DNA from: Phytopseudomonas daroniae
Lineage (GTDB): Bacteria > Pseudomonadota > Gammaproteobacteria > Pseudomonadales > Pseudomonadaceae
Length of the DNA stretch: 64,000 bases
Direction: 5' to 3'
NCBI RefSeq assembly: GCF_004327285.1
Contig: NZ_QJUI01000003.1
Span: 186,001 to 250,000, forward strand
The position numbers were made by a program, and so were the translations under genes. This document shows, in pieces, positions 1 through 64,000 of this stretch. The notes under the pieces were generated by a model that was given only the letters and a program-made list of their open reading frames with translations, was not told the DNA's origin and searched no databases. How positions within the stretch are numbered: position 1 is the first letter of the stretch; every line of letters starts with the position of its first letter.

Positions 1-1433
<1,433 letters not shown>

Positions 1434-1434
<1 letters not shown>

Positions 1435-2897
1435 TGCCCATGCCATTGAACCAGTTGCTGCCCCAAGCGCAGAGCGGTGTATTGATTCGCGAACTGACCC
1501 TGGATAGCCGTCAGGTGCGTCCGGGCGATTTGTTCCTGGCGGTGCCGGGCACTCGTCAGGATGGCCGCGTGCATATCGCTGACGCGATTTCCCGCGGCGC
1601 TGCCGCTGTTGCCTACGAGATCGACGGGTCCCTGCCGATGACCGCCGAAAGTGCCGAGCTGGTCGCCATCAAGGGGCTGGCAGGGCAACTGTCGGCGATT
1701 GCCGGGCGTTTCTACGGCGAGCCGAGCCGCGGCTTGCACATGGTTGGTATCACCGGTACCAACGGCAAGACCAGTGTCAGCCAGTTGCTGGCTCAGGCGC
1801 TGGATCTGCTCGGCGAGCCTTGCGGTATCGTCGGTACCCTGGGCAATGGTTTCTATGGTTCCCTGGCTCAAGGCCTGCATACCACGCCCGATCCCATCGG
1901 CGTGCAGGCGACCCTGGCTGGGCTGAAGAAGAATGGCGCGCGTGCGATCGCCATGGAAGTGTCGTCCCACGGCCTGCATCAGGGCCGCGTGGCCGCACTG
2001 GATTTCGACGTGGCGGTGTTCACCAACCTGTCGCGCGACCACCTCGACTATCACGGCTCCATGGAGGCCTATAAGGCTGCCAAGGCGGCCCTGTTCGCCT
2101 GGCCGAGCCTGCGCAGCCGGGTGATCAACCTGGACGACGCGGTGGGTCGCAAGCTGGCCGAGGAAGAGCGCGAGTCGCGGCTGATCGGTTACAGCCTGGA
2201 AAACGATAGCGCCTACCTGTTCTGCCGTGACATCCGCTTCGATGATCAAGGCGTGCGCGCCACGTTGGTCACGCCGCGCGGCGAAGACAGCCTGCGCAGC
2301 TCGCTGCTGGGGCGCTTCAACCTCAGCAACCTGCTCGCGGTAGTGGGCGCGCTGGTGGCCATGGATTACCCGCTCGACGAAATTCTCAAGGCCTTGCCGC
2401 GTTTGCAGGGCCCGGTCGGGCGCATGCAGCGTCTGGGTGGCCGGCAGGCACCGCTGGTGGTGGTCGATTACGCCCACACCCCGGATGCCCTGGAAAAAGT
2501 GCTCGGCGCTCTGCGCCCGCATGTTACGGGTCGCCTGCTGTGCCTGTTCGGTTGCGGTGGTGATCGTGATCGTGGCAAGCGTCCGTTGATGGCCGAAGTC
2601 GTCGAGCGCCTGGCCGATGCCACGCTGGTTACCGACGACAATCCACGTAGCGAGTCACCCGAGCAGATTTTCGAAGATATCCGCGGCGGTTTCCGTGCGG
2701 CGGATCAGGTGCGTTTCGTTCATGGCCGTGGCCGCGCGATCGCTCAACTGATCGGTGAAGCCGAGGTTGGCGACGTGGTGGTGCTGGCTGGCAAGGGCCA
2801 CGAGGACTACCAGGAAATCGACGGCGTGCGCCAGCCGTTCTCCGATCTGCAGGAAGCCGCTCGCGCCTTGGCGGCATGGGAGGCGGCACATGCTTAA
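1434..2897 (+). CDS. murE: UDP-MurNAc-L-Ala-D-Glu:meso-diaminopimelate ligase MurE
   Basis: Cytoplasmic Mur ligase that adds meso-diaminopimelate to UDP-MurNAc-L-Ala-D-Glu using ATP. The 487-residue protein has the Mur ligase layout: N-terminal UDP-binding domain, central ATPase with P-loop GTNGKTS at 108-114, and C-terminal domain. The DNPR motif at 402-405 is the family signature for meso-diaminopimelate rather than lysine, which fits a Gram-negative wall. The start ATG at 1434 overlaps the ftsI stop and the stop overlaps the murF start by eight bases. Confidence 0.97.
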
Positions 2898-4269
2898 GGC
2901 ACTGCGTTTGAGCGAAGTGGCCGGGCCGCTGAATGGCCGCCTGGTCGGTGAGGATCGTACCTTCGATGCCGTCAGTACCGATAGCCGCAGCATCACGCCC
3001 GGGCAACTGTTCATCGCCCTGAGCGGCCCACGCTTCGACGGTCATGACTATCTGGCCCAGGTCGCTGCCAAGGGTGCGGTGGCAGCACTGGTCGAGCGTG
3101 AAGTAGCGGATGCCGGCCTGCCGCAACTGGTGGTCGCCGATACGACGTTGGCCCTCGGGCAGTTGGCAGCACTGAATCGCCAGGCCTACGGTGGCCCTCT
3201 GGCGGCCGTTACCGGTTCCAGTGGCAAGACCACGGTCAAGGAAATGCTCGCCAGTATCTTGCGCGCCGCGTTCATGGAGCTCGGCGGTACCGTGCTGGCA
3301 ACCCGCGGCAACCTTAATAACCAGCTCGGTGTGCCACTGACCCTGCTGGAGCTGGCGCCCGAGCACAAAGGCGCGGTGATCGAACTCGGTGCTTCGGGCA
3401 TTGGTGAGATCGCTTACACGGTCGGCCTGACGCAGCCGCAGGTGGCGATCATCACCAACGCCGGCAACGCTCATGTGGGTGAGTTCGGCGGCCCTGAGAA
3501 TATCGTGTTGGCCAAAGGCGAAATTCTCGAAGGGCTGAGCGAAAGCGGTGTTGCCGTGCTCAATCTCGATGATGTGGCCTTCGAACGCTGGGTCAAGCGT
3601 GCCGCTGGCCGACGGGTACTGAGTTTCGCCCTGCGTGATACGTCCGCTGATTTCCATGCCAACGAATTGAGCCGCGATCCGCGCGGTTGCCCGGCCTTCA
3701 CCCTGTATTGCCACGAGGGTCAGGCCCGCGTGCAACTGAACCTGCTGGGTGAGCACAACGTCGCCAATGCCTTGGCCGCGGCCGCGGCCGCCCATGCCTT
3801 GTCGGTGCCGCTGGTGGCCATCAAGGAGGGCCTCGAGAGCCTGCTGCCGGTCAAGGGGCGTGCCGTTGCGCAACTGGCGCAGAACGGCGCACGGGTGATC
3901 GACGATACCTACAACGCCAACCCGGCTTCGATCTGCGCTGCCATCGACATTCTCGCCGGCTTCTCCGGTCGCAAGGTGCTGGTGTTGGGCGATATCGGTG
4001 AGCTGGGTGCGTGGTCGGAGCAGGGCCACCGCGAAGTCGGCGAGTACGCGCTCGGCAAGGCGGACGTTCTGTACGCGGTCGGGCCACAGATGAAACATGC
4101 CGTACAGGCTTTCGGTTCCGAAGGCCGGCACTTCGCCGACCAGGCTGCGCTGATCGATGCGGTACGCGCCGAGCCCGGCGACAGCACCATTCTAATTAAA
4201 GGTTCACGCAGCGCCACGATGGAAAACGTCGTCGCCGCGCTGTGTGGCAATAGTGGGGAGAGTCACTAA
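2890..4269 (+). CDS. murF: UDP-MurNAc-tripeptide:D-Ala-D-Ala ligase MurF
   Basis: Adds D-Ala-D-Ala to complete the UDP-MurNAc-pentapeptide in the cytoplasm. The frame is open well upstream, but the ATG at 2890 gives MLKALRLSEV, the usual MurF beginning, and overlaps the 3' end of murE by eight bases. It encodes 459 residues, normal for the family. The P-loop GSSGKTT is at 109-115, followed by the Mur ligase central and C-terminal domains, including DDTYNANP typical of MurF. The stop codon abuts the mraY ATG with no spacing. Confidence 0.96.
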   Translation: MLKALRLSEVAGPLNGRLVGEDRTFDAVSTDSRSITPGQLFIALSGPRFDGHDYLAQVAAKGAVAALVEREVADAGLPQLVVADTTLALGQLAALNRQAYGGPLAAVTGSSGKTTVKEMLASILRAAFMELGGTVLATRGNLNNQLGVPLTLLELAPEHKGAVIELGASGIGEIAYTVGLTQPQVAIITNAGNAHVGEFGGPENIVLAKGEILEGLSESGVAVLNLDDVAFERWVKRAAGRRVLSFALRDTSADFHANELSRDPRGCPAFTLYCHEGQARVQLNLLGEHNVANALAAAAAAHALSVPLVAIKEGLESLLPVKGRAVAQLAQNGARVIDDTYNANPASICAAIDILAGFSGRKVLVLGDIGELGAWSEQGHREVGEYALGKADVLYAVGPQMKHAVQAFGSEGRHFADQAALIDAVRAEPGDSTILIKGSRSATMENVVAALCGNSGESH

Positions 4270-5352
4270 ATGCTGCTGCTGCTGGCAGAGTATCTGCAAC
4301 AGTTCCACAAGGGCTTCGCGGTCTTTCAGTACCTGACGCTGCGCGGGATTCTCGGCGTGCTGACGGCGCTGGCGCTGGCGCTGTTCCTCGGCCCCTGGAT
4401 GATCCGTACTCTGCAGATTCGGCAGATCGGCCAGGCCGTGCGCAACGACGGCCCGCAGTCGCACCTGTCGAAAAAGGGCACGCCGACCATGGGCGGAGCG
4501 CTGATCCTCTCGGCGATCGCTGTCAGTACCCTGCTGTGGGCCGACCTGAGCAACCGCTACGTGTGGGTGGTGCTGATCGTCACCCTGCTGTTCGGCGCCA
4601 TCGGCTGGGTCGACGATTACCGCAAGGTGATCGAAAAGAACTCGCGCGGTTTGCCGAGCCGCTGGAAATATTTCTGGCAGTCGGTGTTCGGCCTGGGCGC
4701 AGCGGCCTTCCTTTATATGACTGCGCAGACGCCGGTGGAAACCACCCTGATCGTGCCGTTGCTCAAGGATGTCAGCATCCCGTTGGGTATCGGCTTCGTG
4801 GTACTGACCTATTTCGTCATCGTCGGCTCCAGCAACGCGGTGAACCTGACCGATGGTCTCGACGGCCTGGCCATTCTGCCAACAGTGATGGTGGGCGGTG
4901 CCCTGGGCATCTTCTGCTACCTGTCGGGCAACGTGAATTTTTCCGAATACCTGCTGATTCCCTATGTCCCGGGCGCCGGTGAATTGATTGTGTTCTGCGG
5001 TGCGCTGATCGGTGCGGGCCTGGGCTTCCTGTGGTTCAACACCTATCCGGCTCAGGTCTTCATGGGTGATGTCGGCGCACTGGCACTGGGTGCTGCGCTG
5101 GGCACCATCGCGGTGATCGTGCGTCAGGAAATCGTGCTGTTCATCATGGGCGGCGTGTTCGTCATGGAAACCCTGTCGGTGATCATCCAGGTCGCCAGCT
5201 TCAAGCTGACCGGCAAGCGCGTGTTCCGCATGGCACCGATTCACCACCATTTCGAATTGAAGGGCTGGCCCGAACCACGGGTCATTGTTCGCTTCTGGAT
5301 CATCACCGTGATTCTGGTGTTGATCGGTCTTGCCACCTTGAAACTGCGTTGA
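4270..5352 (+). CDS. mraY: Phospho-MurNAc-pentapeptide translocase MraY
   Basis: Integral membrane enzyme that transfers phospho-MurNAc-pentapeptide from UDP to undecaprenyl phosphate, forming lipid I. It has 360 residues with about ten hydrophobic segments. Diagnostic motifs are GWVDDYRKV in the Mg-binding region, [24 protein letters not shown] and the C-terminal [13 protein letters not shown] loop. The ATG follows the murF stop directly, so its translation is probably coupled to murF. Confidence 0.97.
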
Positions 5353-5359
5353 GGAACGA

Positions 5360-6706
5360 ATGAGCCTGATCGCTTCCGACCAATTCCGCATCGTTGTCGG
5401 CCTCGGCAAGAGCGGCATGTCCCTGGTGCGCTACCTCGCGCGCCAGGGTGTGCGCTTTGCCGTGGTCGATACCCGTGCCAATCCGCCGGAGCTGAGCACC
5501 TTGCGTGAACAGTTCCCGCAGGTCGAAGTGCGTTGTGGCGAACTGGACGTGGAATTCCTCGGGCGGGCCAGCGAGCTGCTGATCAGCCCCGGCCTGGCCG
5601 TGGCGACCCCGGCGTTGCAGGAAGCAGCAAAACGTGGCGCCAAACTGTCCGGCGACATCGACCTGTTCGCCCGCGCAGCGAAGGCGCCGATCATCGCCAT
5701 CACCGGTTCCAACGCCAAGAGCACAGTGACCACCCTGGTCGGCGAGATGGCCGCAGCGGCTGGTCGCAAGGTTGCCGTGGGCGGCAACCTCGGCACGCCG
5801 GCGCTGGATCTGCTCGCCGATGACGTCGAGCTGTACGTGATCGAACTGTCCAGCTTCCAGCTGGAAACCACCGAGCTGCTCAACGCTGAAGTGGCGACCT
5901 GCCTGAACGTCAGCGAAGACCATATGGATCGCTACGCCGACCTGCCGGCCTATCACTTGGCCAAGCATCGCGTATTCCGCGGCGCCCGCCAGGTAGTAGT
6001 GAACCGTGACGACCCGCTGTCGCGGCCGATGATCGCCGACCAGGTTCCATGCTGGAGCTTCGGCCTCGGTAAACCGGACTTCAAGCGTTTCGGCTTGCTC
6101 GAGGAAAACGGCGAGAAGTACCTGGCCTACCAGTTCGAGGTACTGCTGCCGGTGCGTGAGCTGAAAATCCGCGGCGCGCACAACCAGTCCAACGCGCTGG
6201 CGGCGCTGGCGCTCGGCCATGCCGTGGGCCTGCCGATGGCGGCCATGCTCGACACCCTCAAGGGCTTCACCGGTCTGCCGCACCGTTGCCAGTGGGTCGG
6301 CGAGCGCGCGGGCGTGAGCTACTACGACGACTCCAAAGCCACCAACGTGGGTGCAGCCCTGGCTGCCATCGAAGGTCTGGGCGATGACATCGCCGGCAAG
6401 CTGGTGCTGATCGCTGGCGGCGATGGCAAAGGCGCCGATTTCTCCAGCCTGCGCAAACCGGTGGCCGCCCATTGCCGCGCCGTGATTTTGCTTGGCCGTG
6501 ATGCCGACAGGCTGACGGCAGTGCTGGAGGGCGCGGTCGAGATCGTTCGTGTCGACAGTCTGCAAGCCGCTGTCGAGCAGGCCGCGCGCATCGCTCAAGA
6601 CGGTGACGCCGTGCTGTTGTCGCCGGCCTGCGCCAGCCTCGATATGTTCAAGAACTTCGAAGAACGCGGGCGCCTGTTCGCCCAGGCCGTGGAGGCGCTC
6701 GTCTGA
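5360..6706 (+). CDS. murD: UDP-MurNAc-L-Ala:D-glutamate ligase MurD
   Basis: Cytoplasmic Mur ligase that adds D-glutamate to UDP-MurNAc-L-Ala. The protein has 448 residues. The P-loop reads GSNAKST at 116-122, differing from the more common GTNGKST at two places but keeping the lysine. The SSFQLET motif typical of MurD is present, as is the C-terminal FKNFEERGRLF region. It starts seven bases after the mraY stop and overlaps ftsW by an ATG embedded in its stop codon. Confidence 0.96.
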   Translation: MSLIASDQFRIVVGLGKSGMSLVRYLARQGVRFAVVDTRANPPELSTLREQFPQVEVRCGELDVEFLGRASELLISPGLAVATPALQEAAKRGAKLSGDIDLFARAAKAPIIAITGSNAKSTVTTLVGEMAAAAGRKVAVGGNLGTPALDLLADDVELYVIELSSFQLETTELLNAEVATCLNVSEDHMDRYADLPAYHLAKHRVFRGARQVVVNRDDPLSRPMIADQVPCWSFGLGKPDFKRFGLLEENGEKYLAYQFEVLLPVRELKIRGAHNQSNALAALALGHAVGLPMAAMLDTLKGFTGLPHRCQWVGERAGVSYYDDSKATNVGAALAAIEGLGDDIAGKLVLIAGGDGKGADFSSLRKPVAAHCRAVILLGRDADRLTAVLEGAVEIVRVDSLQAAVEQAARIAQDGDAVLLSPACASLDMFKNFEERGRLFAQAVEALV

Positions 6707-7932
6707 TGCTGTCCTTCCTGCGCCCGTATCCGTCTCCGTTGTTCAGCCGTCGTGGCCTGGACATGGATTTCCCCATGCTCGCCGGCTGCCTGGCGCTGCT
6801 CGGCCTCGGGCTGGTGATGATCTCCTCGGCATCCACCGAAGTGGCGGCGGTCAACACCGGCAGCCCGCTGTACTACATGATCCGCCACTTGGTGTATCTG
6901 GTGATCGGCCTGGGCGCCGCTGGCGTGGTGCTGATGATCCCGCTGGCCACCTGGCAGCGCCACAGCTGGTTGCTGCTGCTGGTCGCGATTGCGCTGCTGG
7001 TGATGGTGCTGGTACCGGGCATTGGCCGCGAAGTGAACGGCGCACGGCGCTGGATCGGTTTCGGCGCGTTCAACATTCAGCCCTCGGAGATCGCCAAGGT
7101 CTTCGTGGTGCTCTACCTCGCCGGCTATCTGGTGCGTCGCCAGGAAGAAGTGCGCGAGAGCTGGGCCGGCTTTTTCAAACCGTTCGTGGTGTTGTTGCCG
7201 ATGGCCTTCCTGCTGCTGCTGGAGCCGGACTTCGGTGCCACGGTCGTGATGATGGGCGCGGCGATGGCCATGCTGTTCCTCGGCGGCGTCGGCCTGCTGC
7301 GCTTCGGCCTGATGGTGGCTCTGGCCGTGGGCGCGGTATTCGTGCTGGTGCAGACTCAGGAATACCGCCTGCAGCGCCTGATCACCTTCACCGATCCGTG
7401 GGCCGACCAGTATGGCTCCGGCTATCAGCTGACCCAGGCGCTGATCGCCTTCGGTCGCGGCGAGTGGCTGGGCGTGGGCCTGGGCAACAGTATCCAGAAG
7501 CAGTTCTACCTGCCGGAAGCGCATACCGACTTCGTATTCTCCGTGCTGGCCGAGGAGCTTGGTCTGGTCGGCGCGCTGCTGACCGTGGGGCTGTTCGTTT
7601 TCGTCAGCGTACGAGCCTTGTACATCGGCCTGTGGGCGGAGCGCGCCAAGCAGTTCTTCTCCGCTTATGTGGCCTTCGGTCTGGCGTTCCTGTGGATTGG
7701 TCAGTTCCTGATCAACATTGGTGTGAACATCGGCCTGTTGCCGACCAAAGGTCTGACCCTGCCATTCCTCAGCTACGGCGGCAGCTCCCTGGTGATCTGC
7801 TGCGTCAGCCTGGCACTGCTGCTGCGCATCGAGTGGGAGTCGCGCAATCAACTGGGTAGCGAAGACGTCGAGTTCGACGAGTCGGACTTCCCCGAGCCCG
7901 CTATCGGCAGGGAGGCGCATCATGGCCGGTAA
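6706..7932 (+). CDS. ftsW: Septal peptidoglycan glycosyltransferase FtsW
   Basis: SEDS-family polytopic membrane protein that polymerises lipid II at the division septum together with FtsI. The 408 residues contain about ten membrane segments and the conserved C-terminal signature running from PTKGLTLPFLSYGGSS. The catalytic-region aspartate lies in the loop around GSGYQLTQALIAFGRGEW. It overlaps murD by one base and murG by eleven bases. The C-terminal tail is acidic and cytoplasmic. Confidence 0.96.
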   Translation: MLSFLRPYPSPLFSRRGLDMDFPMLAGCLALLGLGLVMISSASTEVAAVNTGSPLYYMIRHLVYLVIGLGAAGVVLMIPLATWQRHSWLLLLVAIALLVMVLVPGIGREVNGARRWIGFGAFNIQPSEIAKVFVVLYLAGYLVRRQEEVRESWAGFFKPFVVLLPMAFLLLLEPDFGATVVMMGAAMAMLFLGGVGLLRFGLMVALAVGAVFVLVQTQEYRLQRLITFTDPWADQYGSGYQLTQALIAFGRGEWLGVGLGNSIQKQFYLPEAHTDFVFSVLAEELGLVGALLTVGLFVFVSVRALYIGLWAERAKQFFSAYVAFGLAFLWIGQFLINIGVNIGLLPTKGLTLPFLSYGGSSLVICCVSLALLLRIEWESRNQLGSEDVEFDESDFPEPAIGREAHHGR

Positions 7933-8984
7933 CGTGCTGATCATGGCGGGCGGCACCGGGGGGCATGTGTTCCCGGCCCTGGCCTGCGCGCGTGAATTCC
8001 AGGCCCGCGGCTACCGCGTGCACTGGCTGGGCACGCCGCGCGGTATCGAGAACGAGCTGGTGCCGGCTGCCGGCCTGCCGCTGCATCTGATCAACGTCAG
8101 TGGGTTGCGCGGCAAAGGCAAGCTGTCGCTGCTCAAGGCGCCGCTGCAACTGCTCAAGGCGCTGTTCCAGGCCCGCAAGGTGGTGCGTGAGCTGCAGCCG
8201 GTCTGTGTGCTCGGTATGGGTGGCTACGTGACCGGCCCGGGCGGCCTGGCTGCCCGCCTGGCTGGCGTGCCGCTGATCATTCATGAGCAGAATGCCGTGG
8301 CCGGTACCGCCAATCGCAGCCTGGTGGCATTCGCCAGCCGGGTCTGCGAGGCTTTCCCGGACACCTTCGCCGCGTCGGACAAGCGTCGTACCACCGGCAA
8401 CCCGGTGCGCGAGGAACTGTTCCTGGAAACGCCCCGCGATTCCTTGACCGGTCGTCGCCCGCGTCTACTGATTCTGGGCGGCAGCCTGGGTGCCGAGCCG
8501 CTGAATAAACTGTTGCCCGAGGCGCTGGCGCAGGTATCTGCCGAACTGCGGCCGGAAGTCTTCCACCAGGCGGGCAAGCAACACGCCACGGTTACCGGCG
8601 AACGTTACACCGCTGCGGGCGTCGAAGCGCAAGTCGCGCCTTTTATCAGCGATATGGCCCGTGCCTATGCCTGGGCCGATCTGGTGGTCTGCCGCTCCGG
8701 CGCGCTGACCGTCAGCGAACTGGCTGCCGCCGGTCTGCCGGCTTTCCTGGTGCCGTTGCCCCACGCGATCGACGACCACCAGACGCGTAATGCCAGCTAT
8801 CTCGCGAAGGACGGTGCTGCCGTTCTTCTGCCACAACGCTCCACTGACGCTGCCGATCTGGCAGCGCAGCTGACCGAGGTCTTGATGCACCCCGAACGAC
8901 TCAAAGAAATGGCCAGCACGGCACGTCGCCTGGCCAAGCCCGATGCCACCCGTAGCGTTGTCGATGTTTGTCTGGAGGTGGCCC

Positions 8985-8992
<8 letters not shown>
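7922..8992 (+). CDS. murG: UDP-GlcNAc:lipid I N-acetylglucosamine transferase MurG
   Basis: Peripheral inner-membrane GT28 glycosyltransferase that converts lipid I to lipid II. The protein has 356 residues. The N-terminal G-loop [14 protein letters not shown] is clear, and the C-terminal nucleotide-sugar region has [17 protein letters not shown] followed by [12 protein letters not shown]. The start lies inside the ftsW 3' end and the stop TAA overlaps the GTG start of murC. Confidence 0.97.
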
Positions 8993-11380
<2,388 letters not shown>

Positions 11381-11382
11381 TC

Positions 11383-12240
11383 ATGAGCACCGTCTTGCGT
11401 CATCAGCCAGGTTCAGCCCGCGCGCCCATGCGCAGCAAGGCTGTGCCCCGCGGCGCCAGCCGTCTGGTGGCGAAGGATCCTATAAGCCTGCGCTTGCCGC
11501 GGCCCAATTTCAGCCTGCTCAAGCGCATCACCTGGCCGGTTTTGTTGCTGGTGCTGGGTTTCGCTGCCTATGAGTTGTCGCTGCGCCTGCTGCCTTACGC
11601 GGATCGGCCGATTGCCAAGATCAGCGTCGAAGGCGACCTGAGCTACATCAGCCAGCAATCGGTGCAACGGCGCATTGAACCTTTCGTCAGTGCGAGCTTC
11701 TTCAGTGTCGACCTTGTGGGAATGCGCCACGAACTGGAGCGGATGCCCTGGATCGCCCATGCCGAAGTACGTCGTGTATGGCCGGATCAGGTGATGGTGC
11801 GTCTGGAGGAGCAGTTGCCGATCGCTCGCTGGGGTGACGAAGCGCTGCTCAACAACCAGGGCCAGGCATTCGCGCCGAAGGAGTTGGCGCACTACGAGAA
11901 TCTGCCGCAGCTGTATGGGCCGAAGCGAGCGCAGCAGCAAGTGATGCAGCAGTACCAGGTGTTGAGCCAGATGCTGCGACCAATGGGATTCACCGTGGCA
12001 CGCCTGGAGTTGCGTGAGCGCGGCAGCTGGTTCCTGTCCACCGGGCAGGGCATCGAAGTGCTGCTGGGACGCGACCATCTGGTGGAAAAAATACGTCGTT
12101 TCGGCGCCATCTACAGCAAGGCGCTGAAGGATCAGAAAGACAATATCGCGCGGATCGATCTGCGCTACGCCAATGGCCTTGCCGTTGCGTGGCACGAGCC
12201 GCCAGCGTCCGTAGCGGTCGAAACCGCTGCGGCGCAATGA
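11383..12240 (+). CDS. ftsQ: Cell division protein FtsQ
   Basis: Bitopic divisome scaffold protein that connects early and late division proteins. The 285 residues comprise a basic cytoplasmic tail, one membrane segment near 48-65 ([17 protein letters not shown]), a periplasmic POTRA domain starting near [10 protein letters not shown], and the FtsQ beta domain with [17 protein letters not shown]. It starts two bases after ddlB and precedes ftsA in the usual ftsQAZ order. Confidence 0.95.
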
Positions 12241-12262
12241 ATCAGGAGAGAAGGCAAGAGTC

Positions 12263-13510
12263 ATGGCAAACGTGCAGAGCGGCAAGATGATCGTTGGTCT
12301 CGACATTGGCACCTCCAAGGTGGTGGCGCTGGTGGGCGAAGTGACCGCTGATGGTCAGCTGGAAATCGTCGGTATCGGTACCCATCCGTCGCGCGGCCTG
12401 AAGAAGGGCGTGGTGGTCAATATCGAGTCCACGGTGGCCTCGATCCAGCGTGCGGTCGAAGAGGCCCAACTGATGGCGGGTTGCCGTATCCACTCGGCGT
12501 TCGTCGGCGTGGCGGGCAATCACATCCGTAGCCTCAACAGCCACGGCATTGTCGCCATCCGCGACCGTGAGGTCAGCAGCGCCGACCTGGAGCGTGTGCT
12601 CGACGCCGCCCAGGCCGTGGCCATTCCGGCCGACCAGCGCGTGCTGCATACCTTGCCGCAGGATTACGTGATCGATAACCAGGAAGGTGTCCGTGAGCCC
12701 CTGGGCATGTCCGGCGTGCGCCTGGAAGCCAAGGTGCACGTGGTGACCTGTGCAGTGAACGCGGCGCAGAACATCGAGAAGTGCGTACGCCGCTGCGGTC
12801 TGGAAGTCGACGACATCATCCTCGAGCAGCTCGCTTCCGCGTATGCGGTGCTGACCGACGACGAGAAGGAACTGGGTGTGTGCCTGGTCGACATCGGTGG
12901 TGGCACCACCGACATCTGCATCTTTACCGAAGGTGCGATCCGCCACACCGCGGTGATCCCGATCGCCGGCGACCAGGTCACCAACGACATCGCCATGGCG
13001 TTGCGTACCCCGACCCAGTACGCCGAGGAGATCAAGATCCGTTACGCCTGCGCCCTGGCCAAGCTGGCTGGCGCTGGCGAAACCATCAAGGTACCGAGCG
13101 TGGGCGACCGTCCGCCGCGCGACCTGTCGCGCCAGTCCCTGGCCGAAGTGGTCGAGCCGCGTTACGACGAACTGTTCACCCTGATCCAGGCCGAGCTGCG
13201 TCGCAGCGGCTACGAAGACCTGATCCCGGCGGGCATCGTGCTCACCGGTGGCACGGCGAAGATGGAAGGCGCGATCGAACTGGCCGAAGAAATCTTCCAT
13301 ATGCCGGTGCGCCTCGGCGTGCCCCATAGCGTCAAGGGGCTCAGTGATGTGGTGCGCAATCCCATTTATTCGACGGGCGTTGGCCTGTTGATGTACGGGC
13401 TGCGCAAGCAGTCCGACGACATCCCGATGCCCGGAAACGGTGGCTACGGCGATGAAACGAAAACCCCGGTGCTGGAGCGGCTCAAACGCTGGATCCAGGG
13501 CAATTTCTAA
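12263..13510 (+). CDS. ftsA: Cell division protein FtsA
   Basis: Actin-family ATPase that tethers FtsZ filaments to the membrane. The protein has 415 residues. Phosphate-1 motif GLDIGTSKVVALVGE is at the N-terminus, phosphate-2 LVDIGGGTTDICIF is central, and the adenosine motif GIVLTGGTAKMEG follows. The C-terminal LERLKRWIQGNF forms the amphipathic membrane-targeting helix. A GGAGAGAAGG ribosome-binding region precedes the ATG. Confidence 0.97.
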   Translation: MANVQSGKMIVGLDIGTSKVVALVGEVTADGQLEIVGIGTHPSRGLKKGVVVNIESTVASIQRAVEEAQLMAGCRIHSAFVGVAGNHIRSLNSHGIVAIRDREVSSADLERVLDAAQAVAIPADQRVLHTLPQDYVIDNQEGVREPLGMSGVRLEAKVHVVTCAVNAAQNIEKCVRRCGLEVDDIILEQLASAYAVLTDDEKELGVCLVDIGGGTTDICIFTEGAIRHTAVIPIAGDQVTNDIAMALRTPTQYAEEIKIRYACALAKLAGAGETIKVPSVGDRPPRDLSRQSLAEVVEPRYDELFTLIQAELRRSGYEDLIPAGIVLTGGTAKMEGAIELAEEIFHMPVRLGVPHSVKGLSDVVRNPIYSTGVGLLMYGLRKQSDDIPMPGNGGYGDETKTPVLERLKRWIQGNF

Positions 13511-13588
13511 TGTTGGGCGGCGCGTGCACGGGCGTGTGCGGCGTCATCAGCAGTAGGCGTTAAAACTAGAAAGTACAGGAGAGATACC

Positions 13589-14779
13589 ATGTTTGAACTC
13601 GTAGACAACCTTCCGCAAAGCGCGGTCATCAAGGTAATCGGTGTCGGTGGTGGTGGTGGCAACGCCGTCAATCACATGGCCAAGAGCAACATCGAAGGCG
13701 TCGAATTCATTTGCGCCAACACGGATGCCCAGGCACTCAAGAACATCGGTGCACGCACCGTGCTGCAACTCGGCACAGGTGTGACCAAGGGGCTGGGCGC
13801 TGGCGCCAACCCGGAAGTCGGCCGTCAGGCGGCTCTGGAAGATCGTGAGCGTATCGCCGAAGTGCTGCAGGGCTGCGACATGGTCTTCATCACCACGGGC
13901 ATGGGTGGCGGTACCGGTACCGGTGCTGCGCCGGTGATCGCCGAAGTGGCCAAGGAAATGGGCATCCTGACCGTTGCGGTCGTGACCCGTCCGTTCCCGT
14001 TCGAGGGCCGCAAGCGCATGCAGATCGCCGATGAAGGCATCCGTGCGCTGCAGGAAAGCGTCGATTCGCTGATCACCATCCCCAACGAAAAACTGCTGAC
14101 CATCCTCGGCAAAGACGCCAGCCTGCTGTCCGCCTTTTCCAAGGCAGATGACGTGCTGTCCGGCGCCGTACGTGGCATCTCCGACATCATCAAGCGTCCT
14201 GGCATGATCAACGTCGACTTCGCCGACGTGAAAACCGTGATGAGCGAAATGGGCATGGCAATGATGGGCACCGGCTGCGCCAGCGGTCCCAACCGTGCTC
14301 GCGAAGCCACCGAGGCGGCCATCCGCAATCCGTTGCTGGAAGACGTCAACCTGCAAGGCGCTCGCGGCATCCTGGTGAATATCACCGCAGGCCCTGATCT
14401 GTCCCTGGGTGAATACTCCGATGTGGGTAACATCATCGAACAGTTCGCTTCCGAGCACGCTACCGTCAAGGTGGGTACCGTCATCGATCCGGACATGCGC
14501 GACGAGCTGCACGTGACCGTTGTCGCTACCGGTCTGGGGGCGCGCATCGAGAAGCCGGTCAAGGTCGTCGACAACACCGTTCAGGTCGCTGCCGCTCAGC
14601 CCACCGCACCCGTAGCTGCCCCGGTTCGCAGCGAGCAGAACGTCAACTACAAGGATTACGAGCGCCCGACCGTACAGCGTCAGAGCCATGGTGGCGCAGC
14701 CACTGCGGCGAAGATGAATCCTCAGGATGACCTGGATTATCTGGACATTCCGGCGTTTCTGCGTCGTCAGGCAGATTGA
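13589..14779 (+). CDS. ftsZ: Cell division protein FtsZ
   Basis: Tubulin-like GTPase that forms the Z ring. The 396 residues include the GTP-binding tubulin signature GGGTGTGAAPVIAEVAK, the N-terminal KVIGVGGGGGNAVNHM loop and the T7-loop region NVDFADVKTVM. After a variable Ala/Pro/Gln linker, the conserved C-terminal peptide DYLDIPAFLRRQAD is present; this is the segment that binds FtsA and ZipA. A GGAGAGA site precedes the ATG in the 78-base gap after ftsA. Confidence 0.98.
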   Translation: MFELVDNLPQSAVIKVIGVGGGGGNAVNHMAKSNIEGVEFICANTDAQALKNIGARTVLQLGTGVTKGLGAGANPEVGRQAALEDRERIAEVLQGCDMVFITTGMGGGTGTGAAPVIAEVAKEMGILTVAVVTRPFPFEGRKRMQIADEGIRALQESVDSLITIPNEKLLTILGKDASLLSAFSKADDVLSGAVRGISDIIKRPGMINVDFADVKTVMSEMGMAMMGTGCASGPNRAREATEAAIRNPLLEDVNLQGARGILVNITAGPDLSLGEYSDVGNIIEQFASEHATVKVGTVIDPDMRDELHVTVVATGLGARIEKPVKVVDNTVQVAAAQPTAPVAAPVRSEQNVNYKDYERPTVQRQSHGGAATAAKMNPQDDLDYLDIPAFLRRQAD

Positions 14780-14806
14780 TGAAATCTATCAGGAGTATAA
14801 GGGCGA

Positions 14807-14839
14807 TTGGTGTTCAGCAAAGGTTGGTTCTGCTATTAT
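14807..14839 (+). promoter_or_regulatory. Candidate promoter for lpxC
   Basis: In the 112-base ftsZ-lpxC gap an extended -10 (TGCTATTAT, 14831-14839) is preceded by a weak -35-like TGTTCA at 14811-14816 with 17-base spacing. It would give lpxC a transcript separate from the dcw read-through. The -35 match is only three of six, so this is tentative. Confidence 0.4.
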
Positions 14840-14891
14840 CGCCAGCCTTTGTTGAAAACAATTCGCACCTAGCGCTATAGCGGCCAGAGCA

Positions 14892-15803
14892 ATGATCAGA
14901 CAACGCACCCTGAAGAACATCATCCGCGCCACGGGTATCGGCCTGCACTCCGGGGAAAAGGTTTACCTGACCCTGAAGCCGGCTCCGGTGGATACCGGCA
15001 TCGTGTTCCGTCGCACCGACCTCAACCCCGTAGTAGAGGTTGTCGGTTACGCCCTGAACGTCGGTGAAACCACCATGTCGACCACGTTGGTCAATGGTGA
15101 TGTCAAGGTGGATACGGTAGAGCACCTGCTTTCGGCCATGGCCGGTCTGGGCATCGATAACGCCTATGTCGAGCTCTCTGCATGTGAAGTGCCGATCATG
15201 GATGGCAGTGCTGGACCCTTCGTTTTCCTGATTCAGTCGGCTGGTCTGCAAGAGCAGGACGCCCCCAAGAAGTTCATCCGCATCACCCGTGAAGTGACCG
15301 TGACGGACGGCGACAAGCGCGCCACCTTCGTCCCGTTCGAAGGCTTCAAGGTGAGCTTCGAGATCGACTTCGACCACCCGGTGTTTCACGACCGTACCAA
15401 GACCGCGAGTGTGGATTTCTCCAGCACTTCGTTCGTCAAGGAAGTCAGCCGTGCGCGCACCTTCGGCTTCATGCGCGACATCGAGTTCCTGCGTTCGCAG
15501 AACCTGGCACTTGGCGGCAGCGTGGACAACGCCATCGTGGTGGACGAATTCCGTGTACTCAACGAAGACGGCCTGCGTTACGAGGACGAATTCGTCAGGC
15601 ACAAGATTCTCGATGCGATTGGTGACCTTTATCTGCTCGGCAACAGCCTGATCGGTGAATTCCGCGGCTACAAATCCGGCCACGGCCTGAACAATCGCCT
15701 GCTGCGCGCCTTGATCGCACAGCCGGACGCTTGGGAAGTGGTCACTTTCGAAGACGCCGATGCTGCACCGATTTCCTACATGCGCCCGGTTGCGGCGGTG
15801 TAA
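14892..15803 (+). CDS. lpxC: UDP-3-O-acyl-N-acetylglucosamine deacetylase LpxC
   Basis: Zinc-dependent deacetylase that performs the committed step of lipid A synthesis in the cytoplasm. The protein has 303 residues. The zinc and catalytic regions [14 protein letters not shown] (first histidine) and [15 protein letters not shown] (second histidine and aspartate) are intact, and the insert with [17 protein letters not shown] is typical. It closes the dcw-lpxC block and is followed by a strong terminator. Confidence 0.97.
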
Positions 15804-15826
15804 GACACTCTCCTTGCTTTATCTTC

Positions 15827-15853
15827 AAGGCCACCTCCGGGTGGCCTTTTTTT
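15827..15853 (+). terminator. Rho-independent terminator after lpxC
   Basis: A perfect nine-base-pair stem (AAGGCCACC, loop TCCG, GGTGGCCTT) is followed directly by a run of T, 24 bases past the lpxC stop. It ends the dcw-lpxC transcription unit. Confidence 0.9.
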
Positions 15854-16054
15854 GTTGCCTGCCATCCCTGGCAGCAACCCTACGGGCCGTCGCGGAGCGA
15901 CGTCAAAAATTGCTCCCGGCCATTTTTTGTGCCCGTGTTTTTGCTCACGCATGGGCGCTGCCGGGCAGCATTCAGCGCAGCCAAGAGGCACTGGAGCAGG
16001 AGGGTCGACGTTCTTCGTCTGCCACCGATTGGGCCGGTAACAGCTTGACCCGTT

Positions 16055-16513
16055 TTACGAATCGCTACGTCGGCGATGGCTGGCCAGGCGCTCCAGGGCC
16101 TCACGCAGGCGCGGATCGCTGACGCCATCAGCGGTTGCCTGAATGCTGTCTGCGGCGCTGTCGGAAAGTTCGAAAGGGCGACCGGGTTCACGCCTTTCGG
16201 TACTGGGAGGTTGCACCTTGAAGAGAATTTTCGTTAAGGTCGCGAACGTTTCGAGCGCTTGCAACTGCCTCTGCAGGCGTCGCTGTTGATAGCGCAACCG
16301 GGTGGCCCAGTGGCCGTCGGTGACGATTAGAAGTAGACAGCCTTCTCGCCAGGACGCCACGTGGCAATGTTCCCGTGCGGCTGGTTGCAGTTGGCTTTCC
16401 AGCAACTGCTGCAGGTGATCGATCCGCTGAGCCTGATTGAACAGGGCTTTCAGTGGCTTCGCCTCGCGCAGCAGTGCGGCGGGAGCCTTGGCCGGCAAAG
16501 GACGAAAACTCAT
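16055..16513 (-). CDS. dciA: DciA (DUF721) replicative helicase-operator protein
   Basis: DUF721 protein of 152 residues, on the strand opposite to its neighbours. DciA proteins bind and help load the DnaB replicative helicase in bacteria that lack DnaC/DnaI loaders. The visible core is the N-terminal LFNQAQRIDHLQQLLESQL helix followed by the HCHVASWREGCLLLIVTDGHWATRLRYQQ strand-helix region, and then a low-complexity basic tail. Location between lpxC and the secA-side peptidase matches the order I recall for pseudomonads. The assignment rests on family resemblance and context. Confidence 0.8.
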   Translation of the reverse strand: MSFRPLPAKAPAALLREAKPLKALFNQAQRIDHLQQLLESQLQPAAREHCHVASWREGCLLLIVTDGHWATRLRYQQRRLQRQLQALETFATLTKILFKVQPPSTERREPGRPFELSDSAADSIQATADGVSDPRLREALERLASHRRRSDS

Positions 16514-16599
16514 GGCGGGAAGCCTGCGACTTTTGGAACCGTCATGTTAGCAGAACCTTGCTGACCACTTCTGGTTCCTCTTTTTTACATGGGGATGTC

Positions 16600-17526
16600 A
16601 TGCACATCATTTTGCTCAGTCGACGCCACGGCGCCGCGCGCTCGCTCAGTCTCGATCTGCGTTGGCTGGTGCTTGCCCTGGCGCTGCTGATCGCTGTCGC
16701 AGTCGGCGGTGGCGCTGCGGTGGGCGCCTGGCTGGCACCGAATGCAGCGGGCATACCGGAAAGCATCGAGGTCACTCAGGCGCTGGATGCCCAGCGTGAC
16801 GAAGTCGGCGCGGTACGTATCAATGCCCAGCGTCAGCTGGATGCCTTCGCTGCACACGTCGCCGAGTTGCAGGCTCGACTGACCCGGCTCGATGCATTGG
16901 GTGAGCGGCTTACCGAACTGGCGGAGCTGGATGCCAGTGAATTCGACTTCTCTCTAAGCGTCGGCCAGGGTGGTCCCGAAGAACTCCTCGGTGGCGCCGC
17001 CTATGCACCGCCGCCATTCATGAGCACGCTGGATGAGCTGGCGCTGCGCATGGACAGCCGAGAACAGCAGCTTGAAGTGCTGGAACAACTGCTGGCGGAT
17101 CGTCGTATCGACGAGGCCGTGATGCTGTCCGGGCATCCGGTGTTGCAGGGTTATATATCTTCGCCGTTCGGCCGTCGTGTCGATCCGCTGACCGGTCGTA
17201 TCAGCGTGCACAAGGGTGTGGATTTTGCCGCCAAGGGGGGCAGTGACGTGGTCGCTGTTGGCGCAGGCGTGGTGACTTTCGCCGGCCGCCGTAACGGTTA
17301 TGGCAACACCGTGGAAATCAGTCACGCCGATGGTTATGTGACCTTGTACGCCCACAATCGCGACAACCGCGTGCAGGTCGGTGATCTGGTGCAACGTGGT
17401 CAGACCATCGCGACGGTGGGCAGCACCGGGCGTTCGACCGGCAATCATGTTCATTTCGAAGTCAGCCGTAATGGGCAACTGATCAATCCGCACAGTTACA
17501 TTGCGCGAGTCAGCGACGGGGAATGA
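16600..17526 (+). CDS. Membrane-anchored M23 (LytM-type) metallopeptidase
   Basis: Likely peptidoglycan endopeptidase or LytM-domain activator acting in the periplasm. ATG 16600 follows a GGGGA site; the longer upstream frame runs into the dciA promoter region. The 308 residues have an N-terminal basic patch, one membrane segment near 25-48, a coiled-coil-like stretch (about 60-110), and a C-terminal M23 domain. The metal ligands appear as HKGVDF (H and D) and NHVHFEVSRNG (HxH), so the zinc site looks complete and the enzyme is probably active. Adjacent to secA. Confidence 0.88.
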   Translation: MHIILLSRRHGAARSLSLDLRWLVLALALLIAVAVGGGAAVGAWLAPNAAGIPESIEVTQALDAQRDEVGAVRINAQRQLDAFAAHVAELQARLTRLDALGERLTELAELDASEFDFSLSVGQGGPEELLGGAAYAPPPFMSTLDELALRMDSREQQLEVLEQLLADRRIDEAVMLSGHPVLQGYISSPFGRRVDPLTGRISVHKGVDFAAKGGSDVVAVGAGVVTFAGRRNGYGNTVEISHADGYVTLYAHNRDNRVQVGDLVQRGQTIATVGSTGRSTGNHVHFEVSRNGQLINPHSYIARVSDGE

Positions 17527-17694
17527 GCAGACCGTAGCGGTCGGCCTCATGCATCGACCAATGGCCCTGTGCCAATAACGCAGCTTTCCTCAAGTCCTTT
17601 TCCGGGTAGAATGCCCCTTTGCACGCAGCCATAAGGGCTGCATGGGCGCCTCACGGGGCCGCCCTCCATCCATAGCGTGGAAGATCCTGTCGAT

Positions 17695-20445
<2,751 letters not shown>

Positions 20446-20448
<3 letters not shown>

Positions 20449-20590
20449 GAACCTGCCCACGACTAGCTACGCGTCGGCCCTGCGGCGTTGAAAACAGGCT
20501 CGGACTGCTCATGTACAAAAGTACACTCCGCGTCCTCGCCTGTTTTCGCCTGGCATGGCTCTAGCTCGCAAGGTCGTGAACTGGTTCTGA
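20446..20590. mobile_element. MITE-like element flanked by TGA repeats, at the secA stop
   Basis: Non-coding element of about 139 bp with inverted ends: the left end begins GAACCTGCCCACGAC at 20449 and the reverse complement of the right end begins GAACCAGTTCACGAC (12 of 15 identical). Both ends are flanked by TGA (20446-20448 and 20588-20590), a TNA target duplication. The centre is a hairpin-forming core beginning AAAACAGGCTC and ending GCCTGTTTT. No transposase is encoded. The ends match those of the elements at 35029 and 62660. Confidence 0.8.
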
Positions 20591-20695
20591 TCCTGAGCTG
20601 GCTGTAACGTCCAAACGCCGCGAAGGGTCTACCCCTTCGCGGCGTTTTCGCATCGAACACGCTGTGCAATTCCACCTAATTCGAGGAGCTTTCCC

Positions 20696-21913
20696 ATGGC
20701 TGTTGGTCTTGGCCCGCTGTCTACCCTGCACCCGGTTCCAGGTTTCGAGCTGGGCATCGCCTCTGCCGGCATCAAGCGCCCGGGGCGCAAGGATGTGGTG
20801 GTGATGCGTTGTGCCGAAGGTAGCAGCGTGGCGGGCGTGTTCACCCTCAATGCGTTCTGCGCGGCGCCGGTGATTCTGGCCAAGAAGCGCGTGTCCGGCA
20901 GTGTGCGCTACCTGCTCACCAACACCGGCAACGCCAATGCCGGCACCGGTGAGCCGGGGTTGCAGAATGCCATTCGTACCTGCGCCAGTCTGGCCAGTCT
21001 GGCGGACGTGGATGAAAGCGAAGTGCTGCCGTTCTCCACGGGCGTGATCGGTGAGCCGCTGCCGGTGGAAAAGATCGAGGGCGCGCTGCAGGCGGCTCTG
21101 GACAACCTCTCCGTGAACAACTGGGCCGATGCCGCTACCGGCATCATGACCACCGATACCCTGCCCAAAGGCGCCAGCCGTCAGTTCAACCATGAAGGCG
21201 TGACGGTCACCGTGACCGGCATCAGCAAGGGTGCGGGCATGATCAAACCGAACATGGCTACCATGCTCGGCTATATCGCCACCGACGCCAAAGTCGCCCA
21301 GGGCGTGCTGCAGGATCTGCTGCGCGACGCGGCGAACAAGTCGTTCAACCGCATCACCATCGACGGCGACACCTCGACCAACGACTGCTGCATGCTGATC
21401 GCCACCGGTCAGGCGGCACTGCCGGAAATCACCCAGGCCAGCGGCGCGCTGTTCGCGGCGCTCAAACAGGCGGTGTTCGAGGTGTGCATGGACGTGGCCC
21501 AGGCCATCGTGCGTGACGGTGAAGGCGCGACCAAGTTCGTCACCGTGCAGGTCAATGGCGGGGCCACCCACCAGGAGTGCCTGGACGTCGGTTACGCAGT
21601 GGCTCACTCGCCATTGATCAAGACCGCACTGTTCGCTTCCGACCCCAACTGGGGGCGTATTCTCGCCGCCGTTGGCCGCGCCGGTGTGGCGCAGCTCGAC
21701 GTCAGCAAGATCGACGTGTTCCTTGGCGACGTATGCATCGCCAGCAAGGGCTGCCGTGCTTCCAGCTACACCGAAGAGCAGGGCTCGGCGGTGATGGCCG
21801 AAGAGGAGATCACCATCCGCATCGAACTGGGCCGCGGCACCTGTAGCGAAACCATCTGGACCACCGATCTGTCTCACGAGTACGTGAGGATCAACGCCGA
21901 GTACCGCACCTGA
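20696..21913 (+). CDS. argJ: Bifunctional ornithine acetyltransferase / N-acetylglutamate synthase ArgJ
   Basis: Arginine biosynthesis enzyme that transfers the acetyl group of N-acetylornithine to glutamate, and may also use acetyl-CoA. The protein has 405 residues. The self-cleavage motif [10 protein letters not shown] is present, with the nucleophilic threonine at 189, so the precursor should split into alpha and beta chains. A GAGGAG ribosome-binding site lies before the ATG. It follows the mobile element that abuts secA. Confidence 0.96.
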
Positions 21914-21925
21914 TCCAGAGCCCGT

Positions 21926-21961
21926 ATTCCCCTCGTGCATGGCCCCATGAACGAGGGGAAT
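21926..21961 (+). terminator. Hairpin terminator after argJ
   Basis: A perfect 11-base-pair inverted repeat (ATTCCCCTCGT ... ACGAGGGGAAT) starts 13 bases after the argJ stop. The following T-tract is short, so it may be a weak terminator or an mRNA-stabilising hairpin. Confidence 0.6.
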
Positions 21962-22022
21962 TTGCTATCGGGCCGATCACGGCGGAAGCTGCGTGAGTAT
22001 TCATGGCAGATGGAGAGCGCTC

Positions 22023-22646
22023 ATGTCATTGGAACTGGTCATAGGCAACAAGAACTACTCGTCCTGGTCGCTGCGTGGCTGGCTGGCGATCGAACTCAGT
22101 GGCGCCGCTTATGTGGAAACCCTGGTACCGCTATATGCGGCCGATAGCCATGCCCGTCTGCTGAGCCAGTCGCCGACGGCCAAGGTGCCGGTGCTCAAGA
22201 CCGACGCTGGGGTGATCTGGGATTCCCTGGCCATCGCCGAATACCTTGCCGAGCGTTTTCCCGAATCCGCCCTGTGGCCGCGCGACGTAGCGGCTCGTGC
22301 CATGGCACGCTCCGTCTGTGCGGAAATGCACAGCGGTTTTGGTGCGCTGCGCAGCCATATGCCGATGGACATGCAGCGTAATGCGCCGCTGGCCAGCATC
22401 GCTGACGACGTGCAGAGCGACATCCAGCGCATCGTTGCCTTGTGGGCAGATTGCCGTCAGCGTTTTGGCCAGAACGGGCCGTATCTGTTCGGCCAGGTCA
22501 GCATCGCCGATGCCTACTTCGCTCCGGTTGCCAGCCGGCTGCGCAGCTATGCCGTGCAATTGCCGGAAGACGCCGCGGCCTATGTGGACACCATTTTTCA
22601 GTGGCCGGCATTCCAGCGCTGGCTGCAGGCAGCCTTGAAGGAGTGA
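22023..22646 (+). CDS. Glutathione S-transferase family protein
   Basis: Cytosolic GST-fold protein of 207 residues from ATG 22023, preceded by GGAGAG. The thioredoxin-like N-domain begins LELVIGNKNYSSWSLRGW with the active-site serine region, followed by the cis-proline motif KVPVL and WDSLAIAEYLAERFP, which binds glutathione. The C-terminal helical domain follows. The substrate is not evident. The stop is four bases ahead of the downstream mutT start, so the two are probably co-transcribed. Confidence 0.88.
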   Translation: MSLELVIGNKNYSSWSLRGWLAIELSGAAYVETLVPLYAADSHARLLSQSPTAKVPVLKTDAGVIWDSLAIAEYLAERFPESALWPRDVAARAMARSVCAEMHSGFGALRSHMPMDMQRNAPLASIADDVQSDIQRIVALWADCRQRFGQNGPYLFGQVSIADAYFAPVASRLRSYAVQLPEDAAAYVDTIFQWPAFQRWLQAALKE

Positions 22647-22648
22647 AT

Positions 22649-23593
22649 GTGAAGCGCGTGCATGTAGCGGCAGCGGTGATTCGCGGTGATGATGGCCGCA
22701 TCCTCATCGCCAAGCGTCCCGATGACAAGCATCAGGGCGGACTCTGGGAGTTCCCGGGTGGCAAGGTCGAGGAGGGCGAGGCCGTGCTGGCGGCTTTGTC
22801 CCGCGAGCTGGAAGAGGAATTGGGTATCCGCCCGGAAACCGCACGGCCGCTGATCCAGGTACGCCACGACTATGCCGACAAGCATGTGTTGCTCGACGTC
22901 TGGGAGGTCAGCCGTTTCAGTGGCGAGCCACACGGCGCCGAAGGCCAGCCGCTGGCCTGGGTGAGTGCGCGGCAACTGGGCGACTACGTGTTTCCGGCAG
23001 CCAACCGGCCGATCGTCGCAGCCGCGCGTTTGCCCGAGCACTACCTGATTACCCCGGACGGCCTGGACGGCCCCGAGCTGCTGGCTGGCATTCGTGCAGC
23101 CATCGGTCGTGGCGTGCGTTTGATCCAGTTGCGTGCGCCGGCGATGTTCGATGCCCAGTACCGGGATCTTGCCGTCGATATCCAGGGCCTGTGCGCCGGA
23201 AAGGCGCAATTGATGCTCAAGGGGCCGTTGGAGTGGTTGGGGGATTTTCCCGCTGCGGGTTGGCACCTGACGGCCGAACAATTGCGCAAATATGCCGCCA
23301 GGGGCCGCCCGCTAGCGGCAGACCGTTGGCTGGCGGCTTCCTGCCATAGCGCTGAAGAATTGCAGCTGGCAACGCAGATCGGTGCTGATTTCGTCACCCT
23401 GTCGCCACTGCAGGCGACCCAGAGCCACCCCGATGCGCAACCCTTGGGTTGGGAGCAGGCCGGCGAGCTTCTGCAGCGCTTCAACCAGCCCTGCTATCTG
23501 CTCGGTGGAGTCGGCCCGCAACACAGCGAGCAGGCCTGGCAGGCCGGCGCGCAGGGTGTAGCCGGGATTCGGGCTTTCTGGCCTGAGCGCTAG
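22649..23593 (+). CDS. mutT: MutT-type 8-oxo-dGTP diphosphatase fused to a ThiE/TenI-like domain
   Basis: GTG 22649 is chosen because AAGGAG lies five bases upstream and the protein then begins VKRVHVAAAVIRG, typical of MutT. The 314 residues comprise an N-terminal Nudix hydrolase with a complete Nudix box (GGKVEEG ... SRELEEELGI, residues 38-60) that sanitises oxidised guanine nucleotides. A C-terminal domain from about residue 130 resembles thiamine-phosphate synthase, with an LLGGVGPQH phosphate-binding-like loop. This fusion is a known pseudomonad architecture. Whether the second domain is catalytic is unknown. Confidence 0.9.
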   Translation: MKRVHVAAAVIRGDDGRILIAKRPDDKHQGGLWEFPGGKVEEGEAVLAALSRELEEELGIRPETARPLIQVRHDYADKHVLLDVWEVSRFSGEPHGAEGQPLAWVSARQLGDYVFPAANRPIVAAARLPEHYLITPDGLDGPELLAGIRAAIGRGVRLIQLRAPAMFDAQYRDLAVDIQGLCAGKAQLMLKGPLEWLGDFPAAGWHLTAEQLRKYAARGRPLAADRWLAASCHSAEELQLATQIGADFVTLSPLQATQSHPDAQPLGWEQAGELLQRFNQPCYLLGGVGPQHSEQAWQAGAQGVAGIRAFWPER

Positions 23594-23683
23594 ACGTTTC
23601 AGCACGACCGCGCCGCCGCTTGTACTGGACGGCGGCAGCACCTACCCTGCGTCGTCCCGTTTTCGCTAAGAGTTCTCCGGCCC

Positions 23684-24613
23684 ATGGCCTCGGTTTTCAA
23701 TGTCATCCTGCCGATTTTTGCGCTGATCCTCGCGGGCTTCGCCTGTCGACGGCTGGGTCTGCTTGGCTCCAGTGCGGCATCCGAAATAAACCGCATGGTG
23801 GTCTGGCTGTGTCTACCGGCGCTGCTGTTCGAGGCCATGGCGACAGTCGTCTGGGACGAGATCTGGCAACCAGGCTTCATCCTCGCGTACGGCATCGCCA
23901 CCCTGGGGGTCTTTGCCGTGGTGCTGCTATGGCGTCTGCGCCGTACCGGTAGCCTGGCAGATGCCAGTGTGCAGGGGCTCAGTGCGTCCTACGCGAATAC
24001 CGGTTACATGGGCATCCCGCTATGTCTGCTGGTGTTCGGCGAGGCCGGTATGGAGCCGGCGCTGATCGCGTGTCTGATCGTCATCTGCGTGCTGTTCGCC
24101 CTCTCGGTGGTGTGCATCGAGGTGGGCCTGCAGAATGAGAAGAGCGTCCTGCTGGCCGTGCGCAAGGTTTTCATCGCCCTGCTGAAGAACCCCATCGTCA
24201 TGGCCCCGCTGCTCGGTGCATTGTGGGCCGCGACGGCGCAGCCGCTGCCAGAACCGTTGCATCAGTTTCTCAAGCTGCTCGCCGCCGCTACCGGCCCCTG
24301 TGCGTTGATCGCTCTGGGCCTGTTCCTGGCGCACAAGCATGACGGGCCGAAAGAGCGCGGTACCAGCCTGGTGCTGATCAAGCTGATCGCTCACCCGATG
24401 ATCACCTGGGTGCTGGCCGTTTACGTTTTCCGCCTGCCGCCCTTATGGGCTCATGCCGCGCTGCTGCTCAGCGCGTTGCCGACCGGCACCGGGCCATTCA
24501 TGCTCGCCGAGTTCTACCGTCGTGAGGGCTCTCAGGTGTCGAGCACCATCCTGTTGTCGACCTTGGGGTCGCTGGTGACGCTGTCGATCTGTCTGTACCT
24601 GATCGCGCCCTGA
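23684..24613 (+). CDS. AEC-family permease
   Basis: Inner-membrane transporter of 309 residues with about ten hydrophobic segments in two halves, as in the auxin efflux carrier family. Family features include VILPIFALILAGFACRRLG at the N-terminus and the central SASYANTGYMGIPL motif. Relatives move organic acids or amino acids, but the substrate cannot be read from the sequence. It lies between mutT and a pseudouridine synthase on the same strand. Confidence 0.87.
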   Translation: MASVFNVILPIFALILAGFACRRLGLLGSSAASEINRMVVWLCLPALLFEAMATVVWDEIWQPGFILAYGIATLGVFAVVLLWRLRRTGSLADASVQGLSASYANTGYMGIPLCLLVFGEAGMEPALIACLIVICVLFALSVVCIEVGLQNEKSVLLAVRKVFIALLKNPIVMAPLLGALWAATAQPLPEPLHQFLKLLAAATGPCALIALGLFLAHKHDGPKERGTSLVLIKLIAHPMITWVLAVYVFRLPPLWAHAALLLSALPTGTGPFMLAEFYRREGSQVSSTILLSTLGSLVTLSICLYLIAP

Positions 24614-24634
24614 AACCGCGTCTGGAGCCCTCGC

Positions 24635-25525
24635 ATGTCCGTATCCGATTACCCGCCAACCACCCTGCGCCCCAGCACCTTGCATCTGCCGGCAGGCCCG
24701 TGGACGACTGTGCTCGACTGCCTGTGCGCGCACTTCCCGGCGATTTCACGGGAAGTCTGGCTGGAGCGTGTGATGCGGGGGCGGGTGCTGGATGCGGATG
24801 GAGCGCCCATCGGTATCGATCACCCTTACCGGGTCGGCTTGCGTGTGCATTACTTTCGCGAGGTACCGGCCGAGCCGCAGATTCCTTTCGAAGAGACGAT
24901 CCTGCACGTCGACGAGCACCTGCTGGTCGCCGACAAGCCGCACTTCCTGTCGGTGATACCGGCTGGCGCCTATGTCGAGCAGACCCTGCTGGCGCGACTG
25001 GTCAAGCGCACCGGCAATGCCGACCTGGTGCCGCTGCACCGTATCGATCGACACACTGCCGGGCTGGTGCTGTTCTCCACCAACCCGCAGAGCCGCGGTC
25101 GTTACCAGGCGCTGTTTCGTGAGCGAAACATCGACAAGCGTTACGAGGCGCTGGCAGCACCGTTGCCACACCTGCAGTTTCCGTTGCTGCGCGAGACCCG
25201 TTTCGAGGCGGGTGAGCCGTTCTTTCGCATGCGCGAAGCGCCGGGCCCGGCCAATACCCGGACGCGAATCGAGGTGATCGAGGTACGCGGTGATTGCTGG
25301 CTTTACGGTCTCGAACCGGTTACCGGCAAGAAGCACCAACTGCGGGTACACATGGCGGCGCTGGGGGCGCCGATCCTCAACGATCCCTTCTATCCCGAGG
25401 TGAGCAGCAACGAAGGCGATCCCGACGACTACAGCCGGCCGCTGAAGCTATTGGCCCGCGGCTTGTCGTTTGCCGATCCGTTGAGCGGCGAGCTTCGGCG
25501 TTTCGAGAGCGGCCTCAGGCTTTAG
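24635..25525 (+). CDS. RluA-family pseudouridine synthase
   Basis: RNA-modifying enzyme that isomerises uridine to pseudouridine. The 296-residue protein has the RluA catalytic motif PLHRIDRHTAGLVLFS, with the catalytic aspartate at 138, and downstream GKKHQLRVHMAALG. Position specificity (23S rRNA or tRNA) cannot be assigned. The 3' end overlaps the convergent cobalamin adenosyltransferase gene by 11 bases. Confidence 0.9.
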   Translation: MSVSDYPPTTLRPSTLHLPAGPWTTVLDCLCAHFPAISREVWLERVMRGRVLDADGAPIGIDHPYRVGLRVHYFREVPAEPQIPFEETILHVDEHLLVADKPHFLSVIPAGAYVEQTLLARLVKRTGNADLVPLHRIDRHTAGLVLFSTNPQSRGRYQALFRERNIDKRYEALAAPLPHLQFPLLRETRFEAGEPFFRMREAPGPANTRTRIEVIEVRGDCWLYGLEPVTGKKHQLRVHMAALGAPILNDPFYPEVSSNEGDPDDYSRPLKLLARGLSFADPLSGELRRFESGLRL

Positions 25526-26090
25526 CGGCCGCCTGCCAGAGCACTTCGTCGATCCCCTGGCGCCTGGCGATCAGCCGCGCCGCCACGAACAGCAGATCGG
25601 ACAATCGGTTGATATAGGCCAGCAGCTCGCCGCGCAGGGGCTCGATCGCATTGAGCTGCCCGCAACGCCGTTCGGCACCCCGTGCAGTACTGCGGCACAG
25701 GTGGGCCTGGGCGATCAGACGGGAGCCGCCGGGCAGGATGAAGTTCGTCAGCGGGCCGACTTCCTCGTTCCAGAGATCGATGGCCGCTTCCAGGCGCTCG
25801 ATCTCGACTGCTTGCAGCGCCTGGTAGTCCGGCATCGCCAACTCGCCACCCAGGTCGAACAGACGGTGCTGACAGGGCGACAGCACATCGATCAGTTCGG
25901 CAAGCGCCGGACTGTGGCTCTGCTGCTCTATCAGCTCGGCCAGCAACAGGCCGAGCTGACTGTTCAGCGTGTCCACCTCACCTATGGCTTCGATGCGCGG
26001 GTGATCCTTGCCGACCCGGCGGCCGTCGGCCAGCCCGGTTTCACCGGTATCGCCGGTGCGTGTGTAGATTTTCGAGAGTCGATAACCCAT
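25515..26090 (-). CDS. PduO-type cob(I)alamin adenosyltransferase
   Basis: Converts cob(I)alamin and ATP to adenosylcobalamin. The 191 residues carry the PduO signatures: N-terminal YTRTGDTGETGLADGRRV, which binds ATP, and the later FILPGGSRLIAQAHLCRS and RRCGQLNAIEP regions. It is the last gene of a minus-strand operon, 14 bases downstream of the histidine kinase. Confidence 0.93.
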   Translation of the reverse strand: MGYRLSKIYTRTGDTGETGLADGRRVGKDHPRIEAIGEVDTLNSQLGLLLAELIEQQSHSPALAELIDVLSPCQHRLFDLGGELAMPDYQALQAVEIERLEAAIDLWNEEVGPLTNFILPGGSRLIAQAHLCRSTARGAERRCGQLNAIEPLRGELLAYINRLSDLLFVAARLIARRQGIDEVLWQAAAKA

Positions 26091-26104
26091 AGGGTCTCCG
26101 TGGT

Positions 26105-28108
26105 TCAGCTACTGACACCGATGGGCAGGCGCAGGGTGAAGCAGGTGCCCTGGCCGGTGCGTGATTGCACTTCCATCTGTCCCTTGTGGTTGTTGGTGAC
26201 AATGAAGTACGAGACGGAAAGGCCCAGGCCGGTGCCCTGACCGACTTCCTTGGTGGTGAAGAACGGCTCGAAGATGCGCTTGCGCACGGCCTCCGGGATG
26301 CCCACGCCGTTGTCTTCCACCTGGACTTCGGCCCATGGCGGTGCCAGGCGCGTACGCAGGATGATCTTGCCCGGGACGCTGTCGTCATCGCGCTGGTGAA
26401 TGGCCTGGGCGGCGTTCTTCAGCAGGTTGAGCAGCACCTGTTCCAGCTCGTTGGCGATTCCGGGAATTGGCCCCAGTGCCGGGTTGAACTCGCGCTGAAT
26501 CAGTAGGCTCTTGAAGTCGAAACTTTCGGTCAGGTCGAAGTCGTTGCTGGCGATCTCCACGGCCTGGTCGATCAACGCGGGCAACTGGCAGGGCGCCAGT
26601 TGGCGGTTGCTCAGACGGCTGAAACTGAGCATGTGGGTAACGATCTTGGAAGCACGGGTGCCGGCTTGCTGAATGCCGTCGAGCAGCATGGGGATTTCCC
26701 GTGCCGTCAGGTATTCGTCGATGGCAGGCAAACTGACGCCGGCCAGTTCGGCTTGCTCCTGGTTGCGCGGCAGCTCCGGTGACAGGCGTCGGCGGATGTT
26801 CTGCACGTTGTGCAGAATGGCGCCGAGGGGGTTGTTGATCTCGTGGGCCATGCCGGCAGCCAGGCCGCCCACGGAGAGCATCTTCTCCGACTGCACCATC
26901 ACCTCTTCCAGGTTCAGGCGCTGGGTGATGTCGTCGATACGGATCACCACGCCGCGGCCAATGCTGCCGATCAGCGGATAGAAGGTCAGGGCATAGTGGT
27001 GTGGCTCGTCGTCGCGAATCCAGGTGACCCGTTCGATCTTCTCCACCCGGTGCTGCTCGGCCGTGCGCTTGAGTTTGGACAGGTAGGGTTTGAGCAGCGG
27101 AAAGGCGAGAAACACCGGCTGGTTAACCGCTTCGTCCAGGGAAGTGCCGGAGAGGGCGCTGGCTTCCTGGTTCCACTGCGCCACGTAGAGCTGCTCGTCA
27201 AGGGCGATCAGCGCCGAGGGCATGGAGTCGATGATGCTGTTGAGGTAGTTCTGGAAGCCGGTGAGCTTCTTCTCGATCTTGCTGCGCACCTGCACTTCGA
27301 GTTCCAGCTTGCGGTTCGACAGGCGGGTTTCCTCGGCCAGGCCCTGGGCCTGGTTGTAGGCTTCTTCGGAGTCGTCACGAGCCCGCTTGAGCTGTTGTTC
27401 GCGGGCTTCGATACGCGTCAGCATGGTATTGAAGGCCTCGGCCAGGCTGCCGATTTCATCCTGGTTGCCGCGCCGGGCGCGTAGCGAGTAGTTCTCTTCG
27501 CGGGTGACCTGACGGGTCAGTTCTTCCAGGCGCTTGATCGGGCTGGTAATCAGGCGACGGATCTGCCGCGCTACCAGCAGCCACAGCACCAGGCTGAAAC
27601 CGAGGATCACCAGACTGGCGGTGACCGTGCCGGTGTAGAACGCGCCGGGTAGCTCACTGGAAGCGACCAGCAGCAGGTAGCCCGGCGGTGCGTCGACCTG
27701 TGGCAACTCGACCAGCTGATTGGCGCGAAATTCGCTGAGGCGCCAGTTCTCCAGGTCGTCCACCCGTGATGGCAACTGCAGCTTTTCGCCGCGCTGCAAT
27801 TGCGCCAGGCTGTCGCCGTGGGCGTCGTAGATCACCGCCGCACGTAGCGGCGCATAACCATCCAGGCGTTTGAGCAGGTCGCCCGCGGCCTGGGGCGAGC
27901 TCAGGGCTTCGCGGCTCAGGGCCGGGCTGGCGATCAGTCGACTGAGGGTCTGCAAGGCCTGGGGCGCGACGCTTTCCTGGGAAATCCAGTAGGCCGCACT
28001 GATGAAGGTCAGGTTGGCCACCACCAGCACCGCTGCCAGCAGCACCAGCAGGGCGGCGAGCAGTTTACGGCCAACGGGGAGATTCTTCAGGCGATGGCGC
28101 AGGCGCAT
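26105..28108 (-). CDS. Membrane sensor histidine kinase (HAMP-PAS-HisKA-HATPase)
   Basis: Sensor kinase of 667 residues. Visible order: first membrane segment about 16-40, a periplasmic sensor region to about 155, second membrane segment about 160-182, HAMP about 183-236, a coiled-coil linker, a PAS domain about 285-395 (SIIDSMPSALIALDEQLYVAQWN), then a phosphoacceptor helix GMAHEINNPLGAILHN with histidine 422, and a HATPase domain with DNGVGIP and GTGLGLSVS. It resembles the kinase I recall in the same place in P. aeruginosa (PA4398). No receiver of its own; the response regulator two genes upstream is the likely partner. Confidence 0.93.
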   Translation of the reverse strand: MRLRHRLKNLPVGRKLLAALLVLLAAVLVVANLTFISAAYWISQESVAPQALQTLSRLIASPALSREALSSPQAAGDLLKRLDGYAPLRAAVIYDAHGDSLAQLQRGEKLQLPSRVDDLENWRLSEFRANQLVELPQVDAPPGYLLLVASSELPGAFYTGTVTASLVILGFSLVLWLLVARQIRRLITSPIKRLEELTRQVTREENYSLRARRGNQDEIGSLAEAFNTMLTRIEAREQQLKRARDDSEEAYNQAQGLAEETRLSNRKLELEVQVRSKIEKKLTGFQNYLNSIIDSMPSALIALDEQLYVAQWNQEASALSGTSLDEAVNQPVFLAFPLLKPYLSKLKRTAEQHRVEKIERVTWIRDDEPHHYALTFYPLIGSIGRGVVIRIDDITQRLNLEEVMVQSEKMLSVGGLAAGMAHEINNPLGAILHNVQNIRRRLSPELPRNQEQAELAGVSLPAIDEYLTAREIPMLLDGIQQAGTRASKIVTHMLSFSRLSNRQLAPCQLPALIDQAVEIASNDFDLTESFDFKSLLIQREFNPALGPIPGIANELEQVLLNLLKNAAQAIHQRDDDSVPGKIILRTRLAPPWAEVQVEDNGVGIPEAVRKRIFEPFFTTKEVGQGTGLGLSVSYFIVTNNHKGQMEVQSRTGQGTCFTLRLPIGVSS

Positions 28109-28154
28109 GGGGCTTTGTCGTGGTGGCAGGTGAGGGGGCAGGTTAGCGCGTGAC

Positions 28155-30025
<1,871 letters not shown>

Positions 30026-30150
30026 GATGGTACTCGCTGGCAAGAAAACGGGTCGAGGGAGGGGAGTAACCAATACAACGCCGAACGGTCTGTATCAGAG
30101 CGGATATAATGATCGCGCCAATTTTATCGTCAAGCCATCCGCGCGGTTTC

Positions 30151-30176
30151 GGAGAACTTATTCACGATCTCGCGAA
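30151..30176. repeat. Solo, decayed end of the GAACCTGTTCACGATCT element family
   Basis: The sequence GAACTTATTCACGATCTCGCGAA (in pieces from 30154) matches the terminal inverted repeat of the TNA-flanked elements with two mismatches in the first 17 bases. No partner end and no TNA flank were found before yajQ, so this is a remnant or chance similarity. Confidence 0.4.
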
Positions 30177-30300
30177 CTGGCGCCCAGCTAGACGCAATTA
30201 TCAGCCCGGATAACGGCTGTAAGGTTAGCGTCGAGCCTATGCGCAGTAGATCGAGAATGAGAGATCCATCAGGATCGCGCCTTTTATCAGGAGTAATTCC

Positions 30301-30780
30301 ATGCCCTCGTTCGACGTGGTGTCGGAGCTGGATAAACACGAACTCACCAACGCCCTGGACAACGCGGCCAAGGAGCTGGAGCGGCGTTTCGATCTGCGCG
30401 GCAAATGCAGTTTCGAGGCCAAGGACAAGGCCGTCACGCTGACTGCCGAAGCCGATTTCATGCTTGAACAGATGCTCGATATCATTCGCTCCTGCCTGAT
30501 CAAGCGCAAGATCGACAGTCAGTGCATGGAGACCAAGGATGCCTATGCATCCGGCAAGGTGGTCAAGCAGGAGGTCGAGTTTCGCGAAGGCATCGACAAG
30601 GAGCTGGCGAAGAAGATCGTTGCGCACATCAAGGACGCCAAGCTCAAGGTGCAAGCCGCCATTCAGGGTGAGCAGGTACGGGTCACCGGCAAGAAGCGTG
30701 ACGACCTGCAGGAGTGCATCGCCTCCCTGCGCGGTAAGGATTTCGGGATGCCCCTGCAGTACAACAACTTCCGCGATTAA
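30301..30780 (+). CDS. yajQ: YajQ-family cyclic di-GMP-binding protein
   Basis: Small cytosolic protein of 159 residues with the whole-length YajQ signature: [20 protein letters not shown], then [15 protein letters not shown], and the C-terminal [14 protein letters not shown]. Family members bind nucleic acids, and some bind c-di-GMP and act as co-regulators. An AGGAG site precedes the ATG. It stands just upstream of mscS and divergent from the response regulator operon. Confidence 0.94.
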
Positions 30781-30862
30781 GAGCGTACACAGCTGTTGGC
30801 GCGTCGCTGATTATGGAACCCAGGCGCGGCAATGGCGTCGCACATTCTGTAACGCTCGTGCA

Positions 30863-30890
30863 AACGCCATGACAGATCATGGCGTTTTCG
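30863..30890 (+). terminator. Terminator after yajQ
   Basis: A perfect ten-base-pair stem (AACGCCATGA, loop CAGA, TCATGGCGTT) is followed by TTCGTTTC. It lies 83 bases after the yajQ stop and 30 bases before the mscS start. Confidence 0.65.
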
Positions 30891-30915
30891 TTTCAATCCT
30901 TAGAAGGAGTGCCAT

Positions 30916-31752
30916 ATGGATATGAGCGTCGACCAGTTGGTCGTCATGTCGCAGGCCTGGATCCCGCTTTTGCTGCAGTACAGCGGCAAGCTGACCCTGG
31001 CTATCTTCACGTTGTTGATCGGCTGGTGGCTGATCAGCAAATTGACCAGCAAGATCAGCGCGCTGATGGATGGCCGCAAGGTCGACCGTGCCCTGAGCAG
31101 CTTTATCGGCAGCCTGGCGAGCATCGTGCTCAAGGTATTGCTGATCATCAGCGTGGCCTCGATGATCGGCGTGGAAACCACTTCCTTCATCGCCATGATC
31201 GGTGCGGCCGGCCTGGCCATCGGCCTGGCCCTGCAGGGTAGCCTGGCGAACTTCGCCGGTGGTGTGCTGATCATGCTGTTCCGCCCGTTCAAGGCCGGTG
31301 ACTTCATCGAGGCCCAAGGCGTTTCCGGTTCGGTCGACTACATCCAGATCTTCCACACCGTGCTGCGCACTGGCGACAACAAGGTGGTGATCGTGCCCAA
31401 CGGCACTCTGTCCAACGGCATCATCACCAACCACTCGCGGCACAATACCCGCCAGGTGCTGTACGACGTGAAGCTCGACTACGGCGCTGACCTGTCGAAG
31501 GCCCGTGAAGTGCTGCTGGAGTTGTCCAAGGATGCCCGCGTGCATCAGGATCCGGCACCGGTGGTGGTGGTTTCCAATCTGGGCGAGACATCGATCAACC
31601 TGTCGCTGCGCATGTGGACGTCGGCGGGCGATTACTGGCCGGTGATCTTCATGCTCAACGAAAGCGTGCGTGATCGGCTGCGTGCCGAAGGCGTCGAGCT
31701 GGCGCAGCCACCGCGGATGGTTCAGGTGGTGCAGCAGGGTAAGGCTGACTGA
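30916..31752 (+). CDS. mscS: Small-conductance mechanosensitive channel MscS
   Basis: Inner-membrane channel that opens on membrane tension to release solutes during hypo-osmotic shock. The 278 residues have three membrane segments; TM3 contains the pore-lining MIGAAGLAIGLALQGSLANFAGG, and the following beta domain starts FRPFKAGDFIEAQG and includes VPNGTLSNGIITN. Length and motifs match E. coli-type MscS. It ends at a terminator shared with the convergent ampG. Confidence 0.95.
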   Translation: MDMSVDQLVVMSQAWIPLLLQYSGKLTLAIFTLLIGWWLISKLTSKISALMDGRKVDRALSSFIGSLASIVLKVLLIISVASMIGVETTSFIAMIGAAGLAIGLALQGSLANFAGGVLIMLFRPFKAGDFIEAQGVSGSVDYIQIFHTVLRTGDNKVVIVPNGTLSNGIITNHSRHNTRQVLYDVKLDYGADLSKAREVLLELSKDARVHQDPAPVVVVSNLGETSINLSLRMWTSAGDYWPVIFMLNESVRDRLRAEGVELAQPPRMVQVVQQGKAD

Positions 31753-31775
31753 CCGTAGCGGCCCTGCCAAAAATG

Positions 31776-31804
31776 AAAAAAGCCGACGACTGTCGGCTTT
31801 TTTC
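31776..31804. terminator. Bidirectional terminator between mscS and ampG
   Basis: AAAAAAGCCGAC, loop GACT, GTCGGCTTTTTT: the stem is flanked by A-run and T-run so it works in both directions, ending mscS on the plus strand and ampG on the minus strand. It abuts the ampG stop. Confidence 0.88.
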
Positions 31805-33359
31805 ATGCGCCGGGGTCAGGCCTGGGCTTGTCCGGTTCGCTGCTCTGGGCCATCGGCTGGTCGCCCTGGCGATGCCACTGCACGGCGATCAGGATCAGGG
31901 TTGGTATGCCCATCAGCGCGGTGATCAGGAAGAAGTCGGCATAGCCGTACTTTTCCACCAGCACCCCGGAATAACCGCCGATCAGTCGCGGCAGCAGCAA
32001 CATGATCGAGCTGAGCAGGGCGTACTGGGTGGCCGAGAACTTCAGGTTGGTGAGGCTCGACAGGTACGCGACAAAGGCCGCGGTGGCCATTCCGGAGCTG
32101 AAGTTGTCGGCGGAAATGGTGAAGATCAGCATCTGCAGATCCGCGCCCATGCCAGCCAGCATCAGGAACAGCAGGTTGGTCGCCGCCGCCGCTACACCGC
32201 CGATGAACAGGATCGGCATGATGCCGAAACGCACGATCAGCAGGCCGCCGGCACCGGCGCCGAGCAGAGTCATGATCAGCCCGAAGAGCTTGCTGACGCT
32301 GGCGATCTGATCCTTGGTGAAACCCTGGTCGATATAGAACACGTTGGCCATTACGCCCATGACCGTATCGGACATACGATAGGTGGCGATCAGCCCGAGC
32401 AGCAGCAAGGCTTGCCAGCGGTAGCGCAGGATGAAGTCGTTGACCGGTGTCAGCACCGGTGCCAGACCGCTACGGCCAAAGGAGGACAGGCACAGGCAGG
32501 TGAGGATGGTGTAGAGGAGGGCGCGCAGAAAGGCGCGATCTTCGAGCAGCAGATCCAGCAGGGTGGCTTCGCCGGTGACCAGGCTGGGGAAATCGGTGTT
32601 GTACAGCTGGGTGAACATGGCCGGTACCGATACCAGCAGCACGATCAGCACCAGCACCGAGGCGATCTGGTGGCTGAATCCGTACTTGGCGGCTGCCAGC
32701 TGGGTTTTCAGGGAGACGTCGGGCTCTTTCATCCACAGGCTGGTCAGCAGGCCGGGCAGCATCAGCAGGGCGAACAGCAAGTAGGTACCGGCCCAGGCGG
32801 CGTGCTGGTAGAGCAGGGTGGTGGAGCCAAGCCCCTCGGCGACATACAGCGCGCCCGCGGTGGCCAGCAGCGCGGCGACCCGGTAGCCGGCCATGTAGCT
32901 GGCTGCCAGGGCGGCCTGGCGGGTGTCGTCGACGATCTCCAGGCGGTAGGCATCGACGGCGATGTCCTGGGTTGCCGAGGCGAACGCCACCAGCACCGCA
33001 AGAGCGATCAGCCAGGTCAGGTGAGTATGGGGATCGCACAGCGCCATGCCGGCCAGACCGATGGCGATCAGTATCTGCGACAGCACCAGCCAGGAACGCC
33101 GCCTGCCGAGCTTGCCGAGCAGCGGCAGGCGCCATTGGTCGAGTAGTGGAGACCACACCCACTTGAAGGCATAGGCCAGGCCGATAAGGCTGGCAAAACC
33201 AATGGTTTCCCGCGCCACGCCGGCTTCACGCAGCCACACGGAAAGGGTGGAGAACACCAACATGTAAGGCAGGCCAGCGGCGAACCCGAGCAGCAGGAGA
33301 ACCAGTGTCGAAGGACTGGAATAGGCGGCGATCGCGTCGCGCCAGCTTTTACGATGCAT
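31803..33359 (-). CDS. ampG: AmpG-type muropeptide MFS permease
   Basis: Inner-membrane transporter importing GlcNAc-anhydroMurNAc muropeptides for wall recycling, and linked to AmpC beta-lactamase induction in pseudomonads. ATG 33359 gives MHRKSWRDAIAAYSSP; a longer reading adds 15 residues without support. The 518 residues contain 12-14 membrane segments, with the family stretches LLLLGFAAGLPYMLVFSTLS, AYAFKWVWSPLLDQ and ATQDIAVDAYRLE. Its place beside mscS fits the ampG order I recall for P. aeruginosa. Confidence 0.9.
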   Translation of the reverse strand: MHRKSWRDAIAAYSSPSTLVLLLLGFAAGLPYMLVFSTLSVWLREAGVARETIGFASLIGLAYAFKWVWSPLLDQWRLPLLGKLGRRRSWLVLSQILIAIGLAGMALCDPHTHLTWLIALAVLVAFASATQDIAVDAYRLEIVDDTRQAALAASYMAGYRVAALLATAGALYVAEGLGSTTLLYQHAAWAGTYLLFALLMLPGLLTSLWMKEPDVSLKTQLAAAKYGFSHQIASVLVLIVLLVSVPAMFTQLYNTDFPSLVTGEATLLDLLLEDRAFLRALLYTILTCLCLSSFGRSGLAPVLTPVNDFILRYRWQALLLLGLIATYRMSDTVMGVMANVFYIDQGFTKDQIASVSKLFGLIMTLLGAGAGGLLIVRFGIMPILFIGGVAAAATNLLFLMLAGMGADLQMLIFTISADNFSSGMATAAFVAYLSSLTNLKFSATQYALLSSIMLLLPRLIGGYSGVLVEKYGYADFFLITALMGIPTLILIAVQWHRQGDQPMAQSSEPDKPRPDPGA

Positions 33360-33461
33360 TGAACGGGTTCGGCCTGGAGGGAGGAAACATGAACAAATGG
33401 GCACTCTAGGGGCTAGGGTCGGGTCAGTGCAAGCCAGCTATGCCGTGGTCGCGCCGAAGTT

Positions 33462-33830
33462 TCAGGTCTCGTGCTCCAGGGGGCGCCAGCCATGACGTCG
33501 GATATCCACCCGGCCATTGTGGGATAGCACCCCTTCGACGCGCAATCGGGCGCGTTGTTCAACACCGCTTGGCGTATCGGCCCCCAGGCTCAAGCGGCCC
33601 CCAGCGGCGACCACTCGGTGCCAGGGCAGGGCGGTGCCATCAGGCAGTTGGCCGAGGGTGCGCCCTACCCAGCGTGCAGCGCGGCCGAGGCCTGCCATGC
33701 TGGCCAGTTCGCCGTAAGTGACGACCTTGCCGGCCGGCACCTGAGCGAGTACCAGGTACAAGGCATCACGCCGGGCCTGCTGGTCGGCATCGGCCAATGA
33801 GGCACTGTAAGCCGCTTGTCTTGTGGTCAT
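33462..33830 (-). CDS. Alkyltransferase-like protein (ATL)
   Basis: DNA-binding protein of 122 residues related to O6-alkylguanine-DNA alkyltransferase. It has VTYGELASMAGLGRAARWVG, the recognition helix region, but at the active site the usual PCHR reads PWHR (residues 69-72), so the alkyl-accepting cysteine is replaced by tryptophan. Such ATLs bind alkylated guanine and hand the lesion to nucleotide excision repair rather than repairing it. The longer open frame upstream is a shadow of the DUF481 gene. Confidence 0.9.
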   Translation of the reverse strand: MTTRQAAYSASLADADQQARRDALYLVLAQVPAGKVVTYGELASMAGLGRAARWVGRTLGQLPDGTALPWHRVVAAGGRLSLGADTPSGVEQRARLRVEGVLSHNGRVDIRRHGWRPLEHET

Positions 33831-33983
33831 GAGAGGCTCCTGACGGCATGAAAGGTCGGCTGGAGCGGTATTTTCGCCGGCCAACCCTGAACTCGCACGA
33901 ATTCCGTCGGTCATTTCTTGCTCATATAACGGGTATGCGGATAATGCCCGATTTACCGCGAACCGGAGCAGTAGCATCCGCTT

Positions 33984-34988
33984 ATGTTTACTCGAACCCT
34001 GTTGTGCCTGAGCCTCAGTGCTGCCGCGATGCCGCTGATGGCCGATACCGTCTGGATGAAGAACGGCGATCGACTGACCGGAACCATCAAGCTTCTCGAC
34101 GGCGGCAAGCTGCTGTTGGAAACCGACTATGGCGGTTCCATCCCTCTGGACTGGAGCAAGATCGCGACCCTCGACAGTGAGCAGGAGTTGCTGGTCAAGG
34201 AAAACGACGTGACTGGCGAGCGTGCCAAATCCCTGCAGGCCTCTGAGGCCGGCAAGGTTACCCTGGCCAACGGCGATGCGCCGAAGACCGTGGAATTGGC
34301 GAGTATCAAGCAGATCATGAAGCCCAAGCCTTTCGTCGAAGACTTCCTGTGGAAGGGTAATGTCGACGTGGCCATGGACTACAAGCGCGCCGAGAACGAC
34401 ACCGATGACTACGACATCGATTTCAAGACCCAGGCGCGTCACGGCAAATGGCGTCACAACGCCACGGTGGATTACAACCGCGAGCTCAGGAACGATGTGG
34501 TCAGCACCGACAATTGGAGCACCGAGTACGCTCTCGACCGCTTCCTCGACGAACAGTGGTTCTGGCAGGGGCGCCTGGAGTACAAACGCGACAAGGTCGA
34601 GGATTTGTCCCGCCAGCGTACCGTCGGTACCGGTCCGGGTTACCAGTTCTGGGACAACGAGCTGGGTGCCTTCTCTGTGGCCGGCCTGTTCAACCGCTCC
34701 GACTATCAGTACGCCAATGGCGAGAAGGATAACTTCTACGCCATCAGTATGAGATGGGATTACAACCGTTACCTGGTCGGCAAGACGTTCGAGCTGTTCA
34801 GTACCGGTGAAGTGGGCAAGCCGTTGGCGGGCGCCGCGGACTACTCTTTGGATGCCGCAGTGGGCCTGCGTTACAAGGTCACCGACTGGGCCTCGTTGAA
34901 CATGAAGGCCTCGAAGGATCAGGTCAGCGGTTCGGACGGCGACAAAGACGAAACCCGTTACACCGTCGGCTTCGGCGTGGGCTGGTAA
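33984..34988 (+). CDS. DUF481 outer-membrane protein
   Basis: Predicted exported protein of 334 residues. The signal peptide ends near MPLMADTVW (cleavage after about residue 20). A soluble N-terminal part with GDRLTGTIKLLDGGKLLLET repeats is followed from about 120 by alternating beta-strand sequence rich in Tyr and Trp and ending YTVGFGVGW, a C-terminal aromatic typical of outer-membrane barrels. DUF481 proteins are salt-stress or barrel proteins of unknown function. No clear partner nearby. Confidence 0.8.
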   Translation: MFTRTLLCLSLSAAAMPLMADTVWMKNGDRLTGTIKLLDGGKLLLETDYGGSIPLDWSKIATLDSEQELLVKENDVTGERAKSLQASEAGKVTLANGDAPKTVELASIKQIMKPKPFVEDFLWKGNVDVAMDYKRAENDTDDYDIDFKTQARHGKWRHNATVDYNRELRNDVVSTDNWSTEYALDRFLDEQWFWQGRLEYKRDKVEDLSRQRTVGTGPGYQFWDNELGAFSVAGLFNRSDYQYANGEKDNFYAISMRWDYNRYLVGKTFELFSTGEVGKPLAGAADYSLDAAVGLRYKVTDWASLNMKASKDQVSGSDGDKDETRYTVGFGVGW

Positions 34989-35028
34989 CATAGCCTGCGA
35001 GACGCTCTACGAAAAAGCCCCGCCTTTC

Positions 35029-35297
35029 TTAGAACCTGTTCACGATCTTTCGAGCAATGACAGCAAAAAGGCGGGAGCAGCCGATCGGTGACCCGCGTTG
35101 AACCATGGATCACGGCCTCGGCCCCGGATTACGCCTGCGGCTAATCCAGGCTACGTTCTACAGCCCGTAGGATGGGTGAAACCCATCAATTTCCGATGGG
35201 TTTCACCCATCCTACGGGCTTACGCCACATTGCCGCCGATCTATAGGGATACGGGTTCCTGTTTGCCAAGTGCACAAAGATCGTGAACAGGCTCTTA
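35029..35297. mobile_element. MITE-like element flanked by TTA repeats, with nested hairpin
   Basis: The left end begins GAACCTGTTCACGATCTTT at 35032; the reverse complement of the right end begins GAGCCTGTTCACGATCTTT, a 19-base inverted repeat with one mismatch. TTA stands immediately outside both ends (35029-35031 and 35295-35297), a TNA-type target duplication. Inside is a perfect 26-base-pair hairpin listed separately. The stretch AAGGCGGGAGCAGCCGATCG is shared, with small changes, with the 62660 element. There is no coding capacity. Confidence 0.85.
35162..35220. repeat. Perfect 26-bp GTAGGATGGGTG hairpin
   Basis: Arms 35162-35187 and 35195-35220 are exact reverse complements (AGCCCGTAGGATGGGTGAAA continuing ACCCATC), with a seven-base loop. 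It is nested in the TTA-flanked element, and related GTAGG...CCTAC hairpins occur at 57616 and 62739. Confidence 0.9.
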
Positions 35298-35311
35298 TGG
35301 GCGATCAGGCG

Positions 35312-36070
35312 TTACAGGCGTACGCCGCCGTCGAGTTCGAGAATACGCCCGGTGAAGTAATCGTTCTCCAGCAGGTACGCCACCGAGTGGGCGATTTCCC
35401 GAGGTTTGCCCAGGCGCTTCAGTGGAATCACCGAGGTCATGCGTTCCAGGGCTTCGGGTTTCATGCTGGCGACCATGTCGGTTTCGATGAAGCCCGGTGC
35501 CACGCCGGCCACGCGGATGCCATAGCGGGCCAGTTCGCGGGCCCACACCACGGTGTCGGCTGCGACACCGGCCTTGGCGGCCGAGTAGTTGGCCTGGCCG
35601 ATATTGCCAGCCCGTGAGACCGAGGAAATATTGATGATCGCACCTTCGTTCTGCAGCTCGATCATCTTCGCCGCCACTTCCCGGGTACACAGGAATACGC
35701 CGGTCAGGTTCACATCGATCACCGACTGCCACTGCGCCAGGCTCATCTTGCTCATTTCGCCATCCTTGACCTTGATGGTCAGGCCGTCGCGCAGAATACC
35801 GGCGTTGTTGACCAGGCCATTGATCGAGCCGAAGTCTTCGGCGATCTGGGCGATGGTCTGAGTCACCTGTTCCTCGCTGGCCACGTTGCACAGATAGGTG
35901 CGGGCCTGAACGCCCAGCGCCCGGCAGGCGGCAGCGGTTTCGTCGAGTTTTTCCTGATTGAGATCGACCAGTGCCAGGCGTACGCGTTTTTCCGCGAGGT
36001 ATTCGGCCATGGCCCGTCCGAGCCCCTGGCCGCCGCCGGTGATGATGATGACCTTGTCTTCGAGTTGCAT
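35312..36070 (-). CDS. SDR-family oxidoreductase (FabG-like)
   Basis: NAD(P)-dependent short-chain dehydrogenase of 252 residues from ATG 36070, preceded by AAGGGGA. The cofactor motif TGGGQGLG, the NNAG motif (LVNNAGIL), catalytic serine in NISSVSRAG and the YSAAK motif (Tyr and Lys) are all intact, and the C-terminus ends [15 protein letters not shown]. It resembles 3-oxoacyl-ACP reductases, but the substrate is unknown. A longer in-frame start adds five residues. The 3' end lies 15 bases from the mobile element. Confidence 0.9.
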
Positions 36071-36162
36071 GCCAATCCCCTTCAATTGAGTCGAGCAGGA
36101 TGCCGTCGCTAGCGATTATTCTAATCCGATGTTCGGCCCATCCATGCAGAGGAAGTCACCCC

Positions 36163-36894
36163 GTGAGCGAAAAAGCCAAGCGACAGGCCCGGGAGTTGTT
36201 GCTCAAGGAGTACCGCGCAGCGCTGTCCACCCACTCCAGGGCGATGCCCGGCTTTCCCTTCGGCTCGGTGGTGCCTTATTGCCTGGATGCCCAGGGCTGG
36301 CCGCTGATCCTGATCAGCCGCATCGCCCAGCACACGCGTAACCTCAAGGCGGATGGCAAGTGCTCGCTGCTGGTTGGTGAGCGCGGCGCCGAGGACGTGC
36401 AGGCGGTTGGCCGCCTGACTCTGCTGGCTGAGGCGAAGATGCTCACTGAAGCGTCTGAAATCGAAGCGGCCGCCGAGCGTTATTACCGTTACTTCCCCGA
36501 GTCGCACGGTTATCACAATGCCCACGACTTCGATTTCTGGCGCCTGGAGCCGGTGCGCTGGCGGTATATCGGTGGCTTCGGTGCGATTCACTGGCTCGAT
36601 CAGGTGGCGCAGGGCAATACCTTCGCGGGTGACAGTGAGCGGCGTATGCTCGAACACATGAACAGCGACCACACCGACGCCATCGCGCACTATGTCGCGC
36701 TGTGCGGGTTGCCAGCCACGGAGCCGGCGCAGATGGTGGGCATCGACAGCGAAGGTTTTCACCTGCGTATCGGCCAAAGCCTGTATTGGCTGGCTTTTCC
36801 AATATCCTGTAACACTGCCGGGGAGGTGCGCGAAGCCTTGGTGCGCCTGGCACGGGCTGATGCCTGGCCGACCGGCGGTGAGGTTTCAGCTTGA
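36163..36894 (+). CDS. HugZ-family heme oxygenase-like protein
   Basis: GTG 36163 is preferred because GAGGAAG lies upstream; an ATG-led extension is poor in character. The 243 residues have a pyridoxamine-phosphate-oxidase-type split-barrel domain (FPFGSVVPYCLDAQGWPLILIS, in part) and a C-terminal DUF2470 domain with MLEHMNSDHTDAIAHY. HugZ proteins take part in heme degradation and iron use in some bacteria, but not all family members do so. It diverges from the SDR gene. Confidence 0.85.
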   Translation: MSEKAKRQARELLLKEYRAALSTHSRAMPGFPFGSVVPYCLDAQGWPLILISRIAQHTRNLKADGKCSLLVGERGAEDVQAVGRLTLLAEAKMLTEASEIEAAAERYYRYFPESHGYHNAHDFDFWRLEPVRWRYIGGFGAIHWLDQVAQGNTFAGDSERRMLEHMNSDHTDAIAHYVALCGLPATEPAQMVGIDSEGFHLRIGQSLYWLAFPISCNTAGEVREALVRLARADAWPTGGEVSA

Positions 36895-36957
36895 ATTAAG
36901 CGCAATACCCCATATTTCTCTCCTACTGGAAGTCGTTCTTCCGTCAAGGAAACCGTG

Positions 36958-37422
36958 ATGCGCATTTTCATGTTGTTGTTCCTGCTGTTCCCGATCCTCG
37001 AGTTGGCTGTGCTGATCTCGGTGGGCAGCGCCATCGGTGTATTACCGACCATCGCGCTGGTGATCGCCACGTCGATCTTTGGTGGCCTGATGCTGCGTAT
37101 TGCCGGTATCACCACCGCCTGGCGTGCCCGCGAAAGGCTGGCCCGTGGCGAAATGCCGGATCAGGAAGTGCTGCAAGGGCTGATGATGGCCGTAGGTGGC
37201 GGCCTGCTGCTGCTTCCGGGTTTCATCAGTGATGTTATCGGCGTGCTCTGCCTGCTTCCGTTTACCCGCCGCAGGTTGGTCGAGCGTGTGCGTCGCCGCG
37301 CTGCCGAGCAGGCGGCGCGCCAGCGTGCCTTCGCTGACGACCTGGCTGCCCGTAACGGCCAGCCAGGCTCTGGGTCGAGCCGGCCTAACGTGCTCGAGGG
37401 CGAGTACGAACGTCGCGACTGA
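36958..37422 (+). CDS. fxsA: FxsA family membrane protein
   Basis: Small inner-membrane protein of 154 residues with hydrophobic segments near 2-20, 24-45 and 70-95 and a basic, soluble tail. FxsA interferes with F exclusion of phage T7 in E. coli when overproduced; its normal role is unknown. The start could be GTG 36955 one codon earlier; AAGGA spacing fits either. It is immediately upstream of groESL, as in many gammaproteobacteria. Confidence 0.9.
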   Translation: MRIFMLLFLLFPILELAVLISVGSAIGVLPTIALVIATSIFGGLMLRIAGITTAWRARERLARGEMPDQEVLQGLMMAVGGGLLLLPGFISDVIGVLCLLPFTRRRLVERVRRRAAEQAARQRAFADDLAARNGQPGSGSSRPNVLEGEYERRD

Positions 37423-37443
37423 TAGCGTGCATCGGATACAAGC

Positions 37444-37486
37444 GAGCCCCGGTTCTGGCCACGCCAGACCGGGGCTCGGCGTTTTT
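37444..37486 (+). terminator. Terminator after fxsA
   Basis: Stem GAGCCCCGG / CCGGGGCTC (37444-37452 and 37469-37477) with a further TCTGG/CCAGA inner helix, followed by GGCGTTTTT. It insulates groESL from fxsA. Confidence 0.8.
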
Positions 37487-37535
37487 GCGCAGGCGAACGG
37501 CAGGCACCATGGGGTAAAAAAATTCGCCTCGTGCC

Positions 37536-37563
37536 CTTGAATTGCTCTTGTTCGACCTTATGT
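37536..37563 (+). promoter_or_regulatory. Sigma-32-like heat-shock promoter of groESL
   Basis: CTTGAA (37536-37541), 14 bases, then CCTTATGT (37556-37563) compares with the heat-shock consensus CTTGAA-N13-17-CCCCATNT; the -35 is exact and the -10 keeps CC and AT-T. It lies 131 bases ahead of groES. Confidence 0.65.
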
Positions 37564-37693
37564 AGCGGTCACCGCAAGGTTTTTCAGCGTATCTGCGCTG
37601 AAACATATTTCGGCGTTACGTGTAATGCGCAACGCCATGATCCTGCCGGTGAGAGCACCGGTTGAAGTCAACAACTATTGGGAGAGATCGACA

Positions 37694-37987
37694 ATGAAGC
37701 TTCGTCCTTTGCATGACCGCGTCGTGATCCGTCGCAGCGAAGAAGAAACCAAAACCGCTGGCGGTATCGTGCTGCCGGGCTCGGCCGCTGAAAAGCCGAA
37801 TCAGGGCGAAATCGTTGCTGTTGGCACTGGCCGCGTTCTGGATAGCGGTGAAGTCCGCGCGCTGGCCGTCAAGGTCGGTGACAAAGTGGTTTTCGGCCCT
37901 TACTCGGGCAGCAACACCGTCAAAGTCGACGGCGAAGACCTGCTGGTGATGAGCGAGAACGAAATCCTCGCTGTTGTCGAAGCCTGA
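37694..37987 (+). CDS. groES: Co-chaperonin GroES
   Basis: Ten-kilodalton lid of the GroEL folding chamber. ATG 37694 follows GGGAGAGA and gives [14 protein letters not shown], with 97 residues, the normal length. The mobile-loop region [16 protein letters not shown] and the C-terminal [10 protein letters not shown] are typical. Forms an operon with groEL, 48 bases downstream. Confidence 0.98.
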
Positions 37988-38023
37988 TTTCCCGCGAATC
38001 TCCGTTTAACCGTCAAGAATTGA

Positions 38024-39676
<1,653 letters not shown>

Positions 39677-39702
39677 GCCACCCGGCACCTGCTCCAAAAA
39701 GG

Positions 39703-39730
39703 AACCCCGCGCTTGTCGCGGGGTTTTTTT
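39703..39730 (+). terminator. Terminator after groEL
   Basis: AACCCCGCG, loop CTTGT, CGCGGGGTT, then a run of T. It begins 27 bases after the groEL stop. Confidence 0.92.
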
Positions 39731-39850
39731 ATCTGTAGTTTCTGGCGACTGCCGTGGCGGTATACCGTTCGTCTTGAGAAAAGTTGCAACGGCTTATCGT
39801 GATCTAGTGTTAGCAGACGGCGTTTGCAGCGCCATCAAGAGATTGCAATC

Positions 39851-40078
39851 ATGAGATTAGAAATAGCGCGAGGTTTGTTCCTCGTCGCGGCGCTCAGTGT
39901 ATCGGTGGCAGCGGCTGCTTCCTGGTACGAGCCTGGCCATGGCGTGGTGAGCAGCCATGGGCGCAGCTATTGTGCCAACCCTGATCTCAAGCGCATCTCG
40001 GCTGCTCAGGCGCAGGCCAGTCAGAATCTACTCTGGTTGGTGTTGGGCCTGTCTCAGGGCATGCGACCGCAAGGTTGA
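39851..40078 (+). CDS. Small exported protein of unknown function
   Basis: Seventy-five residues from ATG 39851 (an upstream ATG at 39824 adds nine). A signal peptide is clear (MRLEIARGLFLVAALSVSV, cleavage likely after AAAA-S), leaving a mature part of roughly 50 residues with HGVVSSHGRSYCANPDLKR and a hydrophobic C-terminal stretch LLWLVLGLSQGM. I do not recognise a named family. A small hypothetical gene after groEL also occurs in P. aeruginosa as I recall. Confidence 0.65.
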   Translation: MRLEIARGLFLVAALSVSVAAAASWYEPGHGVVSSHGRSYCANPDLKRISAAQAQASQNLLWLVLGLSQGMRPQG

Positions 40079-40190
40079 AAGCGCCCACTCATACCCCGCT
40101 GACAAAACAGTGAATTTCTCCCCTGCTGGAAAACTCCGATACCCTGCGAGCTGACCCGAGCACATCGGCCAGACTTCAGGGAGACTCCGC

Positions 40191-41021
40191 ATGTCCACAC
40201 AGCAGCGCCTCGGCGAACGCTTCAGCCAGTTGCATCGGCAGGATGGCCTGCTGGTGCTGCCCAATCCCTGGGACGCCGGTTCGGCGAAGATGCTCGCCAA
40301 TCTGGGTTTCCAGGCGCTGGCGACCACCAGCGCAGGGTTGGCGTTCTCCCTGGGCCGGCGTGATGCCGAGGGCGCGGTATCGCGTGATGAAGCGCTGGCC
40401 AATGCCCGTGACATCGTCGCCGCTACGGTTCTGCCGGTGGCCGCGGATCTGGAGAACGGCTACGGCGACAGCCCCGAGGAATGTGCTCAGACCTTGCGGC
40501 TGGCCGCAGCGGTCGGACTGGTCGGCGGCTCCATCGAGGATGCAACGGGTCGCATCGACGCGCCCATCTATGATTTCGAGTTGGCGGTGGAGCGCATCCG
40601 GGCATCGGTCGCCGCTGCGCGTAGCCTGGATTTCCCCTTCACCCTGACCGCGCGTGCAGAGAACTACCTGCACGGCCGCGCGGATCTGGACGACACCATC
40701 CGCCGTCTGGTGGCCTACGCCGAGGCCGGAGCCGATGTGCTCTATGCACCGGGCCTGACCCAGCGCGACGAGATTCATGCGGTGGTGCAGGCGGTGGCGC
40801 CACGACCGGTCAACGTGTTGGTCGGCTCACCAGGTCTGAGGCTGTCGCTGGACGAGTTGGCCGAGCTTGGCGTCAAACGCGTCAGCCTGGGCTCCAACCT
40901 GGCGCGGGTGGCCTATGGCGCCTTTCTGCAAGCCGCCACGGTGCTCGCCGATTCCGGTGACCTGCGCGGTGCGCAGGAGGCGCTGCCGTTCGATCGCATC
41001 AACGATCTGTTTCGCGGCTGA
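40191..41021 (+). CDS. Isocitrate lyase / PEP mutase superfamily protein
   Basis: TIM-barrel enzyme of 276 residues that probably makes or breaks a C-C or P-C bond next to a carboxylate. The metal-binding signature ADLENGYGDSPEE and the following GGSIEDATGR match the family, and NPWDAGSAKMLANLGFQA is the usual N-terminal motif. It lacks the KKCGH motif of true isocitrate lyase, so a role as a 2-methylisocitrate lyase-like or oxaloacetate-type enzyme is possible but unproven. The extensin-like gene starts two bases later. Confidence 0.85.
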   Translation: MSTQQRLGERFSQLHRQDGLLVLPNPWDAGSAKMLANLGFQALATTSAGLAFSLGRRDAEGAVSRDEALANARDIVAATVLPVAADLENGYGDSPEECAQTLRLAAAVGLVGGSIEDATGRIDAPIYDFELAVERIRASVAAARSLDFPFTLTARAENYLHGRADLDDTIRRLVAYAEAGADVLYAPGLTQRDEIHAVVQAVAPRPVNVLVGSPGLRLSLDELAELGVKRVSLGSNLARVAYGAFLQAATVLADSGDLRGAQEALPFDRINDLFRG

Positions 41022-41023
41022 GC

Positions 41024-41713
41024 ATGCGCCGTTTTCTGATCGCGCTGCTGTTGTTCGTCGTGGTGGGTGGCCCGCTGGCGTTGTACCGGCAGTGGATCTA
41101 CGTACCGCCGCGCTGGAACCCCTGGGCGCCGCTGGATCTGCGCGATGTGCCCAACTGGCTGACGAGCTACAAGCTTGGCCGCCTGCAGAACGATCCAGCA
41201 CTGTGCCGCAGGGTGCTGGACACCTCATCGCTGCGCTACGTGGCGCTGGCGGACAGCACGCCTTCGGCCGATTGCCCGCTGACCAACACGGTGCGGGTGC
41301 AGGGCAGCGATGTGCGCTTGAGCAGCAGCTTCATCGCCACCTGCCCGGTGGCAGTGGCATTCGCGCTGTTCGAGCACCATGGTCTGCAGCCGGTCGCACA
41401 GCAGCGCTTTGGGCAGCGTGTCACGCAGATCGATCATGTCGGCAGCTTCGCCTGTCGCAGCATTGCCGGCAGTCAGCGGCGCAGCCAGCACGCTTCGGCC
41501 AATGCCCTGGATATCGTCGGCTTTCGTCTGGCCGATGGCCGCCGTATCAGCGTGCTGCGCGACTGGCCGGGCAGCGACGAAAAATCACTGTTCCTGCGTC
41601 AGGTGCAGCAGGCGGCCTGTGACAGCTTCAACACCACGCTGGGGCCAGATTACAACGCGGCGCACCGCGATCATTTTCATCTGGATATGGGCATGTTCCG
41701 GATGTGTCGCTGA
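41024..41713 (+). CDS. Extensin-like C-terminal domain protein
   Basis: Predicted membrane-anchored periplasmic protein of 229 residues. The N-terminal hydrophobic anchor is FLIALLLFVVVGGPLAL, and the extensin-like domain has conserved cysteines (CRRVLDTS, CPLTNTV, CPVAVAF, CRS), SQHASANALDIVGF and AHRDHFHLD. The latter two resemble the zinc-binding layout of D-Ala-D-Ala carboxypeptidase-like M15 folds, suggesting a wall-related role. Co-directional with and two bases from the preceding gene. Confidence 0.8.
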   Translation: MRRFLIALLLFVVVGGPLALYRQWIYVPPRWNPWAPLDLRDVPNWLTSYKLGRLQNDPALCRRVLDTSSLRYVALADSTPSADCPLTNTVRVQGSDVRLSSSFIATCPVAVAFALFEHHGLQPVAQQRFGQRVTQIDHVGSFACRSIAGSQRRSQHASANALDIVGFRLADGRRISVLRDWPGSDEKSLFLRQVQQAACDSFNTTLGPDYNAAHRDHFHLDMGMFRMCR

Positions 41714-41717
41714 CCGA

Positions 41718-42125
41718 TCAACCTGCCAGGCGCTGTTGCAGCGTCAGGCGGCCGAGCAGCAGTTCCCAGGGATCCAGTGATTCCTCGAGCAGCTCGTCGG
41801 TCTTGCCGTGTTCGCTTTCGCCAGGCACTGCCAGCGATTGCGGTTGCAGCGCCAACTGATCGAGGGTGAGGGCGTTGTCGATATCGTTCACCGAACAGAC
41901 GAACTGACGCTGCATCATCACGTCTTCCAGCGTGCGATTTTCCCGCCAGTGCGTCTCGTCCGCTGGCGCTGGCGACGTGAGCGGGTTGGTCGCCGGAGTC
42001 TCCATCGACAGCAGCACGCTGCGCAGAATCTGGTCATACAGCGCCGAGCTGGCGCTGGAGGACGTTCCGGTTTTTTGAGAGGCAACCTGGGAGTCACCAG
42101 GAATACGGGAGATGACGTTGAACAT
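41718..42125 (-). CDS. Conserved hypothetical protein
   Basis: A 135-residue soluble protein that I cannot assign. The N-terminal third is Ser/Thr/Ala-rich ([16 protein letters not shown]), the middle is acidic and the end is [19 protein letters not shown]. No signal peptide or membrane segment is seen. Codon use matches the neighbours and the gene occupies the whole convergent gap between the extensin-like gene and the repeat before rsmJ, which supports it being real. Confidence 0.55.
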
Positions 42126-42195
42126 CGAACGGCTGGCTCTGGCAAACTATCGCATATACAGGGTATCGGCCGCATGAGGCCTGAGTTGAGCCCCA

Positions 42196-42336
42196 AGGGC
42201 ACCGCTAAAAACTACCCGCGTTGTCATCACTGCGTTAAAAACAGGCTCAAATGCTCATTTACAGCCAGTAAACTCCGCATTTTCACCTGTTTTTGCCTTG
42301 TGCTGACTGCCTCGCCTACGTTTTTAGAGGTGCCCT
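42196..42336. mobile_element. Short inverted-repeat element before rsmJ
   Basis: A 141-base element with ends AGGGCACCGCTAAAAAC on the left and, as reverse complement of the right, AGGGCACCTCTAAAAAC (16 of 17 identical). The interior is a hairpin core from AAAACAGGCTC to CACCTGTTTT that matches the core of the element at 20446 despite different ends. No target duplication is evident. It lies 27 bases upstream of the rsmJ start. Confidence 0.7.
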
Positions 42337-42362
42337 CTACTGTTATCGATGGACGATCCGTA

Positions 42363-43142
42363 ATGAGTGAAAAACAGCCCGCCGCGCGCATTCGCATGGA
42401 GGCCCTTGCGCCGCATCTGCATGAGGCCGCGCAACAGTGGGCACAGCGCCTTGGATTGCCAGTGGAAGGGGAGACCGAGTTCGCGCTGCAATTAGGCGAG
42501 GGCGGCCTGCAACTGGTCGAACTTGGCCCCCAGGCGCCAGGGCCGGTGCGGGTGGATTTCGTCGAGGGCGCGGTCGCTCATCGACGTCAGTTCGGTGGCG
42601 GCGCCGGGCAGATGATCGCCAAGGCCGTCGGCATTCAGCCAGGCATCCGGCCTCGCGTGCTGGATGCCACCGCGGGGCTGGGGCGCGACGCCTTCGTTCT
42701 GGCCAGCCTCGGCTGCACCATCAGCCTGATCGAACGCCAGCCGCTGATCGGCGCCTTGCTGGAGGATGGCCTGCAGCGCGCTGCCGCTGATGCCGAAGTA
42801 GCGGCCATCGTCGCCCGCATGCGCTTGCTGCAGGGCAATGCCATCTCGATCATGGCTGACTGGCAGGAGGAAGCCCCCCAGGTGGTCTACCTCGACCCGA
42901 TGTTTCCCCATCGCGACAAGAGTGCGCTGGTGAAGAAGGAAATGCGCCTGTTCCGCCCCTTCGTGGGGGATGACCCTGACGCTCCCGCGTTGCTCGAGGC
43001 GGCCCTCGGACTGGCCAGCCACCGTGTGGTGGTCAAACGCCCACGCAAGGCACCGATCATCGAGGGTGCCAAGCCGGGCTATGCCCTGGAAGGTAAATCC
43101 AGCCGTTACGACATCTACCCGCTAAAGAAACTGACCCCGTGA
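42363..43142 (+). CDS. rsmJ: 16S rRNA (guanine-1516-N2)-methyltransferase RsmJ
   Basis: SAM-dependent rRNA methyltransferase of 259 residues from ATG 42363. SAM-binding motif [18 protein letters not shown] and the catalytic [14 protein letters not shown] (DPPY-like) are clear, with KRPRKAPI near the C-terminus. The frame is open 550 bases upstream, but that part overlaps the opposite-strand gene and the repeat. In P. aeruginosa I recall rsmJ lying near mexL-mexJK, whereas here about 9.5 kb separates them. Confidence 0.93.
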
Positions 43143-43184
43143 GTGAACAGTGCAGGGGTTCATTTCGAGTAGATTGCGCGCAGT

Positions 43185-43209
43185 GGAGCTGCCTACCCAA
43201 GGCAGCTCC
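43185..43209. terminator. Hairpin between convergent rsmJ and EamA gene
   Basis: Perfect ten-base-pair stem GGAGCTGCCT / AGGCAGCTCC with a five-base loop, ending on the EamA stop codon. There is no T-run, so termination efficiency is uncertain. Confidence 0.5.
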
Positions 43210-44120
43210 TATCGTCTCTCGATGGGCTCGCTGCGAACGACCATCCAGATCCCCACGCCAGACACGGCCGTACCAAGCGCCATCAGCCAGGACAGGGGTT
43301 CATCGAACATGGCCCAGGCCCACAACAGGGTCACTGCCGGGCTGAGATACAGTACGCTGGCGACTCGCGTTGGTGTGGAGCGCCGCAAACACACCCAGTA
43401 GAGCCCGTAACCGCCGAGTGTCGAAATGCCGGCTGTCCACAGCACGCTCATTGCAAACCCCGTCGAAGGTATCGGTTTCAGGCTGCTTTCCATGGCGGCG
43501 AGCAGAGCGAAGGCAATGCTGGAAACGCAACACTGCAGCCACAGGTTGGTAAGAAGATCCAGCGAAGTTGATGCGTTCGAGCGCTTCTGCCACAGCGTGG
43601 CAACGGCAAGCGACAGCATGCCGAGCACTGGCAAGCCGTAAGCCCAGAGCGGCGCGTTGCCCCAGGCCAGGGCGTCGGAGGTCACCAGTACCACGCCCGC
43701 CAAACCGATAGTCAAACCCGCCCAGGTACGCCAAGAGAGCCGTTGCCGGAAGGCCGCAGCCGCGAGCACGGCTACGCCGATCGGCAACAGGTCGGCCAGC
43801 AACGCTACAAGCCCTGCCGGAACGCCCATGGCAATGCCCTGAACGACGCCAGCGAGATATCCAGCCATCGCCAGAAAGCCGATGCCGGCGTTGTGCAACA
43901 GTGCAATTGGCGACGCCTGGCGCAACTGCCTGAATACGAATGGCAGCAGCACCAGAGTGACCAGTATGCAGCGCCAGAACACCACCAGCATGGCCGGCGC
44001 GTGATCGATCGAGAACCGTGCCCCCACGAATCCTGAGCTCCAGGCCAGCACCAATCCGGCTTCGAGAAGCAGCAGGGGAATGGTTCTGTGCCAGATACGC
44101 ATCGAGTGTTGGCCGGGCAT
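43209..44120 (-). CDS. EamA-family (DMT) transporter
   Basis: Inner-membrane exporter-type protein of 303 residues with about ten membrane segments arranged as two EamA repeats (LEAGLVLAWSSGFVGARFS in the first, YLSPAVTLLWAWAMFDEPLS in the second). The substrate is unknown; relatives export amino acids or metabolites. An ATG six codons into the reading (MRIWHRT) is an alternative start. It is divergent from the adjacent LysR gene, which probably controls it. Confidence 0.88.
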   Translation of the reverse strand: MPGQHSMRIWHRTIPLLLLEAGLVLAWSSGFVGARFSIDHAPAMLVVFWRCILVTLVLLPFVFRQLRQASPIALLHNAGIGFLAMAGYLAGVVQGIAMGVPAGLVALLADLLPIGVAVLAAAAFRQRLSWRTWAGLTIGLAGVVLVTSDALAWGNAPLWAYGLPVLGMLSLAVATLWQKRSNASTSLDLLTNLWLQCCVSSIAFALLAAMESSLKPIPSTGFAMSVLWTAGISTLGGYGLYWVCLRRSTPTRVASVLYLSPAVTLLWAWAMFDEPLSWLMALGTAVSGVGIWMVVRSEPIERR

Positions 44121-44171
44121 GACAGTCCAGGAGACGAAGGGTGTATGCGCAGGCTAAGGAATGCGGTTAGT

Positions 44172-44198
44172 CTAATAAATCAAAATTGATTGGATTAG
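44172..44198. promoter_or_regulatory. Candidate LysR operator between EamA and LysR genes
   Basis: In an AT-rich 98-base divergent gap, CTAAT...ATTAG surrounds AATCAAAATTGATT (44178-44191, an AATCAA/TTGATT dyad), giving an imperfect palindrome. Position and symmetry suit autoregulation by the divergent LysR protein. Confidence 0.55.
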
Positions 44199-44218
44199 TA
44201 ATTCGGATTTTTTGAATC

Positions 44219-45073
44219 ATGAGTGGTGTTCTCGATATCGAACTGGTGCGTACCTTTCACGCGGTGGCGCGCAGCGGCAAGTTCAAAACCGCCGCCGAGC
44301 AGCTTCACAAGAGCCCGGCGGCCATCAGCGTCCACATCCAGCGACTCGAAGCCGTCGCTGGAGGGCGTCTGCTGGATCGCGACAATCAGTCGGTGGGGCT
44401 CACGGCCCTGGGCAGACGATTGCTGACCTCGACAACCGATCTGCTTTCCACCCACGACCGAGTGCTCGCGGAGTTGCATGGCCCGCGCTTGGTCGGGCGC
44501 ATCAAGCTGGGGATGCCTGATGAGTATGCAGCGCACGTCATCCGCGACATCCTCCCGGTTTTCGCGGCAGCCTGGCCCAACGTCGTGCTGGAAGTGAAAA
44601 CGGCGCCAAGCCACTCACTGCGTGACTACGTACAGCGCGGCAAGCTACACGCCGCGCTGATGACCCAGCCCAAGGGGCAAGAGGGCGAGCAGGCGCACGT
44701 TCTCGTCACCACTACCCCGGTCTGGGTCGGTGCAGCGATAAGCCTGTTCGAGTGGAGTGATCCATTGCCACTTGCCGTCCATGCAGCGGATTGCCCTTAC
44801 CGCAGTGCGATGCTGGAGTCGCTGAAGCAGAGTGGTCGCAAGTGGCGCGTCGTGCTCGACAGCCCCTCGAGTCAGGCCATCAAGGCCTGCGTGGAAGCAG
44901 GTCTCGCCATCACTCTGATAGACCGTGCGCGCGTCTCCGACAGCATGCGCATTCTCGACGGCTTGCCGCACGTACCCGAGCATGAGGTCGTGTTCCTGCG
45001 CTCATCGACAGCACAAACCAACGAGGCGATCGAGTTGCTCGCCCAGGCCATTCATCAACACTTTCGGCTGTGA
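44219..45073 (+). CDS. LysR-family transcriptional regulator
   Basis: DNA-binding regulator of 284 residues. The N-terminal winged helix-turn-helix (about 6-64) reads IELVRTFHAVARSGKFKTAA through SPAAISVHIQRLEA. The remainder is a periplasmic-binding-protein-like effector domain starting near GRIKLGMPDEYA. The effector is unknown. Divergent arrangement with the EamA transporter suggests control of export. Confidence 0.92.
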   Translation: MSGVLDIELVRTFHAVARSGKFKTAAEQLHKSPAAISVHIQRLEAVAGGRLLDRDNQSVGLTALGRRLLTSTTDLLSTHDRVLAELHGPRLVGRIKLGMPDEYAAHVIRDILPVFAAAWPNVVLEVKTAPSHSLRDYVQRGKLHAALMTQPKGQEGEQAHVLVTTTPVWVGAAISLFEWSDPLPLAVHAADCPYRSAMLESLKQSGRKWRVVLDSPSSQAIKACVEAGLAITLIDRARVSDSMRILDGLPHVPEHEVVFLRSSTAQTNEAIELLAQAIHQHFRL

Positions 45074-45528
45074 TGGGGTGAGTTGGCTGACATTGTCCAG
45101 CGCCTGGCCTCGAGAACCGGCTGCAATACCCATGAGTACGCCGATGAGCTTAGGACGGACTCGGGATCACAAAGCAGTCTTCTCAGGCCTCAATGGAGGT
45201 CGCGACGCTTAACGTCAATGGCAGCAGCATCCACCGAGCGCATGCTTACTGCATGACGTGCCCGCCCCGAATAGCGCAGCGGACGCCTCATCCACACCGG
45301 AGGCTACCCATGCTCACATGCCGAATCCGTGTCTTCCGTATCTTTGGTGCAGGTACGAAATAAATAAAACAGATACCCGGTTAAGGATTTCCCAGAGGCC
45401 GGATATGCTGCCAAGCGCTTACATTCGACCTCAACGCCGCTCGACGGCGAGGTGATTTCGATTGGTCGACGCCACTCGTGCGCGCTTTCGAAATGCTCAC
45501 CATTACAAGAACAACTAGGTGAATGCGA
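45074..45528. other. 455-base intergenic region upstream of galT
   Basis: No convincing gene is seen here. The first 280 bases hold only short open frames without family features. The last part contains the GalR-box-like sequence at 45359-45378 and a ribosome-binding AGGTGA at 45517-45522, so it is the galT promoter region. Confidence 0.6.
45359..45378. promoter_or_regulatory. Candidate GalR operator upstream of galT
   Basis: AATAAATAAAACAGATACCC lies 150 bases ahead of galT. It matches the sequence at 49434-49453 in 18 of 20 positions. Because the other copy lies between galR and galB, it is the best candidate for a GalR-binding site. Confidence 0.65.
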
Positions 45529-46866
45529 ATGCTCAAGCAATCTGTCGATGTGAAAGACTGGATCGATGGTCAACCGGTCTCAGCTTATCAGTGGCTTATC
45601 CTCTCCCTGTGTTTCCTGATCGTATTGTTCGATGGCTTCGATGTCGCCGTAATGGGCTTCATCGCGCCTTCGCTAATGCAGGAGTGGGGCCTGTCACGTA
45701 CCGCTTTCGGCCCGGTGATGAGTGCCGGCATGGTTGGTCTGGCAATCGGCGCGCTGACTGCCGGCCCCTACGCCGACCGGATCGGGCGCAAGAAGGTGCT
45801 GCTCACTGCAGTGACGTCCTTCAGTGTACTGACCGTAGCATGTGCCTTCGCCGGCGGGCCTATCGAACTCGCCTTGCTTCGCCTGTTGGCGGGCATCGCC
45901 CTGGGCGCGGCGCTGCCAAACACCACGACGCTGCTGTCTGAATACCTGCCCGAGCGTAGCCGTTCGTTTCTAATCACCATCATGTTCACCGGCTTTAACC
46001 TTGGCTCCGGCCTGGGTGGCTTCGTGGCGGCGTGGCTGATTCCGAATTTCGGCTGGCACTCGGTACTGCTCGCAGGCGGGGTGCTGCCGTTGCTGCTGGT
46101 GCCGTTGCTCTGGCTGCTGTTGCCTGAGTCCGCACGCTTTCTCGCCGCTCGCAAGGCTCCGGCCGAGCAGATCGCCGCGGCGCTGGGCAAAATCGGCGGA
46201 CGCTTCGCCGAAGGCACTCGCTTCACTGTCAGCGAGCCGGAGGTTCCAGGCAAGGCGCCCATTCGCATGTTGTTCTCTGAGCGTTATCGTATGGGAACCC
46301 TGGCACTGTGGACGACGTATTTCATGGGCCTGCTGGTGATCTATTTGACCATGGGGTGGATGCCGACCCTGTTGCGCGATGGTGGACTGTCCATCGAACG
46401 AGCGGCGTCCATCACCGGGCTGTTCCAGATCGGCGGTACCATTGGTGCCATTGTGGTCGGCTGGATCATGGACAAGCGCAACCCCAATTATGTCATCGCC
46501 ACGGCTTACGCCATGGGCGGGTTGTGCATTCTCTCGCTGGGTACGATGAGCCTCGAATCCAGCCTGCTGGTAATTGGCGTGACTCTCGCGGGGTTCTGCA
46601 TGAGTGGCGCGCAAACCGGCCTGAACGCTTTCGCGCCGGGCTATTACCCGACCGATTTCCGCGCTACCGGCGTTAGCTGGATGCTTGGTATCGGCCGTTT
46701 CGGAGCGATTTTCGGCTCCCTGATCGGTGGTGCAGTGCTCAGCCTCGGCTTAAGCCTGGCTACACTTTTCACCCTTCTCGGCCTACCGGCCTTCATCGCG
46801 GCGCTGGCGATCATTGCCAATGGCCGCGCCCGTCGCCGTGCGGCCGCCGCACTGGTGATCCCGTAA
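45529..46866 (+). CDS. galT: Gallate/aromatic acid:H+ symporter GalT (MFS, AAHS family)
   Basis: Twelve-helix inner-membrane transporter of 445 residues. ATG 45529 is chosen because AGGTGA is six bases upstream; ATG 45523 abuts that site. The family signature FDGFDVAVMGFIAPSL (first helix with acidic residues) and GPYADRIGRKKVLL (loop 2-3) match PcaK-like aromatic acid permeases. Position 21 bases before gallate dioxygenase supports gallate as substrate. Confidence 0.88.
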   Translation: MLKQSVDVKDWIDGQPVSAYQWLILSLCFLIVLFDGFDVAVMGFIAPSLMQEWGLSRTAFGPVMSAGMVGLAIGALTAGPYADRIGRKKVLLTAVTSFSVLTVACAFAGGPIELALLRLLAGIALGAALPNTTTLLSEYLPERSRSFLITIMFTGFNLGSGLGGFVAAWLIPNFGWHSVLLAGGVLPLLLVPLLWLLLPESARFLAARKAPAEQIAAALGKIGGRFAEGTRFTVSEPEVPGKAPIRMLFSERYRMGTLALWTTYFMGLLVIYLTMGWMPTLLRDGGLSIERAASITGLFQIGGTIGAIVVGWIMDKRNPNYVIATAYAMGGLCILSLGTMSLESSLLVIGVTLAGFCMSGAQTGLNAFAPGYYPTDFRATGVSWMLGIGRFGAIFGSLIGGAVLSLGLSLATLFTLLGLPAFIAALAIIANGRARRRAAAALVIP

Positions 46867-46887
46867 TCTGCCCGGAGGCAAACCCGT

Positions 46888-48150
46888 ATGGCACGCATCA
46901 TTGGCGGCCTTGCCGTTTCACACACGCCCACCATCGGCTTCGCGGTCGACCATAACAAGCAGGAAGAAGCGGCCTGGGCACCTATTTTCAAGAGCTTCGA
47001 GCCGATGCAGGCCTGGCTCGAAGAACAGAAGCCGGACGTGCTGTTCTATATTTTCAACGATCATGTGACCTCGTTCTTCTTCGATCATTACAGCGCATTC
47101 ACCCTGGGCGTCGACGATCGCTACGAGGTAGCCGACGAAGGTGGCGAACCACGTGCTCTGCCGCCGATCGGTGGCGATGCCGCGCTCTCTCGGCATATCG
47201 GCCAGAGCCTGATGGCGGATGAGTTCGACATGAGTTTCTTCCGTGATCGGCCGCTGGATCACGGATTCTTTTCGCCGATGTCGGCCTTGCTGCCCAGCAG
47301 CGATCGCTGGCCGGTGCAGATCGTGCCGCTACAGGTCGGCGTGCTGCAGTTTCCGATTCCCACGGCGCGCCGCTGCTACAAGTTGGGTCAGGCACTGCGT
47401 CGCGCCATCGAAAGCTATCCAGAAGACATCAAGGTAGCGATTGTCGCCACAGGTGGCGTTTCGCACCAGGTGCACGGCGAGCGCTGCGGCTTCAACAACC
47501 CTGAATGGGATGCGCAGTTTCTCGACCTGCTGGTCAACGACCCCGAGCGCCTGACTGAAATGACCCAGGCCGAGTACGCCACGCTCGGCGGCATGGAAGG
47601 TGCCGAAGTGATCACCTGGCTGATCATGCGCGGTGCCCTGTCCTCACGGGTCAACAAGCGGCATCAGGATTATTACCTGCCTTCGATGACCGGGATCGCC
47701 ACGCTCCTGCTGGAAAACCTCGACCAGCCGCTTCCGGCGCCGGTGAACGAGCGCCACCGCGAGCACATGCGCCATCAACTGGCAGGCGTGGAAAAGCTCG
47801 AAGGAACCTATCCGTACACCCTGGAGCGCAGCGCCAAAGGCTATCGGCTGAATAAGTTTCTACACCGCATGATCGAGCCGCAATGGCGCCGGCGCTTTCT
47901 CGAAGAGCCCGAAACGCTCTTCGTCGAGGCCGAACTCAGCGACGAGGAGCGCGACCTGCTGCGGCGTCGCGACTGGCGCGGGATGATTCACTACGGCGTT
48001 ATCTTCTTCGTGCTGGAGAAGCTTGGTGCCGTGCTAGGTGTTTCCAACCTCGATATCTATGCTGCCATGCGCGGCCAGAGCGTCGAGGATTTCATGAAGA
48101 CGCGTAACCAGCAGGTGCGCTATTCGGTAGCAGCCAAGGCGGTGAGCTGA
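46888..48150 (+). CDS. galA: Gallate dioxygenase GalA
   Basis: Fe(II) extradiol dioxygenase that cleaves gallate to 4-oxalomesaconate. The 420 residues combine a LigB-type catalytic N-domain (MARIIGGLAVSHTPTIGFAV, with the iron-ligand histidine; FNDHVTSFFFDH) and a LigA-like C-domain (GVSNLDIYAAMRGQSVEDF), the fusion typical of gallate rather than protocatechuate 4,5-dioxygenase, which has separate subunits. It directly follows galT and is probably in one operon with it. Confidence 0.92.
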   Translation: MARIIGGLAVSHTPTIGFAVDHNKQEEAAWAPIFKSFEPMQAWLEEQKPDVLFYIFNDHVTSFFFDHYSAFTLGVDDRYEVADEGGEPRALPPIGGDAALSRHIGQSLMADEFDMSFFRDRPLDHGFFSPMSALLPSSDRWPVQIVPLQVGVLQFPIPTARRCYKLGQALRRAIESYPEDIKVAIVATGGVSHQVHGERCGFNNPEWDAQFLDLLVNDPERLTEMTQAEYATLGGMEGAEVITWLIMRGALSSRVNKRHQDYYLPSMTGIATLLLENLDQPLPAPVNERHREHMRHQLAGVEKLEGTYPYTLERSAKGYRLNKFLHRMIEPQWRRRFLEEPETLFVEAELSDEERDLLRRRDWRGMIHYGVIFFVLEKLGAVLGVSNLDIYAAMRGQSVEDFMKTRNQQVRYSVAAKAVS

Positions 48151-48169
48151 ACGCGCAGTGCCTGATCGG

Positions 48170-49372
48170 CTAGAACGGCTGCGCCTGTTCCCGAACCACC
48201 TGACGAATAGTTTCCATCAGGGCCGCCGAAGCAGGCGAATGCAGGCAGCCGCTTCTGCAGGTCAGGCCGATCGGCCGAGTGGTTCGATTCAGCTGCAAGG
48301 TCAGGCCGCATAGTTCACCGGAGCGAATTTCATGCTCCAGTTGATGCATGGAGACCGCTGCAAGCATGTCGGAATTAAGCAGCAGGCCGCGGATGATCGC
48401 CAGATCGCCGCTCTCCACTACTGGCCAGGGGGCCGCCATGCCGGAGGCTTCGAAGCACGCGTCGAGAAGATGACGCGCTGGTGAGCCCGCACGCGGCAGT
48501 ACCCAGCGCGCCTGCTGCAGGTCATCCAGGACGACCCTTCGTCCAAGCAAGGGATGGCCGCGGCGTGCCAGCAACATCATCTCCTCGGTGAGCAGCGCCT
48601 CGCCATCCAGATCACTGGCATAGTCAGTCGAACGCAGGGCGCCAAAGACGAAATCCACATCACCGGTACGCAGCTCGGTAGCCAGAAGGTCGAAGGGGCT
48701 CTCGTTGGTGATCACCCGCACGCCCGGATGCTCGGCGGTCAACCGCGCAATGGCCTCCGGCAGGATGCGTGCTCGCCCCAGCGGCAGGGCGCCAACATGA
48801 ACGACGCCCCGCAGCGCACCCCGCATGGCGCTCAGGTCGGCACGGATATGGCGCAGTTCGTTTAGTGCCCGGCGGATCGGAAAGAGAATGTCGTGACTCG
48901 CCTGAGTCGGCTGCAGGCCTCGCGGCGTGCGCTCGAACAGCGAACACCCGCAGCCTCCTTCCAGCACCTTGAGCGCCGAGCTGACCGCCGGCTGGCTGAG
49001 ACCGAAATGACTGGCCACGGTCTGCATGTGGCGGGCTTCGCAGAGCTTCACGAAAATCTCCAGCCGCCGCGCCTGGAACAGATACAGCGGTTCCACAGGT
49101 GTAGCGCCGAGCGAGCGCGGTACCTCGCCCAGCTCCACCAGTACGCGACGTGCCCGGGGCAGGACGCAACCGCCAAAGTCGGTCAGCCGCATACCGTTGA
49201 CGTGGCGCTCGAACAGCGGCACCTGCAGCCAGGCCTCCAGTTCGGAAATCGCCCGGGTAACCACCGACTGCGCCCTGAACAGAGTCTCGGACGCGCGCGA
49301 CACGCTGCCCAGATCGGCCACGCGGACGAAGGCACGCACTTGCATCAGGTTTGGAAGCTCGTCTCGATTCAT
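48170..49372 (-). CDS. galR: LysR-family regulator GalR with two HTH domains
   Basis: Regulator of 400 residues, about 100 longer than usual LysR proteins. The first HTH (about 8-66: MQVRAFVRVADLGSVSRASE) is followed by a second LysR-type HTH (about 102-160: RRLEIFVKLCEARHMQTVAS, then GLSQPAVSSALKVLEGG), then the effector domain from about 185. It is divergent from galB and convergent with galA, as expected for the gallate regulator. The galR name is from context. Confidence 0.88.
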   Translation of the reverse strand: MNRDELPNLMQVRAFVRVADLGSVSRASETLFRAQSVVTRAISELEAWLQVPLFERHVNGMRLTDFGGCVLPRARRVLVELGEVPRSLGATPVEPLYLFQARRLEIFVKLCEARHMQTVASHFGLSQPAVSSALKVLEGGCGCSLFERTPRGLQPTQASHDILFPIRRALNELRHIRADLSAMRGALRGVVHVGALPLGRARILPEAIARLTAEHPGVRVITNESPFDLLATELRTGDVDFVFGALRSTDYASDLDGEALLTEEMMLLARRGHPLLGRRVVLDDLQQARWVLPRAGSPARHLLDACFEASGMAAPWPVVESGDLAIIRGLLLNSDMLAAVSMHQLEHEIRSGELCGLTLQLNRTTRPIGLTCRSGCLHSPASAALMETIRQVVREQAQPF

Positions 49373-49433
49373 CTGTACCTTCGGGCCGCGATCATGCTCA
49401 AAGGGGACTATGCACTTCGCCCCTGATCATCTC

Positions 49434-49453
49434 AATAAATAAAACGCATACCC
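49434..49453. promoter_or_regulatory. Candidate GalR operator in galR-galB gap
   Basis: AATAAATAAAACGCATACCC lies in the 157-base divergent gap, 61 bases from the galR start and 76 bases before galB. It matches 45359-45378 in 18 of 20 positions. Confidence 0.65.
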
Positions 49454-49529
49454 AAAAAAACTGAACGCATTAGTCCGCCCCCGCCACGCGGTGACATTCT
49501 GGGTTCCTCACCCACAGGAGCCATTCACT

Positions 49530-50264
49530 ATGCATGCACGACAAAAAACCGCCCTGGTGGTCAGTGCCCATTCCGCCGATTTCGTGTGGCGTGCAGGCGG
49601 CGCCATCGCCCTTCACGCTTCCCAGGGCTATGCCATGCACATCGTTTGCCTGTCATTCGGCGAGCGTGGGGAATCGGCCAAACTGTGGCGTAAGGGCGAA
49701 ATGACCGAGGAAAAGGTCAAGGCCGCGCGTCGCGAGGAAGCTCAGAGCGCTGCCGAGATTCTGGGGGCCAGTGTCGAATTCTTCGATATCGGTGACTACC
49801 CGATGCGCGCCGACAAGGACACTCTGTTTCGCCTCGCCGATGTTTTTCGCCGCGTGCAGCCGGAGTTCGTAATCAGCCACTCGATGAAAGATCCCTACAA
49901 CTACGATCATCCGTTAGCCATGAACTTGACCCAGGAAGCGCGCATCATTGCCCAGGCGGAAGGTTACAAACCGGGTGAAAAAATCGTCGGCGCCCCACCG
50001 GTGTACGCGTTTGAGCCACATCAGCCGGAGCAGTGCGAGTGGTGCCCAGATACCTTCCTCGACATCACCGAGGTGTGGAACAAGAAATACGCCGCCATTC
50101 AGTGCATGGCCGGTCAGGAACACCTATGGGAGTACTACACCCGCGTCGCTCTGCAGCGTGGCGTGCAGGCCAAGCGTAATGTCGGCATCACCAGTGCACG
50201 CAACATCATCTATGCCGAAGGGTTCCAGAGCGTATTCCCGCGGGTCACGGAGAACCTGGCATGA
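49530..50264 (+). CDS. galB: 4-oxalomesaconate hydratase GalB
   Basis: PIG-L/LmbE-fold zinc hydratase that adds water to 4-oxalomesaconate, giving 4-carboxy-4-hydroxy-2-oxoadipate. ATG 49530 follows ACAGGAG; an upstream frame start lies before this site. The 244 residues carry AHSADFVW (13-20), the metal motif corresponding to AHPDD, and [19 protein letters not shown]-type GalB is typical of the pseudomonad pathway and unrelated to LigJ. Its TGA overlaps the galC ATG. Confidence 0.9.
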
Positions 50265-50977
50265 GTGCGCTGATAGGCAGAACCGGTATCGTCGTGCGCA
50301 ATATCCCTCGCGCTCAGCCGGACGTCATTGACGCCTTGGGTCGCCTGGGCGTCGCCACAGTACACGAAGCGCAGGGGCGCAAGGGTTTGTTAAACACCAG
50401 CATTCGCCCCATTCAGCAAGGCGTGAGCGTGGCCGGTTCGGCGGTGACCGTGCTGGTGGCGCCCGGCGATAACTGGATGTTTCACGTTGCCGTTGAGCAA
50501 TGTCGCGAGGGCGACATCCTGGTCGTAGCGCCCAGTTCGCCATGCTGCGATGGCTATTTTGGCGACCTGCTGGCTACCTCGCTGAAGGCCCGCGGCGTGC
50601 GCGCCTTGGTGATCGATGCGGGTATCCGCGACAGCCATACCCTGCGCGAAATGGGGTTCTGCGTATGGTCGAAGGCGGTCAATGCTCAAGGCACGGTCAA
50701 GGAAGTGCTCGGCTCTGTGAACCTGCCGCTGGTATGTGCCGGGCAGTTGGTAAACCCCGGCGATATCGTTATCGCTGATGATGACGGTGTGGCGGTGGTT
50801 CGGCTTGGCGAAGCCGAGCAAGTGCTTGAGGCCGCCAACAAGCGGGCCGATCTCGAAGAGCAGAAACGCCTGCGTCTGGCCGCCGGGGAGTTGGGGCTGG
50901 ACATATACAACATGCGCCCACGCCTGGAAGAAAAAGGCCTGCGTTACGTGGATAGCCTCGACGAATTGGATGCCTGA
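50261..50977 (+). CDS. galC: 4-carboxy-4-hydroxy-2-oxoadipate aldolase GalC
   Basis: Class II-like RraA-fold aldolase of 238 residues that splits the hydrated product to pyruvate and oxaloacetate. Features are [38 protein letters not shown] (in part) and [16 protein letters not shown], with the catalytic Arg-Asp of the family. The C-terminus is extended like other HMG/CHA aldolases. It overlaps galB by four bases. Confidence 0.92.
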
Positions 50978-50978
50978 C

Positions 50979-52046
50979 ATGAGCCAAACCCGCATTCCCT
51001 GTCTGATGATGCGCGGCGGTACTTCCAAGGGGGCCTATTTTCTGGCTGATGACCTTCCAGATGACCCCGCTCTCCGCGATCAGGTGCTGCTGGCGGCCAT
51101 GGGCTCACCCGATAAACGTCAAATCGACGGCATTGGCGGTGCTGATTCTCTGACCAGCAAGGTGGCTATCGTCCGCAAGTCGCAACGCGAGGACGCCGAC
51201 GTCGACTATCTCTTTGCCCAGGTGCAGGTGGACGAACCGCGGGTCGATTACGGACAGAACTGCGGCAACATTCTGGCTGGCGTTGGCCCGTTCGCCATCG
51301 AGCGAGGCTTGGTGCCCGCCGGCAAGCCGTACACATGGGTGCGGATCTTCATGCAGAACACCGGCCAGACCGCTGTCGCCCAAGTACCCACTCCGAATGG
51401 CGAAGTGGAGTATGCCGGCGACACCAGGATCGATGGTGTGCCGGGTTCTGCTGCCGCCATGGTGGTGGAGTTCGCCGATATTGCCGGCTCCACTTGCGGG
51501 GCCCTGCTGCCGACTGGCAACGCCCGCGATACCTACGACGGCATTGAGGTGACGTGTATAGACAACGGCATGCCGGTGATTCTCTTGCGTGCCGAGGATC
51601 TGGGCTGCAGCGGCTACGAAAGCAGAGAGGAACTGGACGCCAATCACGCCCTGAAAGTACGTCTGCAATCCATTCGTTTGCAAGCCGGGCCACACATGAA
51701 TCTTGGGGATGTCAGCCAGCGCAATGTTCCAAAGATGTGCCTGGTCTCAGCGCCCCGTCACGGTGGAGCGCTCAATACCCGTTCGTTCATTCCTCATCGT
51801 TGCCACGCCGCCATTGGCGTGTTCGGAGCGGTGAGTGCAGCGGTGGCCTGCCTGGTCGAAGGCAGCATAGTCGAGGATCTGGCAAACAAGGGTACAGGCG
51901 ATCTTCGTCGCTTGTCGGTGGAGCATCCAAGCGGGGAATTTAGCGTTGATGTTCGCCTGCGAGATGGCCGAATAACAGGTTGTGGGTTAGTTCGCACTAC
52001 ACGTCTTCTGTTTGCTGGAGATGTATGCGTACCTCGGAATCTATGA
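50979..52046 (+). CDS. galD: 4-oxalomesaconate tautomerase GalD
   Basis: PrpF-fold isomerase of 355 residues that converts the keto to the enol form of oxalomesaconate before hydration. ATG 50979 gives MSQTRIPCLMMRGGTSKGAYF, the PrpF start with the catalytic cysteine region, then GGADSLTSKVAIV and GQNCGNILAGVGPFA. It begins one base after the galC stop. A 12-base palindrome TGATCCGGATCA overlaps the stop codon. No outer-membrane porin gene (galP) follows. Confidence 0.92.
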   Translation: MSQTRIPCLMMRGGTSKGAYFLADDLPDDPALRDQVLLAAMGSPDKRQIDGIGGADSLTSKVAIVRKSQREDADVDYLFAQVQVDEPRVDYGQNCGNILAGVGPFAIERGLVPAGKPYTWVRIFMQNTGQTAVAQVPTPNGEVEYAGDTRIDGVPGSAAAMVVEFADIAGSTCGALLPTGNARDTYDGIEVTCIDNGMPVILLRAEDLGCSGYESREELDANHALKVRLQSIRLQAGPHMNLGDVSQRNVPKMCLVSAPRHGGALNTRSFIPHRCHAAIGVFGAVSAAVACLVEGSIVEDLANKGTGDLRRLSVEHPSGEFSVDVRLRDGRITGCGLVRTTRLLFAGDVCVPRNL

Positions 52047-52133
52047 TCCGGATCATGAGCCGCTTTTTTAAAGCTCGGGTGATCTCGGCACTCGGTTCGT
52101 TACCGACCTTCTCTGGCGTCTGGCGCGTGCGGC

Positions 52134-52526
52134 TCAATCCTCGGAGCGGCCTGTAGCGTCACGGTCGTGCCTGTAGTGCGTTTTGAAAGGGAAGGCCGGT
52201 AGCCAGGATTCGCGGCGGGTCGTCCAGCTTTCGTAGGTTGGTACCAATTGGTCTGGCGCATCGAGGGCACCCAGGTGCACTTCGATTTCGTCTGCGCTAC
52301 GGGCGAAAACCGATGAGCCACAGCGGGGACAGAAAAAACGCCCGGCATAATCCTGTGTTTCGCCGCTGATGGTCACGGCATCCCGAGGGAATACGGCTGC
52401 AGCGTAGAAGAGGGCGCCATGGTGCTTGCGGCAATCGAGGCAATGGCAAAGACCGACCCGGTAGGGAGCCCCCGACGCCTCGATTCGAACGTTGCCACAC
52501 AGGCAACCGCCGGTGAATCGATCCAT
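52134..52526 (-). CDS. GFA/CENP-V family zinc protein
   Basis: A 130-residue protein with the GFA fold. Cysteines C8, C10, C27, C29 and C32 (GGCLCGNV, GLCHCLDCRKHHG) plus the FCPRCGSSVF pair form the expected zinc sites. Family members are annotated as glutathione-dependent formaldehyde-activating enzymes, but most are of unproven function. Convergent to galD and tail-to-head with mexL. Not obviously part of gallate metabolism. Confidence 0.85.
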   Translation of the reverse strand: MDRFTGGCLCGNVRIEASGAPYRVGLCHCLDCRKHHGALFYAAAVFPRDAVTISGETQDYAGRFFCPRCGSSVFARSADEIEVHLGALDAPDQLVPTYESWTTRRESWLPAFPFKTHYRHDRDATGRSED

Positions 52527-52687
52527 CCTGCACCTCCTCTGAAATCAAGCCGTCGGCATGGCCGGTCGTTTAAAGGGGCGAACCGGTATCCGCTCGCAAA
52601 TGCCGATTGTCGTGGTAAAGAAAGTAGCAGTTAAGCGACGACCAGGATGGCTTCTCAGCAGTTATGCGCCCTTGAGCGCATAAGCGT

Positions 52688-53323
52688 TCAAGGGCGATAG
52701 GCGCGCAGGAACATCTGCACCGCCGCCTGGGCGTGCTGCTCCTGTTCCGCTTCATTCTGAGGGGCGCCGCAGCCGATCAGCAGGCGGAAATTGGCGCAGC
52801 CTTTGAGCAGGGAAAAGAACTGATCCGCCGCCACCTTGGCCGACTCGATGCGCAACTGGCCATGCTGATCCGCCTTGTTCAGCAAACGCTCCATTTCCGC
52901 GAGCAGCCGCAACGGGCCGGCTTCGTAAAAGACTTTCGCGAGCAGCGGATCCTGAGTACCGAGGCTGGTCATCAGGCGATGCAGTTCGACGGATTCGGCG
53001 CTGTTGATCAGGCGACTGAAGCCGCTGGCGATGTTCAGCAGCACAGCCTCCACGGCGGCATTCTCGGGCAGCTCGAAGAACAGTTCGGGTAACTGCTCTT
53101 CGCACTTGGCCTTCACCGCTGCGCAGAACAGCGTCTCCTTGTCGGTGAAATGGCTATACACGGTCAGCTTGGATACACCGGCGTGGGCCGCAATGGCATC
53201 CATGCTGCTGCCGGCGTAGCCATAACGCAGGAACAGGCATTTGGCGGCTTCGAGGATGGCCTCGCGCTTGGCGGGATCTTTGGGGCGGCCGGGGCCGCTG
53301 GGGGGCAATGAAGTATTCGACAT
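52688..53323 (-). CDS. mexL: TetR-family repressor MexL
   Basis: Repressor of 211 residues. The N-terminal HTH covers about 20-66 (AKREAILEAAKCLFLRYGYA, then VSKLTVYSHFTDKETLF), followed by an AefR-like helical ligand domain. It is divergent from an RND adaptor-pump pair whose sizes (367 and 1028 residues) closely match what I recall for MexJ and MexK, and its own length matches MexL. The name therefore rests on context and size. Confidence 0.82.
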   Translation of the reverse strand: MSNTSLPPSGPGRPKDPAKREAILEAAKCLFLRYGYAGSSMDAIAAHAGVSKLTVYSHFTDKETLFCAAVKAKCEEQLPELFFELPENAAVEAVLLNIASGFSRLINSAESVELHRLMTSLGTQDPLLAKVFYEAGPLRLLAEMERLLNKADQHGQLRIESAKVAADQFFSLLKGCANFRLLIGCGAPQNEAEQEQHAQAAVQMFLRAYRP

Positions 53324-53332
53324 CGGGCTATC

Positions 53333-53389
53333 TTAATACTGGACTGGCGAGTACGCTATTTTTACTATACCGAGCAGTACAAGTATTAA
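53333..53389. promoter_or_regulatory. Candidate MexL operator region
   Basis: The 90-base divergent gap contains TTAATACT at 53333-53340 and its inverse AGTATTAA at 53382-53389, separated by 41 bases, with an inner pair of GTAC-centred half-sites (GAGTACGC, GCAGTACA). These are candidate TetR-family binding sites covering both promoters. Confidence 0.5.
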
Positions 53390-53413
53390 AAGTTTCCTGA
53401 AAGGACATTCATC

Positions 53414-54517
53414 ATGTTCCGCCATGCTCTGTCTCGCGTTGTGCCTGTCTGTCTTGTCCTGTCTCTGGTCGCCTGCAGCAATGCGGAGGCGCCACCGCCC
53501 GGCATTCGCCCCGCAATGGTGGCGCAGCCCCAATTGGCGGCGGAGTTGGTGGATACCTACCCTGGCGAGATAAGGGCGCGGCTGGAACCGGAACTGGCAT
53601 TCCGCATTGGCGGCAAGGTGACCAAGCGCCTGGTAGAGGTGGGGCAGCGGGTCGAGAAGGACGCGCCGCTGGCCGAGCTGGATCCGCAGGATGTGCGCCT
53701 GCAGCTAGATGCGTCGCGCGCCCAGGCGTTGGCGGCCGAAGCCAATCTGCAGTTGGCGCGGGCCGAGCGTGAGCGCTACCGCATCTTGCAGCAGCGGCAG
53801 ATGGTCAGTCAGTCGCAGTTCGATAATGCCGAAAACACTTTCCGCGCCGCCGAAGCGCGCCTGCGCCAGGTGCGTGCAGAACTCAACGTCGCCGATAATC
53901 AGGCAGGTTATGCCGTACTCAAGGCTCCGCAGAGTGGCGTGATCGTGCAGCGCAGCGCCGAGGTCGGGCAGGTGGTTTCGGCTGGCCAGACGGTGTTCGT
54001 GCTGGCGGCCGATGGCGAGCGCGAGGTGCTGATCGACCTGCCCGAACAGGTGATCAGAAGCCTGCGCATCGGCCAGGACGTAGCCGTGGAGCTGTGGTCG
54101 CAGCCGGGCGAGCGGCTGGCCGGTCGTATCCGTGAGCTGTCGCCCGCGGCCGATCCACGTTCGCGTACCTACGCCGCGCGCATCGCCCTGCAGCAGCGCG
54201 ATGCGCAAGTGGAGCTTGGCCAGAGCGCGCGGGTGTTCATCGCTCACAACGGCGATGTGCCGCTGGCGGTGCCGCTGTCGGCACTGACGGCGGAAAAGGA
54301 TCAGCCCTACGTCTGGGTGGTCGATCCGCAAACCTCGAAACTCAAGCGCACCGCGGTGCGGGTCGGCCCCTATGGCGAAAAGCTGGTGCCGGTGCTGGAG
54401 GGCCTGAAGGCCAGCGACTGGGTGGTGGTGGCCGGCGTACAGGTGCTGCTGGAAGGGCAGCAGATACGCCCGGTGGATCGGCAGAACCGCTCGGTAGACC
54501 TGGCGGCGAAGGAGTAG
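53414..54517 (+). CDS. mexJ: RND efflux periplasmic adaptor MexJ
   Basis: Membrane fusion protein of 367 residues. A lipoprotein signal ends LVACS with lipidated cysteine 21. Then come a barrel-sandwich (GGKVTKRLVEVGQRVEKDAP), a coiled-coil hairpin about 100-165 and the C-terminal beta domains. It links the pump to an outer-membrane channel; none is encoded here, so a channel such as OprM must be supplied from elsewhere. It overlaps nothing and is six bases from mexK. Confidence 0.85.
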   Translation: MFRHALSRVVPVCLVLSLVACSNAEAPPPGIRPAMVAQPQLAAELVDTYPGEIRARLEPELAFRIGGKVTKRLVEVGQRVEKDAPLAELDPQDVRLQLDASRAQALAAEANLQLARAERERYRILQQRQMVSQSQFDNAENTFRAAEARLRQVRAELNVADNQAGYAVLKAPQSGVIVQRSAEVGQVVSAGQTVFVLAADGEREVLIDLPEQVIRSLRIGQDVAVELWSQPGERLAGRIRELSPAADPRSRTYAARIALQQRDAQVELGQSARVFIAHNGDVPLAVPLSALTAEKDQPYVWVVDPQTSKLKRTAVRVGPYGEKLVPVLEGLKASDWVVVAGVQVLLEGQQIRPVDRQNRSVDLAAKE

Positions 54518-54523
54518 GCGTCC

Positions 54524-57500
54524 ATGTCTTTCAATCTTTCCGCCTGGGCGCTGCATCATCGTCAGATCGTCCTGTACCTCATGTTGCTGCTGGGCATCGT
54601 CGGTGCGCTGTCCTATTCCAAACTCGGCCAGAGCGAGGATCCTCCCTTCACCTTCAAGGCCATGGTGGTGCAAACCAACTGGCCGGGCGCCACGGCCGAG
54701 CAGGTGGCACGGCAGGTCACCGAGCGCATCGAGAAGAAGCTGATGGAGACCGGCGAGTACGAGCGCATCGTGTCCTTCTCGCGGCCCGGTGAATCCCAGG
54801 TCACCTTCATGGCCCGGGACTCCATGCACTCCAACGAGATTCCCGAACTCTGGTACCAGTTGCGCAAGAAGATCGGCGACATTCGCCATACGCTGCCGAG
54901 TGGCATCCAGGGGCCGTTCTTCAACGACGAATTCGGCACCACCTTCGGCAACATCTACGCCCTGACGGGTAGCGGTTTCGACTACGCGGTGCTCAAGGAT
55001 TATGCCGACCGCGTGCAGTTGCAGCTGCAGCGCGTCAAGGACGTCGGCAAGGTCGAGCTGGTCGGCCTGCAGGACGAGAAGATCTGGATCGAGCTGTCCA
55101 ACACCAAGCTGGCCACTCTCGGGCTACCGCTCAGAACCGTGCAACAGGCCCTCGAACAACAGAACGCGATGGCCGTGGCGGGGTTCTTCGAAACCGCTTC
55201 CGACCGTGTGCAGCTGCGGGTCAGCGGCAGTTTCGAGACGGTCGAGCAGATTCGCGATTTTCCCATCCGTGTGGCTGACCGTACCTTCCGCATCGGCGAC
55301 GTGGCCGATGTCAGCCGCGGCTTCAACGATCCCCCCGCGCCGCGCATGCGTTTCATGGGTGAAGATGCCATTGGCCTGGCGGTGTCGATGAAGCCGGGCG
55401 GCGACATTCTGGTGCTCGGCAAGGCGCTGGAGGGCGAATTCACCCGCTTGCAGAACAACCTGCCGGCGGGCATGCAGCTGCGCAAGGTCTCGGATCAACC
55501 GGCAGCGGTGAAGACCGGGGTCGGTGAGTTCGTCAAAGTGCTCACCGAGGCGCTGATCATCGTGCTGCTGGTGAGCTTCTTCTCCCTGGGCCTGCGCACC
55601 GGACTGGTGGTGGCGCTGTCGATTCCCCTGGTACTGGCGATGACCTTCGCCGCCATGTACTACCTGAACATCGGCCTGCACAAGATTTCCCTCGGTGCCC
55701 TGGTTCTGGCTCTGGGCCTGCTGGTGGACGACGCGATCATTGCCGTGGAGATCATGGCGATCAAGATGGAGCAGGGCTACGACCGTCTCAAGGCGGCGAG
55801 CTTCGCCTGGACGAGTACGGCGTTCCCGATGCTCACCGGCACGTTGATCACCGCAGCGGGCTTTCTGCCGATCGCCACGGCGCAGTCGGGCACCGGCGAA
55901 TACACCCGCTCGATCTTCCAGGTGGTGACCATCGCCCTGCTGATGTCCTGGGTAGCGGCGGTGATGTTCGTGCCTTATCTCGGCGCTCGCTTCCTGCCGG
56001 ATCTGGCCAAGCGTGCGGCGCAAAAACATGGCGGCAGCGATGCCGGGCATGATCCCTACAGCACGCCGTTCTACCAGCGTGTACGGCGTGTGGTGGACGG
56101 TTGCGTGCGGCGGCGCAAGACGGTGATCGTGCTGACCCTGGCACTGTTCGTCGGCTCGATTCTGCTGTTTCGCTTCGTGCCGCAGCAGTTTTTCCCGGCG
56201 TCGGGGCGGCTGGAACTGATGGTCGATTTCAAACTGGCCGAAGGCGCTTCGCTGGTCGCCACCGAGGCCGAAGTGCGGCGCCTGGAAGAGCGCCTGGCCG
56301 GGCATCCCGGTGTGGATAACTATGTAGCTTATGTCGGCACCGGCTCGCCGCGCTTCTATCTGCCGCTGGATCAGCAACTGCCTGCGACCAGCTTCGCGCA
56401 GATCGTGGTGCTGGCGAAAACCATCGAGGATCGTGAGGTGCTGCGCAGCTGGCTGATCGGCGTGCTGCACGATGAGTTCCCGAGCCTGCGTACGCGCATT
56501 TCTCGTCTGGAGAACGGGCCTCCAGTAGGCTATCCGGTGCAGTTCCGCGTTTCCGGCGAGCATATCGACGAGGTGCGCGGGCTGGCCCGCCAGGTCGCCG
56601 ACAAGGTGCGTGACAATCCCCACGTGGTCAACGTGCACCTGGATTGGGAAGAACCGAGCAAGGTGGTGTACCTGAACATCGATCAGGATCGTGCGCGAGC
56701 CCTGGGCGTGAGTACCTCCGACGTGTCGAGTTTCCTGCGCAGCGCGCTGAATGGCTCATCGGTCAGTGACTACCGCGAGGACAACGAGCTGATCGAGATC
56801 CTCCTGCGTGGCACGCCGCTGGAGCGTCAGGCTCTGCAACTGCTGCCGAGTCTGGCGGTGCCGACCGAGAGCGGCAAGAGCGTGTCGCTGTCGCAGATCG
56901 CAACCCTCGAGTATGGCTTCGAGGAAGGTGTGATCTGGCACCGTAACCGCCTGCCGACGGTGACAGTGCGCGCCGATATCTACGGGCCGCAGCAGCCAGC
57001 GACCCTGACTCAGCAGATCCTGCCGACCCTGGCCGAGGTGCGCGATAACCTCCCGGATGGTTACCTGCTGGAAGTGGGTGGCACGGTGGAGGATTCCTCC
57101 AAGGGGCAGGCCTCGGTGAATGCCGGTGTGCCGCTGTTCATCGTGGTGGTGCTGACGCTGCTGATGCTGCAGCTGAAGAGTTTCTCGCGTTCGGCGATGG
57201 TGTTTCTCACCGCGCCGCTGGGGCTGATCGGCGTGACACTGTTCCTGCTGCTGTTCGGTCAGCCGTTCGGTTTCGTCGCCATGCTCGGCACCATCGCGCT
57301 GTCGGGGATGATCATGCGCAACTCGGTGATTCTGGTCGATCAGATCGAGCAGGACAGAGCGGCGGGGCTGGATGCCTGGAATGCCATCGTCGAGGCGACG
57401 GTTCGGCGCTTCCGGCCCATCGTGCTGACCGCCCTGGCCGCGGTGCTGGCGATGATTCCGCTGTCGCGCAGCGTATTCTTCGGGCCGATGGCAGTGGCGA

Positions 57501-57610
57501 TCATGGGCGGGCTGGTGGTGGCCACTGCACTGACCCTGATGTTCCTGCCCGCACTGTATGCGGCGTGGTTCCGGGTGCAGAGAGACGACAAGCCAACGCA
57601 CACTGCATAG
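54524..57610 (+). CDS. mexK: RND multidrug efflux pump MexK
   Basis: Inner-membrane proton-driven exporter of 1028 residues with 12 membrane segments and two large periplasmic loops. The proton relay appears as GLLVDDAIIAVE in TM4, where the two consecutive aspartates are conserved, and the C-terminal half has GTIALSGMIMRNSVILVDQI. In the P. aeruginosa system the equivalent pump exports triclosan and erythromycin with MexJ. Substrates here are inferred only. Confidence 0.85.
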   Translation: MSFNLSAWALHHRQIVLYLMLLLGIVGALSYSKLGQSEDPPFTFKAMVVQTNWPGATAEQVARQVTERIEKKLMETGEYERIVSFSRPGESQVTFMARDSMHSNEIPELWYQLRKKIGDIRHTLPSGIQGPFFNDEFGTTFGNIYALTGSGFDYAVLKDYADRVQLQLQRVKDVGKVELVGLQDEKIWIELSNTKLATLGLPLRTVQQALEQQNAMAVAGFFETASDRVQLRVSGSFETVEQIRDFPIRVADRTFRIGDVADVSRGFNDPPAPRMRFMGEDAIGLAVSMKPGGDILVLGKALEGEFTRLQNNLPAGMQLRKVSDQPAAVKTGVGEFVKVLTEALIIVLLVSFFSLGLRTGLVVALSIPLVLAMTFAAMYYLNIGLHKISLGALVLALGLLVDDAIIAVEIMAIKMEQGYDRLKAASFAWTSTAFPMLTGTLITAAGFLPIATAQSGTGEYTRSIFQVVTIALLMSWVAAVMFVPYLGARFLPDLAKRAAQKHGGSDAGHDPYSTPFYQRVRRVVDGCVRRRKTVIVLTLALFVGSILLFRFVPQQFFPASGRLELMVDFKLAEGASLVATEAEVRRLEERLAGHPGVDNYVAYVGTGSPRFYLPLDQQLPATSFAQIVVLAKTIEDREVLRSWLIGVLHDEFPSLRTRISRLENGPPVGYPVQFRVSGEHIDEVRGLARQVADKVRDNPHVVNVHLDWEEPSKVVYLNIDQDRARALGVSTSDVSSFLRSALNGSSVSDYREDNELIEILLRGTPLERQALQLLPSLAVPTESGKSVSLSQIATLEYGFEEGVIWHRNRLPTVTVRADIYGPQQPATLTQQILPTLAEVRDNLPDGYLLEVGGTVEDSSKGQASVNAGVPLFIVVVLTLLMLQLKSFSRSAMVFLTAPLGLIGVTLFLLLFGQPFGFVAMLGTIALSGMIMRNSVILVDQIEQDRAAGLDAWNAIVEATVRRFRPIVLTALAAVLAMIPLSRSVFFGPMAVAIMGGLVVATALTLMFLPALYAAWFRVQRDDKPTHTA

Positions 57611-57615
57611 TCGAG

Positions 57616-57684
57616 AACCCGTAGGGTGGAACACGCTTCACCGTTCAACCAACGTTCTTCGCGCGCTCGATCCACCCTACGGTT
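57616..57684. repeat. GTAGGGTGGA hairpin between convergent mexK and DUF4197 genes
   Basis: AACCCGTAGGGTGGA (57616-57630) and TCCACCCTACGGTT (57671-57684) pair except for one extra base, around a 40-base loop. It may act as a two-way terminator and belongs to the same hairpin family as 35162 and 62739. Confidence 0.75.
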
Positions 57685-57693
57685 GAACCCTTC

Positions 57694-58371
57694 TTACAGC
57701 GCGCCGAAGACTTTCTTCGCCAGGCTGGTCGCGGCGGCTGCGGGGTTCTCGCGAATGCCGGCTTCCTGCTGGGCAATCATCTCGAACAGGCCGTCGAGCG
57801 CCTGCTCGGTCACGTAGTTTTCGATATTCGCGCTCTTGGCGTCGATCACGCCGAAGGTGGCTGCCTGGCTGGCGAAGCTGTTGTATTGCTTGGCCAGGCC
57901 GACCTGGTCGGTAGCCTGTTTGACGATGGGCAGGAACTTGGCGCGGATCTGCTCACGGCTGCTCTTGTTCAGGTATTGAGTTGCCGAGTCCTGGGGGCCG
58001 GAAAGGATGCTCTTGGCATCCTGCACGGTCATCTTCTTCACCGCGTCGACCAGTAGCGCCTGGGCTTGCGGCACGGCGGCTTCGGCGGCCTTGTTCATGC
58101 TGGTTTCCAACTGCTCGACCTGGGCACCCATGCCCATCATCTTCATGGTCTTGGCGGCCTTGCCGAGTGTACCCGGCAGCTCGATGCGCACGTCCGGATT
58201 GCCACTGAAGCCGCCAGGCTTGCCGAGTTGTTGCACGGCCACTTTGGCGCCCTGGGTGAGGGCATCCTTCAGGCCGCCGCTGGCGTCCTGTTGGCTGAGA
58301 TCGGAAAGCGACAGGGCGAACACGTTGGCGGACAGCAGCAAGCCGGTGACGAGGGTGGAGATGCGGAGCAT
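57694..58371 (-). CDS. DUF4197 exported protein
   Basis: A 225-residue protein with a signal peptide (ISTLVTGLLLSANVFA, cleavage after about 19) and a helical mature domain: VAVQQLGKPGGFSGNPDVRI, MNKAAEAAVPQAQALLVDAV and the C-terminal ALDGLFEMIAQQE. DUF4197 proteins are widespread in gammaproteobacteria and of unknown function. Convergent with mexK. Confidence 0.85.
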   Translation of the reverse strand: MLRISTLVTGLLLSANVFALSLSDLSQQDASGGLKDALTQGAKVAVQQLGKPGGFSGNPDVRIELPGTLGKAAKTMKMMGMGAQVEQLETSMNKAAEAAVPQAQALLVDAVKKMTVQDAKSILSGPQDSATQYLNKSSREQIRAKFLPIVKQATDQVGLAKQYNSFASQAATFGVIDAKSANIENYVTEQALDGLFEMIAQQEAGIRENPAAAATSLAKKVFGAL

Positions 58372-58468
58372 GGCGGTGACCTTCAGACGATGAGTTATGC
58401 AGCGAGCTTAGCAGGCGGCAGAGGTACTCGGCGAAGGTTGAAGAGCGGAGGAGGGGGCGAGGGGAGGC

Positions 58469-58491
58469 GGCACGCCCTCTGAGGGCGTGCC
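58469..58491. other. GC-rich hairpin between two minus-strand genes
   Basis: GGCACGCCCTC / GAGGGCGTGCC, 11 pairs around one base (about ten pairs with a three-base loop). It lies eight bases past the lipoprotein gene stop. It lacks a T-run, so it may be a weak terminator. Confidence 0.5.
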
Positions 58492-58498
58492 GGGTGCA

Positions 58499-59596
58499 TC
58501 ATCGTTCGATTTCGAGAACGGTCAGGCTTTCCAGGGTCAGGGCGCCGACGGCCAGGCCGTTGGCGGTCTGGAATTCGGTCAGTGCGTCAAGGGTACGCTT
58601 GCCTAGCAGGCCGTCGACGGTACCCGGGTTGAAACCGCGCTTGACCAGGCTCTGCTGCAGGCGGGTCACCAGGTTGTCGTCGATATCGTTGTCGCAGACG
58701 GTCTGGCGCGACACGATACGGGCGTTGCCCTCGAAGCGGGTGATCTGCAACTGGCGCTTCTCTTCCGGCACGATGATCTGGTTGGCTTCGACCGGCTTGA
58801 CCAGCTCGGTGGAGGCGACCTTGGTGTATTCCGGATCTATGATCACTTCCACTGCCTGGACCGGCTTGTCGACGATCCAGCGGGTGACGCTCTTGTACTC
58901 GGCCGGATCGGTTTCGACCCGCACGGTTTCCGGCGACACCAGTTTCTTGATCTTGACCACTTCCTGCTTGGCCGGCACCTGGCGTGCGCAGAAAGACATG
59001 ACGCCAGTACCGCTCGAGTAGCGGGTACCTGCTGCGCGGCACTGGTCGAGTACGGTCTTGGCTTCTTCGAGGGTGACGGTTTCCTGGGCATCCTCGTAGA
59101 CCGCCGGCACTACCACGTAGCGCTTGACCTCAGGGCGGATCATCACCTGCTCGGATACCACGCGGTAGGTCGGCGGCTCGATGCGGTAGGTCTTGGTGCC
59201 TTCGCGGGTGACCACCTGCTTGAAGCCCTTGTCGAGCTCGGCAGGGGTGACGGTGATCTTGTTGACCGAATCCTTGACCACGATGTCCTGGGTGCTCTGC
59301 ACCGGACGCGGCCTGACCTGGGCGTAGACCCAGCACTGGCCAGGCTGGATTTCGTATTCCTGGGGCTCCTGGGAACTCAGGGCGGCCACCGGCGCCTGAG
59401 CCTGCACGGGCTGGCCACTCGGCGCTGCGCGGGATACGCCCTGAGGCGCCGGCTGCGGTGTGGCTGGTGCGGTAGCGGCTTGCTGAGCGACTGGTGCCGG
59501 TTGTGCCGGTTTGTCTTCGTTATTGGTCGATGACGGCTGCATGGCGCAACCCGAAACCATGATCGCCAGTGATCCCAGAATGGTGTAATAACGCAC
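58499..59596 (-). CDS. Peptidoglycan-binding lipoprotein with Pro-x-Tyr repeats
   Basis: Predicted outer-membrane or periplasmic lipoprotein of 365 residues: lipobox VSGC with cysteine 17, a Pro/Ala/Gln-rich linker to about 80, a middle region with recurring P-x-(x)-Y units (PPTYRVVSEQV, PAVYEDAQETV, PAEYKSVTRWI, DPEYTKVASTE), and a C-terminal PG_binding_1 domain (LQQSLVKRGFNPGTVDGLLG). The function is unknown, probably envelope tethering. A mobile element sits 75 bases upstream of its start. Confidence 0.82.
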   Translation of the reverse strand: MRYYTILGSLAIMVSGCAMQPSSTNNEDKPAQPAPVAQQAATAPATPQPAPQGVSRAAPSGQPVQAQAPVAALSSQEPQEYEIQPGQCWVYAQVRPRPVQSTQDIVVKDSVNKITVTPAELDKGFKQVVTREGTKTYRIEPPTYRVVSEQVMIRPEVKRYVVVPAVYEDAQETVTLEEAKTVLDQCRAAGTRYSSGTGVMSFCARQVPAKQEVVKIKKLVSPETVRVETDPAEYKSVTRWIVDKPVQAVEVIIDPEYTKVASTELVKPVEANQIIVPEEKRQLQITRFEGNARIVSRQTVCDNDIDDNLVTRLQQSLVKRGFNPGTVDGLLGKRTLDALTEFQTANGLAVGALTLESLTVLEIER

Positions 59597-59671
59597 GAAA
59601 ATCCCTGCCCTGAATGGCCTCGACGACGCATAGTAGGGGCTGTCGCGGTAAAGCTCAATAACGGACGAATC

Positions 59672-59941
59672 CTAGGGTCTGTTGACATTTCATGCACGGC
59701 CGCGCCGGAACCCGTTTTGCCGCGAGGCAAGGCACGAGCCGCGAAGTTTAGCTGGCTAAATGAGCCGGCGAGAAACGCAGCATCGCGGCAAAACGGGCCC
59801 GGCCCTACGGGTTGCGCGGGAAATCTCGCCATGCGTCGTTGGAGGACTTGAAAAGGGAACGCCATTCCCTGCGTCCTCCGCCTCGCTTGGCGAGATTTCT
59901 CGCAGCAACGCGGCTCGCGTTGAAACGTCAACAGACCCTAG
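59672..59941. mobile_element. CTAG-flanked inverted-repeat element with two composite hairpins
   Basis: The left end GGTCTGTTGACATTTCA (59676) and the reverse complement of the right end, GGTCTGTTGACGTTTCA, differ at one of 17 bases. CTAG stands outside both ends (59672-59675, 59938-59941). Inside are a perfect 15-base-pair stem (59711-59725 with 59783-59797) holding TTTAGC/GCTAAA, and a second stem AAATCTCGCCA / TGGCGAGATTT (59821-59831, 59888-59898) holding GGAGGAC/GTCCTCC. There is no coding capacity. Confidence 0.8.
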
Positions 59942-59983
59942 CGTCGTATCAGAACGACATTACGGCCCAGGAACCCAATCGGT

Positions 59984-62467
59984 CTACATCCCGTCCAGCA
60001 ACTCCTCGCTACGATCCATCGTCACCTGGCGGATGGACAGGCGGATTTCCGCGGGTAGCACGCGCTTGGCGGCACCTTCGGCCAGTTCGGCGAATTCGGG
60101 GTGATGACTGAGTTTTCCGGCTTCGTCCTTGCGCAGCACGCCCTGGTCGAGCAGCGTCTGGATGAAGTGGCGGAACAGGCTCTTGTCGAAGAACTCCGGG
60201 GCATTCAAACCATGCAGGATCGACAGGCGCTGAGCCATGACCGTGCACAGGTCTTCCAGCTCTTCGGCGCTGATGCTGTTCTGCCCGGCGTTGAGCAACA
60301 GGGCGCTGGCCATGTAGAAACGCTGCAGGGTCTGGACGATGGCGCGTGATAGCAGGGTCAGCAGCACGAAGTGCCGCGAGCTGGGTGCCGGGCGCACGTA
60401 GAGGTCGTTCTCCACCTTGAGCAGGCCCTGTTCGACGAACGCCTCCAGCCACTGATCGACCACGCCTTCGAGTTCGTCCGCGGACCAGCGGATGTACAGC
60501 TCGGCCTGCAGATAGGGATACAGCGCATGAACGAAACGCAGGATCTGCTCGCGGCTCATTCGTCCGCTGTTCTGGAAGAAGCTCGCCAGCAGGCCGGGCA
60601 GGGCGAAGATGTGCAATACGTTGTTGCGGTAGTAGGTCATCAGGATGGCGTTCTGCTCATCCAGATAGAGAATGCGACCCAGGGCGTCCTTCTGCTCGGA
60701 GAGCAGTTGCATGCCGCGTACGTATTCAATCAGCGCCAGGCCATCGCCTTCCGGCAGGGTGGTGTGCGGTGAGTAGGGCACGCGGCGCAGCAGGCTCTGG
60801 TAAAGATCGAGGATGCGCGTCAGCGCACGTTCATCCAGGGCCAGCTTGCTGGTGGAGAGCAACGCCAGGGCCACCAGGTTGACCGGGTTGATCGCCGCCG
60901 CCTCGTTGAGGCGCTGAGCCACGCGTTCGCCAAGTCGATTGGTGGTTTCGTTGAGCCAGGTCGGGCGATAGTCCGGCCCCAGGTTCTGGTCGCGCCAGTC
61001 AGGCTGCTGCCCATCGAGAAAGCTATCGAGCTTGATCGGTTCGCCGAAGTTGACCCAGACATGGCCGAAACGCTGCTTGAGCGCGCCGATGACCTTGAAT
61101 ATATCGAAGATCGATTCCTTCTTCTTGCTCGCGCCGCGCAGCTCGCCCAGGTAGGTACGGCCCTCCAGCACGCGCTCGTAGCCGATGTACACCGGCACGA
61201 ACACCACCGGCAGGCGATGGCTCTGCAGGTAGCTGCGCAGGGTGATGGCGAGCATGCCGGTCTTGGGCCGCAGCATGCGACCCGTGCGCGAACGGCCGCC
61301 CTCTACGAAGTATTCCACCGGATAGCCCTTGCTGATCAGGGTACGCAGGTACTCGTTGAACACCGCGGTGTAGAGCGGGTTGCCCTTGAAGGTACGGCGC
61401 ATGAAGAAGGCGCCACCGCGACGTAGCAGGCCACCGATGATCGGCATGTTGAGGTTGATGCCGGCGGCGATGTGCGGTGGCGTCAGGCCGTTGCGAAACA
61501 GCAGGTAGGACAGCAGCAGGTAATCGATATGGCTGCGGTGGCAGGGTACGTAGATCACCTCGTGACCCTGGGCGATGTCCTGCACCCCTTCGATATGGTT
61601 GACCTTGATGCCGTCGTAGATCTTGTTCCAGAACCAGGACAGGATCAGCTCGAGAAAGCGAATCGCCGTGTAGGTGTAATCCGAGGCGATTTCGTTGCCG
61701 TAGCGAAGGGCCAGGGCCTCGGCCTTCTGCGCCGAGATGTTCTCGCGCTCGGCCTCTTCGGCGATGGCCTGGCGTACCTGCGGGCCATGCACCAGGCCTT
61801 TGACCAGGTTGCGTCGGTGCGACACGTCCGGGCCGATGACCGCGGCCTTCTGGTTGCGAAAGTGCACCCGCAGGATGCGGTGAACCATGCGCAGGGTGCG
61901 CTCCTGGCCCTTGTTCTGGGCGATCAGTTCGCGCAACTGGATAGGCGTGGAAAACTGCACACGGGTGGTGCGGCCCAGGATCAGAATGCTGACCAGACGG
62001 CGCAGGCGGCCGGTAACTGCCCAACTGTCGGCGAACAGCAGCTTCCAGGCGCTGGTTTCATGATCCGGCGATTGGCCCCAGAACACGCTGACCGGAATGA
62101 TCTGAGCCTCTTCCGCGCTGTGCTCGCCGAGGGCGCTGACCACCCGTTGCAAGGTCGGCGAAATGCCGCGTTTGTCCTGCCGGCCGAGCCAGTCGGGCTC
62201 CGGGGTCAGGTAGAAGAACGCCGCCGGCTCCATCAGGTCGCCCACTGCCACCGGCAACACCGGCCGTGGCAAGCCGGCCTTGGTGCACTCGCGGTCGAGC
62301 ACCGCCAGGTCGCTCACCGAAGGCTGCTGCAACACGTAGAACACCGGCTTGCTGCGGTCGAGCTTGAGGGTGAAGGCCGACTGGTTGATGGTTTCCGAGC
62401 GCACCCACAGGTACAGCAGGCGGCGCAGGGTACCGAATGCGAGACGGCGAAGCGGGGAGCGGGTCAT
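59984..62467 (-). CDS. plsB: Glycerol-3-phosphate 1-O-acyltransferase PlsB
   Basis: Inner-membrane enzyme that acylates sn-glycerol 3-phosphate, the first step of phospholipid synthesis. The 827 residues match PlsB length. Acyltransferase block I is [13 protein letters not shown], with the HX4D pair at H310 and D315; later blocks include [22 protein letters not shown] and [12 protein letters not shown]. The mobile element at 59672-59941 lies 42 bases past the stop. Confidence 0.96.
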
Positions 62468-62659
62468 ACGGGATCTGGCTGTGGCGACGAGCCTGGGCTC
62501 TGGGGGCGTTAGTGTGCCGGATCACCGCCCTGTCGGCAAAATCTTGTAAAACTTGGCGTTTCGCCGCGAAAAGCACATCTGGTGACCGTCTGGTTAGCAG
62601 TGAGGCGCTAGAGCACCGCCTGCTGGCCTGTCAGTCACATGCGGCCGTTCGAAGCCCTC

Positions 62660-62839
62660 TTAGACGCTGTTCACGATCTGCTGCGTTCCGCCAGCAGACG
62701 TAACATGTTCGACTGCAAGAAGGCGAGAGCAGCCGGTCGTAGGATGAAAAGAGCGTCATCCACCCTACGGGGTGAGCGTCCGCTTACGCCTTGTAGCGTT
62801 CTCTTGATTTCGGCTCGCGAGATCGTGAACAGGTTCTTA
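62660..62839. mobile_element. MITE-like element flanked by TTA repeats, plsB-sfnB gap
   Basis: The left end GACGCTGTTCACGATCT (62663) and the reverse complement of the right end, GAACCTGTTCACGATCT, agree at 15 of 17 bases. TTA flanks both ends (62660-62662, 62837-62839). The interior has AAGGCGAGAGCAGCCGGTCG, shared with the 35029 element, and an incomplete GTAGG hairpin at 62739-62768. It is non-coding. Confidence 0.82.
62739..62768. repeat. Degenerate GTAGG hairpin inside the 62660 element
   Basis: The left arm GTAGGATGA faces the right arm TCATCCACCCTAC. The right arm implies GTAGGGTGGATGA, so the left arm has lost GTGG. It is related to the hairpins at 35162 and 57616. Confidence 0.65.
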
Positions 62840-63072
62840 CACCCTCGAGCAGGCGTCGCACCACTTTCACCAGCCCCAGGTCGCCGATCTGATGGCCGAT
62901 GAATAGCACGACGGTTTCCCAGGCGCCGGATCGGCTTCGGCGCTTCCAAGCCCGTCTAACCTTATGCGAAAAAGCTATTTAATTATTTTGTATTCCTTCA
63001 ATTAGGGTATATCGATCCTGCGTCGTGGCCCCTCGTTTTGCCTGGCGCGATGTCCTGCAAATCGAGGTGTGT
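62840..63072. other. Intergenic remnant and sfnB upstream region
   Basis: Together with 62468-62659 (plsB upstream, nothing recognised) this completes the 605-base gap. On the minus strand 62842-62960 one frame reads protein-like sequence including WETVVLFIGHQIGDLGLVKV and then VRRLLEG, but has no start codon and runs into the mobile element, so it may be a gene remnant. From 62960 the sequence turns AT-rich, as expected of a promoter region for the downstream gene. Confidence 0.35.
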
Positions 63073-64000
63073 ATGGTTCGTCCGACGGCTGCCGAGAACG
63101 CTGTGTCTGCGCTGCAAAATCCCCGAGAGGTCGAACCGGACGTGGCGCCGCGGCTGGCGCCAGCGCGCATCTTGCGCAGTGACGCAGAAGCCCTGCAGGC
63201 TGCCCACGAGCTTGCCGACGCGGCCAGGGCTCAAGCCATCGAACGTGATCGTGAGCGGCAATTGCCCTGGGCGCTGGTCGAGCAGTTCACTGCCAGCGGC
63301 CTGGGTAGCATCGCCGTGCCCCGTGAGTTCGGTGGCCCACAGTTATCCTTCGGCACTATTGCAGAGGTATTCCGCATCATCTCCGCGGTGGATCCCGCAC
63401 TGGGACAGATTCCGCAGAACCAGTTCGGCATCCTCGCCCTGCTGCAGTTGCTGGCGGCCCCGGCCCAGCGCCAGCGCTTGTTCGCCAGCGTGTTGCAAGG
63501 CTGGCGCATCGGCAATGCCGGGCCCGAGCGCAGCAGCAAGCACACGCTGGATCTGCGCGCTCGTCTGCAGCGCGATGGTGAGCGGTATTTCATCAGTGGT
63601 GAGAAGTTCTATTCCACCGGCGCGATCTTCGCGCACTGGGTCGCCGCCAAGGCGCTGGATGACCAGGGGCGGCCGGTGCTGGCGCTGATCCAGCGCGGGC
63701 GCCAGGGGCTACGCATCGTCGATGACTGGTCCGGCTTCGGCCAGCGCACCACGGCCAGCGGCACGGTGCTGCTGGATCGGGTCGAGGTGGATGCCGACAA
63801 CCTGATCCCGCTGTGGCCGTTCGGCGAGCAGCCCAGTATCCAGGGTGCCGTTTCGCAATTGATCCAGGCGGCCATCGATGCGGGCATCGCCGCTGGCGCG
63901 CTGGGCGACGCGATTGCCTTCATCCGCGAGAAGTCCCGCCCCTGGGTCGATGCCAATGTCGAACGGGCCAGCGACGATCCCTATGTGATCGCCGATATCG
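63073..64000 (+). CDS. SfnB-family acyl-CoA dehydrogenase-like oxidoreductase, 5' part
   Basis: The gene begins ATG 63073 and is open to the end of the window (309 codons visible). After a variable N-terminus it reads ARILRSDAEALQAAHELADA, then RDRERQLPWALVEQFTASGL, and AVDPALGQIPQNQFGILALL. These are features of the SfnB sulfur-acquisition branch of acyl-CoA dehydrogenase-like flavoproteins, which act with FMNH2-dependent monooxygenases in using organosulfur compounds. Central-domain residues FYSTGAIFAHWV follow. The C-terminal domain is outside the window. Confidence 0.85.
   Translation, partial: MVRPTAAENAVSALQNPREVEPDVAPRLAPARILRSDAEALQAAHELADAARAQAIERDRERQLPWALVEQFTASGLGSIAVPREFGGPQLSFGTIAEVFRIISAVDPALGQIPQNQFGILALLQLLAAPAQRQRLFASVLQGWRIGNAGPERSSKHTLDLRARLQRDGERYFISGEKFYSTGAIFAHWVAAKALDDQGRPVLALIQRGRQGLRIVDDWSGFGQRTTASGTVLLDRVEVDADNLIPLWPFGEQPSIQGAVSQLIQAAIDAGIAAGALGDAIAFIREKSRPWVDANVERASDDPYVIADI

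Follow-up and report, generated by a model that had tools for sequence, protein, structure and literature searches.

The DNA analysed here is a 64,000-nt stretch of the Phytopseudomonas daroniae genome (GCF_004327285.1, contig NZ_QJUI01000003.1, positions 186,001-250,000), which we call the window. At 59672-59941 it carries an intergenic element next to plsB (59984-62467, minus strand; NCBIfam PlsB). The neighbouring gene on the other side (58499-59596) lies on the same strand as plsB and encodes a peptidoglycan-binding domain behind a start that looks lipoprotein-like by eye. Counted from GGG, the body of the element is 264 bp long (59675-59938). It starts with GGGTCTGTTGAC and ends with the inverted copy of this sequence, matching at 17 of 18 positions, and on each side it is flanked by a TA that lies inside CTAG. 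The individual features are listed below.

59673-59674, no strand: left TA of the target (C59672-TA-element), seen in the sequence; TA is found on both sides in 25 of 37 own-genome copies
59675-59692, plus strand: left terminal inverted repeat GGGTCTGTTGACATTTCA; the same 18 bp form the left end of an Acinetobacter IS5-family element
59698-59818, minus strand: hairpin unit A, inverted relative to unit C (stem 59711-59728 with 59780-59797), covariance model match with E 2.9e-10
59803-59811, no strand: small central hairpin CCCTACGGG between units A and C, from the sequence and the DNA fold
59796-59915, plus strand: hairpin unit C (stem 59816-59835 with 59884-59903), covariance model match with E 7.8e-25
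59921-59938, minus strand: right terminal inverted repeat, in minus-strand reading GGGTCTGTTGACGTTTCA; the same 18 bp form the left end of the Azotobacter IS5-family element
59939-59940, no strand: right TA of the target (element-TA-G59941), seen in the sequence

The original prediction had described a 262-base body beginning with GGTCTGTTGAC, with ends that match at 16 of 17 inverted positions and CTAG on both sides, and this body is indeed present (59676-59937). The two inner stems it had pointed out, each with a smaller palindrome, are real as well. Stem 1 pairs 18 bp at 94% and stem 2 pairs 20 bp at 90%, and each holds a smaller hairpin inside. The fold of the element is far beyond chance: as RNA, with its flanks, it gives z = -12.3, while the DNA fold gives z = -10.6 on the plus strand and -9.9 on the minus strand, with 0 of 200 shuffles folding as well in each case. 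The 264 bp contain no transposase gene, only mechanical ORFs that run over the edges. No second copy was found in the window, where the model gave one further weak match (35149-35224, E 0.11).

The search for further copies that had been proposed was productive. In the own genome, BLAST with the 270-bp stretch gave 40 scored places of at least 200 bp, and the covariance model gave 48 core matches. By sequence search, matches were obtained in 16 of 57 genomes including the own one, all in one genus of 22. Full-length relatives with 73-77% identity sit on plasmid records of Halomonas, P. aeruginosa and Azotobacter, and partial matches on a second Azotobacter plasmid and a Citrobacter plasmid. 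The phage collection gave no match to the element, and neither did the E. coli genomes when searched with the Citrobacter copy in distant mode. The copies sit close to genes; the 28 that could be classed on mechanical ORFs are co-directional (11), divergent (10) or convergent (7), with no clear preference.

Among the 37 own-genome copies with placed ends, 25 have TA on both sides and 12 have lost it on one or both; 13 of the 93 placed loci were left out of the set behind these counts as partial, duplicate or nested, and some ends were misplaced by automatic end-finding. Where the TA is kept, a Y precedes it on the left in 25 of 28 cases and an R follows it on the right in 29 of 31, so the predicted YTAR-type target holds. 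IS5 itself creates a 4-bp YTAR duplication. Here, the two flanking 4-mers are identical in 9 and different in 16 of the 25 copies that have TA at either end, which rejects a 4-bp duplication of CTAG and leaves TA, within a YTAR-type target, as the duplicated unit. The idea that CTAG might belong to the inverted repeat also had to be given up, because the G and C beside the TA are the element's own ends. Non-YTAR flanks, which would have spoken against the prediction, did not appear as such, but decay or another process has removed TA in the 12 copies mentioned above.

A conserved ortholog at the plsB site across species, the other outcome that would have contradicted the prediction, was not found: none of the other genomes among the 57 has the element next to plsB. 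One of them (G001, the nearest relative), the only one that matched both flanks, lacks the element there, as expected for a mobile sequence. Its site has diverged and thus documents absence only, and a clean empty site proving the TA duplication was not found. At six loci (L002, L003, L004, L009, L022 and L026) a mechanical ORF stops exactly at the left TA plus the first G of the element: when the element enters the TA of a stop codon, a TAG stop results. Another 40 regions taken from the own genome (L044-L083) contained 16 derivatives of 29-68 bp that hold little beyond the ends, and 9 of these have TA at both edges; the short elements also show a second end variant, GTTGCC. These derivatives may have moved on their own or may have arisen by deletion. 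If they moved, the interior is unneeded for movement.

The ends link the element to the IS5 family, as had been proposed. A 30-base end query matched the ends of annotated IS5 family transposase genes on plasmids of Azotobacter, Acinetobacter, Aeromonas and Polaromonas; the family assignment of the transposase is given by NCBIfam and Pfam, and ISAba31 is named among the plasmid relatives. Five such places were opened and span 817-857 bp between TA flanks. The Acinetobacter element (L186) carries GGGTCTGTTGACATTT at both ends, the Azotobacter element (L185) carries GGGTCTGTTGACGTTTC with one change at the other end, and the Aeromonas element (L187) carries GGGGCTGTTGACGTTT at both ends, while L188, with a broken frame, and L189 are more distant. 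The 18-bp end of the element matches the ends of open IS5-family elements of 855-857 bp on the Azotobacter and Acinetobacter plasmids, with 18 of 18 positions identical to the window element, and in two Pseudomonas genomes. The 855-bp relative in these two genomes has GGGTCTGTTGCCGTTT, which both ends show unchanged in G012 and which has one change in G030, and the GTTGCC variant is common to the short elements and this IS. IS and short element occur together on the Azotobacter plasmid pAcX50f, which carries L185, and in G012.

Other end types gave a mixed picture. The GGGCCTGTTAACAC type is also present on IS5-annotated elements of Enterobacter, P. aeruginosa and Variovorax plasmids, whose two ends agree at 14-16 of 18 positions. 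A GGGGGCGTTCTC-type query led to a single Marinobacter place, where the ends pair weakly (12 of 18) and enclose no annotated transposase, a weak link. A GTACTC-type query returned chance-looking matches only, and for the end types other than those matched no IS was identified. No close counterpart of the transposase was detected in the own draft genome, where the best hit reached 37% identity, and the element is at present only a candidate for mobility. This genome does hold an IS in CTAG with other ends, GGTTCTGTACGAAAAG (L124:1424-2333). Near a contig end, from position 684 of L063, the IS5-like end GGGCTTGTTGAG directly adjoins a short element; considered as a closer driver it was dismissed, the plasmid comparison giving rhizobial and other IS5 relatives only. 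An IS630 driver, suggested by the TA target, was likewise dropped: Pfam DDE_3, which we take to be the IS630-type family, had no match in the own genome, and the ends pointed to IS5.

Given these ends and this target, one could ask whether the element is simply a decayed IS5 element, as first considered. We regard this as highly improbable. By BLAST, the window body shares with the five IS5 elements only the ends (16-25 bp) and short chance-level pieces, and the near-constant length and the conservation of the interior across genera argue against decay. Of the original interpretation, the IS5 connection and the YTAR-type target were right, while the decayed IS and CTAG as part of the repeat were not.

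Judged from its sequence, the interior is no leftover of an IS: one hairpin unit is present twice in inverted orientation, and this dimer occurs in many genera. It follows from the finding that a model built on the right half matches the left half as well, on the other strand, at 50 of 75 loci and in the window. The alignment of 33 elements, a hand-picked diverse set with ends set by hand, has 75 consensus pairs, of which 59 show two-sided changes. Among 127 half-units, in an alignment that includes model-training sequences and is fitted to the model, 91.7% of the cells pair compared to 58.4% when shuffled and 35-42% after sliding, and the covariation is 0.751 versus 0.163 when shuffled. The stem columns contain all four pair types, while a few tip columns are near-invariant (125, 122 and 122 of 127). 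The motifs of tip and centre are conserved, the centre hardly varying, and the tip holds one constant U-G pair (122 of 127). The one-unit covariance model matches 102 of 369 genomes and 82 of 272 genera across the class (E 0.01), and with E 1e-4 it matches 73 of 398 genomes and 42 of 212 genera across the phylum, own genome included in both; these searches used stricter filters and scored at most 9 matches per genome, and the model E-values are rough.

Independently of the model, the ends are self-complementary at 15 or more of 18 positions in 50 of 53 elements compared to 27 of 154 mismatched loci; the count used 53 of 58 loci, 5 being cut by contig ends, and the control is inflated by loci sharing an end type. 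The end sequences differ widely between lineages yet stay self-complementary, and both ends of single copies change together. That the two ends pair is sufficiently explained if both have to fit the same transposase. A few copies have an unusual left half. L097, L098 and L117 (all G003) retain hairpin C, but in the place of hairpin A they have a shorter hairpin that looks unrelated and pairs in a stem of its own; in L182 the tip of hairpin A seems, by eye, to be turned round relative to the other elements.

Three orthologous copies at one site (L086:729-991, L087:717-980 and L090:781-1044, from G016, G005 and G021), 94-96% identical, differ by 4 two-sided and 7 one-sided changes among 104 pairs. 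Thus, 4 of the 11 changed pairs are two-sided, all Watson-Crick, which argues for strong selection or for templated correction in situ. A gene that encodes an Orn/Arg decarboxylase domain, as tested in L086, lies immediately downstream of these copies, and here the element may have been co-opted as a leader.

What, then, maintains the pairing? RNA helices tolerate G-U but not A-C. In the elements we counted 37 G-U and 46 A-C, by a 60% Watson-Crick rule in place of an exclusion of 7 poorly aligned pairs, and 23 and 28 in the interior alone, whereas the corresponding counts for RNase P RNA of this class, obtained by the same procedure, were 89 and 14 (28 of 30 loci used, 2 being cut, of 35 matches); the Fisher test is descriptive only, since the sequences are related. 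The half-units have 168 G-U and 76 A-C, and without the constant U-G column, which contributes 122, the numbers are 46 and 76. Because G-U does not exceed A-C, there is no one-strand RNA signature, and the pairing seems to be kept on DNA, or on both strands equally, and not on one RNA. The search for a curated RNA family gave a single hit of 22 bits (E 0.11), far below the cut-off of 268, so that a known Rfam family was rejected. The constant U-G tip pair is not strand-symmetric and counts against pairing that is read on DNA. Folded DNA, transcripts of both strands or templated correction could each account for this.

We think it very probable that we are dealing with a MITE, a non-autonomous transposable element that IS5-family DDE transposases mobilise in trans. 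Such a transposase would bind both ends and then insert the body at a TA, which would be duplicated. For the pairing we see about even chances that it is kept because the folded DNA, as a cruciform or single-strand hairpin, is read or used; the element would then be a passenger conserved for its structure, with ends that changed along with its IS5 drivers. One may go further and speculate that the interior is a structure-read DNA signal: a factor widespread in these bacteria would recognise the folded form of its two large inverted hairpins, and the signal would have survived across many genera by joining one set of IS5-type ends after another; this more specific idea is tentative and we consider it rather unlikely. 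Template switching during replication or repair, which corrects imperfect palindromes, could create the stem covariation without any function, with only the ends and some tip motifs under selection. It fits the missing excess of G-U over A-C, the concerted change of both ends and the two-sided changes in the orthologous copies, which are fast for selection alone, and we grant it a limited chance, similar to that of the signal. Concerted ends are, however, also explained by the shared transposase, tips and centre hardly vary across many genera in which the stems show all four types of pair, and correction alone would not keep the unpaired asymmetries of the tips. Somewhat less probable still is that the pairing is selected in RNA. 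As the element is inverted and inserts either way, the transcripts of both strands would have to fold, for example for processing or for shielding neighbouring genes. The extreme RNA fold, the inverted symmetry and the position of the copies close to genes in any arrangement would suit this, but G-U is not favoured, unlike in RNase P RNA, and no Rfam family matches.

With 264 bp, 48 core matches, ends that match at 17 of 18 positions, a TA duplication in 25 of 37 copies, no transposase gene, and ends equal to those of autonomous Azotobacter and Acinetobacter IS5 elements (18 of 18), the element has the features of an IS5-family MITE, and its movement would be due to an IS5 transposase. Like the IS5-family IS (NCBIfam NF033580) it has 18-bp ends and a TA inside a YTAR-type target, but it has no transposase gene and its interior is unrelated. 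Correia, ERIC and similar elements are also flanked by TA, folded and intergenic; they differ in size and sequence. Integron attC sites, which have core sites and recombine as a folded strand, offer an analogy for DNA hairpins read by structure. The REPINs of Pseudomonas, in the part of their description used here (PMC3116915), are inverted pairs of palindromic units with predicted hairpins and compensatory changes. The element shares with them the compensatory changes and, as a general feature only, inverted hairpin-forming units; REPINs are tied to RAYT transposases, whereas the present element is several times their size, ends like an IS5 and is flanked by TA. The P. fluorescens intergenic repeats comprise R0, R2, R6, R26 and R200 (PMC2718517, in part); R200 (320 bp) and R26 (352 bp), compared by description only, are likewise intergenic, MITE-like and of similar size, and could be relatives. 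Bacterial MITEs that share only the terminal repeats with their IS have been reviewed (PMC10969869, in the portion considered), and the element resembles these short, folded, multicopy sequences with inverted ends, target duplication and no transposase. It differs from them, as described there, in an interior conserved over many genera, in saturated covariation and in being an inverted dimer of a hairpin unit. Our literature search, with most subscription journals outside its coverage, gave no paper recognisable as describing this family.

In summary, a MITE is commonly regarded as the decaying remnant of an IS within a single genome or genus. Here, a gene-less interior is found in 82 of 272 sampled genera of the class, with strong covariation, no G-U signature and ends that differ by lineage. 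The element thus lends itself to testing whether DNA secondary structure is under selection and how a passenger changes its driver transposase. Additionally, the covariance model allows many unannotated intergenic repeats to be recognised, some of them at contig ends of draft genomes. If the interior is indeed a structure-read DNA signal, it would represent a class of mobile DNA that is defined by a conserved DNA structure and not by genes or by end sequence.
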